DNA of 64,000 bases, from contig NZ_CP133548.1 in the NCBI RefSeq assembly GCF_031198435.1, positions 1,304,501 to 1,368,500 of the forward strand, in the 5' to 3' direction. Made by a program: the position numbers and the translations under genes. The notes under the pieces were generated by a model. That model ran no database searches. It was not told where the DNA came from and saw nothing but the letters and a program-made list of their open reading frames with translations. This DNA is from Pleionea litopenaei. Lineage in GTDB: Bacteria; Pseudomonadota; Gammaproteobacteria; Enterobacterales; Kangiellaceae. Positions 1 to 64,000 of the stretch are shown piece after piece. Every line of letters begins with the position of its first letter. Position 1 is the stretch's first letter.

Positions 1-602
1 CTGTCATGCCGTTTATCAGTGAAGAAATCTGGCAAAAAGTTGCGCCTATGGCAGGTATTGAAGCGGCAACTATTATGACGCAGCCCTTCCCTGTTTACTC
101 AAACGATCGGGTTGACCCATCGGCCAATGATGATATTCATTGGTTAAAACAAGTGGTTGTTGGGGTACGAAACATTCGTGGCGAAATGAACATTTCTCCG
201 GCGAAATCGGTTCCTTTGCTCATTGCCAACGGCAGTGAGCAAGACCAGAGCAGACTGGAACAAAATAAACCGGTTTTGAGCAGCTTGGCAAAACTAGAGT
301 CGATTGTTTGGCTTAACCAAGGCGATGAGAAACCCATGTCTTCTACTTCGCTAGTAGACCAGATGGAACTCTTGATCCCCATGGCTGGTCTAATCGATGT
401 TACTGCCGAACAAACTCGCTTAAGTAAAGAGCTAGACAAGCTTGAGAAAGACATTCAGCGAATCGATGGAAAGCTTTCTAATGCCAGCTTTGTTGATAAA
501 GCACCCGCTGCGGTCGTTGAAAAAGAGCGCGCTAAAAAGCACGAAATAGAGCAGGCTAAAAATAAACTTGAACAGCAACTTGAACAACTAAAAGCCTTAT
601 AA
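1..602 (+). CDS. valS: Valyl-tRNA synthetase, C-terminal part (5' end outside window)
   Basis: Charges tRNA-Val with valine in the cytoplasm. Only the last ~200 residues are present. The frame is open from the first bases, and the piece opens with the conserved segment PFISEEIWQ, which closes the catalytic/editing body of class Ia synthetases. This is followed by the anticodon-binding helical region and then a C-terminal lysine/glutamate-rich coiled coil (about the last 65 residues, ending KLEQQLEQLKAL), the tRNA-binding arm typical of bacterial ValRS. The stop is TAA at 600-602. A first in-frame ATG at position 6 is internal, not a start. The identification is firm; nothing looks broken. Confidence 0.95.
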   Translation, partial: VMPFISEEIWQKVAPMAGIEAATIMTQPFPVYSNDRVDPSANDDIHWLKQVVVGVRNIRGEMNISPAKSVPLLIANGSEQDQSRLEQNKPVLSSLAKLESIVWLNQGDEKPMSSTSLVDQMELLIPMAGLIDVTAEQTRLSKELDKLEKDIQRIDGKLSNASFVDKAPAAVVEKERAKKHEIEQAKNKLEQQLEQLKAL

Positions 603-609
603 AATGCAT

Positions 610-642
610 AGACCCGTGTACGGCGAAAGGTTACTCGGGTCT
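610..642 (+). terminator. Possible terminator hairpin after valS
   Basis: Seven-base arms AGACCCG (610-616) and CGGGTCT (636-642) enclose a 19-nt loop eight bases after the valS stop. The following bases are AT-rich but there is no clean T-run, so a factor-independent terminator is only possible. Confidence 0.4.
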
Positions 643-664
643 AATTTACATTGGGCGTTCAACC

Positions 665-1234
665 ATGATTAAGCCATTACCGGTCAATGTTTTTTTAACT
701 ATGCTCTGCGTATTAATTGCCAGTCAATGGCTCTATGCGCAAGAGCCTGCTCGACCTGAAAAACATTCATCAAACGACTCGCGCAAGGTTGAAGCGCCAA
801 AAAACACAGCCCCAAAAAAAGCAGCTCGAGAAACAGTAGCTCAAGATGCATTAGGTCAAGAGACATTAGATCAAGAAACATTAGTTCAAGAAACAAGCAC
901 TCGCATTATTGACTCACATCGGCAAGTACAACGTTGTGTCTTGTTGAAATTAAACCAACAAATAAAAGTGAGTTTTTCTAGCAGCGAACCCTTGGAGTTT
1001 TTTGTCGAGCTACGTTCTGTCGATCAACGTTCTGTCGCTCAACAAAACAGTGAAAACTCAACAAGGGTTATCGGCAAGCAACTAACTCACAAAATGAAGG
1101 GATTAGTGGTCACCGCAAAAAGCTCGGGCCAATACTGCTTTATATGGCGAAACCCTCAAGATAAAGGCGTAAAAATAACAACGTCCTATCATCGTGATGA
1201 CAAACTACCGTCTGCTGAAGTTATCCAGCAGTAA
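665..1234 (+). CDS. Unknown exported protein with 5-residue repeats
   Basis: 189 residues, no family recognised with confidence. Residues 1-26 form a signal peptide (hydrophobic core, likely cleavage after LYA). Residues ~30-80 are a low-complexity, charged linker containing five 5-residue repeats of the type QETLD, encoded by 15-bp DNA repeats. A second pair (RSVDQ/RSVAQ) sits near residue 117-126. The C-terminal half (RCVLLKLNQQIKVSF ... SGQYCFIWRN) has alternating hydrophobic strands ending in a G-Y-x-F-x-W-x-N pattern, loosely like GOLD/emp24-type beta-sandwich domains; that is only a suggestion. It contains two cysteines, consistent with a periplasmic disulfide. It is followed 23 bp later by the VanZ-like gene, probably co-transcribed. 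Confidence 0.6.
   Translation: MIKPLPVNVFLTMLCVLIASQWLYAQEPARPEKHSSNDSRKVEAPKNTAPKKAARETVAQDALGQETLDQETLVQETSTRIIDSHRQVQRCVLLKLNQQIKVSFSSSEPLEFFVELRSVDQRSVAQQNSENSTRVIGKQLTHKMKGLVVTAKSSGQYCFIWRNPQDKGVKITTSYHRDDKLPSAEVIQQ
826..900 (+). repeat. Five degenerate 15-bp tandem repeats inside a gene
   Basis: Units begin at 826, 841, 856, 871 and 886 and follow the pattern TCAAGAAACATTAGT. Adjacent units differ at a few positions only. They are in frame and encode a pentapeptide repeat in the linker of the exported protein. Confidence 0.8.
1012..1041 (+). repeat. Two 15-bp tandem repeats inside a gene
   Basis: ACGTTCTGTCGATCA at 1012-1026 is followed directly by the same 15 bases with one change at 1027-1041. 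It encodes RSVDQ/RSVAQ. Confidence 0.75.
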
Positions 1235-1257
1235 CACAGAATTTGAAGGAATAAACC

Positions 1258-1635
1258 ATGTCGATTTTTAACTATTTACCTAAAATCGGACATCCATTTT
1301 GGAAAGTCAGCGCGATAATCTCTTGTGTGATCTTGCTCTACTTAACGCTCACACCGTCGGTGGGTATCGTTATCAACGTGAGTCATATCGATAAGCTCTA
1401 TCACTTTATTGCCTTCGCTGGTGTTACCTTTTTATTAATGTCGGCTTTCGTTCAAATTAATCGCTGGATGATTGGCTTTCTTATGCTGGCACTAGGGTTA
1501 CTGATTGAAATTATTCAGTACCAAATTCCTGGGAGAGATTTCAGTGGGTTAGATTGGCTTGCCGATGCGTTCGGCACTTTTGTCGTTCTAATGATTTTTC
1601 AAAAGCGCCGAGTGGAACCTCAAACTTTAAACTGA
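1258..1635 (+). CDS. VanZ-like integral membrane protein
   Basis: 125 residues with four hydrophobic segments (about 18-35, 47-65, 70-88, 105-117). Conserved VanZ-family features are visible: the [13 protein letters not shown] segment after the first helix and the ...[23 protein letters not shown] segment before the last. VanZ relatives are membrane proteins of mostly unknown role; the glycopeptide-resistance VanZ is only a distant member, so no resistance should be inferred. The ATG is preceded by AAGGAATAAACC. The 3' end overlaps the convergent chemoreceptor gene by 16 bp. Confidence 0.8.
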
Positions 1636-3239
1636 GCAACAACCTGTTCTAACTCAGTTGCCATATGCTGCAACTGCTCACTTGCTTGATTTAATCGGTC
1701 GGCTCTTTCCGATGCCGACTCAGTTCGTTCGTGTATATCGGTCATTCTTTTAACAATAATTGATGCGACACTTTGCTGTTCGTCCGTCGACCGAGCAATT
1801 TCCATATTCATAGAATTGATTCGGTTAATGGTTTCAGAAATGGTCGACAAACTTTCGCCAGCTTCTCCGGCACTCGAAACACTTTGTTCAGCTTGTTGAG
1901 TGCTTGAAGACATAACACCAACTGCTGATCGCGCCGCCGATTGCAGTTTTTCAATAATCTTATGAATTTCTTCAGTCGACTCTTGAGTACGCGACGCTAA
2001 ACTTCGAACTTCATCCGCGACCACAGCAAAACCGCGTCCTTGCTCGCCAGCTCGTGCCGCTTCAATGGCGGCGTTTAAAGCGAGAAGATTCGTTTGCTCG
2101 GCAATTCCTTTAATAACATCCAACACCATACTGACACTATTGCTGTCGGACTCTAATTGTGAAATAACTTCCGACGCTTCGGTAATATTATGCGCTAAAG
2201 AATTAATCGACTGCACGGTACGCTCCACCACTTTGCGCCCTTTATCGGTCTCATCGTTAGCCATTTGTGCTGCTTCAGCTGCGTCTGCTGCGTTATTAGC
2301 CACTCGGCTAACGCTCACATTCATATCGTCCACTGCTCGTTTAGTTTGGTCGGCGCTGTCGCGCTGAGTCGCGTTACCCTGTTGAGCTTCTTCAGACAAT
2401 TGAGTTAACGAATGGACTAACTCGGCAACCGGCGCGGTAGAGCCTACTACTTGCTTAATAACTTCTTGCAACTTTTCGATAAAGCTATTAAACCAAAAGA
2501 CTAATTCGCCAATCTCATCTTTACTTTCTGTGCGCAAGCGAACCGTTAAATCGCCGTCTTCTTGAGCAATATCTTTAAGCGATGCGATCACTCGGTTCAT
2601 ATTGGTACGAATTGCAGAAGAGATTGGAATAGAAACACCGAATAAAACGACGATGGTAATTCCGCCAACAATAAAACCCACGGTTACCATATTAGCTGCC
2701 TGAGAGTTGGCCAGTTCAATCGAGTTTTTAAAGGTTGCATCCAATTGATTTCGAAAACGGGTTAATTGACTATGGGCTTGATCGTAGGTTTTATTAAGTC
2801 GTTCGGTTCTATCGCCCAACGTCGAAAAATCGGCAGTGCCACTCATCATCTCTGTTGAAATTTGATAAGCATCTCTAAAATAACTTTGAAATCCATCACT
2901 AATCGTACGGATTTCTTGTGAATACAATGAATCAATATTTTGAATATCACGAAAATGTGTCGCAAGATTATCAGCTCGCTGTTTAGCAAGCTGCAAAGTG
3001 TCGTCATCGCCCGTAGTCACTGCGGCAGACAAAGTTTCTTTTACTCGTTCAAACTCCACCAAAGCCTTATCGGCCAATTGAAGTGCAGGAAAATGATTGT
3101 CTCTTGCCGTTTCAAGAAGTTGTTGGTTATGAAGTGCGGTATTGGTCGAAACCAACATATAGGCAAGAAAGCTAATAGCTCCCAGAGAGGGAATTAACAA
3201 AATCTTCTGACGAAGACCAAGTTTACGAAAAAAGTTCAT
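1620..3239 (-). CDS. Methyl-accepting chemotaxis protein
   Basis: 539-residue transmembrane chemoreceptor that would signal through CheA/CheW. Order: short cytoplasmic start; membrane helix at ~12-31; periplasmic ~150-residue all-helical sensor (four-helix-bundle type); second membrane helix ~186-208; HAMP domain ~209-262; long cytoplasmic coiled coil. The signalling hairpin tip is intact, with the conserved segment [19 protein letters not shown] and then [15 protein letters not shown]. There is no C-terminal pentapeptide for CheR docking (ends VVAQFKV). It lies downstream of, and on the same strand as, a PstS-like binding protein and a porin, but a strong hairpin separates them, so a shared ligand is only conjecture. 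Confidence 0.93.
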
Positions 3240-3344
3240 AGACGACCCTAATATTTAAAGCAACGTGCATGTTCAAATCATGCACCAATTATCGCTAAAT
3301 TTGGGTACTACAGTAATTGAAACATCTTTCAGTCGCTTGAAGCT

Positions 3345-3373
3345 CTCCGAACCAAGTTTTCCTTGGTTCGGAG
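3345..3373 (-). terminator. Strong hairpin after the PstS-like gene
   Basis: Perfect 12-bp arms CTCCGAACCAAG (3345-3356) and CTTGGTTCGGAG (3362-3373) with a 5-nt loop. It lies 28 bp past the stop of the binding-protein gene on the minus strand. There is no long T-run, so termination may be partial, with read-through to the chemoreceptor. Confidence 0.6.
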
Positions 3374-3401
3374 CGTGCTACCTTAATTGCAAGCTTTATG
3401 A

Positions 3402-3818
3402 TTAAAACTTTGCAATAACCTTAACACTGGCGTCGACTTTAGATGCATCAACATAACCAATAAGACTCGGATTTCCCGCAACAAGCTTTAGCATTTCTTC
3501 TGCGCTGCCCGCGTCTTGTGGAGGTGTACCCTTCCCAGTAAATACAAGTTTAGACCAATATGCTTTAAGTTGACTGGCTGACTTACTTAAAACTTTCTGA
3601 TTAAACTCATCCGTCGTTGCATGACCTTCTGGCATATTCACAGGAACGGCAGACTCTCCATTCGGGAAGCTTTTCATTTTTCCTAAAAACATACGAGTTA
3701 AGTCGGTTTCAGTTAAGGTACTATTATTCGAAGGATGAACAATAATCGCGACTTCTGCCTGAGCAACTACCGAAAGCGATAGAGCTACTGTGGCTAGAAA
3801 ACTTTTTAATAATTTCAT
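3402..3818 (-). CDS. Small PstS-like periplasmic phosphate-binding-type protein
   Basis: 138 residues. Signal peptide 1-21 (cleavage after AQA). The mature part looks like one lobe of a PBP-like (PstS) domain: a start VAIIVHPSN, then a TETDLTRMFLGK segment typical of these short phosphate-ABC 'substrate-binding' homologues, and ends with GNPSLIGYVDAS. True PstS is about 320 residues, so this is a short paralogue rather than the transporter component, and no pstCAB lies nearby. It follows the porin gene with a 15-bp gap (porin stop at 3834, this start at 3818), so the two are very likely one transcript. Substrate unproven; phosphate is inferred from family resemblance only. Confidence 0.75.
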   Translation of the reverse strand: MKLLKSFLATVALSLSVVAQAEVAIIVHPSNNSTLTETDLTRMFLGKMKSFPNGESAVPVNMPEGHATTDEFNQKVLSKSASQLKAYWSKLVFTGKGTPPQDAGSAEEMLKLVAGNPSLIGYVDASKVDASVKVIAKF

Positions 3819-3833
3819 TTCGTCACCCTCCCC

Positions 3834-5030
3834 TTAAAAGACCAAAGACACGCCAGTAGTGATCAAATCGTATGACTCTCCGGTCAAATTGTTGTCAATA
3901 CGGGAAATGTCGAGCTTAAACGCTGCTGAACGATGAAAATCATATCGCCAGCCTATGGTCATGGTTTCGGAATCTTCGCGAAATGCTTCAGCAACACCTG
4001 CGATGGCTGTTGCCAAGGCTCCAGGAATAGCGGCGCCACCGGTAATTTCGTCAACGGTGCGAGGATCCGCATCTTCGAATTCATAGGTAAAATGAAATAC
4101 CGAAGTATCGGTGTTGAATCCAATGGTCCAATACGCTGAATCAGTTTCTTCAGGAATCAAACTGTCGTCACCAGAGAAACGAGCGTACTCAACTTCGGTA
4201 AACCAATTTTCCCCAGAGTAACGCAAACCAATGTTACCGAAGCTTACATCATTCTCAACAGCTAACATCGCATCTAAAAACTGAGGCGCTTGCAGTGCGA
4301 TTTGTTGAGCAAAGTCATCGGTCGGTAAGCCCAGCGTACAATCACCACAGAAGGTGTAACCTAAACGGAAAGACCAAGTAAAGTCAGTCAATGACCATAC
4401 AAAGCTGGTATTGTTGCGACCATCGGAATCACGACGATCAAAACCATCGACTTCGCCATCAAAAATATCTTGTGCAGGGTCGACTTCAAAAGCCATCTCT
4501 TCATTTAATCGCCCAACAACAAATTGCAAGCTGCTGTCAAAGCTACCAATGGTTGAGTTGTAGGTGTAAGCAATACCTTCTTGGTTATTCAAAGGTAAGT
4601 CATAAACCGACGCAGGAGGTGTCATCCAGTGATACGCATAACCAACTTCTAAAAACTCCGAATATTTATAAAACGGAATACGTACACGGCCAAATTGAAT
4701 CGATGAGTTATCAGATAACTCATAGTTCATGTAAGCCCAGGTAAACTCGGCATCCCAATCGTCACGTCCACGTGCAACCATTTGCACGGTTGCCGATAGG
4801 CCATCGCTCAGGTCACTGGTGAACTGAACGCCAAACAGCGAGTCACGATCAAAGGCAAAGTCCTCATCGTATCCACGAACCGTACTATCATCATCCAAAG
4901 TCGTACCAGCAACAATGTTGGCAAAACCTTGAACTTGAATATCGGCCCAAAGAGGTGACGAGCACATCAACAAGCTTCCGGCGACTAGCCGAAGTCCTGT
5001 TGCTCGAGAAAAGGGGAATTTAGCAGTCAT
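3834..5030 (-). CDS. Outer-membrane porin-like beta-barrel protein
   Basis: About 398 residues. I chose the start at 5030 because AGGAG lies 7 bases in front of it; an ATG 36 bp further out has no such site and would bury the signal peptide. The signal peptide ends at ...SSPLWA. The mature protein has repeated amphipathic strands with aromatic girdles (SIQFGRVRIPFYKYSE, NWFTEVEYARFSG, MTIGWRYDFH) and ends in a C-terminal phenylalanine (TTGVSLVF), the usual signal for Bam-mediated insertion. It resembles the porins found next to short PstS-like proteins in marine gammaproteobacteria. Substrate unknown. Confidence 0.8.
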   Translation of the reverse strand: MTAKFPFSRATGLRLVAGSLLMCSSPLWADIQVQGFANIVAGTTLDDDSTVRGYDEDFAFDRDSLFGVQFTSDLSDGLSATVQMVARGRDDWDAEFTWAYMNYELSDNSSIQFGRVRIPFYKYSEFLEVGYAYHWMTPPASVYDLPLNNQEGIAYTYNSTIGSFDSSLQFVVGRLNEEMAFEVDPAQDIFDGEVDGFDRRDSDGRNNTSFVWSLTDFTWSFRLGYTFCGDCTLGLPTDDFAQQIALQAPQFLDAMLAVENDVSFGNIGLRYSGENWFTEVEYARFSGDDSLIPEETDSAYWTIGFNTDTSVFHFTYEFEDADPRTVDEITGGAAIPGALATAIAGVAEAFREDSETMTIGWRYDFHRSAAFKLDISRIDNNLTGESYDLITTGVSLVF

Positions 5031-5213
5031 GCTATAGCTCCTATTATTTTGGTGGTTGTTTTCCACATTATCTCATACTATTCCTTTGGATAAGCGTAGA
5101 AGAGATAATTTTTTTTGCAAAACAACTGCTTAAATAATTGAGCTAAAGCAATAAATGAATGTTTTTTATCTAATATACAAATAAAAATAACAAGCTTTTA
5201 GTCTAACCCGTTA

Positions 5214-5717
5214 TTAAATATCCGCTGAATTGGCATCAAGTTGGCACTGTTGATTCGAGCAGTGAAAGACCGGTTTGGGTGTCACCATACAGATTCCCAT
5301 AGTGCCTTGTTCTTTTTGAATGCTCTCTTTTAGGGACCGGTACAGTTTTGCTTTTGCTTTTAGCACACCAGCATCCGTTGACAGCTTCGAGTAAACTCGA
5401 TATTCATCAGGGCCACCACATGGTTTGTGACCTACGGCCAACAGCGCGCAATCATCATTGCTAGCACACGACTGAGTCGAAACAAGCGAACCAATTTCAC
5501 GCAACAAGGTCGCTGCGTATTCTTGTTTTTGTTCTATGGTTTCTAAGCCAGCGGCGACGGGTTCAGCGCCTTCATTTTGCGCAATTTGTGCGACCGTCTG
5601 ATCGTCTGCTTTACCTTCAGCAGAACTTTGGCAGCCTGCTAGGCTGGTTAATGCCACAACACCGGTTAATGTCACAACGCTGATTAAGCCAAAATTGTTA
5701 AGCCAATTTTTTGACAT
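5214..5717 (-). CDS. Cysteine-containing lipoprotein of unknown function
   Basis: 167 residues. N-terminal signal with lipobox LAGC (Cys at ~29), so probably anchored in the outer membrane. The mature domain carries six cysteines in CASNDDCALL, HKPCGGPDEYRVYSK, GICMV, FHCSNQQCQLD, likely forming disulfides, with a compact domain of ~80 residues after an acidic linker. I do not recognise the family. Its stop-to-start arrangement with the upstream ATPase gene (14 bp apart, same strand) suggests co-transcription. Confidence 0.7.
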   Translation of the reverse strand: MSKNWLNNFGLISVVTLTGVVALTSLAGCQSSAEGKADDQTVAQIAQNEGAEPVAAGLETIEQKQEYAATLLREIGSLVSTQSCASNDDCALLAVGHKPCGGPDEYRVYSKLSTDAGVLKAKAKLYRSLKESIQKEQGTMGICMVTPKPVFHCSNQQCQLDANSADI

Positions 5718-5731
5718 ATTTACTTCTCCGA

Positions 5732-7489
5732 TTAAGATTCCATTTCTGGCGATGCGACCCGCAATACCTCTTCGATGGTGGTCACCCCTTGCGCGACTTT
5801 CATTGCTCCACTGATCCTTAATAAGTTCATGCCATCTTTTAAGCCTTGCTCGCGTAATGGCCGAACTTCACATTTCGCATGAATCAATTTTTTTACATTC
5901 GCATTAACATTAAGTAATTCATAGATGCCCTGACGACCAAGGTAACCGGTACCACGGCATGCGCGACACCCAACCGGTTGAAACACCTGTTTCGGCGTTG
6001 ATAGAGGAAAAGGATCAACTAAGTGTTTCCAAGCTTTCTCATTGGTCGGTTGCGCCTCTTTACAGTCAGGACATAACACCCTGACCAAACGCTGAGCCAT
6101 GACGCCTAATAATGTTGCATTAACCAGAAAAGGCTCAACGCCTAAGTCAATCAAACGTGTGATTGCTGAAGAGGCATCGTTGGTGTGCAGTGTCGAAATA
6201 ACTAAGTGCCCAGTGAGAGATGCTTGCACAGCCATATCGGCAGTTTCTTTATCACGGATCTCACCAATCATTATTATATCGGGATCTTGGCGAAGCAGCG
6301 CTCTCACTCCAGACGCAAAATCAACATCAATATCATGATGAACTTGCATTTGATTTAAATTCGGGTCAATCATCTCGATCGGATCTTCTATGGTACACAC
6401 ATTCACTTCTGGCCGAGCCAATAACTTTAATGTGGTATACAGCGTTGTTGTTTTACCACTTCCGGTGGGGCCGGTCACCAACATGATGCCATTGGGTTGA
6501 TTGACCATCGACAACCACTTTGACTCAATATTGGCATCGAGACCAAGCGATTCAAAATCACGATTAAGCACGCCAGGATCAAAAATACGTGCCACCAACT
6601 TCTCTCCGAACGCTGTTGGCAAAGTTGAAATTCGAAGTTCTACCTCTTGCCCATCCGTCGCTTTGGTTTTAATCCGTCCATCCAGTGGTTTACGCCGTTC
6701 TGCGACATCCATTCTTCCCATTATTTTAAAGCGAGCCAGTACAGCGTTGGTAATGCCGGCAGGAAACTCATACACTTTGTGTAAAACACCATCGATGCGA
6801 AAGCGAACATTACCTTTCTCACGTCGCGGTTCAATATGAATGTCACTGGCTCTCTGTGCGTAGGCGTATTGCAATAGCCAATCAACAATTTGAATAATGT
6901 GTTGATCATTGGCATCAATCTCACCGGCTTTGCCTAATTCAACTAAGGCTTCTAGATTTCCTGTTCCGAGCTCTTGATATTTCTCACTTGCAGCCCCCTT
7001 AATGGAGTGAGAGAGCGCGTAAAAATCTTGCTGGAATTTACGAATGGCAACAGGACTGGCAAAGACTCTTCGAACTTCTTTGCGTAAAATATGTTCCAAC
7101 CCCGATACCCAGGCTTGTACGTCAGGCTCTGAGGTAGCTACCGTTACTTTGTTCGCATCAACGGAATAAGCAATGATATTGTGACGTTGCGCAAAGGCTT
7201 TCGACATAACCGCGGTGATAGCGTCAACATCGAGTTTCAATGGATCAAGCTCGACATAGTCCATTCCAACGCGCATCGCATACCATTGAGCTAGCGTTTC
7301 ATCGTCGAGTATCGCCTTCGGGTTTGAGGCATGTTTAATCTTAAACGGAGCAATCCCTTCGATTGGATGTTTATCACCCAAAGACCGCAATTTCACTCTT
7401 AACTTGTCGAAGGTTTCTTTGTTGATCAAACCGTCTTCAAGCATTGCTTCTAAAAACCTAATTGTGATAATGCGTTTGTCTTGCGTCAT
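5732..7489 (-). CDS. GspE/PilB-type secretion/pilus assembly ATPase (orphan)
   Basis: 585 residues. N-terminal MshEN/GspE-N-like domain (~1-170), then a secretion-ATPase core. Walker A GPTGSGKTT is at 340-348, the aspartate box TIEDPIE near 366-372, the Walker B segment PDIIMIGEIRD at 403-413, and a His box GHLVISTLHTND near 427-438. The C-terminal zinc-binding module has CPDC (473-476) and CRAC (508-511) typical of GspE/PilB. It would power assembly of a pilus, pseudopilus or type II secretion system at the inner membrane. No platform protein, pilin or secretin gene is in the window, so the partner system is elsewhere. Confidence 0.88.
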   Translation of the reverse strand: MTQDKRIITIRFLEAMLEDGLINKETFDKLRVKLRSLGDKHPIEGIAPFKIKHASNPKAILDDETLAQWYAMRVGMDYVELDPLKLDVDAITAVMSKAFAQRHNIIAYSVDANKVTVATSEPDVQAWVSGLEHILRKEVRRVFASPVAIRKFQQDFYALSHSIKGAASEKYQELGTGNLEALVELGKAGEIDANDQHIIQIVDWLLQYAYAQRASDIHIEPRREKGNVRFRIDGVLHKVYEFPAGITNAVLARFKIMGRMDVAERRKPLDGRIKTKATDGQEVELRISTLPTAFGEKLVARIFDPGVLNRDFESLGLDANIESKWLSMVNQPNGIMLVTGPTGSGKTTTLYTTLKLLARPEVNVCTIEDPIEMIDPNLNQMQVHHDIDVDFASGVRALLRQDPDIIMIGEIRDKETADMAVQASLTGHLVISTLHTNDASSAITRLIDLGVEPFLVNATLLGVMAQRLVRVLCPDCKEAQPTNEKAWKHLVDPFPLSTPKQVFQPVGCRACRGTGYLGRQGIYELLNVNANVKKLIHAKCEVRPLREQGLKDGMNLLRISGAMKVAQGVTTIEEVLRVASPEMES

Positions 7490-7575
7490 TCCAGTCCTAA
7501 CCTTTCCTATGTGGCGCTGTCTCGCATCCTACGAGATAACGCCTGAAATTGCTAATACTTGCCGCTCGATACTAG

Positions 7576-7593
7576 TGACAGTTCACACTGTCA
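7576..7593. other. Inverted repeat between tatD and the GspE-like gene
   Basis: Seven-base arms TGACAGT and ACTGTCA with a 4-base spacer. It could be a weak RNA hairpin after the upstream-lying ATPase start region or a protein-binding dyad; there is no T-run. Confidence 0.3.
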
Positions 7594-7606
7594 GGTCTGC
7601 TGTGGA

Positions 7607-8413
7607 TTAATCGGGGAGCTTAAATACCTGCTTGGCGTTTAAGGTTGTTTGCTGGGCGATTTGTGCCGGCGTCTCGTTTCGAATAGAGCACAGAGCCTTA
7701 AAGTTATCAAAAATATGCACCGGGGTATTGCGAGGTCCTTTACAGGTCGCCGGAGGCATATCAGGAGCATCCGTTTCCATCACAATTTGCTCCAGAGGAA
7801 GCGCTTGAACCATCGCTCGTATCTTCACCGCGCGATGAAAGGTAATTGCCCCTCCTACGCCCAGCTTAAACCCATGCTGTTCGTAGCGCTTGGCTTGATT
7901 TAAATCACCATTAAACGCGTGAATGACTCCGCCGTGATTAAAGTTGAGAATACGTAGTTGTTTTAATACATCTTCATGCGCTCGACGCGAATGAATAATC
8001 ACGGGTAACCCTGCATCTTTCGCCATATGTAATTGATGATGGAAAAACTTTTCTTGTAAGGCTTGATCCGCTCGACCATTTTGAAAATCTAACCCGATTT
8101 CACCCACCGCGACAAGTGGGCCGACCGATAAGGCTAATTCTAGATCATGCAGATGCTGCTCAGTATGCTCATGTATAAACATAGGGTGTAATCCCAGAGC
8201 ACTATGAACGCCATCCATCAAAGCCGATAACTGGCGAATGAAGCGCCAGCCTTCTCGTTTGACTCCAGGAATGATAATTCCATCAAGCCCATTGGCTTGA
8301 GCGACAGCAACGAGTTTTTTACGATCAACATCGAACTCAGGAAAGTCTAAATGACAGTGAGTATCGATTAAGTGAAGCTTTTTATTAGAATCATTAGTGT
8401 TCACGGGTTTCAA
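7607..8413 (-). CDS. tatD: TatD-family metal-dependent hydrolase/DNase
   Basis: 268 residues, an amidohydrolase-fold TIM barrel. Metal-binding signatures are in place: IDTHCHLDF near residues 16-24 (two His), VGEIGLDF (Glu), [11 protein letters not shown] and VIHAFNGD (His), and [10 protein letters not shown] (Asp). Family members are 3'-5' exodeoxyribonucleases or related hydrolases acting in DNA/RNA quality control. The start overlaps the end of prfC by 20 bp, so the two are translated from one message. Whether it is TatD, YcfH or YjjV by subfamily cannot be settled by eye; YjjV is frequently near prfC in gammaproteobacteria. Confidence 0.85.
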
Positions 8414-9977
8414 AAAACTCCACTTCAGGAAAACGTTCTTTGGTTAAGTTTAAATTGACCATAGTCGGTGCTAAATAGGTTAGGTTATCGCCGCCGTCTA
8501 AAGCTAGGTTTTCACCGGCTTTATTTTTTAGTTTTTCAATAATTTTATCATCATCGCAACCGACCCAGCGCGCCGTGGCAACCGCTACGGGCTCGTAGAT
8601 ACATTCTACTTTATATTCCGCTTTTAGCCGATGTGCAACTACATCAAACTGTAGCACACCCACCGCACCCAAGATGAGATCGTTTGAGTTCAATGGTCGA
8701 AAGACTTGCGTTGCCCCTTCTTCAGACAATTGAATTAACCCTTTTTGCAACGCTTTATTCTTTAACGGATCTTTCAATCTAACACGCCGGAATAATTCTG
8801 GAGCAAAGTTAGGGATCCCGGTGAACTTTAACTCTTCCCCTTGGGTAAAGGTATCACCGATTTGCAAGTTTCCATGATTGTGCAATCCAATAATGTCTCC
8901 GGCATAGGCGACCTCTAAATGCTCTCGCTCGCCAGCGATAAAGTTGACAGCATTTGAAATCTGTTGATCACGTTTGAGACGGACATGATGCATTTTCATG
9001 CCTTTCACATAATGCCCAGAACATACGCGCAAGAAAGCAATTCGATCTCGATGTTGCGGATCCATATTGGCTTGGATTTTAAAAACAAAGCCAGAAAACT
9101 TATCTTCGCTCGCATCGACTTCTCGCGTTTGTGTCGCGCGAGGTAACGGCGCAGGTGCCCACTCGACAAATTTGTCTAGCATTTGTGAAACACCAAAATT
9201 ACCCAGTGCGGTGCCAAAAAACACAGGCGTTAGACGACCCGCAAGAAACTCTTCCATATTGAACTCATGGCTTGCACCGAGAACCAGCTCAAGTTCTTCT
9301 TTTAAATCATCCAGCAGGCCTCCAAGAGCCGCCTCGGCTTCTGGGTTATCGATGCCTTGAATGATTCTTTGCTCTTGAATGGTATGCCCAAGACCTGACT
9401 GATATAAATGAATGGTGTCATCAAGAAGATGGTAAACCCCTTTAAACGACTTACCCATTCCAATTGGCCATGTCACTGGGGCACAATGAATTTTGAGAAC
9501 ATCTTCGACCTCATCTAATAGCTCAATCGGATCGCGAATATCACGGTCTAGCTTATTCATAAAGGTCACGATGGGTGTATCACGCAGTCGACACACTTCC
9601 ATTAACTTGATGGTTCGATCTTCAACCCCTTTGCTGGAATCGATGACCATCAAAGCTGAGTCAACAGCGGTTAAAGTACGATAGGTATCTTCCGAGAAGT
9701 CTTCGTGTCCTGGCGTATCTAAAAGATTAACAATACGTCCATTGTAGGGAAACTGCATGACGGAGGTAGTGACGGATATGCCACGCTGCTTTTCTAACTC
9801 CATCCAGTCGGAAGTTGCGTGCTTAGACGCCTTACGGCCTTTTACCGTTCCTGCTTCTTGGATCAGTTTTCCGTGCAGCAGTAACTTTTCGGTGATGGTG
9901 GTTTTACCAGCATCAGGATGGGAGATGATAGCGAAAGTACGTCTTTTCGCGATTTCTTGTTGAACAGTATTGGCCAT
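8394..9977 (-). CDS. prfC: Peptide chain release factor 3
   Basis: 527 residues, the usual RF3 length. Translational GTPase that recycles RF1/RF2 from the ribosome after termination. G1 HPDAGKTT at 20-27, G3 DTPGHEDF, G4 NKLD, followed by domain II/III sequence characteristic of RF3 ([25 protein letters not shown]). Start ATG at 9977. Co-transcribed with the overlapping tatD-like gene. Confidence 0.97.
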
Positions 9978-10127
9978 AAATTAATCAGTCGACAGGGTTA
10001 TAAGCTTGCAAACGCAAGATTATACAATAATATTCAGTCGCATCTGAACTCAATATCTGAGAAATAAGGACTTATTATCTGGCCGTCGTCTGACCGCCGG
10101 ACTAAAGGGAAGCCTTTAAGGGGCTAA

Positions 10128-11135
10128 CTAGGTCCAAGACACCAATAATTGTTTAATTTGACTCGGTGTATAGCCGGTCCAACGTTTGACCGCTCGCCGA
10201 AAATTAGTCACGTCGGAATATTGCAAGTACTCTGCCACTTGCTCATTGCTATAGCCAGGTTGCTGCAACCAATGTAAGGCCTGATGTTTACGCACAGTGT
10301 CATGCAGTCCTTGAAAGGATAAACCATAGTCGCTCAATTTGCGCTTAACCGTTGCTTTACTCATTCCAAGTAAATCAGCAACTTGTTCTAGGTTGCTGAA
10401 GCGCTCATTCCGAATTAGCTGCATGATCAACTGCGGTGTCGTGGGTAATCCATCATCGCACTTTTGATACTCGCTGATCACTCGACGAGCGCGCCATGTA
10501 TTTCCTTCAGAGAACTTAAAGTTAAGCCATTTCTTTTCAAAAACAACACTAAACGCAGGCTGATTAAACTGCAAGCGAGTTCCGAGCCGCTGCTCATACT
10601 CCATCACATTTTTTGGGCGGGCGTGAGAAAAGTTAAACCAAGATTTAACCCAGTGCCCAGTCAAACGCTTGAGTGTATGTGCTAACAAATAGCTTTGAAA
10701 CTCTGCCATGAACTGAGAATGTGCACTTGGTATATCAAACATTGGAGAGTAATAAACTTCTACTCTTTGTGCTGTAATAAAGCTTTGAGCCAACATCAGA
10801 GGTGAATAACGAAAGCAGTGTGCATTTAAAATACGTAATGCTTGCCCCAAACGGTTCGAATTAGACAGTGCAGCCAAGAGATTGGCCTGCTCATACAACA
10901 AATGCTCGGCCAAAATAAATGCCGAGTCAGGCTCAGGCCGAAGTTGCGAGATGGTTTTAAACAGGCGCCGTTGTTGCTCAAAACTAATCGCTAATTGACT
11001 ATTGTGTAAATCAATAGGCTCTAGCCCCGTACCATGTAACAACCGACGTCTAGACAGACTAAATCGCTCACAAAAGGCGACCGAGGCCAATAAAGCTGGC
11101 GTTAAAGATTGACTTTTATGCCTCGAATTAAGCAA
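10128..11135 (-). CDS. AraC-family transcriptional regulator (OruR/ArgR-like N-terminal domain)
   Basis: 335 residues. N-terminal arabinose-binding-like domain of the PF12625 type (start SVAFCERFSLSRRRLL ... LHNSQLAISFEQQRRLFKTI). The C-terminal ~100 residues hold two helix-turn-helix units: NLEQVADLLGMSKATVKRKLSDYGL and the conserved AraC end YSDVTNFRRAVKRWTGYTPSQIKQ. It overlaps the end of the upstream degenerate-GGDEF gene by 8 bp, so they form an operon. Position next to the divergent TonB receptor/phytase pair makes it a plausible local regulator; that is inference. Confidence 0.85.
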   Translation of the reverse strand: MLNSRHKSQSLTPALLASVAFCERFSLSRRRLLHGTGLEPIDLHNSQLAISFEQQRRLFKTISQLRPEPDSAFILAEHLLYEQANLLAALSNSNRLGQALRILNAHCFRYSPLMLAQSFITAQRVEVYYSPMFDIPSAHSQFMAEFQSYLLAHTLKRLTGHWVKSWFNFSHARPKNVMEYEQRLGTRLQFNQPAFSVVFEKKWLNFKFSEGNTWRARRVISEYQKCDDGLPTTPQLIMQLIRNERFSNLEQVADLLGMSKATVKRKLSDYGLSFQGLHDTVRKHQALHWLQQPGYSNEQVAEYLQYSDVTNFRRAVKRWTGYTPSQIKQLLVSWT

Positions 11136-12036
11136 TGCGAAGCTCTCTCTGTGAAGCAGTCTTTAATCGCTCAAATCTTTCCGTGATGTTAAAAAATAAT
11201 GATTCAACCGTATCCGAATCAGAGCATTGCACAAGAACACAAGACACGGTTTGTTGCTTAACCGTCTGCTGTTGCTGTGACTTAAAGGATAAGTTAGCAA
11301 TAGCCGCTTCAATTTGTTGAAGTTGTGCCTCTGCGTCTTCAATAGAAATGGATGGTAGGTATATAATAAATCGATCTCCAGCATAACGGCAAACCAAGTC
11401 ATTCAAACGGCTATTCATTAAAATCAGCTCTGCGATATTCCGTAAAAACCGATCACCATCAATGTAACCATTATGCTGATTGAACGTTCCGAAGTCGTTA
11501 AGATCAAGAGCCGCCAAACAAAAGTCACATTGCCTCTGCTCGAGCTGATGTTTAATAAAGTCATGCATATACACGCCTCTATACAAGCCTGTAATAGGAT
11601 CGATTGCAGAGTACTCTCTAACACCGTATTCGCGCTTACGTAACACTTCATTAATCGACATTTGCTCACGATGCCAGTGATACAGTCCATAAGAAAGTAA
11701 CAATAGACCGACAGGAGCTGGCAACGATTCAAACCAAGAAAGAAAATTACTCGATGACACGCGAACAAATTCGTCGCATAAATCAAACAAGGAGGATGTC
11801 AAGAAAGCGAGCAGACCTAGTACTAGGTAGTTAGTTACAGTGCCGGCTGGTCGAGAAACTAATATTGCAACCAGCCAACTTAGCGTCATCAAAAAAATCC
11901 CACCTTCGCCTAACACATCCAACCATTTGATTTCACTCATGGTTTTTAAAGTCCCGGCCTCAATAGCCACTAAAATGGATATGGATATAACGACGATCAC
12001 GAGTGATTTCAAAAAATAGCGAGAAAATGAAAACAT
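11128..12036 (-). CDS. Membrane protein with degenerate GGDEF domain
   Basis: 302 residues. Four hydrophobic segments (about 8-25, 45-61, 68-82, 107-117) precede a GGDEF-fold domain from ~144 (DPITGLYRGVYMHDF). The active-site motif reads AGDRF (219-223) instead of GGDEF: the first Gly is Ala, which some active cyclases tolerate, but the Glu needed for catalysis is Arg. The metal-site loop is also unusual (DLNDFGTFN). It is therefore probably a non-catalytic GTP- or protein-binding sensor rather than a diguanylate cyclase. It is first in an operon with the AraC regulator (8-bp overlap) and has a Pho-box-like sequence 85 bp upstream. Confidence 0.75.
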   Translation of the reverse strand: MFSFSRYFLKSLVIVVISISILVAIEAGTLKTMSEIKWLDVLGEGGIFLMTLSWLVAILVSRPAGTVTNYLVLGLLAFLTSSLFDLCDEFVRVSSSNFLSWFESLPAPVGLLLLSYGLYHWHREQMSINEVLRKREYGVREYSAIDPITGLYRGVYMHDFIKHQLEQRQCDFCLAALDLNDFGTFNQHNGYIDGDRFLRNIAELILMNSRLNDLVCRYAGDRFIIYLPSISIEDAEAQLQQIEAAIANLSFKSQQQQTVKQQTVSCVLVQCSDSDTVESLFFNITERFERLKTASQRELRIA

Positions 12037-12101
12037 GACTTATCTCGATGGTTGGTTGATGACACCTGCAATGATAAAAAATAGTGACTCATTTGCATCG
12101 G

Positions 12102-12125
12102 GTCATTTTGGCTCGCAGAAATGAC
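12102..12125. other. Inverted repeat in the divergent phytate-locus promoter region
   Basis: Arms GTCATTT (12102-12108) and AAATGAC (12119-12125) with a 10-base spacer overlap the minus-strand Pho-box-like site. The whole divergent spacer (12037-12359, 323 bp) otherwise holds only the two Pho-box-like sites and no gene. Confidence 0.35.
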
Positions 12126-12138
12126 AAAAACATGACCG
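12121..12138 (-). promoter_or_regulatory. Pho-box-like sequence before the GGDEF-AraC operon
   Basis: Read on the minus strand it is CGGTCAT-GTTT-TTGTCAT, two 7-base units with 11-base periodicity. It matches the E. coli PhoB consensus (CTGTCAT, 4 bases, CTGTCAY) at 12 of 14 unit positions. A CAAAAT -10-like hexamer follows 10-11 bases downstream, the normal placement for PhoB-activated promoters. The site is 85 bp upstream of the GGDEF start codon. Confidence 0.5.
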
Positions 12139-12256
12139 AGTGAGATAAATCATCATAACAATGGTCCTTAATATGGTTAAACCAACGGGTCTTTTCAGCT
12201 CATTCCTCTCTTCTGCCGTTCAGTTTCCTCTTAAATTCAATGTTAGATGACGCTCA

Positions 12257-12274
12257 CTGTCATAAAAGCGTCAC
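12257..12274 (+). promoter_or_regulatory. Pho-box-like sequence before the TonB receptor/phytase operon
   Basis: CTGTCAT-AAAA-GCGTCAC: first unit perfect, A-rich 4-base spacer as in the E. coli consensus, second unit 5 of 7. It lies 86 bp upstream of the receptor start. This predicts induction of phytate uptake/hydrolysis under phosphate starvation through PhoB. Confidence 0.62.
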
Positions 12275-12359
12275 TCTTTCACTCTACCTTTCAGCCAATA
12301 CAACATGCTGGTAGCTCATCATACTGGCTAAAAACTTAACGTCTTGGAGCTTTAACCCT

Positions 12360-14660
12360 ATGAAATATGCAACCATTCCATTCGCATTGGCTGCGGTCAG
12401 CGGATTTACCGGATCGATTCAAGCCGACACAACAAAGCCTGCTGATGAAGAAGTCAAAGTAGCAGAAGAGGTAGTGGTTTATGGTGAGATTGGATACCGC
12501 AACCGATCTAACGAGATCAATCAAACACTTGAGTATGATCAAGAGTACTTTCAACGCTTCGAACCTTTAACTGCTGGCGATGCACTAAAACGGATTCCCA
12601 GCGTCACCTTTTTGTCAGATGTCATTGAATCAGATGGTGCGCGTATGCGCGGCTTAAGCCCTGGGTACACCCAGATATTAATCAACGGAGAGCAAGTACC
12701 TGGCTCAGGATCCGACCGCTCCTTTTTTCTTGATCGAATACCCGCTGAACTGATTGAGCGTGTTGAAGTCGTGCGCGCCAACAGTGCCAACCGTTCTGGC
12801 GATGCTATCGCAGGAACTTTAAATATAGTCTTGCGAGACGGATTTAGTTTAGACGGTGGCTACATAAGAGCAGGCGGTCTCAAATTTAGCGATAATGAAA
12901 TGAAAGAAAGTATCTCTGCTATTTGGGGCGGTAAAGTGGGAAGCGGCCGCTTGATCGTTGGGTACAACCATCAAGGCCGCTACAATCCTAAACAAAAAAC
13001 CAGCTTACGCTACGGCGATTCTCCGGAAAATAATCCTAACTATCAAAATGACGACTTCGACAATCGCGAAACACAAAGCGATGTTCGAGATGGAACAGAT
13101 CGGTCCTTAAACATCAATTACAGTTTGGCTTTCGGAGAAAACTCATCCGTTGAGCTATACGGATTTTTTGTCAACACTGATAGAGAAGAAATTGAACGAT
13201 CATTCGAATACAATGACCCATCTAGTACTATTGGTTTAGCAGCAAGTGGAGGAAATTTAGAAACCGACAACGCTAATAATGCTGATATTGAGCAAAGAAA
13301 TTTTAGTGTCGGTACAAAACTGACCACACCCTGGCTAGGCGGTATAGCAAAATTTAAAGCTACCGTTGCAAAGTTTGATGAGTTTGTCTTCGAATGGGAA
13401 GATGAAATTGATACGTCTGAAGTCCCTTTTGTTTTTGAAGAAGAACGAACCATCGTCGATTTAGTTGATGATGAACACTCCCTTAGTTGGTCTCAAAGTT
13501 ACTCGACAACTACTGACCAGAAAATTGAATTTGGCCTTTTTGCCCAAGAAAAAGAGCGCTACTCAAACATTCTTGAATCGGAAGACGAGCGCGAAGTCTC
13601 CAATAATTGGGATCCTGAAATTCAATCTCCAAACAATTTGGCCTTGCACAATGCACCTTTTCAATCCGTGCCCAGCGCTCACAGCAACATAGAAGAAACT
13701 CGGGCCGATGCGTTTTTCTTAGTGAAGCAAAAGATGCTCTCGTTGTCTTGGGAGGTCGGTGTAAGATACGAATCAACCAAATTTTCAATCGAAGACCTAT
13801 CTTTAAGTAACGCTCCAACCATTAAACAGGACTACTCTTTTGCCCTTCCATCCGCTCATATTCAATATCAACTCGATGACAATGACCGATTGCATTTCTC
13901 TGTAGCCAAAAGTGTCCGTCGTCCTAACTTTGACTACCTAACACCTGCGTTAATTGAAAAAGAGTTTGGCGATAATGACTTGCAAGGGAATCCATTTTTA
14001 AAACCTGAAACTTCTGTAGGGCTTGATTTTGGAATTGAACATCGTATTGGACAAACCGGAGTCGTTGGACTCAATGTTTTCTACCGAAAAATAAACGACC
14101 TAATAGAATTAACCAATACTGGTATTGAAGGCTCTGAGGGACCAAGTACTTTTGTACTCAAACCTGAAAATCTTGGTGATGGAACGGTTAAAGGCGTTGA
14201 ACTCGATCTTTCAACGCCACTTTCTATTATCAACCTAGAAAATACCGGTGTGTTTCTAAATTACTCAGTGCTCGATAGCGAAGTTGATGATTTATTTGGA
14301 AAGCGAACATTCAATGATCAAGCCAAAAATGTATATAACCTTGGCTTTATTCAAGATCTACCCGATAGCAACACGTCATTTGGATTAACCTATCGAAAAC
14401 AAGGAAGCGCTTATGGTCGAATTATTGGTGAGGAAGTCACTACTTCTTATGGCGCAGACTTAGAGTTATTTATCGAAAAACGCTGGGATAATTTGACGTT
14501 AAGGTTGGTTGGTTCAAATTTATTAGATGCAGAAAAACGAGAAGCATTCAATAAGTTTGACACCATCGACGATCAGTTAACTAGAAACTTTGACGAATTC
14601 GAACTTGAACAAGAAAATGCGGGTTCTTTTTATCAGCTAATGCTTCGTTATGCATTCTAA
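12360..14660 (+). CDS. TonB-dependent outer-membrane receptor
   Basis: 766 residues. Signal peptide ends near residue 22 (SIQA). A TonB-box-like stretch (EEVVVYG, ~36-42) precedes the plug domain (~50-160; DALKRIPSVTFLSD, RGLSPGYTQILINGEQVP, IPAELIERVEVVRA, GDAIAGTLNIVLRDG), followed by a 22-strand-type barrel ending in an aromatic (LMLRYAF). It would import a substrate across the outer membrane using TonB energy. The phytase lipoprotein gene follows after 35 bp, so the likely ligand is phytate (inositol hexakisphosphate), a breakdown product, or its metal complex. This receptor-phytase pairing is known from marine gammaproteobacteria such as Shewanella. No cobalamin riboswitch is seen upstream. 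Confidence 0.9.
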   Translation: MKYATIPFALAAVSGFTGSIQADTTKPADEEVKVAEEVVVYGEIGYRNRSNEINQTLEYDQEYFQRFEPLTAGDALKRIPSVTFLSDVIESDGARMRGLSPGYTQILINGEQVPGSGSDRSFFLDRIPAELIERVEVVRANSANRSGDAIAGTLNIVLRDGFSLDGGYIRAGGLKFSDNEMKESISAIWGGKVGSGRLIVGYNHQGRYNPKQKTSLRYGDSPENNPNYQNDDFDNRETQSDVRDGTDRSLNINYSLAFGENSSVELYGFFVNTDREEIERSFEYNDPSSTIGLAASGGNLETDNANNADIEQRNFSVGTKLTTPWLGGIAKFKATVAKFDEFVFEWEDEIDTSEVPFVFEEERTIVDLVDDEHSLSWSQSYSTTTDQKIEFGLFAQEKERYSNILESEDEREVSNNWDPEIQSPNNLALHNAPFQSVPSAHSNIEETRADAFFLVKQKMLSLSWEVGVRYESTKFSIEDLSLSNAPTIKQDYSFALPSAHIQYQLDDNDRLHFSVAKSVRRPNFDYLTPALIEKEFGDNDLQGNPFLKPETSVGLDFGIEHRIGQTGVVGLNVFYRKINDLIELTNTGIEGSEGPSTFVLKPENLGDGTVKGVELDLSTPLSIINLENTGVFLNYSVLDSEVDDLFGKRTFNDQAKNVYNLGFIQDLPDSNTSFGLTYRKQGSAYGRIIGEEVTTSYGADLELFIEKRWDNLTLRLVGSNLLDAEKREAFNKFDTIDDQLTRNFDEFELEQENAGSFYQLMLRYAF

Positions 14661-14695
14661 GACAACTTACTAAATTTCAACTTAGGTTCAAATTA

Positions 14696-16645
14696 ATGAA
14701 AATCAGAATTTATACCATTATTGTCGTAACTTCATTAGCTTTAATGACTGCGTGTCAGAGCAAGAAAACGGATAAAGGGCCGCTTGTAGCGAACTTAAAT
14801 CGAGTAGAATTTAATGAGCTTTCCAGTCTTCCATTGAAGGCTACCGATGTATCTATACGACAACATTCCATCATTATCCAAATGAATCCATTATTAACAC
14901 TTCAAACTATCGATGAAGAAGGTATTGCCTTATATCAAGGGAAGCGACGCTTGGCTCATCTTCCCGGTCGATATGAAGAGATTAAAATTGGACAGAGTTC
15001 GGCTAACTCTAACCGACAATTTTTTGTCATTGCTCTGAATCAGGTCACTGGCTACTTAGACCTATTCCTTATCAAAGGTGAACAGCTGTCATTTCTTCGT
15101 AGTTATTCAAATTTAGTAAACCCAGAGCAGTTTTGTATTAACGTAAACAAAGATCACTACGTTTCGATCGTCGCCATCGATGATATTGGTATAGCAACTG
15201 AAGTAATTGCGTTCGATTTCACTTCTAATCAATCGATCAACAAAGAGTTACGCCGAATGGCGGTTTCTCCACAAGCAGAAGCCTGCGCTATCGACTCTAT
15301 CAATCAACTGCTGTACGTTGCAGAAGAAGACATAGGAGTATGGAAGTACTCCCTTAACGCCGAGTCTGATGGTAGTAAGACTCCAGTATTAATGAATAAG
15401 CCGCTTGGGTCAATTAACGCAAATATAGAAGCGCTTGCGGTTCGCGCCGATAGAAGTTTGCTTATTAGTTTAAGCAATGGAGAAATTTTACTTTCACACC
15501 ATCAGCATCAAATTTCAGCAAAAGAAGTGTTTGAGCAAAACATCGAAAAGCTATTTATTATAGATGATCAAGGGACCGAAATTATCAGCGCTCACCAAGA
15601 ACAAAATTCTCACTACTATTCAACATCATTCACTCATAAACAACAGAGTGACTCAATCGAGAGAAATTTGGTAAATCAAACAGAGAACATTCAAACAATC
15701 ATCAACATAGTCAGTAATAATGAAACCGATGAAGTCGGCAGCTCAGGCGATGCCGCCGATGACCCCGCGATTTGGATTAACCCAAACAACCTCTCTCAAA
15801 GTTTGATACTAGGTACGGATAAAAAATCAGGCTTAAATGTTTTCGATTTAAACGGCAAGTCTCGACAAAAACTTAAAGTCGGCCGGCTGAATAATGTTGA
15901 TGTATTTTCCTCAACAAATAGTCAAAACACACCGCCAAGACTTATCGCAGCCAGCAATCGTTCCAACAACAGTATCTCGTTCTTTACTGTAGATAAAAGA
16001 AACCAAGTTATATTTTTAAGTAACATACCCACTACCCTATCTGAAGTCTATGGGCTGTGCGTCGGTCAAAATGACCAGGACGCTTGGGTTTTCATCAATG
16101 ATAAAGACGGGCGCTATCAGCAATATCGAATCGATACATTTAAAGAAAAGGTGAACGCTCGATTAGTCAATGAGTTTGCATTGCCAAGCCAACCAGAAGG
16201 TTGTACTTTCGACCCAGAAACTTCTAGGCTGTATATGGGAGAAGAAAAGGCTGGAATTTGGGTGCTCAACGTTAACTCTAAAAGCCAATCACCAGAGAAG
16301 ATCATCGAAGCTGGGAATGGTCTAGTACCTGACGTAGAAGGGATGGAGATCTATCGAACGGAAAAAGAAAAACTACTAGTTGTTTCAAGTCAAGGAAACG
16401 ATAGCTATATGATCTATGACCTGAACCAGCAGCTTAGAACTCGTTTGAACTTTAAGATTATAATGAACATAGGAAAAGGAATCGATGGCGTTTCTGAGAC
16501 AGACGGACTTACGGTCACATCATCACCATTACCTGGTTACCCTGCCGGAATATTAATTGTTCAAGATGGAAGAAACAGGCTGCCAGAGCAAACTCAAAAC
16601 TTTAAAATTATAGATTGGCGCTCGATTCAAAAAGCACTCAATTAA
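14696..16645 (+). CDS. Two-domain beta-propeller phytase lipoprotein
   Basis: 649 residues. Lipobox LMTAC (Cys20) predicts a lipoprotein. The C-terminal half (~340-649) is a beta-propeller phytase: DAADDPAIWINP near 352, GLNVFDLNGK, GRLNNVDV, ASNRSNNSISFF, QPEGCTFDPETSRLYMGEEKAGIW, DVEGMEIY, SSQGNDSY and SETDGL match the calcium- and phosphate-binding loops of the family. Residues ~40-330 form a second, degenerate propeller half; its AEACAIDSINQLLYVAEEDIGVW mirrors QPEGCTFDPETSRLYMGEEKAGIW of the active half. Dual-domain phytases with an incomplete N-terminal domain are known and the extra domain is thought to help phytate binding. It would release phosphate from phytate at the cell surface. 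The gene is convergent with rimI. Confidence 0.9.
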   Translation: MKIRIYTIIVVTSLALMTACQSKKTDKGPLVANLNRVEFNELSSLPLKATDVSIRQHSIIIQMNPLLTLQTIDEEGIALYQGKRRLAHLPGRYEEIKIGQSSANSNRQFFVIALNQVTGYLDLFLIKGEQLSFLRSYSNLVNPEQFCINVNKDHYVSIVAIDDIGIATEVIAFDFTSNQSINKELRRMAVSPQAEACAIDSINQLLYVAEEDIGVWKYSLNAESDGSKTPVLMNKPLGSINANIEALAVRADRSLLISLSNGEILLSHHQHQISAKEVFEQNIEKLFIIDDQGTEIISAHQEQNSHYYSTSFTHKQQSDSIERNLVNQTENIQTIINIVSNNETDEVGSSGDAADDPAIWINPNNLSQSLILGTDKKSGLNVFDLNGKSRQKLKVGRLNNVDVFSSTNSQNTPPRLIAASNRSNNSISFFTVDKRNQVIFLSNIPTTLSEVYGLCVGQNDQDAWVFINDKDGRYQQYRIDTFKEKVNARLVNEFALPSQPEGCTFDPETSRLYMGEEKAGIWVLNVNSKSQSPEKIIEAGNGLVPDVEGMEIYRTEKEKLLVVSSQGNDSYMIYDLNQQLRTRLNFKIIMNIGKGIDGVSETDGLTVTSSPLPGYPAGILIVQDGRNRLPEQTQNFKIIDWRSIQKALN

Positions 16646-16678
16646 TCATATTTACGCAGGATGGTGAACCTACTCTAT

Positions 16679-17140
16679 TCAAGATGAGTGCATTAACTTA
16701 CTCATTAACCATCCTGCTTCTCGTTTCCCTTCCCCCGCCGAGTAATAATCTTTTCGCGTCGCAATGTGTTCAAACCCCATGGACGAATATAACGATTGTG
16801 CCACTTGATTCGATTCACGAACTTCTAACCAGAGTGTCGTCCATTGTTGTTGCTCGGCTAATTCGAACCACTTTTGAAGAACTTGCTTACCAAAGCCTCT
16901 TCCCTGTGCGCTAGGACGAATGCAAATGTTTAACAAATGACACTCATCTAAAATGGGTTGCAAAATCATATGACCAATCACTTCTTGTGGTTGGTTTAGA
17001 CAAACAACAAAAAATTGATACTGCTCAGCAAAACTGTCACTGAGCATGGTGGGTGTCCAAGGAATGGGATAAGCCGCTTGCTCGTTCTCTAATATTACCT
17101 GTAGATCACTTTTAACGGCTTTACGAAGAAACAGAGTCAT
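16679..17140 (-). CDS. rimI: Ribosomal protein S18-alanine N-acetyltransferase
   Basis: 153-residue GNAT protein that acetylates the N-terminal alanine of ribosomal protein S18. Acetyl-CoA motif A is at ~77-90 (RPSAQGRGFGKQVL), and the RimI-type segments LLNICIRP, WLEVRESNQVAQSLYSSMGF and RKDYY are present. The start lies 20 bp inside the end of the upstream holD-like gene; holD-rimI is a classic gammaproteobacterial pair, which supports both calls. Confidence 0.93.
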   Translation of the reverse strand: MTLFLRKAVKSDLQVILENEQAAYPIPWTPTMLSDSFAEQYQFFVVCLNQPQEVIGHMILQPILDECHLLNICIRPSAQGRGFGKQVLQKWFELAEQQQWTTLWLEVRESNQVAQSLYSSMGFEHIATRKDYYSAGEGKREAGWLMSKLMHSS

Positions 17141-18047
17141 CGTGCAATAAGTGACTTAATCGTAATAAATCTTGAACGACTTGTTTTTTCAAAATGGGTG
17201 ACTGGTATATTTCGTATGGATGATAAGTCACAATAAACGGAATACCCTCTGATGTTTGCCAGTTCTTTAATTGCCACTCACTCATACTGCGAGCTTCACC
17301 CGCAATTAGGTTCGCCGTATGTTCTCCGAGCACCAATATTGCTTTTGGTTTAATCTCGGTTAATACCCGCTCGGTTTGTTGAGTATTTTCACTAAGCGCC
17401 GTCGTTGCGAGTTGTGCATAGTTGATTCGATTTAACCACTGTGCCGAATAACTCTCGGTCAAAAGATAATGCAAGCCATGCAATAAATTACGAATGGTTT
17501 TAGACGGTTGTCCGCGCGACCAAAACGACTCCGAGGGCTGGCCCGGTTGATGTCGGCAAACAACTAGTAACTCCTCTTGAATCCAACGTTTATTCGACGG
17601 TAAAACTAAAAATCCGCGCTCCTGCCCTATTGGCTGTGTGCTTACGTTAACCGATGCAGAGGTTTGATTGTGAACCGGTGAAAGTTCTGGGCTCGTTTTC
17701 GACGAAAGATTTGTCTCAACTTTTGTCTCGACATTTGCATCTACATCGGTAGTCGCAGCATTCGTCTCAACGCGAGGCTCATTTGATGCGCTCGAACCAC
17801 TTAGCTCTGACGGAGGTCGAGTTTCATTCGGCTTTGCTTCTGACTCAAGCTTGGGCTTCGCAACCGGTTGGGAATGAGTGTTGACTTGTTGACTGTTATG
17901 TTGATTACCTTGTTGATTACCTTGAGCAGCTTCTTTAGCGCTGTCAGCGCCGTCGTCAAAAGACCAATCAGAAGAAGTCGAATCAGATGACGCCTCTCGA
18001 GTCACCCAAGAGGTAATTCCCATTGCATTTAAGTAGGCATCAGACAT
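17121..18047 (-). CDS. holD: Probable cryptic DNA polymerase III psi subunit with UDG-like domain
   Basis: About 308 residues. I place the start at 18047 because the protein then opens MSDAYLNAMGITSWV, matching the chi-binding N-terminus of E. coli HolD (LQQLGITQW). A GTG 108 bp upstream is possible but has no visible ribosome-binding site. Residues ~18-145 are a disordered Gln/Ser/Thr/Glu-rich linker. The C-terminal ~160 residues resemble the uracil-DNA-glycosylase fold (PKAILVLGEHTANLIAG; PFIVTYHPYEIYQSPILKKQVVQDLLRL), but the N-terminal catalytic motif of active family-4 enzymes is absent. Pseudomonad psi proteins were likewise overlooked because of divergence. The call rests on the N-terminus plus the rimI overlap. 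Alternative: an inactive glycosylase paralogue. Confidence 0.65.
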   Translation of the reverse strand: MSDAYLNAMGITSWVTREASSDSTSSDWSFDDGADSAKEAAQGNQQGNQHNSQQVNTHSQPVAKPKLESEAKPNETRPPSELSGSSASNEPRVETNAATTDVDANVETKVETNLSSKTSPELSPVHNQTSASVNVSTQPIGQERGFLVLPSNKRWIQEELLVVCRHQPGQPSESFWSRGQPSKTIRNLLHGLHYLLTESYSAQWLNRINYAQLATTALSENTQQTERVLTEIKPKAILVLGEHTANLIAGEARSMSEWQLKNWQTSEGIPFIVTYHPYEIYQSPILKKQVVQDLLRLSHLLHDDSVSS

Positions 18048-18192
18048 GAGTGGATTCTTTGGCTCGTGGATTAATAGGTTTCGAATAAAAACGTACACCT
18101 GCGTGCCATTGGGCTCAATGATGCAGAATGGCTCTTTCAAGGCGTTCGCGACCACAGACTGCTGTAGTTGCCGACTATGTTAACTGAAAAGA

Positions 18193-18220
18193 CCACTATC
18201 GCCAAGCAAGGCGATAGTGG
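18193..18220 (-). terminator. Rho-independent terminator of leuA
   Basis: Perfect 11-bp stem CCACTATCGCC / GGCGATAGTGG with a 6-nt loop, followed on the minus strand by TCTTTTCAGTT. It lies 20 bp past the leuA stop, so the gene end is intact and the short protein is not caused by a late frameshift. Confidence 0.85.
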
Positions 18221-18240
18221 CTGACGTTGTTATTGCGAGT

Positions 18241-19446
18241 TTATGAGGTCTTCGCTGGTGAGGGCGCTTCCGGCTGTCCCTGGCTCAGGGTAAGTTGACT
18301 AACCATGTGCAACAAGTGCTGATCAGTCAAAGGTTGACCTTGATCCGCACGACGTTTAAACGCATCAAACGCTTGCTCGACTTGCTCAGCTGAGTCTAGG
18401 GCCACACCCAGAGCCTGCATATGGCTGAGAAATGCATTTCTCCCTGAGTGTTTGCCTAAAACGATTTGTTCACCCTGCCAGCCAACATCTTCAGCACGCA
18501 TAATTTCGTAGGTTTCACGGTGCTTCAAAATACCGTCTTGGTGAATACCTGCTTCGTGTGCAAAAGCATTTTTGCCCACAATCGCTTTGTTCGGTTGCAC
18601 TGCAAATCCTGTAACTTCAGATACTTTTTGAGACAACGCCACCAAGCCACGAGGATTAATATTGGTATCCAGTGGAAATAGGTCTTGTCGAGTATTCACT
18701 GCCATAACAATTTCTTCGAGCGCGGCATTTCCGGCGCGCTCTCCGAGTCCGTTAATGGTGCACTCAACTTGTCTAGCACCGCACTCAATTGCCGCTAATG
18801 AGTTGGCCGTCGCCAATCCTAAGTCATTGTGGCAATGTATCGAAAAGATGGCTTGATCGGCATTACTCACTTTTTGAATGATCTCGCCAATAAACTCGCC
18901 AAATCGATGTGGAACACAGTACCCGACTGTATCTGGAATATTAATCGTGCGTGCCCCAGCGGCGATCACTTTCTCGATTACGGTTGCTAAAAAATCAGGA
19001 TCACTACGACCCCCGTCTTCGGCAGAAAATTCAACATCATCGACAAAGCGACGCGCATAACGAACCGATCGCACAGCAACATCGAGCACCTCGTCACGAC
19101 TCATATTCAATTTATGTTGCATATGAATATCAGACGTCGCAATAAACGTGTGCAAACGTTTGTTGCTCGCAGGCAATAGAGATTGAACTGCAGCGTCAAT
19201 GTCTTTTTCTCGCGCCCGAGCAAGACTGCACACTTGCGTCTGTTTGATCACTTTAGACACTTCAGTAACCGCCAAGAAATCACCAGGACTCGCAATGGCA
19301 AATCCTGCTTCGATAACGTCAACGCCGAGTTGTTCGAGTAAGAGAGCGAGTTCGATCTTTTCTGAAACTGACATGGTTGCCCCAGGACTTTGCTCTCCAT
19401 CACGCAAAGTCGTATCAAAGATCACTAACTTGTCTCTAACTGACAT
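18241..19446 (-). CDS. leuA: 2-isopropylmalate synthase, short form without the regulatory domain
   Basis: 401 residues. Condenses acetyl-CoA with 2-oxoisovalerate in the first committed step of leucine synthesis. The catalytic TIM barrel is complete: [13 protein letters not shown] at 10-22, the HCHNDLG metal-binding motif near 200, and the flap/subdomain segment [16 protein letters not shown] that distinguishes this family. E. coli LeuA is ~523 residues; here the ~120-residue C-terminal LeuA dimerisation/leucine-feedback domain is missing. The start has GAGGA 5-9 bases upstream. It stands alone, with no leuBCD. Alternatives: another enzyme of the family such as a homocitrate or citramalate synthase, though the sequence is closest to LeuA. 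Confidence 0.85.
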
Positions 19447-19570
19447 TGACTTTCCTCGGTTGTTTTATGAATAGACACTTTCATGCTACTCACGAGGTCA
19501 GTTAAAACAAATGATAATTAGATATAAGAAGGCAAAAATGATGCTCTTAGAACTCAAGTGAATACCGAAT

Positions 19571-20440
19571 TTAATCAGCACCATTTTGTTGCAGTGAATG
19601 GCCACAATATTTGCAGAAGCTGGCATCAAAATCGTGCCCAGTTTGACCGCAAGTTGGGCAAGCTTCATTGGGCTCTTTACCTGTATAGGCACGAACCAAT
19701 TCAGCAGAATAGATTCCCGTTGGTACAGCGATTATGCCATAGCCCATAATCATAATCGCCGCAGCAATAAACTGTCCGAGCGGAGTAACCGGCGCAATGT
19801 CGCCGTATCCAACTGTGGTTAGGGTTACAATGGCCCAATACACAGATTTAGGAATACTGGTAAATCCAGATGAAGCGCCTTCGACCACATATAACGTCGA
19901 GCCGAAGACCACCACGAGCGTCAGCACCGTATACAAAAACACTAAAATTTTATGACGACTGTTGCTTAACGCTTTGAGTAAGATGTTAGCCTCTCCGACA
20001 TACTCAGCTAACTTGAGTATTCGGAACAATCGAAGCACCCGCAGTATTCGAATCACCAACATATATTTGGCGCCGGGAAGGAGAAGCGTTAGGTAGGTTG
20101 GAATGATAGATAACAAATCTACCATTCCATAGAAGCTTTTGGCGTACAGCCATGGTTTGCGAACACAGATCAAACGCAACCCATATTCAAGCGTAAACAA
20201 AATGGTAAATACCCACTCAACCGTCCAAAGTAATCGTCCATATTCAAGTCGGATGGCTTCAACACTGTCGAGCATAATGGCCAGAACGCTCAATAAAATA
20301 CTCACGATAAGTACAATATCAAAGGCTTTACCAAGTTTAGTCTCGGCGCCAAAAATAATATCGTTAAGACTCTCTCGCCAAGGAGAAAGCGCTTCACCCT
20401 CATTAAACTTAGGGTGATTAACTCGTCGTAGTGAATTCAT
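19571..20440 (-). CDS. Voltage-gated potassium channel-like protein with C-terminal zinc ribbon
   Basis: 289 residues. Six membrane segments of the Kv type: S1 ~40-58, S2 ~72-92, S3 ~104-121, an arginine-rich S4 at 130-144 (RILRVLRLFRILKLA), S5 ~165-185, the pore helix with selectivity filter TTVGYGD at 208-214, and S6 ~222-243. After S6 comes a rubredoxin-like zinc ribbon with C261, C264, C276 and C279 (CPTCGQTG ... CKYCG). It would conduct K+ across the inner membrane; the metal-binding tail may gate or assemble the tetramer. The gene is monocistronic by spacing. Confidence 0.88.
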   Translation of the reverse strand: MNSLRRVNHPKFNEGEALSPWRESLNDIIFGAETKLGKAFDIVLIVSILLSVLAIMLDSVEAIRLEYGRLLWTVEWVFTILFTLEYGLRLICVRKPWLYAKSFYGMVDLLSIIPTYLTLLLPGAKYMLVIRILRVLRLFRILKLAEYVGEANILLKALSNSRHKILVFLYTVLTLVVVFGSTLYVVEGASSGFTSIPKSVYWAIVTLTTVGYGDIAPVTPLGQFIAAAIMIMGYGIIAVPTGIYSAELVRAYTGKEPNEACPTCGQTGHDFDASFCKYCGHSLQQNGAD

Positions 20441-20492
20441 GAACGTCCTTGCGTTTTACTTACCACACCAATATCAAGTTTCTGACAAGGTA

Positions 20493-21146
20493 TTAGTTTG
20501 CAGCTTTTGGTTCAATTAACAATTCAACTCGACGATTCTTCGCTCGACCAGCTTCGGAATCATTCGTTGCAATTGGCATCGACTCGCCGTAGCCACGAAC
20601 TCTCAAACGATCGCTGCTGATTTGTTGTTGAATAAGATAATTTGCAACACTTTGCGCTCGCTTGATAGACAACTCCATGTTGTAACTGTCAGCACCGCTT
20701 GAATCGGTATGGCCATTCACCGCCAGTACTGACTCGTCAAATTCAACCAATACTTTCGCGACCGAATTCAAGGTGGCATAAAAGCCCGATTGAACTTCAG
20801 AACGGTTTAAACCAAAAGTAATGTTGTTCGGCATGACTAAGCGAATGTTGTCGCCTTCGCGAACCACTTGAACACCGGTACCAACCAATTGTTCACGTAA
20901 TTGCTTTTCTTGCTCATCCATATAGGCGCCGACACCCATTCCAATAAGGCCGCAGCCTAATGCGGCATTTCGCGCGCGCTTACTGCTCTTTCTTGAGCCA
21001 ATCGCGCCACAAACAACGGCAGAAATCGCGCCAATTTTCGTTGCATTGCTGACTTTTTGCTCACCTGTGTAAGCATCGTATGTTTGACAACTGGCTAATA
21101 ATGTCGCCATAACAGCCGTTGCTGCAGCGGTCTTGAATACTTTCAT
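20493..21146 (-). CDS. OmpA-family outer-membrane lipoprotein (YiaD-like)
   Basis: 217 residues. Lipobox LLASC (Cys20). Residues ~35-75 are a glycine-rich glycine-zipper-like segment (GAISAVVCGAIGS, GCGLIGMGVGAYMDEQ). Residues ~105-213 are the OmpA C-terminal peptidoglycan-binding domain with VNGHTDSSGADSYNMELSIKRAQSV and RGYGES ... AGRAKNRRVEL. It probably anchors the outer membrane to peptidoglycan. Confidence 0.9.
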   Translation of the reverse strand: MKVFKTAAATAVMATLLASCQTYDAYTGEQKVSNATKIGAISAVVCGAIGSRKSSKRARNAALGCGLIGMGVGAYMDEQEKQLREQLVGTGVQVVREGDNIRLVMPNNITFGLNRSEVQSGFYATLNSVAKVLVEFDESVLAVNGHTDSSGADSYNMELSIKRAQSVANYLIQQQISSDRLRVRGYGESMPIATNDSEAGRAKNRRVELLIEPKAAN

Positions 21147-21301
21147 TTTCGACTCCTTAATGATTTATACAGCTCTACACTATGCTACACTTAGCAACAG
21201 ATATGATTCAGTGAACAAGTGCTAGTTCCGCACATTATTTATAATTTTCAGTTCGCTTTATTATAATGACAAATACCACTAACCACTAGGATCCTTTTAA
21301 T

Positions 21302-23809
21302 TTGACCCAAATATTGCTGGTTGAACCATCGCCCACCCTGAGGTTTGGGTTAAATCGATTGCTACAGCAAGCTGGCTATCATGTCGAAAGTATCGATAAA
21401 TATGCCTCTCTATTCGACAAGCTCGTTCCCAAAAATGGTCATACAGACTCCCCTCCGGATCTCCTGATCGTTGGATGGCCGACGCGTGATCGTTCAGCGC
21501 AGTGTCGACTTATTACTGAGCTTAACAGAGAAAAATTTAAACAGGTACCAGTGGTCATATTTGCCCGAACGATCGACGAAACTAACCTCAATGCTTTGTC
21601 AGACCGACCACGCTTAATGATTCAATTGTGGAGCGATTTTCAAAAGAGTCTTTCGCGAATAAAGCAGATGGTTGAGCTATCTGAACAAGCGCTAGAGGCT
21701 CGATCAAATCACCAGTTCAAAGCCCTCTTAGTAGACGACTCAAAAAGCGTTAGAACCATTTATGGTCGAAAGCTCAAGCAAATGGGACTCGACGTTACGC
21801 TTGCTGAAGACGCTGATGACGCCTGGGAAAAATTACAGCAGCAGCATTTTGATATGGCGATTATCGATTACTTTATGCCCGGTGATAATGGCGCCATGTT
21901 ATGCCAGAGGATTGCCGACTCCGGACGTTTCCCAGGAATGATAAGAGCCATCTTAACGGGTACCTACAAAGAAGAAATTATATCTGAATGTATAAATGCC
22001 GGTGCTCGAGAATGCATGTTTAAGAATGAGTCTATGACGTTATTCCAAGCGAGAGTCACGGCCATGATTAAACAACTGCAGTCGAATGTTAAACTCGATC
22101 AACAAAACCGTGATCTCGTTAATATTCTTACGTCGATAGGCGAAGGTATCTATGGAGTCGATCAAAATGGCGTTTTAACATTCATCAATCCCACCGGATT
22201 AGAAATTTTACGTTACTCCGCTCCTCGTGAGCTACTCGGAAAGAAGGCCCATGAACTCTTCCATCATTCAGATGAATATGGCCGTTCAATCAATGATGAA
22301 ACCAATTATTTATATCAAGCTTATCTCCTTCAAGATTCCTTACGAGATTGGGAAACCGTTTTCTGGACGGCCGATCAGACGCCGGTTCATGTCGAGTGTA
22401 CTATACAGCCACTCAGCCATAATCAGTCCTCCGGTAATGGGAGTGTGGTGGTCTTTAAAAATATTTCTGAAAGAAAGCTGATTGAAGACGAGATCAACTG
22501 GCAGTTAAATCATGACCATCTGACTCAGTTACTTAATCGCACCTACTTTGAGCGATTGTTGCAACAAGAAATTCAAACCGTGCAAGTAACGCAAACGCAA
22601 AGTGCTCTGCTCTACATTGACCTCGACAACTTCAAACAAATCAATGATCAAGCAGGACACTCCGCAGGTGATCAACTGTTGGTAACCATCAGCGAGAAAA
22701 TTCGCTCACGCCTGCGTCATCGAGATCTTGCTGCAAGACTGGGTGGAGATGAGTTTGCAGTACTTCTTCACGACATTAAACCGAGTGCTTTAGAATCACT
22801 AGCCAATTCATTTCGGGATGTACTGGCACAGACTCATTTTTCTTATCAAGACCAAGAGTTTCCGGTTTCAGGAAGCATCGGCGTTAGTGCGATTACCCAA
22901 CAATGTCAGGATATCAAGCAACTGATGGCGCAAGCCGATCGTGCGTGCGCCAAAGCCAAACAAGCCGGAAAAAACCAAATTGTCGTCTGCCAAGACCATG
23001 AGTTCATTGCAGCTGAAAATACCGCTAAGGGTTGGAAGAATCGCTTAAAGCAAGCACTCAGTGAGCACAAGTTTACCTTACTTTATCAACCTATCTATTC
23101 ATCATCCGATATTTATAAACATCTTGAGCAACAAACTGACAATCACGTTTGGCAAGGTATCGACGAAATTTCTCCGACAGAATACGAAGTTTTAATTCGA
23201 TTAGAAGATCATGATGGAGAGCTTTTATCTGCAAATGCTTTTTTGAGCGACGCAGAGCGTTTTGATTTAATAGCCGACATCGATCTTTGGGTGTTAAAGC
23301 AAGCGCTATCAAACTTAACCAAAGCACAGCTCGCCAAGCCTGTGAATATAAATTTCTCGGCGCATAGCTTAATCGATGACACGAATGTAAAACAAATAGA
23401 GTCGTTGCTTACGGAATACTCAGACGTTGCACGGCTTATTCGAATCGAATTAAAAGAGCATCATATTTTGCATTATCGTGAGGCGTTAGCGCCAGTGATG
23501 GAACGATTGGTTGATTTAGGCTGTCAATTTCAAATAGATGACTTTGGAAGAAACTTTAGCCTATTTTCACGACTTCGCGAATTGCCAATCATGGGAATCA
23601 AAATCGACGGTTTATTCACGGCCAACATCGCTTGGGATCCGGTCGATAAAAAGTTGCTGCACTCAATGATAGAAGTCGCGCGAACCAGTCAGATAAAAAC
23701 CACAGTCAAATCCATTGAATCGCTCGATTCGCTTAAACATATTGAACATGGTGGTGTCGATTTAATTCAAGGGTATTTGCTCGGAAAACCCATTGAAATA
23801 GAAAGTTAA
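21302..23809 (+). CDS. REC-REC-PAS-GGDEF-EAL cyclic-di-GMP signalling protein
   Basis: 835 residues, TTG start with AGGA ~12 bases upstream. Domains: receiver 1 (~1-125) lacks the acidic pair and the phosphoacceptor Asp (PDLLIVGWP), so it is a pseudo-receiver. Receiver 2 (~140-260) is intact (LLVDDSKS, IIDYFMPG, ILTG, MFKNES). A PAS domain spans ~265-390. The GGDEF domain (~405-560) has the canonical RLGGDEF and an intact DLDNFKQIND. The EAL domain (~570-830) reads EVLIRLE for the signature and keeps DDFG and KIDG, but its EGVE-equivalent loop is KSIE. Likely a diguanylate cyclase whose phosphodiesterase activity is weak or lost. Confidence 0.88.
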   Translation: MTQILLVEPSPTLRFGLNRLLQQAGYHVESIDKYASLFDKLVPKNGHTDSPPDLLIVGWPTRDRSAQCRLITELNREKFKQVPVVIFARTIDETNLNALSDRPRLMIQLWSDFQKSLSRIKQMVELSEQALEARSNHQFKALLVDDSKSVRTIYGRKLKQMGLDVTLAEDADDAWEKLQQQHFDMAIIDYFMPGDNGAMLCQRIADSGRFPGMIRAILTGTYKEEIISECINAGARECMFKNESMTLFQARVTAMIKQLQSNVKLDQQNRDLVNILTSIGEGIYGVDQNGVLTFINPTGLEILRYSAPRELLGKKAHELFHHSDEYGRSINDETNYLYQAYLLQDSLRDWETVFWTADQTPVHVECTIQPLSHNQSSGNGSVVVFKNISERKLIEDEINWQLNHDHLTQLLNRTYFERLLQQEIQTVQVTQTQSALLYIDLDNFKQINDQAGHSAGDQLLVTISEKIRSRLRHRDLAARLGGDEFAVLLHDIKPSALESLANSFRDVLAQTHFSYQDQEFPVSGSIGVSAITQQCQDIKQLMAQADRACAKAKQAGKNQIVVCQDHEFIAAENTAKGWKNRLKQALSEHKFTLLYQPIYSSSDIYKHLEQQTDNHVWQGIDEISPTEYEVLIRLEDHDGELLSANAFLSDAERFDLIADIDLWVLKQALSNLTKAQLAKPVNINFSAHSLIDDTNVKQIESLLTEYSDVARLIRIELKEHHILHYREALAPVMERLVDLGCQFQIDDFGRNFSLFSRLRELPIMGIKIDGLFTANIAWDPVDKKLLHSMIEVARTSQIKTTVKSIESLDSLKHIEHGGVDLIQGYLLGKPIEIES

Positions 23810-23852
23810 TCGAATAACACTACTCTCATCAATACGAGCACATATCATAAAA

Positions 23853-23875
23853 AAAGCCGCGCTAAGCGCGGCTTT
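23853..23875. terminator. Bidirectional terminator between the c-di-GMP gene and fadE
   Basis: 10-bp stem AAAGCCGCGC / GCGCGGCTTT with a 3-nt loop, flanked by A-run on one side and T-rich sequence on the other. It sits between two convergent genes. Confidence 0.85.
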
Positions 23876-23903
23876 ATCTTAATGCTCTAGAAAGTATCGG
23901 TTA

Positions 23904-26360
23904 CTAAGCAGCGGCTTTCGATGAGCTCTTTTTCGTTTGCTTACCAGTGCGAATGTATTCTTTCGAATAATCATCGACTTGAATCGCATCTGAGCGAGCC
24001 GCTTCAAACACCATGTATTGGTCAGCTTCTTCTTGCGTTAACAAGCCAGCTGCGACAGCAGTCGCTACCGTTTCTTCAACATTTCGTCCAGAAGTTAACT
24101 GACCTTCTTTCATTGCTTTACGAAGTGTTTTCTCAATCGGTGCAACCGCCAACATCTTAATAAAGGCGTCTTCGACTCGACCCGCTGCATCTTCCGCCGA
24201 TCCAAGGTAAGCATCAACGGTAATTCGATCACGAAGACCATTGTCACTCAGCATTGGCTTAACGATTTGACGATCGAGTTTGTCACTCGGCATTTTAAAC
24301 TGTTTGCCGTAAGGGAAAACAATCCATTTCAGAGCCGTACCAAGACCTTTCACTGGGATGTTCTCAAAGAAGCCCATGAAAGCTTTCTGAATTTCGAACA
24401 AACTTTTCTGAATACACCACTCGACGTAAGGAAGATCTTCTTGAGGTCGACCATTATCTTCATAGTATTTCAGAACCGTTGACGCTAAATACAGTTGCGA
24501 TAACACGTCACCTAAACGCGCAGATAGACGCTCTAATCGCTTGAGATCGCCGCCAAAAATCATCATCGACAAATCTGAGACCATGGCCAACGCAGAACTC
24601 ATTCGCGTTAACTGCTGATAGTAGCGTCCTGTTTTATCAGACACCGGTTTAGGCGCGATTCGGCTACCCGTCAAACCTAACGTTAAGGTTCGAATGAAGT
24701 TACTCACACCGTAACCTACATGTCGGAAAAATAAACTGTCGAACTCTTCTAAACCAGCGCGCTCGTCGCTGTTTGCCGCCGCTTGCATTTCACGGAAAAC
24801 AAAAGGATGACAACGGACTGCACCTTGACCAAAGATCATTAAGTTACGCGTTAAAATATTTGCGCCTTCAACGGTAATCGAAATTGGCATCGACATGTAA
24901 CCGCCGGCCAAGTAATTGCGTTCACCCATAATGACCCCACGGCCACCATGAACATCCATCGCGTCAGTCACCACTGAACGAGCCAACTCAGTCATATGAT
25001 ATTTAGCGATGGCCGATGCTACTGACGGTTTAACGCCCAAATCGACCGCGCCAGCAGTCATATTTCGCATGGCTTCTAATTGATAGGTATTACCCGCAAT
25101 TCTTGCCATGGCTTCTTCAACGCCCTCAAAGTGAGCAATTGACGTTTTAAATTGTTTACGCAACATAGCGTAAGCACCGGTCATTCGATAGCTTAATTTA
25201 CCGGTTGCTGTCGCTGACGCCGGTAGCGAAATACCACGACCAGCCGACAAACACTCAACCAGCATCCGCCAACCTTTACCAGCGTAATCTTTCCCGCCAA
25301 TAATCCAATCGAGTGGAATGAAGACATCTTTACCGCTGGTGACACCATTCATAAAAGCTTGGCCCATTGGGTAATGACGATTGCCAGCAACAACACCTTC
25401 GTGATCGGTTGGGATCAACGCACACGTTATGCCTAAGTCTTCTTGCTCACCAAGTAAGCCTTCGGGATCGTAAAGTTTGAAAGCCAATCCAAGCACCGTT
25501 GCGATCGGCGCAAGCGTAATGTAGCGCTTGTTCCAATTCAAACGAATGCCGACCACTTCTTCGCCTTTGTATTGACCTTTGCAAATCACACCACTGTCTG
25601 GAATCGCACCGGCATCTGAACCTGCTTCAGGTCCTGTTAATGCAAAACAAGGAACCTCTTCGCCTTTGGCTAAACGTGGTAAATAATGATTCTTTTGCTC
25701 GTCCGTTCCATAATGCAACAATAACTCAGCAGGGCCTAGTGAGTTCGGAACCATTACCGAAACACCCAGCGCACCGCAGCGAGTTGCTAACTTTTGCACT
25801 ACTGTTGAGTGGGCTATCGCAGAGAAACCTTTGCCACCGTACTCCTTAGGAATAATCATTCCTAAAAAGCCTTCTTTTTTCATGTAATCCCAAGCCGCTT
25901 TAGGCAGGTCTTTGTCTTCGTGAGTGACTTTCCAGTCATCCACTAATGAGCACAACTTCTCAGTTTGCACATCCACAAACTCACGCTCTTCTTTTGACAA
26001 TTCAGGCTTTGGATAGCTCAACATTTTTTTCCAATCTGGATTGCCTTTGAATAACTCTCCGTCCCACCAAACGTCACCCGCTTCTAAGGCGTCTTTCTCA
26101 GTTTGATTCATCGGTGGCAGTACAGACTTGAACATTTTGAAAATCGGCAAAGTTACTTTGTCTTTACGCAAGTCATGTAAGAAGTACAACGCGGCAAACA
26201 CACCTAAGAAAATCCAAGGCAAAATGGCCACGCTCCAAATTAAACCACAAACTACTAATACTCCGGCGGCGAGTGCTAGACCGGTGCCTGTTCGTAAACG
26301 TTTATAGGCACTGACCCAGAGAACAACAACTAACGCCAGTATTTGTCCTAAGGTAATCAT
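23904..26360 (-). CDS. fadE: Acyl-CoA dehydrogenase FadE
   Basis: 818 residues, the length of the E. coli FadE family (~814) and about twice that of ordinary acyl-CoA dehydrogenases. It catalyses the first oxidative step of fatty-acid beta-oxidation with FAD. Two hydrophobic segments at the N-terminus (~4-60) anchor it to the inner membrane. The dehydrogenase core includes FALTGPEAGSDAGAIPD, a flavin/substrate-loop segment, and DAMDVHGGRGVIMGERNYL; the C-terminal ~250 residues are the FadE-specific domain. The gene starts 13 bp after the psrA stop, so it is co-transcribed with its likely regulator. Confidence 0.94.
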   Translation of the reverse strand: MITLGQILALVVVLWVSAYKRLRTGTGLALAAGVLVVCGLIWSVAILPWIFLGVFAALYFLHDLRKDKVTLPIFKMFKSVLPPMNQTEKDALEAGDVWWDGELFKGNPDWKKMLSYPKPELSKEEREFVDVQTEKLCSLVDDWKVTHEDKDLPKAAWDYMKKEGFLGMIIPKEYGGKGFSAIAHSTVVQKLATRCGALGVSVMVPNSLGPAELLLHYGTDEQKNHYLPRLAKGEEVPCFALTGPEAGSDAGAIPDSGVICKGQYKGEEVVGIRLNWNKRYITLAPIATVLGLAFKLYDPEGLLGEQEDLGITCALIPTDHEGVVAGNRHYPMGQAFMNGVTSGKDVFIPLDWIIGGKDYAGKGWRMLVECLSAGRGISLPASATATGKLSYRMTGAYAMLRKQFKTSIAHFEGVEEAMARIAGNTYQLEAMRNMTAGAVDLGVKPSVASAIAKYHMTELARSVVTDAMDVHGGRGVIMGERNYLAGGYMSMPISITVEGANILTRNLMIFGQGAVRCHPFVFREMQAAANSDERAGLEEFDSLFFRHVGYGVSNFIRTLTLGLTGSRIAPKPVSDKTGRYYQQLTRMSSALAMVSDLSMMIFGGDLKRLERLSARLGDVLSQLYLASTVLKYYEDNGRPQEDLPYVEWCIQKSLFEIQKAFMGFFENIPVKGLGTALKWIVFPYGKQFKMPSDKLDRQIVKPMLSDNGLRDRITVDAYLGSAEDAAGRVEDAFIKMLAVAPIEKTLRKAMKEGQLTSGRNVEETVATAVAAGLLTQEEADQYMVFEAARSDAIQVDDYSKEYIRTGKQTKKSSSKAAA

Positions 26361-26373
26361 GACTTAACTCCAA

Positions 26374-27030
26374 TTAGCTAACATTTTTAAGTGAATGGAT
26401 GGGTTCAGCGCGAAATCCTGCCGCTAAAAACGGTAATAAGCGCTCAAGTGTTTGTTCTAAACTGACTGACTCACGAAAGTCCGATGCCGCAATGTCACGC
26501 AACGCGTCACTTCCGGCCAATGTAAAGATTACGGTTCCCAGCATAAAGTGTAGACGCCAAAACATTTCATTGTTAGTCAAATCCGGTGCTGCTCTATGCA
26601 ATAACGACGTAAAACGCACCAAATAGGCTGCATAGTGTTCCTGCATAAATCGACGCATATGACCTTGACTCTCTGCATAGGCTCTTCCCAGTAACTTCAT
26701 GAAGTTTGATGAGCCGTGTTGTCGACGATCGTCTACGGTCATCAGCGGCTTCACGAGCGTATGCAATACTTGCTCAACACTGGGAGCCGCTGCAGAGCGC
26801 TCCAACGGCTGCATTTCCGCATCTAAACCTTTTACGAACCCTTGCAAAAATCGGTCAAAAACCGCCTGGATTAACGACTTTTTTGAACCGAAATGATAGT
26901 TCACCGAAGCGAGATTCACATCGGCTCGGTGAGTGATCGTACGTAAACTGGTCTCTGCAAAGCCTCGGTCGGCAAACAGAGCCTCAGCCGCGTCTAAAAT
27001 TCGATTTTTGGTCGATTGCTTGCTGGTCAT
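26374..27030 (-). CDS. psrA: TetR-family regulator, PsrA-like
   Basis: 218 residues with the start at 27030, giving MTSKQSTKNRILDAAEALF, the normal TetR opening; an upstream ATG at 27147 would add 39 non-conserved residues. The HTH region (GFAETSLRTITHRADVNLASVNYHFGSKKSLIQAVF) and C-terminal domain (FMKLLGRAYAESQGHMRRFM ... MFWRLHFMLG ... LLPFLAAGFRA) closely follow Pseudomonas PsrA as I remember it. PsrA senses long-chain acyl compounds and controls beta-oxidation genes. It is first in a two-gene operon with fadE and a PsrA-type dyad lies upstream. Confidence 0.85.
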   Translation of the reverse strand: MTSKQSTKNRILDAAEALFADRGFAETSLRTITHRADVNLASVNYHFGSKKSLIQAVFDRFLQGFVKGLDAEMQPLERSAAAPSVEQVLHTLVKPLMTVDDRRQHGSSNFMKLLGRAYAESQGHMRRFMQEHYAAYLVRFTSLLHRAAPDLTNNEMFWRLHFMLGTVIFTLAGSDALRDIAASDFRESVSLEQTLERLLPFLAAGFRAEPIHSLKNVS

Positions 27031-27119
27031 TAAACAGGGAGTTCCAATAAAATTTCTATTAAAAACAAAAACTTGAGGCCAACAACTTAGTTTTAGCCTT
27101 GCGCTGTCCAGAAAAAATC

Positions 27120-27133
27120 TAAACAAGTGTTTG
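27120..27133. promoter_or_regulatory. PsrA-type operator upstream of psrA-fadE
   Basis: TAAAC-AAGT-GTTTG fits the published PsrA pattern (G/C)AAAC-N2-4-GTTT(G/C) except at the first base. It runs on into a second dyad TGTTT-G-AAACA (27128-27138). The site is ~90 bp upstream of the chosen psrA start, suggesting autoregulation. Confidence 0.5.
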
Positions 27134-27323
27134 AAACATACGTTCATTTTAGGTATCTGTCAAGCCATACGGCACCTGCAAATAGCGGCCGATTCAGCTA
27201 TTTATGCAATTAATTAGACAGAACTTCTGCATTTGAAATATTTGTAAAATTGAGTTTGCACGGCAAACCACTATTGATGATCTATACTTGAGAAAGACTG
27301 CATTTCGACAGGGAATTGAACTC

Positions 27324-27806
27324 GTGGAACAATCAGGAAATCCGCTATTGGATCTATTGAAGCTTAGCACGGCACAATTGCAGCTTGGTTTAAAGGAGTC
27401 TGAAGAACCCGTAGAGCGCCTTACTCATAGCTTTACCCAACTTGCCGAACTGATCCAAACGCTGACTCATGAACCGACCGACTCAGCAACCAAAGACCAG
27501 TTAATTCAACAGTTGCAATCTCAAATTCAACAAAGCATTACCGCTTTTCAGTTTTACGACCGATTGGTGCAACAGTTGCAACATGTAACCCATCACCTTC
27601 AAGAAACGACTGACTTATTAGCCGATAGCCATGAGTCAATGGAATTAAGGTTGAAACAAAAATTACAAGCCATCGGAAATGAATATTCCATGGAAAGTGA
27701 GCGTGAGATTTACCGTTTGATTCTAGCGGGTCGATCAGTCGCGACCGCCTTAAGCGAATACCAAGATAAAAAGACATCCAATCACAACGAAATTGAACTC
27801 TTTTAA
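27324..27806 (+). CDS. Small helical protein of unknown function
   Basis: 160 residues from a GTG at 27324, preceded by AGGG about 10 bases upstream; an alternative TTG at 27288 lacks a ribosome-binding site. The protein is almost entirely helical and Gln/Glu/Leu-rich, with coiled-coil character at ~25-100 and the segment FQFYDRLVQQLQHVTHHL. Similar phrases occur in uncharacterised proteins of marine gammaproteobacteria and distantly in CheZ-like bundles. No catalytic motif, no signal peptide and no membrane segment is seen. Function unknown. Confidence 0.65.
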   Translation: MEQSGNPLLDLLKLSTAQLQLGLKESEEPVERLTHSFTQLAELIQTLTHEPTDSATKDQLIQQLQSQIQQSITAFQFYDRLVQQLQHVTHHLQETTDLLADSHESMELRLKQKLQAIGNEYSMESEREIYRLILAGRSVATALSEYQDKKTSNHNEIELF

Positions 27807-27886
27807 ATCCGTTTTTAAGTCCGTTATAGCTCAACCATTTAAACCAACTTAACCAAACGCATGTTCATGACTTGAGCTCGCAGCGC

Positions 27887-28020
27887 TTCCTTCAAACAGG
27901 CCTCTCAAAAAAATCCTTCAGACAATTACCCGTCAACAATTACCCTTCAACAAATATCCTTCCACAGAACTGTCCTTCCAAACAACTGTCTTTCTACACA
28001 TCCGTCCTTCAAGAATTTCG
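27887..28020 (+). repeat. Degenerate 14-16-bp repeats in the spacer before the glutaredoxin-like gene
   Basis: The spacer 27807-28112 (306 bp) contains no convincing gene. From about 27887 it is built of seven or eight units opening CCTTCAACAA or close variants (for example at 27915, 27930, 27944, 27958, 27974, 27990, 28006), spaced 14-16 bp. It is purine-poor on the plus strand (few G). Confidence 0.6.
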
Positions 28021-28112
28021 ACCTAAAGACGTTCAACCTCGTCTACCTATCGATACCTCTTTATCAACTGCATCGATTTATTGTAATCATCGATCTTTTT
28101 ATTCTTGAGCAT

Positions 28113-28367
28113 CTAATTTTTTGATTGAGCCTTGATCCACTCGACTAGCTCTTCAAGCTCGAATGGCCAATTTAACTCTCTTTGATCGTATTGCAGTACA
28201 GGAATTGAATGCCCGTATTTTTCAGTTAACTGCTCATCGCTGACAATATCTATCATTTCAAGTTCGACACTATCGTCAAACAAGCTCTGTTGCTTGGCGT
28301 AATAAAACATTCCTATCGCCTGCTCACATAAATGGCAGCCATCGGTTGAAAATAGTTTCACTTTCAT
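28113..28367 (-). CDS. Glutaredoxin-like thioredoxin-fold protein
   Basis: 84 residues. CHLC redox motif at 11-14 right after the first strand (KVKLFSTDGCHLC), a cis-proline segment SIPVLQYD near 54-61 and a C-terminal helix. It matches the small DUF836/glutaredoxin-like family found across gammaproteobacteria. It is a cytoplasmic thiol-disulfide protein of unspecified partner; no neighbour is co-transcribed. Confidence 0.85.
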   Translation of the reverse strand: MKVKLFSTDGCHLCEQAIGMFYYAKQQSLFDDSVELEMIDIVSDEQLTEKYGHSIPVLQYDQRELNWPFELEELVEWIKAQSKN

Positions 28368-28494
28368 AGAGACAGACTCTCAAATTTATCGATGTTATTT
28401 TTTAGAAATAAGCCAACATTTACCCATACTTTGAAGTACCAAGCAAATTAAGGCGATTTTTATTCAGACTTTTCGCTATTTTGACGAAAAAGCA

Positions 28495-28523
28495 TTCACT
28501 TTTTCTGCGGGTATCCGTATAAT
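28495..28523 (+). promoter_or_regulatory. Sigma-70 promoter of the histone H1-like gene with GC-rich discriminator
   Basis: TTCACT (28495-28500), 17-bp spacer, perfect TATAAT (28518-28523), directly followed by CGCCGCGC. A GC-rich discriminator of this sort marks promoters of stable RNA and ribosomal genes that are shut down by ppGpp. Confidence 0.7.
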
Positions 28524-28558
28524 CGCCGCGCATTTTTTAATCACAGAGGTATACTCAA

Positions 28559-29212
28559 ATGGCAAAAGCCAAGAAAGCTACTAAAGCAACAACTAAGAAA
28601 GTTACCAAAACAGCAGCAACTAAAGCTAAAAAGGTTACTACCAAAAAAGCGACTGCTAAAAAAGTTTCACGTAAGCCAGCTGCAAAAAAAGCAACAGTAT
28701 CGGCATTACAAGTTGCCCAAGTTGCTTTTGACAAAGCTCTAGCAGACTTAAACAAAGCAGCAACTCAAGAGTCAGCGGTTGCGGATAAAGCGCTTGCTAA
28801 AGCAGCGAAATCAGCTAAAACTGACGCAACTAAATTAGCAGCAGCTAAAACCAAGTTGAAAGCGGCACAAGCTAAAGCTAAAGCGAAAAAATCAGCTGCA
28901 GCGACTAAAGCAGTAGCAACCAACAAAGCGAAAGTAGCTGAGTTGACTGCAACTGCAAAAGCTAGCAAAGCAGCCCTAGCTGATGCGAAAGCAGCCGTTA
29001 AAGCAGCTAAAGAGCAAGTTAAAGCCGTTACTGCGAAAGTAAAAGGCATTGCAAAGCTAGACCAAGAGTTAGTTAAAGCTGCCGCTAAAAAGGCGACCAA
29101 AAAGTCAGCGAAAAAGCCTGCTAAGAAGAAAGCAACCAAAAAAGCGGCTAAGAAAGTAGAAAAAGTGGAAGTCGTTTCAGAAGCACCTGCGACTGAAAAC
29201 ACAGCTGCCTAA
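28559..29212 (+). CDS. Histone H1-like lysine/alanine-rich DNA-binding protein
   Basis: 217 residues, extremely rich in Lys and Ala. N-terminal (1-46) and C-terminal (~175-205) tails are nearly pure KKAT/AAKK repeats like eukaryotic H1 tails, AlgP and Chlamydia Hc1. The central ~50-170 is an Ala-rich helix or coiled coil with acidic residues. The last 15 residues are acidic (VEVVSEAPATENTAA). Likely a nucleoid-associated protein compacting DNA. AGAGGT lies 9 bases before the ATG. The skewed composition creates long antisense reading frames that are not genes. Confidence 0.85.
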   Translation: MAKAKKATKATTKKVTKTAATKAKKVTTKKATAKKVSRKPAAKKATVSALQVAQVAFDKALADLNKAATQESAVADKALAKAAKSAKTDATKLAAAKTKLKAAQAKAKAKKSAAATKAVATNKAKVAELTATAKASKAALADAKAAVKAAKEQVKAVTAKVKGIAKLDQELVKAAAKKATKKSAKKPAKKKATKKAAKKVEKVEVVSEAPATENTAA

Positions 29213-29297
29213 GCTGTCTTGCAACTGAACTACCTTCTGACTCAGTTACCTTACGAGCTAAATTTAACATTAACTCAAAAGTGACTGAGCAAAGATC

Positions 29298-29323
29298 AAA
29301 AAGGCCGCGTAAGCGGCCTTTTT
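29298..29323. terminator. Bidirectional terminator between the histone-like gene and rlmKL
   Basis: AAAAAGGCCGC / GCGGCCTTTTT with a 4-nt loop, followed by T-run on the plus strand and by TTTTTGATC on the minus strand. It serves both convergent genes. Confidence 0.9.
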
Positions 29324-29342
29324 TGTTATGTGCTCTCAACCC

Positions 29343-31499
29343 TTAGTTTTTCGGCTCGATTAGCCAGCTACGATGTAAAGGCTTACGTACAAAGTCTCTG
29401 CTGGTTGTTTCTCGCGTTGTTTCTCGCATAGAGAAGCTTTCATCTGGCTTGAACATCATCTTAAATTTCTTAAAGTTATTGGAGAATAAAAGCTTTCCAC
29501 TCGGTGAGAGAAGACGACAAGCTTTTTCAAGAAGTACACTATGTTGCTCTTGAATATCGAAGTGTCCGTCTAACCGCTTTGAATTAGAAAAGGTGGGAGG
29601 ATCAATAAAAATCAAATCAAACGTCATTCCCGCCGTTATCGCTTTATCCAACCATGCCATACAATCATCACGCTCAAATACATGCTTTCGAGTATCCAGT
29701 TTATTCAACTCAAAGTTTCGCTCAGCCCATTTCAGGTAAGTATTCGACAAGTCAACATTGGTGGTTGTCGCACCAGCTAGGGCTGCTTGAACACTGGCAG
29801 TACCGGTATAGCAAAATAAATTTAACAACTGAGTACCTGGACGAGACCAGGCAGCTAGCATCTGACGGGCTTTGCGATGATCTAAAAATAATCCGGTGTC
29901 TAAATAGTCTGACAAATTCACTTCAAACTTTGCCTGATTTTCAGAAACAATATGCACCGCTTGCTGAGTTGATTGACGAGTATATTGTTGTTCTCCCTTC
30001 TGACGAGTTCTGGTTTTCACAAAAATTCGCTCGGCAGGAACGTCTAATAACCCAGAAACCACGGTTTCAATGTCTCGTAAACGACGTCGCGCTTTCGATG
30101 CATCAACCGTTTTTGGTGGCGCATACTCTTGGATATGCACGGAATTATCGTAGATGTCTATGGCGGCTGCGTATTCGGGTATTTCGGCATCGTATAAACG
30201 ATAACAACTCACTTGCTGTTGTTTTAGAAAGCTCTTTAATGAAGCTAGGTTTTTCTTGATACGATTGTTCAATGCTTGCGCGTGGGTCGACAAGGTTTCT
30301 TGGTAGTTTTCTGCCGTTACCTTCCCTCTTGGTTCAACAAAATTTTCTGGCTGCAATTCGAGCTTTAGAAGCTCACATTGAATCGGTCCATTCATCAGTC
30401 GATAAATTTTAGTCGCGCGAATACCCAGCGCGTGACCATGTTCTTTGTCGGTAGACAAAACTAACGCACTGTCACCAACAAACTTAGCTTTTAACCATTG
30501 CCCTAACGCTTGATAAATACGACTGACTCGTGCTCGTTGTTCCAATCGTTCGCCATAAGGAGGGTTCGTTACAATAACGCCGCTAAAGTCGCTCTCAGGG
30601 CGTTCACTTCGTTCAAAAGAACCACAGCTCCAAGCAATATATTCTGAAACGCCAGCGATGCTCGCGTTGTTTCGCGCGATCTCTAAAACCTGTTGATCTA
30701 AGTCATTTCCATACAGCTCGACTTGGGTCGAGTCTTTGGCTTGTTGGTAGCGTTGTTGCGCTAAGGAATGTTCACTTTCCCATAAGTCGGCTTGATGCCG
30801 CTTCCAACCAGTGAACCCCCAATAGGTTCGTTGCAGTCCTGGCGCTTTATCTAAAGCCATCATCGCTGCTTCAATGACCAGTGTTCCTGATCCGCACATA
30901 GGATCGAAAAACCAAGCGGATTGTTGCAATTTATTTGGCCAGTCGGCGCGATATAGCAAAGCTGCCGCTAAGTTTTCTTTCAACGGCGCTTCGCCAGCTT
31001 TTTCTCTGTAGCCACGCTGATGCAAACCCTTGCCCGACAAGTCAATGCATAAACTGGCTCGGTTCTTGTTGACTCGACAATGAATGCGCACATCTGGAGT
31101 ATCGGTTTCAACCGATGGACGATCGGAATAGGCTTCTCGAAAATAATCGACAATCGCATCTTTAATTTTTAATGCGCCAAATTGTTGGTGCTTAATAAAT
31201 GACCGGCGACTGACAAAATCAACCGCAAAGGTTTGATCGACTGAAAAGTGGATATCCCAAGGAACATTGACGCATTGCTCGTAAAGCTGATCTTCATTAG
31301 CGCAATCGAACTCAGTGATCGGAAAAAGCACTCGATTGGCTAGACGAGACCACAGGCAAATTCGATAAATTTCAGGCCAGTCAGCTTCAACGATAACCTG
31401 AGTTAAGCCTTCATTGGCAGAGTCTGCGCCTAAGCTTTTCAGCTCATCGACTAATAAGTATTCAAATCCTGGCGGGCAGGTAACAATAATTTGCGGCAT
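29343..31499 (-). CDS. rlmL: Bifunctional 23S rRNA methyltransferase RlmKL
   Basis: 718 residues, full length. Methylates 23S rRNA G2445 (N2) and G2069 (N7). THUMP domain ~45-155. The first Rossmann methyltransferase has DPMCGSGT at 199-206 and NPPYGERL near 312. The second (RlmK) domain has NLFCYTGTASV near 563 and IDPPTFSNS near 640. ATG at 31499. Confidence 0.96.
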   Translation of the reverse strand: MPQIIVTCPPGFEYLLVDELKSLGADSANEGLTQVIVEADWPEIYRICLWSRLANRVLFPITEFDCANEDQLYEQCVNVPWDIHFSVDQTFAVDFVSRRSFIKHQQFGALKIKDAIVDYFREAYSDRPSVETDTPDVRIHCRVNKNRASLCIDLSGKGLHQRGYREKAGEAPLKENLAAALLYRADWPNKLQQSAWFFDPMCGSGTLVIEAAMMALDKAPGLQRTYWGFTGWKRHQADLWESEHSLAQQRYQQAKDSTQVELYGNDLDQQVLEIARNNASIAGVSEYIAWSCGSFERSERPESDFSGVIVTNPPYGERLEQRARVSRIYQALGQWLKAKFVGDSALVLSTDKEHGHALGIRATKIYRLMNGPIQCELLKLELQPENFVEPRGKVTAENYQETLSTHAQALNNRIKKNLASLKSFLKQQQVSCYRLYDAEIPEYAAAIDIYDNSVHIQEYAPPKTVDASKARRRLRDIETVVSGLLDVPAERIFVKTRTRQKGEQQYTRQSTQQAVHIVSENQAKFEVNLSDYLDTGLFLDHRKARQMLAAWSRPGTQLLNLFCYTGTASVQAALAGATTTNVDLSNTYLKWAERNFELNKLDTRKHVFERDDCMAWLDKAITAGMTFDLIFIDPPTFSNSKRLDGHFDIQEQHSVLLEKACRLLSPSGKLLFSNNFKKFKMMFKPDESFSMRETTRETTSRDFVRKPLHRSWLIEPKN

Positions 31500-31512
31500 T
31501 TTAAAAGAAAGG

Positions 31513-31541
31513 TTGCAATAAAAAATTCATATGCGTATTAT
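31513..31541 (+). promoter_or_regulatory. Promoter of the initiator tRNA gene
   Basis: TTGCAA (31513-31518), 17-bp spacer, TATTAT (31536-31541) followed by the GC-rich ACGCGCCTC. The predicted start is ~30 nt before the mature tRNA. The discriminator resembles that of the histone-like gene and suggests stringent control. Confidence 0.75.
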
Positions 31542-31581
31542 ACGCGCCTCGTCACCGAAGTACGACGATTAATTACATTGA

Positions 31582-31658
<77 letters not shown>

Positions 31659-31878
31659 ATTTCTAAGACGACCTTCTCTATTTTCACCACGAATTTCCCA
31701 GTACCCTTCTGGCTTCTGCCGCTAATCTTCGATAAAAGTTTTAATTTTTTTGTGTTATAAAGCAGCACTCGATAAATAGCATCTATCCATGGTTTATTCG
31801 ACTGATGCTCATCAATAACGCCTAGTTATCGCGCCCGAGGTTTTGAGTTGGAGCCCTAGTATGAAAGCAACAGCAAAT

Positions 31879-32796
31879 CTATCCGGGTAACAATCCTTTC
31901 AAATGTGCAACAACGGAACGACCTAGAGCGCTAAGTGCATATCCGCCCTCTAGCATAGAGAGAACTCGACCCGAACAATGCTTCTCTGCTAAATCGCGAA
32001 TTTTTTGACTGACCCAAAAGTAGTCATCTTCAACCAAACACCACTGCGCCATTTCATCTTCAAGGTGGCCATCGAACCCAGCAGAAACTAAGACTAACTC
32101 CGGCTGAAAAGCTTCAAGACTTGGAAACCAATGCTCCCAAATCTTTTCTCGAAATTCCATACCTTTTGCACCTGCTGAGAGTGGCACATTGATGACATTG
32201 CTCGATGTATTGTCGAGTGAAGTATAGGGATAAAACGGGTGTTGAAAAATAGAGCAAAACAATACTCGATGATCACCGCTCACAATATTCTCAGTACCGT
32301 TTCCATGATGTACATCAAAATCTAAAATGGCCACTCGATTTAACGAATACTTCTCTAAAGCATACTTTGCCGCCAACGCAATATTATTAAAAAAGCAGAA
32401 ACCCATCGCTCGATCAGCTTCTGCATGATGACCTGGCGGACGAACAGCACAGAAAACTTTTCGCTCTTTATCCGTCATCAATAAATCAATGCCCTGTATG
32501 CCAGCACCGGCTGCTATCAATGCCGCTTCTAAAGAGTGTTTATTCATGGAAGTGTCAGGATCGACTTGCGCGTAACCTTGTTTTGGAGACAGGCTAAAAA
32601 GACTGTCGATATAGTTACTTTTATGAGCGAGAGACAAAAGTTGTTTATCGATGGGTTCGGCTTCTAAAAATGTTAAGCTGTATTCTAAACCACTTGCGAT
32701 CAACTGATCGGAGATTGCATCAAGACGAGCGGGACGCTCTGGATGATGTTCTCCCATTTCATGGAGCCGGCACTTATCGGAATTTATAATAATCAC
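31879..32796 (-). CDS. Histone deacetylase-superfamily (AcuC/HDAC-like) deacetylase
   Basis: 305 residues, the class II-like HDAC fold. It opens HHPERPARL (~17-25); the tandem catalytic histidines PPGHHA are at ~120-125, zinc ligands DVHHGNG (D161, H163) and SAGFDGH (Asp ~245), and the transition-state Tyr in LEGGYAL (~285). All active residues are present, so it should be a zinc deacetylase. Substrate: acetylated proteins (AcuC-like) or acetylpolyamines. It starts 10 bp after a CoA-transferase/GNAT fusion gene, an arrangement suggesting opposing acylation and deacylation. Confidence 0.88.
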   Translation of the reverse strand: MIIINSDKCRLHEMGEHHPERPARLDAISDQLIASGLEYSLTFLEAEPIDKQLLSLAHKSNYIDSLFSLSPKQGYAQVDPDTSMNKHSLEAALIAAGAGIQGIDLLMTDKERKVFCAVRPPGHHAEADRAMGFCFFNNIALAAKYALEKYSLNRVAILDFDVHHGNGTENIVSGDHRVLFCSIFQHPFYPYTSLDNTSSNVINVPLSAGAKGMEFREKIWEHWFPSLEAFQPELVLVSAGFDGHLEDEMAQWCLVEDDYFWVSQKIRDLAEKHCSGRVLSMLEGGYALSALGRSVVAHLKGLLPG

Positions 32797-32806
32797 AAGT
32801 CACTCC

Positions 32807-34639
32807 CTATAATTCGAGAACTAAATAGATTTCATCGACATCTCCATCTAAACGCTGTTGAAACCCATAATGCTCAAAGACTTTTAACATAGGACGATTA
32901 TCTGGACGCACATAGGCTTGCATTTTGCTCAGTCGACGCGATTTTGCAATATTGATCATTTCATTGAGCAACGCTTTGGCCATTCCTTTTCCGCGTTGAC
33001 TTTCTTTTACAACGAAAGCTACCTCACAGCTGTTGTCTTGTCGGTTAAAATAATATCGACCGACACCTTCAATTTGCTCACCGTCGTCGATTCGCTTTAT
33101 CAAACACAAAGCTAAATCTTTTTGCTGATCAACACTCACTAAATTACATGACTTTTCTCGCGATAACTCGGTGACGGTATGGTTATAGCGCATTAATAAT
33201 GTTTCTTTATTATGAGAATAAAAAAATTCTTGTAGCTTACGTTCATCCGCTGGATACAACGGCCGTAAATACATCTCCTCTCCATCAAATGTCATTGGCT
33301 TAATATCAAGAGCGCCTAGCTCCGGGACATTCGTGGGGGTTTGTTCTTGATACTCGGGTACCCAATAATGCTTGCGCACAGACTCTAACAATTGCTGACG
33401 AAATTTGGGATGAGCAATACGGATAAGTTCTAATGCACGCTCTCGAATGCTTTTGCCTCTTAAATAAGCAATGCCATATTCAGTAACGACATAGTGAACA
33501 TCACCTCGCGAAGTCACCACGCCACTTCCTTCGGTTAATTTGGCTACGATTTTCGAGATCTGCCCATCTCGTGTCGTCGAAGGTAACGCAATGATTGGTA
33601 TACCGTTTTTGCTTAACGCGGCTCCGCGAATAAAATCAACCTGTCCTCCAATACCTGAATAGAAGCGGTATCCGATGGAGTCGGCAACAACTTGCCCCGT
33701 CACGTCCACTTCGATGGCACTGTTAATACTTACCATGTTGTCGTTTCTGGCAATATTGACGGGAGAATTAACATGTTCTGACGGATAGAATTCAATATGC
33801 GGGTTTCCGTCAACAAAGTCATACAGTTTACGACTACCAATAACAAAGGTAGTAATCGTCTTTCCACGATGAAACGTTTTCTTTCGGTTGTTAATGACGT
33901 TCTTTTTCATCAGCTCAATAACGCCATCAGAAATCATTTCACTGTGCACCCCGAGATCACGATGATTTCCCAAGTATCGCAATACGGCGTCAGGAATTTT
34001 TCCAATGCCCAATTGTAAAGTAGAACCATCTTTAACTAACAATGAAACATACTGTCCGATTTGTTCAGTCACTTGATCAAGCTCAACACTTGGAATAGTG
34101 GGCAACTCTTGCTCAGCTTCAAAAATAGCGTCGATTTGCTCAAGATGAATAAAGCTGTGACCGTTTGAACGAGGCATCTTTGGGTTTATTTGAGCGATCA
34201 CCAAACGCGCGCTACGAACGGCAGCAATGTTGATATCGACACTCACTCCTAAAGAGCAGTAACCATATTCGTCTGGAGGGCTCACCATAATAAGAGCCGC
34301 ATCTAGAGGTAACACGCCTTCATTAAATAACCTAGGAATTTCAGACAAAAAGCATGGCGTATAGTCCGCCCTCCCCTCTGCCACTGCGTCACGAGTCGCG
34401 CCGCTTAAGAAAAAAGAGTTAACCTTAAAAAGCTTGCTATTTTCTTGATAAGCCCAGCGGTTCTCAGGTAAACACAATAAATGGCAAACTTCTATATCTC
34501 TCAAGGGTCCAGCATTCGCGATCAAATGGTCGATCATAGCACTCGGTGTAGAAGCGTTAGAGCCGATAAAAATTCGTTCGCCCGAGCGAAGTAAGTCTGA
34601 CCACTGAACTGAACGTTTGGTAACTCGATCTCGTAACAT
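32807..34639 (-). CDS. Acetyl-CoA hydrolase/transferase fused to a GNAT acetyltransferase
   Basis: About 610 residues. I chose the ATG at 34639 because GGAGGA lies 7 bases upstream; the ATG at 34687 lacks one. Residues ~1-430 are an acetyl-CoA hydrolase/4-hydroxybutyrate CoA-transferase (class I CoA-transferase fold: LQLGIGKIPDAVLRYL, GVHSEMISDGVIEL with the catalytic Glu, NSAIEVDVTGQVVADSIG, GIGGQVDFIRGA, YVVTEYGIAYLRGKS). Residues ~445-610 are a GNAT domain with acetyl-CoA loop VVKESQRGKGMAKALLNEMI and AYVRPDNRPMLKVFEHYGF. Such fusions exist in proteobacteria. The pair with the HDAC-like gene is discussed in the findings. Confidence 0.85.
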   Translation of the reverse strand: MLRDRVTKRSVQWSDLLRSGERIFIGSNASTPSAMIDHLIANAGPLRDIEVCHLLCLPENRWAYQENSKLFKVNSFFLSGATRDAVAEGRADYTPCFLSEIPRLFNEGVLPLDAALIMVSPPDEYGYCSLGVSVDINIAAVRSARLVIAQINPKMPRSNGHSFIHLEQIDAIFEAEQELPTIPSVELDQVTEQIGQYVSLLVKDGSTLQLGIGKIPDAVLRYLGNHRDLGVHSEMISDGVIELMKKNVINNRKKTFHRGKTITTFVIGSRKLYDFVDGNPHIEFYPSEHVNSPVNIARNDNMVSINSAIEVDVTGQVVADSIGYRFYSGIGGQVDFIRGAALSKNGIPIIALPSTTRDGQISKIVAKLTEGSGVVTSRGDVHYVVTEYGIAYLRGKSIRERALELIRIAHPKFRQQLLESVRKHYWVPEYQEQTPTNVPELGALDIKPMTFDGEEMYLRPLYPADERKLQEFFYSHNKETLLMRYNHTVTELSREKSCNLVSVDQQKDLALCLIKRIDDGEQIEGVGRYYFNRQDNSCEVAFVVKESQRGKGMAKALLNEMINIAKSRRLSKMQAYVRPDNRPMLKVFEHYGFQQRLDGDVDEIYLVLEL

Positions 34640-34841
34640 GGCTTCCTCCGTCAATTGATTCCCTATGCTAGTGGCATCGATAGGCATGGTTGTTGATGCT
34701 CATCAATAAAGTCGCCAATTATGACATTTCTATCAAAACAATCTGAGAAATACCAACAGACGTATCTGCGTACCACGACATGATCGAAACAATCTTAGAC
34801 TAGATAGGCAATAATTTCAGGCTAGAAGCAATTAAAGATCG

Positions 34842-35303
34842 CTAGTTGGGCAGTGAAAGAGACAGGTATCGACTGTTTGGATCAAGACGGTAATCAGCAA
34901 AGGGTGGGCAATCGATAAACCCAAATTTTTGATACAACTGATGTGCCGCATGAAAGTAGGACTGAGTTCCCGTTTCAAGTTTCACTTGCTGTAAGCCTTT
35001 CGACATTGCTTGTTCAAGCAAAAAAGCCAGCAACGTTGACGCTACTCCAAGACCGCGAAAAGCTTCTGAAGTGCGCATCGATTTGATCTCAGCCAAGACC
35101 TTATCATGATACTTAATGGCACCGCAGCCAGCGATTTGATTGCCACTCCAAACACTATAGAATTCAATCTCTGGTGCCTTTAACCCCGACAGATCAAGAG
35201 CATGCACACTCTCTTTCGGTGAAGTCTTGTGCATATCAGCCAAATGTTGTTGCAACAGGTTAATCACCTGCGGGTGATCGAGGCCACCCAGCTCAATTTT
35301 CAT
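34842..35303 (-). CDS. GNAT-family N-acetyltransferase
   Basis: 153 residues. Acetyl-CoA motif SEAFRGLGVASTLLAFLLEQA at ~79-99, motif B LYQKFGFIDCPPFADYRLDPNSRYLSL near the end. The motif IEFYSVWSGNQIAGCGAIKY resembles YafP/PaiA-type small-molecule acetyltransferases. Substrate unknown. It starts 9 bp after pyrD and is probably co-transcribed. Confidence 0.85.
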   Translation of the reverse strand: MKIELGGLDHPQVINLLQQHLADMHKTSPKESVHALDLSGLKAPEIEFYSVWSGNQIAGCGAIKYHDKVLAEIKSMRTSEAFRGLGVASTLLAFLLEQAMSKGLQQVKLETGTQSYFHAAHQLYQKFGFIDCPPFADYRLDPNSRYLSLSLPN

Positions 35304-35312
35304 GCGCGATTT

Positions 35313-36344
35313 TCATGAACGTAGTTGTTTGATGGCTTGAGCAACTTCTTGAATTAGCGCAGGCCCTTGATAAATAAAACAGCTGTATATTTGCACCAAA
35401 CTGGCGCCCGCTTGAATTTTCGCTACCGCTGATTTCGCATCATGAATACCGCCAACACCAATGGTCGGGATGTTTCCTTGTAATGCTTGATTCAATTTTG
35501 CAAGCACTTGGGTACTGCTATCAGCGAGCACGCGACCACTCAGACCACCGGCCTCATCAGCGTGATGAAAACCTTTTACAGTGCTTCTATCGAGTGTTGT
35601 GTTGGTTGCAATTACACCATCGATGTTAAACCGCACAAAGCTATCGGCAACTTTCTCAATTTCTTCATCACTCAAATCGGGAGCAATTTTTACCAACACA
35701 GGAACCTGCTTTTTGTGCTGTTCAACCAACTGTTTTTGCTTATCTTTAATGCCTTTCAGTAACTCATCTAACAATGAACCAAACTGCATCTCTCTTAATC
35801 CAGGTGTGTTGGGCGACGAAATGTTAACGGTAATGTAATCGGCATAAGGAAATACTTTCTCCATACCGATCATATAATCATCGACGGCTTGCTCTTCAGG
35901 TGTTGTTTTATTTTTGCCGATGTTGATTCCGACAATGCCTTTGTATTCCGATCCTTTGATATTTTCGACCAACTGGTCAACACCATCATTGTTAAATCCC
36001 ATACGGTTGATGATGGCTTCCGCTTCTGGCAGACGAAACATACGTGGCTTATCGTTTCCCGCTTGTGGTTTCGGCGTAACCGTACCCACTTCGACAAAGC
36101 CAAATCCTAAGGCGCCTAATGCATCTAAATAACGCCCATTCTTATCCAAACCAGCGGCCAAACCGACCCGGTTTGGAAACTGTAAACCCCAGAGTTCAAA
36201 GGGGTCAGAAACAAGTTGGTTATTTAAAATGAATCGAAAAGGCGAATCTTGCAGCTTGCCCATCATTGATAAAGATAAGTCGTGGGCTTTTTCGGGATCC
36301 ATCGAGAAAAGAATAGGACGAATTAACGGATATAGTGCGCGCAT
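35313..36344 (-). CDS. pyrD: Dihydroorotate dehydrogenase (quinone), class 2
   Basis: 343 residues. FMN enzyme of pyrimidine synthesis at the inner membrane, feeding electrons to ubiquinone. The class 2 N-terminal helical extension ([24 protein letters not shown]) and catalytic serine motif [11 protein letters not shown] are present, with FMN-binding [10 protein letters not shown] and [18 protein letters not shown] at 36344. Confidence 0.96.
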
Positions 36345-36390
36345 GCCAGGCCCTGAGGTTCAAATAGGTTGAATTCGGTGTATTGTCTAC

Positions 36391-36420
36391 GCCGCGATTA
36401 AATCACTTTTTAATCGCGGC
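36391..36420. terminator. Perfect 12-bp hairpin between topA and pyrD
   Basis: GCCGCGATTAAA (36391-36402) and TTTAATCGCGGC (36409-36420) with a 6-nt loop; a smaller dyad CGACAG-A-CTGTCG follows at 36427-36439. On the minus strand it is 36 bp past topA and 47 bp before pyrD. No T-run, so it could be a terminator, an mRNA-stabilising element or a pyrD leader structure. Confidence 0.6.
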
Positions 36421-36455
36421 GGCAACCGACAGACTGTCGCAGCGCTAGAGAATAG

Positions 36456-39116
36456 CTATTTGGATTTCGCTTTCGCCTTGGTTTTCTTTTCTGAAACAAC
36501 CCATTTGCCGTTTTCATAGTGAGCAGTCCAGCCAGTCGCTTTGCCTTCCTTTTCACTCATTACGTATTGCTCTTTATTTTTACGGCTATAACGAATGACG
36601 GTTTTATTTCCTTCGCTATCTTTCACCGGCGCTTTGGTCAAGTAGTCAAACTTAGGATCCAGTTGATCCTTCACCGAGAGTAATTCTTCAACCAAAGGTG
36701 GCCGAGTTTCTCTATTTTTCGGGAACTGACTGGCCGCTAAGAAGATCCCTGATGCTCCATCACGTAGCACATAAGTGTCTTCGACTTTTTGACACTGCAA
36801 GTGCGGCATTGGAATAGGATCGGCTTTCGGAGGCGCTGGCTCACCGTTGCGCAGTAATTTACGAGTGTTTTTACACTCTTCATTAGTACATCCAAAGTAT
36901 TTACCAAAACGTCCGGTTTTAAGCTCCATATCAGAGCCACACTTATCACACTCAATAACCGGGCCATCGTAGCCTTTAATCTTGAATGTACCTTCTTCGA
37001 TTTCATATCCATCGCAGTTGGGCGAGTTTCCACACACATGCAAACGACGGTTTTCATCGATTAAGAAGGAATCCATTGCCGTTTGGCACTTAGAGCAACG
37101 ACGCTTCAATCGTAAATTTCTTGATTCCGCTTCATCGTCTTTATCAACCGCTTCGGTTTCTTCGCCAGGAATTAAATTGACGGTATTTTTGCACTGCTCT
37201 TCTTTCGGTAACGAGAAGCCTGTACAACCAAGAAACACGCCCGTGGTTGCCATGCGAATCGCGAGTTTATTTTTATTGCACTTCGGACAAACCAGATCCG
37301 TTTCGACGGCCTGATTATTTTTCATGCCACCTTCTTCGACCGGTTTCTCGGCTTGCTCTAGTTTATGACTAAAATCTTTGTAAAACTCGTTTAATAACTG
37401 CTTCCAATTTTTCTCGCCGCTTGCCACATCATCTAGCTCATGTTCCATGTTTGCGGTGAAAGAATAATCGAGCAGATCATTAAAGTTTTCATTTAATCGG
37501 TCAGTTACTATCTCGCCCATCTTCTCAGCGTAGAAGCGTCGGCTTCTCAGACTCACGTAGCCTCGATCTTGTATGGTTGAGATAATCGATGCATAGGTTG
37601 AAGGTCGACCTATGCCACGCTTTTCTAATTCTTTTACCAAAGCGGCCTCGCTGTAACGGGGCGTTGGTTTCGTGAAATGCTGTTTCGGTAGTAACTCTTT
37701 TAAGTCTAATGCAGAGCCTTTTTTGAGGTCTGGTAAGGTAACGTCGTCGTCATTTTTCTTCATCGGGGGCTGCACTTTCGTCCAACCATCGAATCGCATG
37801 ACTCGCCCTTTGGCTTTTAACTCGTAATCACCAGCTTGCGCGGTTAACGTAGTTACATCGTATTCTGCGTTAGGCATCTGACAAGCCACAAACTGACGCC
37901 AAATCATTTCGTAGAGTTTAACGGCATCGGGCTCCATTCCCATTAAGTCTTTCGCCATTACCTCAACATTCGAAGGACGAATGGCTTCATGAGCCTCTTG
38001 CGCCCCTTCTTTGTTCGCGTACTTCACAACATCAGGCGTCAGGTACTTGTCGCCATAAGTGCTTTGAATATGTGAACGACATGCTGCTAAAGCATCATCA
38101 CTTAAAAAGGTCGAGTCGGTACGCATATAGGTGATGTACCCCGCCTCATACAGGCGCTGTGCCATCATCATGGTCTTTTTCACCGAGTACTTTAATCGAG
38201 TACTGGCCGCTTGTTGCAAAGTTGATGTAATGTAAGGCGCACCAGGTTTACTGCGTGATGGTTTGTCTTCTCTGGAAATAATTTCCATATGACTGCCTTT
38301 GATGGCCGCCATATCGCTATTAACCTGATCTTCAGCCGTCGGCCGGTATTTCTTACCTTGCTTGCTGCTCACCTGCATTCGCAATTCGTGACCCGATCCT
38401 TTCACATCGGCAAACAGTTCCCAATATTCTTCAGGAATAAAAGCGCGAATTTCTCGCTCTCGCTCAACGATAAGTTTAACGGCAACCGATTGAACACGTC
38501 CGGCGGAGAGTCCACGAGAGACTTTTTTCCAGAGCAAAGGAGAAACCATAAAGCCCACAACGCGATCAAGAAAACGACGGGCTTGTTGAGCGTTCACATA
38601 ATTCATATCGACGTGTGAAGGCTTAGAGAATGCCGCTTGAATGGCTTTCTTGGTAATTTCATTGAAAACCACGCGTTGGAACTTGTCGTCTTCGCCACCA
38701 ATAATTTCTTTTAAATGCCAGGCAATGGCTTCCCCTTCTCTATCCAAATCCGTCGCGAGATAGATGTGGTCTGCTTTCGCGGCCTGAGCTTTCAGTTCCT
38801 TAATGACCTTTTCTTTGCCAGGTAAAGTCTCATAATGTGCTTCCCAATCAGCTTCAGGGTTGATGCCCATTCGTTTGAAAAGCTGCTGCTTCGCTTTTTC
38901 CGCTTTGTGGCGAGCTTTTTCTTCTGGCGCCATTTTACGAGTAATAGCGGCCTGACGAGCTCGCTCTTTGGCGTCAACAGGCGTTTTCGAGCCACCTCCC
39001 GTTGGTAGATCTCGCACGTGCCCGACACTCGACTTAACGATGAAGTCTTGTCCTAAATATTTATTGATCGTTTTTGCTTTTGCGGGTGACTCAACGATTA
39101 CCAGTGATTTTCCCAT
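36456..39116 (-). CDS. topA: DNA topoisomerase I
   Basis: 886 residues (E. coli 865). Relaxes negative supercoils. Toprim DLDREGE at 123-129, catalytic Tyr330 in ITYMRTDS, three C-terminal zinc ribbons (CPKCNKNK.., CSKCQTAM.., CDKCGSDM..), and a final Lys-rich tail. The segment 45-95 ([21 protein letters not shown]) is a charged insertion in the Toprim region. ATG at 39116. Confidence 0.97.
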
Positions 39117-39248
39117 GTGAGATCAAATTACTCCAAAACTTTTATAATGAGTTCAAACTCTAGCCACTTCAGTGCCACCGACGTTAACGGAGTCGATTTT
39201 AGAGAGAACCTTTATGTCGACTAATCACTCTAGTCGAACTGTGATAAA

Positions 39249-39345
39249 AGGTGCCTGATGCTGAGCATTTCGACATCAATTGATGTCGCAGTGTAAATTG
39301 TTTTACCTCAGGATCAAGCCTCAGTGCCTTTTATTTTTGGTACAA
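39249..39345. other. Structured intergenic element upstream of topA
   Basis: The 325-bp spacer 39117-39441 has no gene. It holds a perfect 18-bp palindrome CGACATCAATTGATGTCG (39271-39288), a small stem GTAAA/TTTAC (39293-39306), and outer complementary blocks AAAAGG/CCTTTT and CTGAG/CTCAG that could enclose them. The 3' part (39345-39441) is very AT-rich with a T-run. Candidate small RNA, terminator of ybbP or topA control region; no known family recognised. Confidence 0.35.
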
Positions 39346-39441
39346 ACAAATTCTTAAATCAAATGATTTTTTGTTTTTTTTAATTTTGTGCTCTTAAATT
39401 GCTGTCTGAGTCACAATTAATTAACATTTAAAATCATACAG

Positions 39442-41925
39442 TTAGTGTTCATTTAATAAGGTTATTGGTGGCAATGAAAAAACTTTTCGATTGCCTAACC
39501 CGCCAGCCGGAACCACCAACAGCATTCCTGCCAAAGGCGCTCCTAGCCATAGCCACCAGTGCCATTGCGGAGTCATTTTGAACACGTATTCGTATAAAAC
39601 AAACGCCAAACCTTCACTGGCTATCGCCGCTAAAATGCCGGCCAGTAGCCCTAACAACCAATACTCAACTAAGGTTGTTTTTCGAACAAAGGCTCGATTC
39701 GCACCAAGCGTTTTTAACAAGGCTGACTCATACAACTTCTCATCTAACGTGGCGCGAGTGGTTGCAAATAACACGGCAAGACCAGCAAGAACCACGAATA
39801 TTAAAACCACTTCAACCGCTAGCGAGGCTTTATCTAACACCTTTCGGACTTCCGATAAAATCAGGTCGAGTTCGATGATAGAAACGGTAGGAAACGCTTG
39901 CACCAAATCATTTAAAACCAATTTCCTATCTGGCGACAGATAGAAACTCGTAATGTAGGTTGATGGAAATTTTTGCAATGCTTGATCATTAAAGATCACA
40001 TAAAAATTAGGTTGAAAAGAGTCCCACTCAACCTTGCGAATCGACTCAATGGTTGCGGTTATTTCATCACCCGCGATATTAAATGTCATACTGTCGCCAA
40101 GCGTTAAGTTCAACCTTTCTGCCATTTCTTGCTCTATTGATATCACGGGGTTTTCTGCCGGAGCCATCTGCCACTCGCCTGATAACAAGGTATTGGCTTC
40201 AGGAAACTCACTTGCCCACGTTAAATTAAGCTCCCTGCGTAACGAATTATGCCCACGCGAATTTTCACCCAAATAATCTTTCGGATCTTGTTCGTTTAAT
40301 GCAACGACGCGTCCTCGAACCATCGGAAAAACATGTGACGCTTTAATCGACAACTGTTCAAATTGCTCATTTAACGCCGCCACTTCTTCTGGTCGAATAT
40401 TGACCATAAAGTGATTCGGCGCTTCTTCTGGAAGTTGTGCTTGCCAATCGGCAATGAGCTCATTGCGCATCAGAAAAATCGTCGCAATTAACGTCAAGGT
40501 TAACCCAAACGCTGTTATTTGAATCAACGAGGCTCCTTTGTGACGGCGTAAATGCTCAATGCCAAAGCGCATCGAAATCGAACGTTTTTGCGCCAAGCGT
40601 TTAGCGAGAGAAAGCAATACAAGCGAGCAGCCCAAACATACAGCGACCAATAAGCATCCTCCAAGTATGACGCTCAAGACCAATGTCCAGTTATTGGCAT
40701 ACCAATACAAAATAACCGCCAGTGTCACAATCGCAATAACCACGGTCATCCAACCGCTCATCGACATGGGCGTAAGGTCGCGGCGTAAAATACGCATTGG
40801 CTGTACCGAGCGAATACGGATTAAGGCGGGTAAAGCAAACCCTAGTAAAACGGTTAAGCCGGTAGCTAAGTTGATCAAGAAACTCGCAACGCGAGGCGGA
40901 GGAACCTGCTCCGGGAGCAAGTCAGATAATGATTGAATCAATAATTCGTTAATAAAATACCCGGTAATTCCACCCAGCAAACTGCCCAAAAGACCGGCGA
41001 GTAACAGCACCAAACAAAAGGTAATGACCACTTGGTTTTTACGGAGGCCCATACAGCGTAACAATGCGCTATGATCGAAATGGCGAGTGGCGTAACGATT
41101 GGCGGCAATGGCAATGGCGATTCCACCGAGAATCAACCCTAATATGCCCGACAAATTTAAATAATTCTTTGCTTTCCCCAATGCAGAGCCAATTTGAGGT
41201 GCGCCTGATGCCGCGCCAATTAATCGCTCAGAATTATCTAACTGATCTTTCACCCACTGATCAAAGTTTTGTAAACTGTTTTCATCACCGCTGATCGCGA
41301 GTCGATAGTTCAAGCGACTGCCTGGCTGCACTATCTTGGTCGCTGGCACATCAGCCAAGTTCATCAGAATCGTCGGTGAAAAATTAAAGAAACTACTGCC
41401 GCCAGGTTCTTGAGTGATAACGCCTGCCACCTTAAATTGGCTAACACCAATTTGTAGCGATCCCCCCACTTCAATTTTTAGTAATGCAAGCAATCGAGAT
41501 GACAACCAGACCTCACCGGATTTCGGGGCACCTTGAGTCGCAGTGCCTTCGGTAAATGGTTTGTCTGCGATCGCTAAATCGCCCGCTAAAGGAAAGGCGT
41601 CATCGACCGCTCTAACCGTTGCTAATTCAAACTCGGAGCCAGCGACTGCAACACTTGAAAACCACAATAAATCAGAAACCGTAAGCCCTTGCGATAGCGC
41701 ATAAGCTTTAATTTCGGGCTTGATCGGTCTAGGACCTGAGACGATTCGGTCAGCCCCTAATACTTGCGCAGCTTCTTTGGTCATGCCTCGATCAATGCGA
41801 TCAACCAACAAGGTAACCGCAGTGAGGCCACCAATGGCAACCCACAACGCAAATATTAATACTCTTAATTCACCGCTTTTCCAGTCTCGCCAAAACAGCT
41901 TCCAAGCTAATGAAGCACTAAGCAT
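39442..41925 (-). CDS. ybbP: FtsX-family ABC transporter permease YbbP-like
   Basis: About 827 residues. Start set at 41925, where GGAGG lies 6-7 bases upstream, giving [20 protein letters not shown]. Architecture of the large YbbP family: N-terminal helix, a long periplasmic domain, three-helix FtsX cassette (~260-400), a further helical hairpin, a second periplasmic domain and a final three-helix FtsX cassette (~700-820). It overlaps the ATPase gene by 8 bp. With ybbA and divergent tesA this is the conserved ybbA-ybbP-tesA neighbourhood; the substrate is probably lipidic but unknown. Confidence 0.88.
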   Translation of the reverse strand: MLSASLAWKLFWRDWKSGELRVLIFALWVAIGGLTAVTLLVDRIDRGMTKEAAQVLGADRIVSGPRPIKPEIKAYALSQGLTVSDLLWFSSVAVAGSEFELATVRAVDDAFPLAGDLAIADKPFTEGTATQGAPKSGEVWLSSRLLALLKIEVGGSLQIGVSQFKVAGVITQEPGGSSFFNFSPTILMNLADVPATKIVQPGSRLNYRLAISGDENSLQNFDQWVKDQLDNSERLIGAASGAPQIGSALGKAKNYLNLSGILGLILGGIAIAIAANRYATRHFDHSALLRCMGLRKNQVVITFCLVLLLAGLLGSLLGGITGYFINELLIQSLSDLLPEQVPPPRVASFLINLATGLTVLLGFALPALIRIRSVQPMRILRRDLTPMSMSGWMTVVIAIVTLAVILYWYANNWTLVLSVILGGCLLVAVCLGCSLVLLSLAKRLAQKRSISMRFGIEHLRRHKGASLIQITAFGLTLTLIATIFLMRNELIADWQAQLPEEAPNHFMVNIRPEEVAALNEQFEQLSIKASHVFPMVRGRVVALNEQDPKDYLGENSRGHNSLRRELNLTWASEFPEANTLLSGEWQMAPAENPVISIEQEMAERLNLTLGDSMTFNIAGDEITATIESIRKVEWDSFQPNFYVIFNDQALQKFPSTYITSFYLSPDRKLVLNDLVQAFPTVSIIELDLILSEVRKVLDKASLAVEVVLIFVVLAGLAVLFATTRATLDEKLYESALLKTLGANRAFVRKTTLVEYWLLGLLAGILAAIASEGLAFVLYEYVFKMTPQWHWWLWLGAPLAGMLLVVPAGGLGNRKVFSLPPITLLNEH

Positions 41926-42610
41926 TAGCAGCCTCCACCGACGCATCAGCAGACGGTTTAATTTGTCCTGCCTCTAATTCAATTTGGCGACCACATCGTG
42001 CAGCAAGTTTGAGATCGTGGGTCACCATAATTAATGTTGTGCCTTTTGAGGCATTCAAGTCGAATAATAGGTCGGCGATGTGTTGACCAGTTTTCGTATC
42101 GAGATTACCGGTAGGCTCATCTGCAAATAAAATTTTCGGTTGCGCAGCGAACGCTCGAGCAATAGCAACTCGCTGTTGCTCACCGCCACTCATTTGATTC
42201 GGATAATGTTCTAATCGATCGCCAAGACCGACTTGTTCCAACAAGGCTTTTGCTTGATCAATTGCCTTTTTCTCGCCTTTTAACTCCAATGGTAAAGCTA
42301 CGTTTTCGAGCGCAGTCAAGGTTGTTAGCAAATGAAACGACTGAAATATGAATCCCACATTACGCGCTCTAAACTCGGCTCTTTGATCTTCATCCATCGA
42401 AGTTAAGTTATTTCCATCAATTTCCACTGAGCCATCGCTGGGTGAATCTAATCCTGCCATCAAACTGAGTAGCGTTGATTTCCCTGAACCGGAGGCACCG
42501 ACAATTGCGAGAGACTCACCTGCCACCACCGAGAAGTTAATATTGTTCAAGATTGTCAAACCACCCGTGTGGGTAGAAACTTGTTTTGTTAACTGCGAGA
42601 CTGTTAGCAT
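41918..42610 (-). CDS. ybbA: ABC transporter ATP-binding protein YbbA-like
   Basis: 230 residues of the LolD/MacB-type ATPase family. Walker [11 protein letters not shown]-loop FQSF, signature [15 protein letters not shown], Walker [13 protein letters not shown], and switch His in VTHDLKLA. It energises the overlapping YbbP permease. It is divergent from tesA with only 39 bp between start codons, so the two promoters overlap. Confidence 0.92.
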
Positions 42611-42649
42611 AAGATCACTTGTTCATTTTTGTTTGAGGATAAACCATAC

Positions 42650-44535
<1,886 letters not shown>

Positions 44536-44603
44536 CTATTTTTGACTGATTAAACGAACGTTAAAGCCGTATCTTGGCGCTTTTCAAATGAGATTTCCAG
44601 CCT

Positions 44604-44631
44604 TTTATATGAAAAATATTTATTCACTCAA
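44604..44631 (-). promoter_or_regulatory. Candidate astC/argD promoter
   Basis: On the minus strand TTGAGT (44631-44626), 16-bp spacer, TATAAA (44609-44604). The distal ARG-box-like site occupies the spacer, which would favour repression by ArgR. Confidence 0.5.
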
Positions 44632-44650
44632 ATATGTATATTTATTCAAT
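44611..44650. promoter_or_regulatory. Tandem ARG boxes (ArgR operator) between astC and astA
   Basis: TATGTATATTTATTCAAT (44633-44650) matches the E. coli ARG-box pattern TNTGAATWWWWATTCANW at all but one position. A weaker copy, GAAAAATATTTATTCACT (44611-44628), lies 22 bp away, two helical turns, as is usual for paired ARG boxes. The identical core ATATTTATTCA occurs in both. The rest of the 348-bp divergent spacer holds the two promoters and the astA leader. Confidence 0.68.
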
Positions 44651-44662
44651 AAAAATAATAAC

Positions 44663-44692
44663 TTAACGAATTGACCGGTTTGCGTCTATAAT
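44663..44692 (+). promoter_or_regulatory. Candidate astA promoter
   Basis: TTAACG (44663-44668), 18-bp spacer, perfect TATAAT (44687-44692). The ARG-box pair ends 12 bp upstream of the -35, a position suited to activation. It implies a 5' leader of about 175 nt before astA, containing an 11-bp stem (44794-44804 with 44812-44822, one G-U pair). Confidence 0.6.
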
Positions 44693-44874
44693 GGTCGGCC
44701 GTGATGAATTTGCGACCTCAAGAGAGAGTAATTTAAGCACTCACTTGAGAATCAAAACCTCACTTTTTCAACATGATATTGATGCCTTGATGATTAACTT
44801 TTTCGTCACTAGAAAGAGTTAAAATGCAAATAAGATCAGGGACCTAAATCGGTATAACAGGAGTCTTGCCTAAC

Positions 44875-45891
44875 ATGATGCTATTTCGCCCAGTCACTCA
44901 GGACGATGCAGATCAAATCGAAGTATTGGCTAATAAAGCAGGTACCGGCTTGACTACTTTGCCGAAAGATAAAACGAAAATCATCGAAAAGATTGAGCTT
45001 TCTCAGGCGTCATTTGCAGCCCACGTCAATGAACCAGGCAACGAATATTACCTTTTTGTACTCGAAGATCTCGAAACTAATGAGGTTGTAGGTACTTCAG
45101 CACTGGCAGCAGCGGTTGGGCTTGAACAGCCGTTTTACACTTATAAAGTGGGAACAACCGTCCATGCCAGTCCTCGATTCGGAATCCATAAAACCATTCC
45201 TACTTTAATTCTTGGACATGATTACACCGGAACCACTGAAATTTGTACCTTATTTTTATCCCCCGATCATCGCGGAGGCGGTACTGGTAAACTTCTGTCA
45301 AAAGGTCGCTTTTTATTCCTTGCTCAGCACCCTACCCGCTTTGCTGATAAAGTAATCGCTGAAATGCGCGGATATTCTGACGAACAAGGGCACTCTCCGT
45401 TTTGGGAAAGCTTGGGACGCCATTTCTTTGATATGGATTTTGACCATGCCGATACGTTGAGTGGTGAGCAGTCAAACGAGTTTATCGCAGAACTCATGCC
45501 TAAATACCCCATTTACGTTCCAATGCTGTCAAAAGAGGCACAAGCGGTCATCGGTAAAGTTCACCCAGATACCGAGCCAGCACTTGAACTTTTGAAAAAA
45601 GAGGGGTTTCGCTATCGTGGCTACGTTGATATTTTTGATGCCGGCCCAACCATTGAAACACGCCCGGAAGGTATTGATACCATTAAAAAAATGTTCAGTG
45701 CAAAAATCACTAACATTGGCGAAGTGAGTTCAGAGCAATCCTATTTAATCGCAAACCATAGCGTGGCTAATTATCGCTGTATTTTAGATGCTGCCATAAT
45801 TGGCAATGGTGAAGTCACTCTGAGTGAAACAGCAGCAGAGCATCTCGGTGTTTCGATGGGTGACCAAGTGTCGCTCTCACCGCTGAGCTAG
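44875..45891 (+). CDS. astA: Arginine N-succinyltransferase
   Basis: 338 residues. First enzyme of the arginine succinyltransferase catabolic pathway: succinyl-CoA + L-arginine. Start at 44875 by alignment to E. coli AstA (MMxxRPV) and the AGGAG 11 bases upstream. Family blocks visible: VGTTVHASPRFGIHKTIPTL, TEICTLFLSPDHRGGGTGKLLSKGRFLF, VIAEMRGYSDEQGHSPFWESLGRHFFDMDF, ELMPKYPIYVPMLSKEAQ. It stands alone; astD and astB are not adjacent as they are in E. coli. Confidence 0.95.
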   Translation: MMLFRPVTQDDADQIEVLANKAGTGLTTLPKDKTKIIEKIELSQASFAAHVNEPGNEYYLFVLEDLETNEVVGTSALAAAVGLEQPFYTYKVGTTVHASPRFGIHKTIPTLILGHDYTGTTEICTLFLSPDHRGGGTGKLLSKGRFLFLAQHPTRFADKVIAEMRGYSDEQGHSPFWESLGRHFFDMDFDHADTLSGEQSNEFIAELMPKYPIYVPMLSKEAQAVIGKVHPDTEPALELLKKEGFRYRGYVDIFDAGPTIETRPEGIDTIKKMFSAKITNIGEVSSEQSYLIANHSVANYRCILDAAIIGNGEVTLSETAAEHLGVSMGDQVSLSPLS

Positions 45892-45953
45892 ACAGCCAAA
45901 CAGCGAGTTATTTGTTTAAGTCAACTTACGAACCCGTAACAAAAAAATATTGT

Positions 45954-46502
45954 TCAGTCGATTCGACTCAGATCAAAAATATCAAAGCCTCGCATTTGTT
46001 GGAAAATCTGCTGATAGTCACTCCAATACTCTTCTGGAGTACCTGCTATCTGAATAACAATAAGGTCTAGCTCTTTTCCCCAAAACAGCGAGTACTGAAT
46101 ACGATAGTATCGGTTATCTCCTAAGTTGGGTGCAGGCTCTTTTGTTTCTAAACAAATCCTGAAAAACATTCCTTGCTCTTCGGCCTTACATTCACTCAAG
46201 ACCTCAACTTGCGACTTCTTCATCTCGATGAAAGAACGAATAAAGCGCTCACGCGTCATTTCAGTATTCTCTTCGATTCCAAACGTCGCTTGAATTCTTA
46301 CTCCTGTTTTATACTCGCCATTTTCTGACTCCTCTTTTGAAATTGTCCAAATATAATGAGGACCTCCATGGCTTTCTCGGTAAAACCAAGACTTCGGCTT
46401 ACGTATCTTACCACCCAAAGGTTTTAGCTCTTGAGTCTCGAACTCTTCAGACATCGCTGTCGTTAAAAAACATGACAGACATAATAGAAATAATATTCTC
46501 AT
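45954..46502 (-). CDS. Unknown exported protein
   Basis: 182 residues with signal peptide 1-18 (cleavage near AMS-EE). The mature part is a mixed alpha/beta domain rich in Glu, Tyr and Trp, with two cysteines (SECKAEE, FRICLETKE) that could pair in the periplasm. Its layout (RKPKSWFYRES ... WTISKE ... TRERFIRSF) resembles small lipid- or stress-type exported domains but I recognise no family. It is monocistronic by spacing (58 bp from the next gene). Confidence 0.65.
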   Translation of the reverse strand: MRILFLLCLSCFLTTAMSEEFETQELKPLGGKIRKPKSWFYRESHGGPHYIWTISKEESENGEYKTGVRIQATFGIEENTEMTRERFIRSFIEMKKSQVEVLSECKAEEQGMFFRICLETKEPAPNLGDNRYYRIQYSLFWGKELDLIVIQIAGTPEEYWSDYQQIFQQMRGFDIFDLSRID

Positions 46503-46560
46503 ATAAATTATCCTAAAAAATCGCTTACATTCATGATTTAATTTGAATCTAACAGTGACT

Positions 46561-46980
46561 TTAGTGACCAGTTTGACTTAACTCGACTGTCAACCAAAGC
46601 TTACGCCATCGCTCACGCTTTTCTGTTGCGCTCAATAATTTTGGCGACGCCGATTGAGCCTTTGCAAGTGTATACTTCTCACGAAAAAGCTCGGCTGAAA
46701 CAGCGCCTTTAACAAGACTATTTTCATAACAAATAACCGCAACCACTTTCTCACATTTCAAACACTCAAGAAAAGTCGCCTGCTCTGTTCCCTGCTTTAA
46801 CTTATTCATAGGTGTTTTCGACTGAATTAAAAGATGTCCTTCGGGATCAGAAAGATAATTTAGATCTCGGTCAATACAAAAGTCACAGTCACAAGCACGA
46901 AGCGTATAACTTGAAATGTCTTTAGGCAGTGTCAGCGTTAATTCAATGCTGCCACATAAACACGTTGCTGAATAGGTCAT
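46561..46980 (-). CDS. GFA/CENP-V-like zinc protein
   Basis: 139 residues. CLCG near 8-11 (ATCLCGSIEL), CDCDFC at ~30-35 and CLKC at ~74-77 give the cysteine pattern of the glutathione-dependent formaldehyde-activating (GFA) family with two zinc sites. The family mostly has unproven functions. The C-terminal ~40 residues are basic and helical (ATEKRERWRKLW). The usual GFA histidine ligands are not obvious, so the assignment is moderate. Confidence 0.7.
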   Translation of the reverse strand: MTYSATCLCGSIELTLTLPKDISSYTLRACDCDFCIDRDLNYLSDPEGHLLIQSKTPMNKLKQGTEQATFLECLKCEKVVAVICYENSLVKGAVSAELFREKYTLAKAQSASPKLLSATEKRERWRKLWLTVELSQTGH

Positions 46981-47048
46981 GATAAACCTCGCCGTAATAG
47001 ACTGAGTATCAGCTCATCAACCGTTCCGTAAAGATTCACTAACGAAAA

Positions 47049-47468
47049 CTATTGATCGACCTTTCCTCTCAGTTGTTTGATTTTTCCTTTATGTGTTTTT
47101 TGATCCATTCGCTTTGCTTTAGCCGCTCTAGAGGGCTTGGTTTGTCGACGTTCTTTCTGAATTTTAGTAAAGGCTTGAATCCACTCTGTTAGTCTCGAAA
47201 TAGCAGCCGCATAATTCCGTTCTTGTGTTCGCTCCGATTGAACTTTAATAATAAAAACACCTTCATGAGAAACCCTGTGATCATTCGCGTTGAGTAACCG
47301 CTCCTTCAACCATTCGGGCAAGGAAGACGCACGAATGTCAAATCGTAGGTGTATACAGGTAGACGTTTTATTAACTTTTTGACCACCGGCACCACTTGAA
47401 CGAATGGCATGCCATTCGAATTCATTCGAAGAAATGCGGATGGAGTCAGTAATGTTAAGTTCGGACAT
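47049..47468 (-). CDS. arfB: Alternative ribosome-rescue factor ArfB (YaeJ)
   Basis: 139 residues. GGQ catalytic motif in SSGAGGQKVNKT (~25-36), which hydrolyses peptidyl-tRNA on stalled ribosomes, and a basic C-terminal tail (KERRQTKPSRAAKAKRMDQKTHKGKIKQLRGK) that threads into the empty mRNA channel. The length is that of E. coli ArfB (140). It overlaps the upstream GIY-YIG gene by 14 bp. Confidence 0.95.
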   Translation of the reverse strand: MSELNITDSIRISSNEFEWHAIRSSGAGGQKVNKTSTCIHLRFDIRASSLPEWLKERLLNANDHRVSHEGVFIIKVQSERTQERNYAAAISRLTEWIQAFTKIQKERRQTKPSRAAKAKRMDQKTHKGKIKQLRGKVDQ

Positions 47469-47718
47469 AGTTTGCGATCAGTTTTTCTTTTTGCTTCTTA
47501 GTTAACGCTTTAATAGCATACTCACGCCGACTGGCCTGACTACGGTCTGAGCAACCTTCTTTATAGACCACTTCTTGTGGCGTTCGCCCTAAAAAATACT
47601 TAGCGCCTTGCTTATTCTTATGTTGAGTGAAGCGACGCTCTACATCCGTAGTAATACCCGTATAGAGCGAGCCATCGGTAGCCCGTATTACATAAACATA
47701 CCAAGATGAATTAACCAT
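47455..47718 (-). CDS. GIY-YIG nuclease-superfamily protein (YhbQ-like)
   Basis: 87 residues. WYVYVIRATDGSLYTGITTDVERRFTQH carries the GIY-YIG equivalents (VYV...YTG), the conserved Arg (ERR), and a Glu in SRREYAIK (about residue 66). This size is typical of the UPF0213/YhbQ family, whose role is in nucleic-acid processing but poorly defined. Translationally coupled to arfB by overlap. Confidence 0.9.
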   Translation of the reverse strand: MVNSSWYVYVIRATDGSLYTGITTDVERRFTQHKNKQGAKYFLGRTPQEVVYKEGCSDRSQASRREYAIKALTKKQKEKLIANYVRT

Positions 47719-47739
47719 GGCTACCTTAAAAAGAGACCA

Positions 47740-48585
47740 TTAATCGAGCGGATCCGTTTTTGCGATCAAGGTTCCAAAACGCCCTTGCGAATTCACGATA
47801 GATTGAAATGCTTGAGGGTTCTTACCAGAAATGATTGCAATCGCTCCGACACCTGAGTCGAGCAGCGAAACCGCCTCTTCAACCTTCGGAATCATACCGC
47901 CTTGAATAATCCCGTCAGCAATAAGCGTTTTGGCAGACTGTGGCGTAATGCACTTCACTCTTGATTCAGGCTTACTGAGATCTTCAAATACGGCACCGAC
48001 TTGGGTGGTTAGCAACAACAAATCGGCTTGCAAGGCCTCGGCTATTTTGACCACCGTGGTGTCAGCATTGATGTTAAACACTCGACCATCTTTTGCTACA
48101 CCTAAGGTTGCAATAACGGGAGTCAAACCCGCATCTAACAATTTGCCCAATAAAGTATGATTGATGCCGGTAACGTCACCGACCTCACCAAAATCGACTG
48201 GGCCATCAGCTACACCGGATACGTGCATCGGTGGACGCTTAACCGCTTCAATCATTCGACCCGACGCGCCATGAAAACCAAAAGCATTGACACCTGCTTG
48301 CAGCAATGCTGTCGTTAAATCGACATTCACTTCCCCGGCAATCGCTTGTTTGACGACGGCTAAATCTTTATCACTGGTAATGCGTCGTCCGGAAACCTTG
48401 TTTGGCTTTAAACCGATTTTTGTTTGCAATCGATTTGTCTGCGGACCACCGCCGTGTAAGACTACAACACGCCAGTTTAAGCTCACTAACTGCTTTATAT
48501 TTAATGCCAATCCTCGACGTTCGGCATCATCAAGTAAAACATCTCCACCGACTTTCACGACAGCAATTTTATGTTTAACTGACAT
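47740..48585 (-). CDS. argB: Acetylglutamate kinase
   Basis: 281 residues, amino-acid-kinase fold. Phosphorylates N-acetylglutamate, the second step of arginine synthesis. Motifs VKVGGDVL, VVLHGGGPQTN and NINADTTVVKIAEAL (nucleotide/substrate loops), plus GGMIPKVEEA. It is third in the astE-argC-argB cluster, 74 bp after argC with a hairpin between. It lacks the N-terminal helix found in arginine-inhibited kinases. Confidence 0.93.
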   Translation of the reverse strand: MSVKHKIAVVKVGGDVLLDDAERRGLALNIKQLVSLNWRVVVLHGGGPQTNRLQTKIGLKPNKVSGRRITSDKDLAVVKQAIAGEVNVDLTTALLQAGVNAFGFHGASGRMIEAVKRPPMHVSGVADGPVDFGEVGDVTGINHTLLGKLLDAGLTPVIATLGVAKDGRVFNINADTTVVKIAEALQADLLLLTTQVGAVFEDLSKPESRVKCITPQSAKTLIADGIIQGGMIPKVEEAVSLLDSGVGAIAIISGKNPQAFQSIVNSQGRFGTLIAKTDPLD

Positions 48586-48623
48586 AGATATTCCTATTGA
48601 AAAGTAACAATACTGAGAATATA

Positions 48624-48649
48624 CCTAACTCTGAAAGGCCAGAGTTAGG
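48624..48649 (-). other. Hairpin between argC and argB
   Basis: 10-bp stem CCTAACTCTG / CAGAGTTAGG with a 6-nt loop, just past the argC stop and ~39 bp before argB. It lacks a strong T-run, so partial termination or mRNA processing are both possible. Confidence 0.6.
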
Positions 48650-48659
48650 AAGCTCATTT

Positions 48660-49718
48660 TTAAGGCCACATTCCCGGAGCATCTAAGCCAAAGTGCATTG
48701 GCTTACCAGTCATCAGATTGAAACTTTGTATCGCCTGACCCGCGCCACCTTTGATTAAATTATCAATCGCTGAAGTACAACACAAGGTTTTTACTCCGGT
48801 TACTTCATCAATTCGAACGGTAATGCCAATTTCGACACGAGCGGTTCCTGACACCGCCACCACTTCAGGAGATACACCAATTGGCATCACCGTGACCAGC
48901 TTGTGATCAGCGTAATAATCTTGATAAATTTTCTGAATGGACTCAGCGTCATGTCCTTCAGGAAGATCCATTTGAGAAACGGCCAAAATCCCTCGTACTA
49001 ACGGAGCAGAAACAGGAACAAAATCTAAAGCAATTCCTTCTCCTCCTGCAGAGTTTAGGGTTTGAATAATTTCAGAACGATGTTGATGATGCAGTGTTTT
49101 GTAGGTTTTTAAATTGTTAACACGAATAGCATGATGTGTTCCCGCTTGAGGCTTAACTCCAGAACCTGAAGAGCCAGTCATCGAAACATTTCGAACATTC
49201 ACATTCTTTAACAAGCCTGCATTTGCCAGCGGTAATAAACCCATTGCAATTCCTGTTGCAAAACACCCAGGACTTGCAACATGTTGTGCTGATTGAATTT
49301 TCTTTTCATTCAGCTCAGGCATTCCATAGACAAAGGTGCCTAAGCGATCAGGGCATGGATGTTCAGGAGCGTAATCTCTCAAATAATCGTCTAGATTCTC
49401 CAATCGAAAATCACCCGAAAGATCAATTATTTTAACATCTTCATCAAACAACTCCATGGCCACTTTTGCAGTGATAATATGAGGCATTGCCAAGAAAACA
49501 ATATCGGCACCTTTCGCACATTCTTTTGGAGAAATATCTTGAAGAACCAAGTCGTCAAACCCAACCAATGCACGATGAACTTTACTAATTGAGTCACCCA
49601 CATAGTCTTTACTAGAAATTCTCAAAACCTCAACATCATCACGAACTAACAGATGTCTTAAAATTTCCGCAGAACCGTAACCGGCACCGCCGATTATTGA
49701 AACCTTAACTTTACTCAT
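48660..49718 (-). CDS. argC: N-acetyl-gamma-glutamyl-phosphate reductase
   Basis: 352 residues. NADPH-dependent third step of arginine synthesis. Nucleotide-binding GGAGYGSAEILR near 10-21, the catalytic Cys152 in ASPGCFATG and HHQHRSEI are conserved. ATG preceded by GAGGAG. Lies 54 bp downstream of astE. Confidence 0.93.
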   Translation of the reverse strand: MSKVKVSIIGGAGYGSAEILRHLLVRDDVEVLRISSKDYVGDSISKVHRALVGFDDLVLQDISPKECAKGADIVFLAMPHIITAKVAMELFDEDVKIIDLSGDFRLENLDDYLRDYAPEHPCPDRLGTFVYGMPELNEKKIQSAQHVASPGCFATGIAMGLLPLANAGLLKNVNVRNVSMTGSSGSGVKPQAGTHHAIRVNNLKTYKTLHHQHRSEIIQTLNSAGGEGIALDFVPVSAPLVRGILAVSQMDLPEGHDAESIQKIYQDYYADHKLVTVMPIGVSPEVVAVSGTARVEIGITVRIDEVTGVKTLCCTSAIDNLIKGGAGQAIQSFNLMTGKPMHFGLDAPGMWP

Positions 49719-49730
49719 TTTAACTCCTCA

Positions 49731-49746
49731 ACAGAGTAAACTCTGT
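49731..49746 (-). other. Hairpin in front of the argC ribosome-binding site
   Basis: ACAGAG / CTCTGT with a 4-base loop, immediately upstream of the GAGGAG of argC on the minus strand. The arms share the CAGAGT/ACTCTG core with the argC-argB hairpin. Confidence 0.5.
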
Positions 49747-49772
49747 CTGCTGTATCACTAAAAAATAAACTA

Positions 49773-50795
49773 TCAAATATCCGTCTTTTCTACGATCAAA
49801 CCTGCTCGTTGCCCAATCGGAATTTTCGCGTTAGGGAACACAATTGCTTCGCCATCTTGCTCTACAATATAGCTGTGCTCACCGTCATTGCTTAACTGAA
49901 AACCTCGTTTAAAATCGCTGAAATTCTCTAAGTCGTCAGCTATATTCAAACTGAATTCTTCGCTGTGCTTAACCAGTTCTTGCTTTACTGCAAACAAGTT
50001 AAAGTCACTATTATCGAATGGCTTCGAATTGACGGCTTCATCTGAAATCAGTTTTGCTAAATTGTCTTCAATTAAAGCGAAGTCTTCTGGATTATTCTCT
50101 CCAAATGGTTTCACTTTACCAAGTTCGACCGTAAAGGCATGCGCATTAAACCTATGACTTGAAAAATAGGAAAAGGTGCCTGATGGTTGATGCCCTAAAA
50201 GCACCGTATTAATGCCACTGGCCAAAAAGAATTCCAATTGAGGCTTACTCCAATCACGCCCATCAGGAAACGGATAAACCGCAAACTTACTGTACTTGGA
50301 GCCTCTTATCGCGGTGTGCAAATCATAATGACGTCGTTCTGTTGCAGTTCCTGCGACAAAAAAATCACTCACCATATTTTCAAGTTGCGCCGCTCGAATT
50401 GCTTCATGATGGTTTTTACCAACATGATGACCATTAAACAACCGGTTCATATTTTCAATATCAAATCGCTGCGATAAATTCATCGCTACAGGGTTACCAA
50501 TGATCAGTAACACGCGATTCCTAACGACCAGATCTTGAGTTAAAATTTTAGCGACCAGTCTGTCGACAATCTCGATAGGCGCGGTTTCGTTACCATGAAC
50601 CCCTGACGAAATCACGAGATCACATACTCCGCTAGTATCGAATGGTTCAACAAGTAAAATGCCCGAAGCTAACAGTGAAACTTTGGTATTATCATTCACT
50701 TTCCACGAAACCACATCAATAGCTTTATTTTCTAACGTTTTCGTCAGTTCTAAAAAGCCTTGTTGAAGCAGAATATTTTTCCAATCTGGTTGCAT
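49773..50795 (-). CDS. astE: Succinylglutamate desuccinylase
   Basis: 340 residues, zinc AstE/aspartoacylase family. Last step of arginine catabolism, releasing glutamate and succinate. Zinc site: SSGVHGNETAPIE (His, Glu near 66-70) and DLHTAIRGSKY with His (~158). C-terminal beta domain has IVEQDGEAIVFPN. It starts the astE-argC-argB transcript, mixing a catabolic gene with two biosynthetic ones. A TATAAT -10 lies 50 bp upstream. Confidence 0.92.
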   Translation of the reverse strand: MQPDWKNILLQQGFLELTKTLENKAIDVVSWKVNDNTKVSLLASGILLVEPFDTSGVCDLVISSGVHGNETAPIEIVDRLVAKILTQDLVVRNRVLLIIGNPVAMNLSQRFDIENMNRLFNGHHVGKNHHEAIRAAQLENMVSDFFVAGTATERRHYDLHTAIRGSKYSKFAVYPFPDGRDWSKPQLEFFLASGINTVLLGHQPSGTFSYFSSHRFNAHAFTVELGKVKPFGENNPEDFALIEDNLAKLISDEAVNSKPFDNSDFNLFAVKQELVKHSEEFSLNIADDLENFSDFKRGFQLSNDGEHSYIVEQDGEAIVFPNAKIPIGQRAGLIVEKTDI

Positions 50796-50844
50796 AATTA
50801 TTCTCTAGAGCCTTAACAATCAGTTAATTAGCGAATCGACCTTT

Positions 50845-50850
50845 ATTATA
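50845..50850 (-). promoter_or_regulatory. -10 element of the astE-argC-argB transcript
   Basis: TATAAT on the minus strand (TTAGTATAATAAAG), 50 bp before the astE start. The -35 region is weak (TTTTAA at 16 bp). Confidence 0.45.
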
Positions 50851-51000
50851 CTAATTCTCGTAGCCTTTAAAACACCAACCACCATTTATTATTCTATACT
50901 TCGCTACTTTCAACGATAAACAGTTACAAAAACTTCAAGTTATCAAGATAAAACGACTAAAAGCTATATTTACTTTTGTTTTACTACTTTAAATGCTAGT

Positions 51001-51043
51001 CTCTGTGACCGCAGAGCCTGCAAACAGGCTTTATTTATTCTTT
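51001..51043 (+). other. Two consecutive hairpins with T-rich tail between astE and astB
   Basis: CTCTG-TGACCG-CAGAG (51001-51016) overlaps by two bases a second stem AGCCTG-CAAA-CAGGCT (51015-51030), which is followed by TTATTTATTCTTT. This looks like an intrinsic terminator on the plus strand, with no gene before it. In the 398-bp spacer (50796-51193) it could end a small RNA or be a leader attenuator of astB. Confidence 0.45.
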
Positions 51044-51068
51044 CAACCTGCTTTTCTTACACTATACT

Positions 51069-51094
51069 CGAATAAATTTTTTCATATTTATTCG
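51069..51094. promoter_or_regulatory. Inverted repeat upstream of astB, possible ArgR-type site
   Basis: Perfect arms CGAATAAAT (51069-51077) and ATTTATTCG (51086-51094), 8-bp spacer. The right half, read as an 18-mer from 51079, fits the ARG-box pattern at 15 of 18 positions. A TATACT -10-like hexamer (51063-51068) abuts it, about 125 bp before astB. Confidence 0.4.
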
Positions 51095-51193
51095 CTCGAT
51101 TTAGCAAGCAAATTTGCCCGCTAACGATGTGAGATTTGCAGTAAACTATAGCTAACCCTATCAATTAAAGACCAGTTTTTGAGGATGAGAATT

Positions 51194-52534
51194 ATGAAAG
51201 CGTTTGAAGTGAATTTTGATGGCTTGGTCGGTCCAACTCATAATTACGCCGGCTTGTCAGTCGGCAACGTAGCTTCACTCTCGAACGCGGCTCAAGCATC
51301 TAATCCTAAAGAAGGTGCCAAACAAGGCCTTCAAAAAATGAAAGCCCTGCATGACTTGGGCCTCAAGCAAGCACTGCTGCCACCGCTTGAAAGACCCGAT
51401 GTGAATACACTTCGATTGCTCGGTTTCAGCGGCAGTGATGAACAGGTTTTAACGAAAGCCTATCAACAAGCACGTCAGGTATTTGTTGCTACTTGCTCTG
51501 CTTCAAGCATGTGGACCGCAAACGCGTGTACTGTATCACCCAGCGCAGATACGCTTGATAAACGCGTACACTTTACCGCCGCTAATTTGTCCAATAAATT
51601 TCATCGATCGATTGAAGCCCCGACTACCTCTCGAATCTTACAAAGTATTTTCAGTAACCAAGATTACTTCGCTCACCATCAGCCTCTTCCACAGGGCGAT
51701 CACTTTGGTGATGAAGGTGCAGCTAATCACACGCGCTTTTGTACCAGCTACGGAGAACAAGGCGTAGAATTTTTCGTCTTTGGTAAATACGCGTTCGACG
51801 CATCTCAACCGGCACCGAAAACTTTCCCTGCACGCCAAACTTACGAAGCATCTCAAGCGATTGCGCGCTTACATCAATTAAGAGATGAAAAAACCGTCTT
51901 CGCACAACAAAACCCGGCGGTCATTGATCAAGGCGTTTTCCACAACGACGTTATTGCCGTCGGAAATCAAAACGTCCTGTTTTATCATCAGCAAGCATTT
52001 TTAAATACCGACCAGGTAATTTCGCAACTCAAGCAAGCCTTTGGCGAATCTCCTTTTCACTTTGTCGAAGTCCCTACAGCAGAGGTCTCCGTCGAAAGTG
52101 CCGTAAAAAGCTACTTATTTAATAGCCAGCTTGTCACCCTCGAAAATGGCGACATGGCAATTATTGCTCCGGGAGAATGCCACGAAAACCCAGAGGTTAA
52201 AAACTACTTAGACGCATTGGTTGCATCAGACACTCCGATAAAAGAAGTGAAAATATTTGACGTTAAACAAAGCATGAAAAATGGCGGAGGTCCAGCATGC
52301 TTGCGCCAACGAGTGGTTCTTAATGAACAAGAACTGGTGCATTGCAATCAGCATGTATTCATGAGTGACGAACTCTTCGCGCGGCTCAATCAGTGGGTAG
52401 ATAAACACTATCGAGACAGTTTAACTGAAGCTGATTTATGTGATCCTCAATTACTGGTTGAGTCACGACAAGCACTCGATGAGTTGACTCAAATCTTGCA
52501 AATAGGTTCGGTGTACCCCTTTCAAATTGCTTAG
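51194..52534 (+). CDS. astB: N-succinylarginine dihydrolase
   Basis: 446 residues. Second step of arginine catabolism (succinylarginine to succinylornithine, ammonia and CO2). Start at 51194 by alignment to E. coli AstB ([11 protein letters not shown] / [13 protein letters not shown]) and GAGG 9 bases upstream; a TTG at 51179 is excluded. Catalytic blocks: [27 protein letters not shown] equivalent ([11 protein letters not shown]), [29 protein letters not shown] with the catalytic Cys. Monocistronic by spacing. Confidence 0.95.
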
Positions 52535-52565
52535 CACGGCGATAACCAAGCATGGGCTTGCCACT

Positions 52566-52578
52566 CCCGCGTGGCGGG
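52566..52578 (+). terminator. Short GC hairpin after astB
   Basis: CCCGC-GTG-GCGGG, 32 bp past the astB stop, followed by CTCTTCTG. A competing stem GCCAC/GTGGC overlaps. Weak terminator candidate. Confidence 0.4.
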
Positions 52579-52591
52579 CTCTTCTGATAAA

Positions 52592-52651
52592 CTAACACAT
52601 TCACAACAGTCGAATTCACGGCTGACGCATTAACAACTGACGCATTAACAA
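52592..52651 (+). repeat. Four degenerate 15-bp tandem repeats between astB and the SEC-C gene
   Basis: Units at 52592, 52607, 52622 and 52637. The last two are identical (CTGACGCATTAACAA); the first matches them at 12 of 15 and the second at about 9 of 15. They end 17 bp before the next start codon. Confidence 0.75.
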
Positions 52652-52667
52652 CTATGGCTTACCGACT

Positions 52668-53327
52668 ATGCAACTAATCACTCCTTTAAATGCGCAAGAA
52701 TTAGATGATCTCGATCAAGCACTGCGTGATCTGCAGGCGATGGACTTATCAACATTCGACGGATTTTGCACTGCGCTGGTAAGCTCTCCAAACTTATTGG
52801 GATCCGAGCAATGGTTGCCGCAGGTGTTCAAAGAACACTCACTCGATGATGCTAAGATTGAGGCCATTGTTCCGTTACTCATTCGCCACTTAAACGGGAT
52901 TGAATCGATTTTATCGCGAGCACCAGAAAAATTTGATCCTTTATTTTTAGAGCGCGATCTACACGACTCTGTCGATGTGATCGTTGAAAATTGGTGTAGA
53001 GGATACACCAAAGGCATTGCTTTGAATGCTGAAGATTGGAATAAAGAGCCTGAGTCACTTCAAGCTTATTTGTATCCCATTTTAATTTTTTCAGGAAAGG
53101 CCGGCGAAAAAGTTCGTCAACAAAGTGACCGAACACAAATTTTGCAATGGAAGTCAGAAATCGCACCTGCAGCACGTAACCTATATTCTCACTGGTATCA
53201 GCAACGAAATAGCTCGGAGCGCTCTAGACAACTACCTTTTACTCGCTCTGAGCCGAAAACTGGCCGCAATGAGCTGTGTCCCTGTGGCAGTGGTCGCAAG
53301 TACAAATTGTGTTGCGGTGCGCATTAG
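52668..53327 (+). CDS. YecA/UPF0149-family protein with SEC-C zinc motif
   Basis: 219 residues. N-terminal ~165 residues form the UPF0149 helical domain ([17 protein letters not shown] ... WCRGYTKGI). The C-terminal SEC-C motif ([19 protein letters not shown]) binds zinc, as at the end of SecA and in many nucleic-acid or ribosome-associated proteins. YecA/UPF0149 proteins have been linked to SecA-like ribosome association in E. coli, but the physiological role here is unknown. Confidence 0.85.
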
Positions 53328-53504
53328 TTCGCTATCAAAACGAATACTTTTAGTAAACACAGGGTGAATTAGCCCTCTTTTACCCGTGCAGCAATCCTGA
53401 TAGTCTTAACCACCATAACTCAACCAAAGACGTTACTCAGATAAGCGGCTGAATGACTTAAACCTCAGTCGAGTAAACTAACAATAATAAATTCAGGACA
53501 GATG

Positions 53505-54812
53505 ATGTTTAAACGATTCCAACAGTTGAGCCTCAGCGCTCAAATATTTACCGGTTTGATCGGTGGTGCTGTGTTTGGTTATCTCATGGTTTTGATTGCC
53601 GGGATTTCTCCAGACGTTGCCACCGTGATAGACGGGCGACTTGTACCTACCTTTGACGTATTTAAAACCTTATTCATTAATGCCTTAAAAATGGTTGTTG
53701 TCCCGTTAGTATTGGTCTCTTTAATTTGCGGGACATCATCGTTGTCAGATCCCTCTAAGTTACGCTCCATTGGTGGCAAAAGCATCGCACTTTATTTGTT
53801 GACCACAGCCATTGCGATAACGCTTGCGCTTACACTCGCCTCAATATTTGATCCAGGTGAAGGAGTTGCTTTCGAAAAGGTGCCATTCGATGAAAAAGGC
53901 GCCAGCTCTATTTCAGACGTAATTAGTAACCTCGTCACCTCTAACCCGTTTGATGCTTTGGCCAACGGAAATATGCTGCAAATCATCATCTTTGCCATCA
54001 TTTTCGGCATTGCTATGTCACGAAGTGGCGAGAGCGGAAAGCGCATTGTTGGATTTTTTAATGATTTAAATGAAGTCATTTTAAAGCTGGTAACGATTGT
54101 GATGCACATTGCACCCTACGGTGTATTTTTTATCATGGCGAATGTGGTCTACCAAACTGGCGCTGAGGCCATCATTAAACTGGGTGTCTATTTCGTGCTG
54201 GTTATGATCACCTTAATCATTCACGCTAGCTTGACCTACTCAACGTTACTGGTGGTACTTGCTCAACTCAATCCGCTGACATTGTTTATTAAAATGCGTC
54301 CCGCATTATTGTTTGCCTTTAGTACCGCCTCTTCCGCGGCAACCTTACCGGTCACGATGGAAGTCGCGCGTAAGCGACTCGGTGTTGGCAAAACAACGTC
54401 ATCATTTACATTGCCTCTCGGTGCCACCATCAATATGGACGGAACCGCTGTAATGCAAGGCGTTGCGACGGTCTTTATTGCTCAGATTTACGGTGGTGAC
54501 TTAACACTGGCGCAAATGTTGACGGTTGTATTGATGGCAACGCTGGCATCGATCGGTACCGCTGGTGTACCAAGTGTCGGTCTCGTCATGTTAACCATGG
54601 TTCTGGATCAAGTTGGCTTACCTTCTGAAGCCATTGGCATGTTACTCGGCATTGATCGTTTATTAGATATGATGCGCACTGCAGTAAACATTACTGGCGA
54701 TGCGACCGTCGCTTGTATTGTGAGTAACTCTGAAGGCGACTTAGATCGTTCGGTTTATGAAGATCCTCAGGCGGGCTTTGACTTCGAGGACAATTTACCA
54801 AAAGCGTCATAG
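53505..54812 (+). CDS. Dicarboxylate/amino acid:cation symporter (DAACS family)
   Basis: 435 residues (two adjacent ATGs; the second, at 53505, is better spaced from AGGA). About eight membrane helices plus two re-entrant hairpins. The serine-rich HP1 loop FSTASSAATLPVT, NMDGTA in TM7, and GIDRLLDMMRTAVNITGD in HP2/TM8 are the substrate/sodium-binding motifs of GltP/DctA-type carriers. Would import glutamate, aspartate or C4-dicarboxylates with Na+ or H+. The DMMRT form suits acidic amino acids; substrate not provable. Confidence 0.93.
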   Translation: MFKRFQQLSLSAQIFTGLIGGAVFGYLMVLIAGISPDVATVIDGRLVPTFDVFKTLFINALKMVVVPLVLVSLICGTSSLSDPSKLRSIGGKSIALYLLTTAIAITLALTLASIFDPGEGVAFEKVPFDEKGASSISDVISNLVTSNPFDALANGNMLQIIIFAIIFGIAMSRSGESGKRIVGFFNDLNEVILKLVTIVMHIAPYGVFFIMANVVYQTGAEAIIKLGVYFVLVMITLIIHASLTYSTLLVVLAQLNPLTLFIKMRPALLFAFSTASSAATLPVTMEVARKRLGVGKTTSSFTLPLGATINMDGTAVMQGVATVFIAQIYGGDLTLAQMLTVVLMATLASIGTAGVPSVGLVMLTMVLDQVGLPSEAIGMLLGIDRLLDMMRTAVNITGDATVACIVSNSEGDLDRSVYEDPQAGFDFEDNLPKAS

Positions 54813-54831
54813 ATTCTGAAATATTTCCGAT

Positions 54832-54864
54832 GCCTCAATCTATTTAATCGCAGTAGATTGAGGC
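54832..54864. terminator. Hairpin between the symporter and the S9 peptidase genes
   Basis: Perfect 11-bp arms GCCTCAATCTA (54832-54842) and TAGATTGAGGC (54854-54864), with further outer pairing AGATTC (54811-54816) / GAATCT (54865-54870). A second hairpin GAAGAG/CTCTTC follows at 54902-54918. Both lie between convergent genes; T-runs are weak. Confidence 0.65.
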
Positions 54865-54942
54865 GAATCTGAGTATTCTCGGGCTTGAAATAGCTCCTAT
54901 CGAAGAGTAGCGCTCTTCTTAATCGACAATCCTATTAATTGA

Positions 54943-56892
54943 CTAGAAACCGGAAATTTTAATTTCTGGCAATACCTCTTTGCTGTTAATTCCTAATACT
55001 TTACGATAGAAATACAGCTCGGCTTGTAACGCAGAAATAATGGTTTCTCTCTGACGGAATCCATGTCCTTCACCGGCAAACTCTATGTACGCGTGAGGAA
55101 TGTCTTTCTCGGCAAGTGCAGCAACCATCGCTTCTGATTGAGAAGGAGGAACCACCTTATCGTCGCTCCCTTGCAAAACCAACAGAGGACAAGAAAGGTG
55201 TTGTGCATGATGAATGGGAGAACGCTGTTGATAAAGCTCTCTACTTTCTGGATAAGGGCCAACCAGCGAGTCTAAATAGCGCGCTTCAAATTTATGCGTA
55301 TCACCGGCTAGCGCTTCAAGATCCGCGACGCCGTAACGCGACATGCCAGCTGCAAAGTCATCAGTAAAGGTCAAAGCACACAAGGTTGTAAGCCCTCCCG
55401 CTGATCCTCCACGAATTAATAGTCGATCGCCGTCAACCAACTCATCTTCCACTAAATATCGCGCGGCATAAACACAATCATTGACATCACTGACTCCCCA
55501 CTGCCCTCTCAATGCATCTCGATAAGCACGGCCAAACCCTGTACTCCCAGTATAATTGACATCAACAACAGCAAACCCACGACTGGTCCAATATTGAATC
55601 GCCCAATCTAATGTGGTTGTCGTTGCGCCAGTAGGTCCACCATGAGACATAACAATCAATGGAGGTTTCTCGTCGTTTTCCCCTTGATAATTAGGGTTCA
55701 TAGGCTCATAAAAGTAAGCATGAGCCGCGGCCCCCGTTGCAGAGGTAAAGGTGACAGGCTTAGCCAATGATATCCAATCGTTAGCAACCGGAAGCGCTCC
55801 ATCGCTGCTGACCGATTCATATTTACCAGACGCAATGTCGAAACAATAAACCGCGGTTGACTGCACTGGAGAGCCCGCGATGAAATACAGGCATTCATTC
55901 CCCGAGGGATCATGCCCAAAGTGTAATTGCCCTGGGTAATCTCGGAAGGGTAATTCAAGCAGGGTGACCTTTCCAGTCTCAACATCGATTTCGGCCAGTT
56001 GCTGTTGACCTTCTTCGAAAAAGACTAAATACACTCGCTGATCAGGCGTTAGGCAGTAGGTCGAATAGCCAAAGTTCCACATAGGTAGCGCACAATCATT
56101 GTCGGTTGGCATTAAAGCATTTAAAACACCATCCCGAAAGGCATACAAATTCCACCATCCAGAGCGGTCAGAAATAAAATGAAGACAGCCATCCTGACTC
56201 CACTGAGGTTGCACAACTGACTCTTCAGAGCCCCCACAGACCTGATGTTGAGCACTCAGTGAACCATCAGTTGAGACATCGGCAACCCAAAGCTCAGTTC
56301 CATCCCACGGCATTTGTGGATGAAACCACTGAACCCAAGCAAGTCTCTTTCCATCGGGAGAAATTCGTGGGGCAGCATAAAAATCAGCGCCTTCTGCGAT
56401 AACCGAGAGCTGTTGATTTGCGAAATTAAATACGACGAGTTCGTTGTACACTTGGCCATCTTGATGGCGCTCTCTGACCGCAAAAAGCAGCGTCTCACAG
56501 GGAGAGATTGAAAAATCAGCGTATCGGTTTTCTTGGCCTTCTGCAGCGGTATCTGTTAATGCTTGTAACTCGCCCTCAAAAGAACAGCAGTAGAGCGCTT
56601 GGCTCTCTCTTTGCGTTAGGATCAAACCACGCTGACAAACTAAAAAGTCCCCTCCGCCATATTCATGGGCTTTAGAACCAACATTGAATGCACTTGGAGA
56701 AACAACGTTTGACTGTGTTCCGTCGAAACACACGATAACGCCTTGCCCTTTCAGTTCTGGGCGTGATTCTAACCAGTATGCTTTGCCATCAAAGACTTGC
56801 ATATGCCCCAGTCGCGTTCCTTTTTCTGCAACCAGCTCTGCGCTGACTTCAGATAACCAACTGCCAAAAGGTGCTGTTTGCTTATTTTTCAT
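54943..56892 (-). CDS. S9-family prolyl oligopeptidase-like serine peptidase
   Basis: 649 residues. N-terminal ~1-380 is a seven-bladed beta-propeller (WD/PD40-like repeats such as ISPDGKRLAWVQW). The C-terminal alpha/beta hydrolase has the nucleophile in RGGSAGGLT (~495), the acid in LQGSDDKVVPPSQSE and the histidine in GEGHGFRQ. It resembles acylaminoacyl-peptidase/dipeptidyl-peptidase types. No signal peptide is visible, so cytoplasmic peptide turnover is most likely. The tpm gene lies 22 bp upstream on the same strand. Confidence 0.9.
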   Translation of the reverse strand: MKNKQTAPFGSWLSEVSAELVAEKGTRLGHMQVFDGKAYWLESRPELKGQGVIVCFDGTQSNVVSPSAFNVGSKAHEYGGGDFLVCQRGLILTQRESQALYCCSFEGELQALTDTAAEGQENRYADFSISPCETLLFAVRERHQDGQVYNELVVFNFANQQLSVIAEGADFYAAPRISPDGKRLAWVQWFHPQMPWDGTELWVADVSTDGSLSAQHQVCGGSEESVVQPQWSQDGCLHFISDRSGWWNLYAFRDGVLNALMPTDNDCALPMWNFGYSTYCLTPDQRVYLVFFEEGQQQLAEIDVETGKVTLLELPFRDYPGQLHFGHDPSGNECLYFIAGSPVQSTAVYCFDIASGKYESVSSDGALPVANDWISLAKPVTFTSATGAAAHAYFYEPMNPNYQGENDEKPPLIVMSHGGPTGATTTTLDWAIQYWTSRGFAVVDVNYTGSTGFGRAYRDALRGQWGVSDVNDCVYAARYLVEDELVDGDRLLIRGGSAGGLTTLCALTFTDDFAAGMSRYGVADLEALAGDTHKFEARYLDSLVGPYPESRELYQQRSPIHHAQHLSCPLLVLQGSDDKVVPPSQSEAMVAALAEKDIPHAYIEFAGEGHGFRQRETIISALQAELYFYRKVLGINSKEVLPEIKISGF

Positions 56893-56914
56893 AGATGACT
56901 CAGTTTCTGGATAG

Positions 56915-57562
56915 TTAATATTGAATGAAGTAGGTTCCTTGAAAAAGATCCGTCAACCCTTGTTCGCGAAAGCTAGGCTCTTGATCAATGATAGAAGTAT
57001 AACGTAATTGTTTAATTTCTCGCGCATTTTGATATAGATGTCGAACCTCTTGCTCGGAAACCGCAAAGGGCGGACCCGACATTTCGTCTTGATGGTAATC
57101 AAGAGTGATCAGTAACACTCGAAAATCAGGCGGCATAATTTTTTCTAAGTGTTCAACGTAAGACTCTCGCATTGGTTTAGGAAGCGCAATCAGTGCCGCT
57201 CGGTCATAGACCTGCCGAGTCTGTTCAAGAGCCGGACTAGAAAGATGAAAGTAATCGCCTTGAAAAATTTCGTAGTCGCCGCCGCGCCAAGCCATCAGAT
57301 CATTCGCAGGTTCTTTTTCGGTCGCTAAATCACGTTCTTTGAAAAAACTGACGACCGCCGTTTCCGATAACTCTACCCCGAGTACTTTATGTCCCTGCTC
57401 AGCCAGAAACACCATATCGAGAGACTTACCGCATAAGGGAACGAATACGGGTCCTGAATCAAAACACTCGTCTTTATAGCGCTGTAGTAATGGATGCGGC
57501 GCACTCAAATGAAAGCCTATTTGTTGTTGCTGCCATTTATTTAACCAAAACTCATGCTCCAT
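56915..57562 (-). CDS. tpm: Thiopurine S-methyltransferase
   Basis: 215 residues. SAM-dependent methyltransferase of the bacterial TPMT family, which methylates thiopurines and, in pseudomonads, selenium/tellurium oxyanions. Opening MEHEFWLNKWQQQQIGFHL, SAM-binding VFVPLCGKSLDMVFLAEQGHKVLGVELSE, and YDRAALIALPKPMRESYVEHL are diagnostic. Probably co-transcribed with the S9 peptidase. Confidence 0.94.
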   Translation of the reverse strand: MEHEFWLNKWQQQQIGFHLSAPHPLLQRYKDECFDSGPVFVPLCGKSLDMVFLAEQGHKVLGVELSETAVVSFFKERDLATEKEPANDLMAWRGGDYEIFQGDYFHLSSPALEQTRQVYDRAALIALPKPMRESYVEHLEKIMPPDFRVLLITLDYHQDEMSGPPFAVSEQEVRHLYQNAREIKQLRYTSIIDQEPSFREQGLTDLFQGTYFIQY

Positions 57563-57592
57563 TATTTCTCCTACAAACCGCGAATATACCGG

Positions 57593-58636
57593 TTACTTAT
57601 AAAATTTTTGCGACTCTCCGCGATACCATAGATTGAGAAGCGCATTGTGCGAGGCCTTCAACAAAGAGATAGGCAAACGCTCAGATAATGGCTTTTTAAT
57701 CTCATACTTAACTTTAAACACGGTCTTGTCTTTTGCTGCTTTCAAAATAATATCGTCGCTGGTAATGACTTGATCAACCAAACCTAACTCTAATGCTTCG
57801 CGTCCGTACCAATGTTCACCCGTAGCTACTCGATCAATGTCCAGTTCTGGTCGGTTTTCGGTAATAAAGGCTTTAAATAATTGATGGGTATTTTCTAGAT
57901 CTTCTTTAAATTTTTCTCGAGCTTTATCAGTGTTTTCACCAAACATGGTTAAAGTACGTTTAAATTCACCCGCGGTGTGTTGTTCAAAGTCAACTTTATT
58001 CTGTTTAAGCAAACGGCTAAAGTTTGGTAGCTGGCCTAGCACACCAATCGAACCAATAATTGCAAATGGTGCTGAGTATATTCGATCAGCAACACACGCC
58101 ATCATGTAACCACCGCTGGCCGCAACCTCATCAACGGCAACATTCAGTTTTATTCCGCGAGATTTTAACCGCTGTAATTGTGATGCTGCTAAACCATAAC
58201 TGTGGACCATGCCACCAGGACTCTCTAAACGAACCAAAACCTCATCGCCTTGCTCAGCAACGCCAATGATCGCCGATAACTCTTCTCGTAAGTTTTCGAC
58301 TGCTGAGGCTTGAACATCCCCGTTAAAATCCACAACAAAAAGACGCTCAGAGGCCACGTCTGTCGATTGAGGCTCTTCCTTTGCTTGTTGTTTATGCGAT
58401 TGCTTTTGCGCTTTCTGAAACTGTTTAAAAGCCTCTTTATCCATGATTTCTTTGCGCATATCGGTTTCAAGTTCACTTAACTCTTCAGATAAGTTAGTGA
58501 TTGTTATCGAACCTGGATGCTGCTGAGACTTAGATTTGCTTCCGGCACTAACAATCGCACCAATAATGACGATAATCGCAATTACCAAAGTCACTGCCTT
58601 GGCTAAAAACAGACCGTATTCAATTAAAAATTCCAA
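57593..58636 (-). CDS. sohB: Signal-peptide-peptidase-like inner-membrane protease SohB
   Basis: 347 residues, S49 family. N-terminal membrane helix ~8-30 (two hydrophobic stretches), then a cytoplasmic or periplasmic linker, and the Clp-fold protease from ~115. Nucleophile Ser in VAASGGYMMACVAD (~175) and general-base Lys in AGEFKRTLT (~227). Likely degrades membrane peptides. Confidence 0.92.
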   Translation of the reverse strand: MEFLIEYGLFLAKAVTLVIAIIVIIGAIVSAGSKSKSQQHPGSITITNLSEELSELETDMRKEIMDKEAFKQFQKAQKQSHKQQAKEEPQSTDVASERLFVVDFNGDVQASAVENLREELSAIIGVAEQGDEVLVRLESPGGMVHSYGLAASQLQRLKSRGIKLNVAVDEVAASGGYMMACVADRIYSAPFAIIGSIGVLGQLPNFSRLLKQNKVDFEQHTAGEFKRTLTMFGENTDKAREKFKEDLENTHQLFKAFITENRPELDIDRVATGEHWYGREALELGLVDQVITSDDIILKAAKDKTVFKVKYEIKKPLSERLPISLLKASHNALLNLWYRGESQKFYK

Positions 58637-58700
58637 AAGTGACCTCCAGCTTAACTACCGTCGCTAACTACTTGAATGAATATCTATAACTAATAAAAAA

Positions 58701-58730
58701 AATGCCCTCGCCCCTAAAGGCGAAGGCATT
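58701..58730 (-). terminator. Rho-independent terminator of the lipase gene
   Basis: 12-base arms AATGCCCTCGCC / GGCGAAGGCATT with one mismatch and a 6-nt loop. On the minus strand it is followed by eight Ts, 20 bp past the lipase stop. Confidence 0.9.
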
Positions 58731-58750
58731 GTACCTAACTCTCTGGGAGA

Positions 58751-60994
58751 TTAGTCAAGTAATGATGGATCAGTAACCATCACACCATTACCGCCGCTGC
58801 CAATAAAGGTAGCGGTTTGTACTCGCATTGCATTCGCGGCTGCAGGTACATCACCCGATAGCACGGTACCGTGCGTACCTTGGTTGAAACGTGACAATAA
58901 ACGTCGACCGACAACCGTTTCACCAGGATTCGTTGCTTGAACTGGAGTCAAGTCAAGGTAGAAAGCCAACGGATCAGTGCCCGCCAACGGTGATGTTGGA
59001 GAGTTGTTTGGTACGACCGTATCACCTTCAACACGCATCAACAGAGTCGGGATATCGTTGGATACCGCAACACCAGTGGTGTTGATTGGATCACCTGAAT
59101 CAACGACGGTTTGTGCCGCAAATAAAAATTGCGGATAAAGCGCTGCAAATTCAGCAGAGCCTACATCGACACCTGCTCCAGCAGCGACACCGGCGCGAAC
59201 CACAGGACCAAAGGTTTGTGACGCGTCCAGCAATCCAGCAATACCACCGCCAGGAACCGCTAACACCGATGACTCAATCACTGGTGAAGTCACCAACTGA
59301 GGAGCCGCAATATTAGCAACGTCATCAGCGTAAGCGACAAAATTAGACCCTACGATTCCACCCAAAGAAATACCAAAGAAAGAGACTTTGCTTGGGTTGA
59401 AGTCAGGCGTTGTATCACCATCGTAGTCCATCGCAGGGATAGCGTTCTTTAACGTTAGCAAGTCCAATACACCTTGACGTAAGTTATCACGCGAAGTAAG
59501 CAGGCTTTGCAGATTGATGAAGTGCGCGCCTGAGCTGTCGACCGTGCCATCAGGACCTGGGGCGCTAGTGCCGTTATCGACGAAATCAACTCCGAACGTA
59601 CGCTCTCGCGTTGTACCTGGTGCATAGTTTTCGAAAATACCAATCAAACCACCCGATGCTAGTTGTAGTCCTTGATGCACGGCGTTGTCTTCTGCAATGC
59701 CGTGTAACGGAAGATCCATCGCAATGACGGCAGTACAAGTCGGTGCCGCTGCCATGGTATCGGCCAACGCTAACATTTGGGTACGGTCGCCAGTAATTCC
59801 ATGTTGGAAAATGGTGACAGGCCAGCCTTCAGCCGGTTTAGTACATGAACCCGCTTGAGAAACAAAAGCTTCATTGGGTACCGACAACATTAAAGGCACA
59901 GATTCAACCGAGTTTAATTGAGGAAGAGAGTTAACGTAGGTCACATGACCGCCAGCCAATGGGTTCGCCATCATGCCACCTTGGCCATCAGGAACCATAT
60001 CGGCACCTTTCCAGAAGCCATTGATGGGCCCAAGTGGATTCTCTTGAGTTTGAGTCTCCAGTAAATAGTTTAAGTTGATTGAACCCTTGTATAAATGCGC
60101 AGCTCCCACTTGAGTAAACGGCAATGTGGTTGTCATCAAAGAGCTAAACGAGGTAGCCGGATACTGAGGCGTTGTCGGGAAGCCAGGCGTTTGACCTGAT
60201 GGGTCAAAATAACGTAATCCAAAGTCAGCGTAGAAAGCCTTTGCTGAGCCCATTACTGCTCCAACAGATTGCGTGGTAAACGCGAAACTCACCACAATTG
60301 AGTCTTTGTTCACGCCTGCCGCAGCCGCCAAGTTCTCATAGGTGCGCAATAAGGTTTGCACCGGTGCTAAAGCCGGGTTTGAGGTGTCTACGTCAGAAGA
60401 TGCAACTTGATACAGGCCATCTTCAAGAACCGCTTCACCGTTAGAGTCGGTGACGCCATTAGTAACGACCACCAAATAGGTGCTACGAGGACTTAATGGT
60501 TTGGTCGGAACAATCGCAATGGTCGAGCCTTGCGCAACGGCAGCGTATTCTGACGCAGGAACTTCACCAACCAAGTTGTAAGGCGCAAACGTTGGCGATG
60601 GGCCAAATAACGGATTGTTGTAATCGGTGTCGGCAAGTACTTCAAACACTCGTACGGTTGAACCACCAACCACGCTGGCTTGGCTAATGGTTACACTGCT
60701 GTCTTCATTGAAGAAGCTTACTGAAATGGGTGCGACTGTTGACCAGCCATCTAATGCAGACACTGCATTCAGAGGATCGCCATAATCATTAGGGTCGGCA
60801 ACTGGCACATTGAGAGTTAGATCAGTGGTTCCACTGAACAGTAAATCATTCGGTAACGGAACCGAACCGGTCGCAGGGTTATATACCGCAAACGTTCGGA
60901 TGGTGCCATTATCAGGCTCAACCGTCTTATCGCTACTACACCCCGCCAGCACCAGACTCCCCAGGGCCAACATTCCTAGCGTGAAATTTTTCAT
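58751..60994 (-). CDS. VolA/Pla-1/cef-family outer-membrane lipoprotein lipase
   Basis: 747 residues. Lipobox LAGC (Cys19) with CSSDKT after it. Residues ~35-240 contain the family's N-terminal region (FAVYNPATGSVPLPNDLLFSG) and an Ig-like segment. The alpha/beta-hydrolase core follows: TIFQHGITGDR (oxyanion), the nucleophile elbow FFGISLGGIVG (~545), and a late acid/His region (RFNQGTHGTVLSG). VolA of Vibrio is a surface-exposed lysophospholipase that supplies fatty acids, so this protein would feed the fadE pathway. Downstream of it lies its own terminator. Two similar dyad-like motifs lie upstream (61041 and 61098). Confidence 0.9.
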   Translation of the reverse strand: MKNFTLGMLALGSLVLAGCSSDKTVEPDNGTIRTFAVYNPATGSVPLPNDLLFSGTTDLTLNVPVADPNDYGDPLNAVSALDGWSTVAPISVSFFNEDSSVTISQASVVGGSTVRVFEVLADTDYNNPLFGPSPTFAPYNLVGEVPASEYAAVAQGSTIAIVPTKPLSPRSTYLVVVTNGVTDSNGEAVLEDGLYQVASSDVDTSNPALAPVQTLLRTYENLAAAAGVNKDSIVVSFAFTTQSVGAVMGSAKAFYADFGLRYFDPSGQTPGFPTTPQYPATSFSSLMTTTLPFTQVGAAHLYKGSINLNYLLETQTQENPLGPINGFWKGADMVPDGQGGMMANPLAGGHVTYVNSLPQLNSVESVPLMLSVPNEAFVSQAGSCTKPAEGWPVTIFQHGITGDRTQMLALADTMAAAPTCTAVIAMDLPLHGIAEDNAVHQGLQLASGGLIGIFENYAPGTTRERTFGVDFVDNGTSAPGPDGTVDSSGAHFINLQSLLTSRDNLRQGVLDLLTLKNAIPAMDYDGDTTPDFNPSKVSFFGISLGGIVGSNFVAYADDVANIAAPQLVTSPVIESSVLAVPGGGIAGLLDASQTFGPVVRAGVAAGAGVDVGSAEFAALYPQFLFAAQTVVDSGDPINTTGVAVSNDIPTLLMRVEGDTVVPNNSPTSPLAGTDPLAFYLDLTPVQATNPGETVVGRRLLSRFNQGTHGTVLSGDVPAAANAMRVQTATFIGSGGNGVMVTDPSLLD

Positions 60995-61040
60995 TTAACT
61001 CTCCCAGTCAGGCACATTGTTTGTTTTAAATACAAATTTA

Positions 61041-61113
61041 TGACATCGTCAAATTTCGGTTAAGAAACAAGCAACTGCGCTATTTTTGTTCTATTTTTGA
61101 CATAATCAAATTA
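61041..61113. promoter_or_regulatory. Two related dyads upstream of the lipase gene
   Basis: TGACATCGTCAAATTT (61041-61056) and TGACATAATCAAATTA (61098-61113) share TGACAT-NN-TCAAATT, 57 bp apart. The second sits in a TTTGA-N5-TCAAA palindrome. They are ~50 and ~105 bp before the lipase ATG and may be binding sites of an unidentified regulator. Confidence 0.35.
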
Positions 61114-61532
61114 TTATCCGATACCAATGCTAACCACACTTGAAAACCAACGCAAGTGGGCAGACCAGTTTATTTGCAATACTCCCCAACTTCTTGAATA
61201 AATTAGAGTTTATTGAAATTTCTTAGCTACATTCTATTTTGCATTGCACAAATTCATCGATTTTCCGATCTTCTTTCCAATTTAATTGGTAGCGGTCAAA
61301 TCCTTGTCGAAACAATACCAAAAATTTATATCATTCACCTTTTAAAAACCCATTTATTCACTATGCTTAAAGTAAAGGTTGAGGTAATGCATTGACTGGT
61401 TGATTATCCAACTAAAATGTTGCGTAAAACGTCGGAAAAATCCCGACCGACAACAGTCAGATTTGCATCCAAAAAACAATCATAAAAAATAAACCAGTGA
61501 GTCAGACATTGAAGGAGAAAACGTTTTTAAAG

Positions 61533-61546
61533 GCGCGTTAACGCGC
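61533..61546. other. Perfect 14-bp GC-rich palindrome before prkA
   Basis: GCGCGTT/AACGCGC, 26-40 bp before the prkA start, in the mRNA leader. The rest of the spacer 60995-61572 (578 bp) holds the lipase upstream motifs, a hairpin GTCGG/CCGAC (61431-61447) and no gene I can support; no sigma-54 (GG-N10-GC) promoter was found. Confidence 0.5.
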
Positions 61547-61572
61547 GTAACAATCAAGTACAGAGGTGTGAC

Positions 61573-63495
61573 ATGAGCATTTTTGATAAATATCAGCAAC
61601 GCTATGAGGACCACCAACAAGAGGAATACTCACTGCAAGAGTACCTCGAGCTGTGTAAAGAAGACCCAATGGCTTACGCATCTTCTGCTGAACGAATGCT
61701 CCATGCCATTGGCGAGCCCGAATTGATCGATACTGCGCACGACCCTAGACTCTCCAGAATCTTTTCAAATAAAGTTATTGCTCGCTACCCCGCGTTTAAA
61801 GAATTCTTCGGCATGGAAGATGCCATTGAGCAAATTGTTTCTTATTTCAAACACGCTGCGCAGGGTCTCGAAGAACAGAAACAGATTCTTTACTTACTGG
61901 GTCCGGTTGGAGGTGGCAAATCGTCACTCGCAGAGAAACTCAAAAAACTGATGGAAGCCTTTCCCATTTACGCGATCAAAGACTCCCCGGTATTCGAATC
62001 ACCGATGGGTCTGTTTGACCCATTTGAAGATGCTCAGATACTGCAAGAAGAGTACGGCATTTCATCCCGCTATTTAAGCAAGATAATGTCCCCTTGGGCC
62101 GTTAAACGATTGAACGAGTTTGGTGGCGACATTTCAAAATTTCGCGTGGTGAAACTTAAGCCTTCGATACTCAACCAAATCGCCATCGCTAAAACTGAAC
62201 CTGGCGATGAAAATAATCAAGACATTTCAGCGCTCGTGGGTAAGGTTGACATACGAAAGCTTGAAGCCTTTGCTCAGAATGACGCGGATGCCTACAGTTA
62301 CTCCGGCTCCCTTTGCCGAGCAAACCAAGGCATCATGGAATTTGTCGAAATGTTCAAAGCTCCGATAAAAGTTTTGCATCCACTACTAACAGCAACCCAA
62401 GAAGGCAACTACAACAGTACCGAAGGCTTATCAGCTCTTCCTTTTGAAGGAACCATTTTGGCTCACTCTAACGAATCTGAGTGGCAAAGTTTCAAAAACA
62501 ATAAGAATAATGAGGCGTTTCTTGACCGCGTTTACATTGTTAAAGTGCCCTATTGTTTACGGGTCTCTGAAGAAATGAAAATTTACGACAAGTTACTACT
62601 AAATAGTTCATTGTCAGAAGCCCCCTGCGCTCCTAGCACCTTGAAGATGTTGGCACAGTTCAGTGTTCTTTCGCGCTTGAAAGAACCTGAAAACTCAAGC
62701 ATCTACTCAAAAATGCGTGTCTACGACGGCGAAAGTTTAAAAGACACCGATCCAAAAGCAAAGTCTTATCAAGAGTATCAAGATTACGCGGGTGTCGATG
62801 AAGGGATGACCGGATTATCAACTCGCTTCGCCTTTAAAATTTTATCTCGCGTATTTAATTTCGACCAAACAGAAGTCGCCGCAAATCCAGTGCACTTATT
62901 GTATGTACTTGAACAACAGATTGCGCGAGAACAATATCCTCAAGAAATACACGATCGCTACTTAGAACACATCAAAGGATTTTTAGTCCCTAATTACATC
63001 GAGTTTATCGGCAAAGAGATCCAAACCGCTTACCTAGAGTCTTATTCAGAATATGGGCAAAATATCTTCGACCGCTACGTCACCTATGCTGACTTTTGGA
63101 TCCAAGATCAAGAATACCGAGATCCAGAAACGGGTGAAAACTTTGATCGAGCATCGCTCAATGAAGAGTTGGAAAAAATTGAAAAACCCGCGGGTATTTC
63201 AAACCCGAAAGACTTTCGTAATGAAGTGGTTAATTTTGTACTTAGAGCAAGAGCGAACAATCAAGGCAATAATCCTAACTGGACCAGCTATGAAAAACTT
63301 CGCACCGTCATTGAAAAGAAAATGTTTTCAAATACGGAAGATTTACTTCCCGTTATTTCTTTCAGCGCCAAAGCCTCTGAAGAAGATAAGAAAAAACACG
63401 AAAACTTTGTTTCTCGGATGGTCGAAAAAGGTTATACCGAAAAACAAGTTCGCCTACTCTGCGAATGGTACTTACGTGTTCGTAAAGCATCTTAA
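61573..63495 (+). CDS. prkA: PrkA-family serine protein kinase (YeaG)
   Basis: 640 residues, full length for the family. N-terminal AAA domain with Walker A GPVGGGKSS at 110-118 and PSALVGKVD-like segment, followed by the C-terminal PrkA kinase-homology region (FQEYQDYAGVDEGMTGLSTRFAFKILSRVFNF). In E. coli YeaG is made under nitrogen and other stress and acts with YeaH. ATG preceded by AGAGGTGTGAC. Next gene yeaH starts 23 bp later, matching the conserved yeaGH operon. Confidence 0.95.
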   Translation: MSIFDKYQQRYEDHQQEEYSLQEYLELCKEDPMAYASSAERMLHAIGEPELIDTAHDPRLSRIFSNKVIARYPAFKEFFGMEDAIEQIVSYFKHAAQGLEEQKQILYLLGPVGGGKSSLAEKLKKLMEAFPIYAIKDSPVFESPMGLFDPFEDAQILQEEYGISSRYLSKIMSPWAVKRLNEFGGDISKFRVVKLKPSILNQIAIAKTEPGDENNQDISALVGKVDIRKLEAFAQNDADAYSYSGSLCRANQGIMEFVEMFKAPIKVLHPLLTATQEGNYNSTEGLSALPFEGTILAHSNESEWQSFKNNKNNEAFLDRVYIVKVPYCLRVSEEMKIYDKLLLNSSLSEAPCAPSTLKMLAQFSVLSRLKEPENSSIYSKMRVYDGESLKDTDPKAKSYQEYQDYAGVDEGMTGLSTRFAFKILSRVFNFDQTEVAANPVHLLYVLEQQIAREQYPQEIHDRYLEHIKGFLVPNYIEFIGKEIQTAYLESYSEYGQNIFDRYVTYADFWIQDQEYRDPETGENFDRASLNEELEKIEKPAGISNPKDFRNEVVNFVLRARANNQGNNPNWTSYEKLRTVIEKKMFSNTEDLLPVISFSAKASEEDKKKHENFVSRMVEKGYTEKQVRLLCEWYLRVRKAS

Positions 63496-63518
63496 AAAAT
63501 TAGCAGGGGTATACGATT

Positions 63519-64000
63519 ATGGCACAGCTTATCGATCGGCGACCGAATGCGAAGAACAAAAGTACCGTCAATCGACAGCGCTTCATTAGGCGATATAAAC
63601 AACAAATAAAGCGCGCGATCACTGACCAAATTGGTCAACGCAGTGTCACCGATATGGAACAAGGAGAAAAAATATCGATACCTGCGAAAGATATTAAAGA
63701 ACCGACTTTTCGCAGTGGTGACGGCGGAGTAAAACAACGTGTTTATCCAGGAAACAAAGAATTTGTCCCTGGCGATCAAATTAAACGTCCGCCTCCCGGA
63801 GGCGCGGGTCAAGGTGGACGACGAGCCAGTGACGATGGTGAGGGACAAGATGATTTTCTCTTTGAAATTTCAAAAGATGAATATCTTGATATATTATTCG
63901 ATGATCTCGAGTTGCCGAACCTAAAGCGCAACCAGTTAAAAAAGATGACCAAAACGCGTTCCGTTCGAGCTGGATATACTACCGATGGAGTACCAACCAA
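63519..64000 (+). CDS. yeaH: YeaH/UPF0229 (DUF444) protein, N-terminal part (3' end outside window)
   Basis: The frame opens at ATG 63519 and is still open at the window edge, so 160 residues are visible. The sequence [22 protein letters not shown], then [40 protein letters not shown], a Gly/Pro-rich linker, and [27 protein letters not shown], follows E. coli YeaH along its whole length. DUF444 proteins carry a later von Willebrand-like domain beyond the edge. It is operonic with prkA (23 bp) and follows it in stress response. Because it is cut, simple stop-to-stop searches would overlook it. Confidence 0.93.

Follow-up and report, generated by a model that had tools for sequence, protein, structure and literature searches.

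The 323-bp spacer between two divergent gene pairs of Pleionea litopenaei is probably the control region of a phytate-use locus with two inputs, PhoB and the locus's own AraC-type regulator, judging from its sequence and from those of its orthologues. It lies in a stretch of 64,000 nucleotides (the window, analysed as a whole) of a 4.42 Mb genome. The spacer is flanked on the left by an operon for a membrane protein with a degenerate GGDEF domain and an AraC-type regulator, and on the right by genes for a TonB-dependent receptor and a phytase. Two outward-facing Pho boxes and two same-orientation copies of a 16-bp motif lie between them. The features, in window coordinates, are:

10128..11135, minus strand: AraC-type regulator, with PF12625 at the N-terminus and a PF12833 helix-turn-helix; encoded second in the left operon, orthologues aligned
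11128..12036, minus strand: membrane protein, helical at its N-terminus, whose GGDEF domain is degenerate (AGDRF; RLND at residues 210-213); first gene of the left operon
12100..12115, plus strand: putative operator copy 1, GGGTCATTTTGGCTCG, one mismatch to the motif; overlaps the left -10-like hexamer
12105..12110, minus strand: -10-like hexamer CAAAAT of the left promoter, assigned by its position 10 bp past the left Pho box, within operator copy 1
12121..12138, minus strand: left Pho box, CGGTCATGTTTTTGTCAT; directed at the GGDEF-AraC operon and 84 bp from the GGDEF ATG at 12036
12187..12202, plus strand: putative operator copy 2, GGGTCTTTTCAGCTCA, two mismatches; its start precedes that of the right Pho box by 70 bp
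12257..12274, plus strand: right Pho box, CTGTCATAAAAGCGTCAC; directed at the TonB receptor-phytase operon and 85 bp from the receptor ATG at 12360
12285..12290, plus strand: -10-like hexamer TACCTT of the right promoter, assigned by its position 10 bp past the right Pho box
12360..14660, plus strand: TonB-dependent outer-membrane receptor; first gene of the right pair
14696..16645, plus strand: beta-propeller phytase (PF02333, two matched stretches)

The divergent locus and its relatives

Pfam matches show that an AraC-type DNA-binding domain is present in the regulator (PF12833, E = 7.2e-16; PF12625, E = 2.2e-17), whose reading frame has TTG as its first start codon and overlaps the 3' end of the GGDEF gene, and that a beta-propeller phytase domain is present in the phytase (PF02333, E = 2.3e-72, over the gathering score). 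Among 60 relatives, the four genomes of the same genus gave no phytase match, and the footprint was therefore built on distant orthologues. From a phytase scan of genomes we retained the best 80 of 571 loci, and 48 of these 80 carry a relative of the GGDEF gene on the opposite strand, including loci from Pseudoalteromonas, Alteromonas, Paraglaciecola, Glaciecola, Neptunicella, Acinetobacter, Stutzerimonas, Pseudomonas, Alcanivorax, Cellvibrio, Methylophaga and Chitinimonas. The divergent layout, with AraC and GGDEF genes facing away from a TonB receptor and a phytase, recurs across Gammaproteobacteria.

The 48 loci and the window, less three whose called spacers exceed 450 bp (L007, L042 and L050, excluded from pooled counts), gave 46 spacers, which were dereplicated into 30 clusters. 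Locus L085 was kept among these despite a poor GGDEF match and no AraC match, and L040 entered the Pho counts as having no right box, which is present once the receptor start is corrected. Two further loci, L234 (G049) and L235 (G050), were examined outside the 30 clusters.

A plasmid search for the GGDEF protein returned 102 records, and five of the ten listed were examined. Four of the five are annotated, and in all four the GGDEF-AraC pair lies opposite phosphatase genes, accompanied in three by TonB receptors and a phytase or metallophosphoesterase. Among 369 genomes drawn from the class, that of P. litopenaei included, two others hold an orthologue of the GGDEF protein at E <= 1e-60. The distribution of the phytate-use module is patchy.

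The content of the structural arm varies. On the Acinetobacter pittii plasmid (L253), the regulators sit alongside tolQR and two phytase pieces, with two alkaline phosphatases on the far side of the GGDEF-AraC pair, while in P. xiamenensis (L251) they face a receptor and a metallophosphoesterase, and no phytase is annotated in the stretch. One slot holds two receptor types with the same regulators and spacer sites (L011 compared with L025 and similar loci): a type of about 2.3 kb, 60-62% identical to that of the window, and a type of about 2.7 kb with partial matches only, at about 23-35%. The P. fuliginea locus (L007:6160-6740) keeps the regulators, an operator and the phytase and shows no receptor match.

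Pho boxes on both arms

Each Pho box consists of two CTGTCAT-like units with an 11-bp period. The original prediction had placed one such site in front of each operon, and both are found there, facing outwards at 85 and 84 bp from the start codons. It had also called the minus-strand site the weaker, which is slightly true by trained matrix (16.1 for the left box, 17.6 for the right) and reversed by mismatches to CTGTCATNNNNCTGTCAT, of which the left box has two and the right box three. The matrix was trained on 27 boxes (16 facing pstC, that of the P. litopenaei pst-phoB operon, and 10 facing phoB), all picked by resemblance to the E. coli consensus and none taken from phytase loci. Scored in this way, as the prediction had proposed, the right and left boxes rank first and second among 127,966 window positions, and both scores fall inside the range of the relatives' pst and phoB boxes (leave-one-out scores of 8.6 to 28.5 for the 27 training boxes). 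A box facing pstC was found within three mismatches in 16 of 21 relatives' promoters, the 21 being chosen from the listed matches. The P. litopenaei pst-phoB operon is itself preceded by a one-mismatch box and its PhoB scores above the family cut-off; PhoB presumably uses this type of box in its own genome.

Conservation among orthologous spacers, one of the two points on which the original prediction was to stand or fall, speaks for the sites. At up to three mismatches, the 30 clusters contain 34 outward and no inward Pho sites, compared with a mean of 0.34 outward sites (maximum 3) in 200 dinucleotide shuffles of the spacers; a left box is present in 16 clusters, a right box in 16, and both in 11. 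The outward sites peak at the 11-bp period alone, with ten other unit spacings giving 0 to 8. A reversed-pattern control gave seven sites, all outward, and is not clean, probably due to the CTGTC that it has in common with the Pho box. With the matrix (score of at least 8), the left box is found in 14 clusters, the right in 23 and both in 13, with inward counts of 1 and 0. The left, regulator-facing box is less conserved than the right; roughly half of the clusters have only a weak one or none. A site scoring at least 14 is present in 15 of the 30 clusters when just the right arm is counted, whereas of the 32 phytase loci lacking a GGDEF relative only one (L053) has such a site anywhere; many of these 32 come from other classes, and lineage may account for part of the contrast. 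Predicted PhoB-type sites are present on both arms, that of the regulators included, and on this comparative evidence they are very likely functional.

Simple pattern counts are less telling. The window contains three matches at up to three mismatches against 5.08 expected in shuffles, which is not above chance, and two of the three share the one 323-bp spacer. Genome-wide, there are 304 such matches against 222 in a read-backwards control, a modest excess, and 37 against 8 at up to two mismatches, where one repeated sequence contributes eight of the 37. A chance origin of the pair was rejected on the trained matrix, orientation, spacing and conservation, for which the three-mismatch counts alone would be insufficient.

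Several of the genomic matches deserve description. The eight identical 18-base matches (C1:232652, 241983, 611123, 658406, 682912, 687430, 694568 and 1991878), two of which (L094 and L097) sit inside a transposase-like gene, are probably an insertion sequence and not regulation. A one-mismatch site (L149:1857-1874; C1:2641856-2641873) precedes a set of genes for chitin use, which encode a GbpA-like LPMO and two GH18 proteins that carry chitin-binding modules. Another site (L148:2158-2186; C1:272157) consists of three 11-bp Pho-type units in tandem, upstream of a small ORF and a protein with a PstS-like PBP domain. The pst operon also occupies a divergent spacer (L147:14818-14969), where a second Pho-type site faces a porin gene.

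The original prediction read the whole locus, regulators included, as a single phosphate-starvation unit. The conserved PhoB-type sites on both arms uphold part of this claim, but the account is incomplete, and a gate responding to two signals fits better than phosphate starvation alone. We prefer such a gate because the left box is the less conserved (14 of 30 against 23 of 30), because the spacer carries two extra conserved operator-like elements, and because an exoproteome study of three Pseudomonas strains, in the excerpts that concern phytases, gives no evidence of PhoBR regulation for those of two strains, DSM4166 and SBW25, and suggests phytate itself as their inducer (PMC5082522). The loci that we compare with that study come from Stutzerimonas and Pseudomonas related to those two strains. 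Were PhoB alone to switch both operons, with the AraC and GGDEF proteins acting elsewhere or only modulating, then Pho boxes with PhoB-type -10 spacing on both arms would be expected, as found, and excerpts of work on Flavobacterium johnsoniae, of another phylum, supply a counter-example to the Pseudomonas finding, a phytase and its neighbouring TonB transporter being raised by phosphate depletion (PMC8115612). Two conserved putative operators, one of them phased with the right Pho box, together with the Pseudomonas phytases, make this simpler scheme unlikely.

A 16-bp motif spaced against the Pho boxes

Aligning the window with 16 Alteromonadales-type spacers brought out the 16-bp motif GGGTCATNTTNGCTCA, often present twice per spacer in one orientation. 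At up to three mismatches there are 42 plus-strand and no minus-strand sites in the 30 clusters (mean of 0.4 in 100 shuffles), with two or more copies in 17 clusters, one in eight and none in five. In the 13 clusters outside the discovery alignment, 12 plus-strand sites fall in eight clusters, again with none on the minus strand (200 shuffles, mean 0.21). Operator copy 1 (12100-12115) is the sole match in the genome at up to one mismatch. At up to two mismatches there are 30 matches against 27 in a backwards control, and these comprise the two in this spacer, 26 inside ORFs, one straddling a gene end (L268) and one intergenic elsewhere (L263). The motif has no large regulon in this genome, and lone two-mismatch copies mean little; the case is made by pairing, position and conservation. 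The 32 phytase loci that lack the GGDEF gene (428,450 bases) gave a single match within two mismatches, in a Stutzerimonas stutzeri locus (L036) whose contig ends shortly upstream of the receptor and which has a Pho box at +70 from the motif.

We consider these copies to be candidate operators of the locus's AraC regulator, which would act with PhoB, the link to AraC being the co-occurrence of the motif with the GGDEF and AraC genes. Since the two genes co-occur at the motif loci, association by itself names no binder, and another regulator might bind the motif, to which L263, as one more intergenic two-mismatch match, would also be congenial. A regulator with several duties should nevertheless have other intergenic targets, whereas L263 is the only one among the 30 matches, and the motif is nearly absent where phytase loci lack these regulators. 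Its GGTCA and GCTCA sub-sites are moreover 10 bp apart, a spacing that would suit the paired helix-turn-helix units of a single AraC-type monomer, and we rate a different binder as improbable, a little more so than control by PhoB alone. Within the open-licence literature, we recognised no paper for this operator or for a Pho box at this locus, and none that joins a phytase or TonB receptor with an AraC-GGDEF pair.

The geometry of the right promoter is strict. The sequence TANNNT occurs exactly 10 bp after the box in 22 of 23 right arms (box score of at least 7), and among other offsets from +4 to +21 it is seen at +4 and at +21 only, one time each; of 16 pst promoters, 8 have it at +10. Left arms have TANNNT at +10 in 6 of 17 and YANNNT in 13 of 17 (by eye). 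Taking copy 2 as the last operator site scoring at least 7, and measuring from its start to the best right Pho site, the distance is 68-70 or 79-81 bp in 23 of 30 clusters, values that a random offset between 30 and 170 would hit 4.3% of the time. Low-scoring right boxes enter this count at L046 (-0.1), L052 (5.5), L071 (6.0) and L033 (6.5). The seven clusters that do not fit are L008 and L038, where copy 2 is uncalled and a degenerate copy lies at -70; the Acinetobacter locus L030, which has Pho boxes but no operator within three mismatches, with a degenerate copy at -59; L041 (59); L040 (70 with the corrected start); L044 (42); and L085 (none). The 11-bp steps in this spacing argue for two proteins on one face of the DNA.

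Copy 1 lies 21-22 bp from the left Pho box, over the -10, in most Alteromonadales-type loci, and on the opposite side of that box in Pseudomonas-type loci. Autorepression through copy 1 therefore cannot be general, and the effect of AraC on its own promoter may differ between lineages. In 23 clusters the two operator copies are separated by 76-146 bp, distances that agree with a helical repeat of 11.2-11.5 bp; as independent length classes are few, phasing between the copies is no more than suggestive. A reading in which copy 1 serves the left promoter merely as an extended -10, with copy 2 as an upstream element unrelated to it, is very improbable: YANNNT does fall at +10 inside copy 1 in 11 of 17 left arms (by eye), but both copies have one 16-bp motif in one orientation, and copy 1 is kept even when it lies upstream of the left Pho box (L043 and L037).

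Individual loci differ in how many of the four sites they hold. L234 carries all four, its left box scoring 15.0, its right box 10.6, and copy 2 standing 70 away from the latter; so does plasmid L250, with spacings of 21, 87 and 70. Plasmids L251 and L252 have operators and weak Pho sites at the expected 70, and plasmid L253 has a left box of 16.5 with the other sites weaker. Of the two loci from the genome draw, L254 has operators and a right box of 21.6 at 69, and L256 has operators only, with no clear Pho box; neither has a left box at a score of at least 5. At L249 the operators are accompanied by no Pho site scoring more than 3.6. In L235 the left box is weak (6.8), operator-like sites point both ways, and the stretch examined contains no right box scoring 4 or more. 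The receptor-side box is present in the Stutzerimonas loci L040 and L036.

A degenerate GGDEF protein and proposed control by two signals

The motif of the GGDEF protein was tallied in 51 members, giving AGDRF in 25, AGDCF in 18, GGDRF in three, AGDKF in two, and AADRF and AADRY in one each, with L085 unreadable. The catalytic glutamate, the fourth motif residue, is replaced by arginine, cysteine or lysine in 50 of 50 readable members. An I-site RxxD five residues before the motif is kept in 46 of 51, missing from L046, L047, L052 and L071 and unaligned in L085. An AlphaFold2 model of the protein (mean pLDDT 92.6, pTM 0.63) places long helices at residues 6-27, 38-61, 66-87 and 106-138 before the GGDEF fold, and invariant positions include D40, E44, R62, D85 and D88. 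Besides GGDEF and GGDEF_2, no Pfam family was matched by more than two of 30 members. The protein is probably a receptor and no longer an enzyme.

Continued synthesis of c-di-GMP by this protein, acting locally, would find a precedent in AGDEF and SGDEF variants of the first residue, which can be active according to the excerpted text of PMC3974145, but it is scarcely credible when the fourth residue is changed in every readable member, when that same text has the fourth-position glutamate present and needed in active AGDEF proteins and an E to A change in VCA0965 abolishing the effect on motility, and when the GGDEF matches at 15 of 17 scanned loci of relatives keep the glutamate (no motif was found in the other two). 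Elsewhere in the window (21302-23809), a response-regulator protein with a canonical GGDEF motif and I-site offers an active-type contrast.

Taking the predicted sites, their conservation, their spacing and the loss of the GGDEF motif, all of which are there in the sequences, we infer as follows which proteins bind, in which direction they regulate, the DNA loop, the ligand and a link to c-di-GMP. The first input would be phosphorylated PhoB, bound at both outward Pho boxes, each in place of a -35, and permitting expression of the receptor-phytase and regulator operons during phosphate starvation. The second would be the AraC-type protein of the locus on its two same-orientation operators. Placed upstream of the right Pho box on a constant face of the helix, copy 2 would aid PhoB at the receptor and phytase when a substrate signal is given, while copy 1, which in the window and nearer relatives covers the -10 of the promoter that serves the regulators themselves, would probably limit expression of the regulators, perhaps with the involvement of a loop between copies 1 and 2. 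The membrane GGDEF protein would probably make no c-di-GMP while keeping the motif to bind it, and would probably relay a signal to its AraC partner from the same operon. The full scheme, an AND gate in which PhoB and a dedicated AraC protein share one DNA face, with a catalytically dead membrane GGDEF protein feeding a c-di-GMP or substrate signal to AraC in a widespread but patchy module, is tentative, and we hold it with distinctly less assurance than two-input control as such.

Parts of this arrangement have counterparts in known systems. As in promoters of the PhoB regulon, both relatives' pst and phoB and those of E. coli, two 7-bp units stand 11 bp apart with a -10-like hexamer 10 bp on; unlike those promoters, two boxes here stand back to back in one divergent spacer and are joined by a local operator pair. 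The araC-araBAD region of E. coli likewise has an AraC-type regulator, divergent promoters, and same-orientation sites spaced in helical steps, one of them on the regulator's own promoter. The partner activator here would, however, be PhoB and not CRP, a membrane GGDEF partner is encoded alongside, and looping is a proposal. A receptor adjoining a phytase, with phytate uptake proposed, is described in excerpts on Citromicrobium (PMC3400609) and on Flavobacterium Fjoh_1367/1368, the latter with low-phosphate induction (PMC8115612), but a text search for AraC and GGDEF drew a blank in both papers. The degenerate GGDEF receptors PopA, PelD, CdgA and SgmT have similarly lost the active-site motif and kept the RxxD I-site, and are among the proteins named in the excerpted PMC3974145, whereas the protein here has a helical membrane N-terminus without a common Pfam family and shares an operon with an AraC regulator at a nutrient-uptake locus.

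Phytate is a major organic phosphate store. Pho boxes that are present and yet may need a second, local key would offer a testable answer to the Pseudomonas phytase finding in the excerpted exoproteome study (PMC5082522). The locus connects a receptor-like, catalytically dead GGDEF protein with an AraC regulator and gives exact sites and spacings, and the operator motif with its spacing can be used to find further members. If the proposed scheme is true, the scavenging of organic phosphate would be tied to the second messenger of surface and biofilm life.
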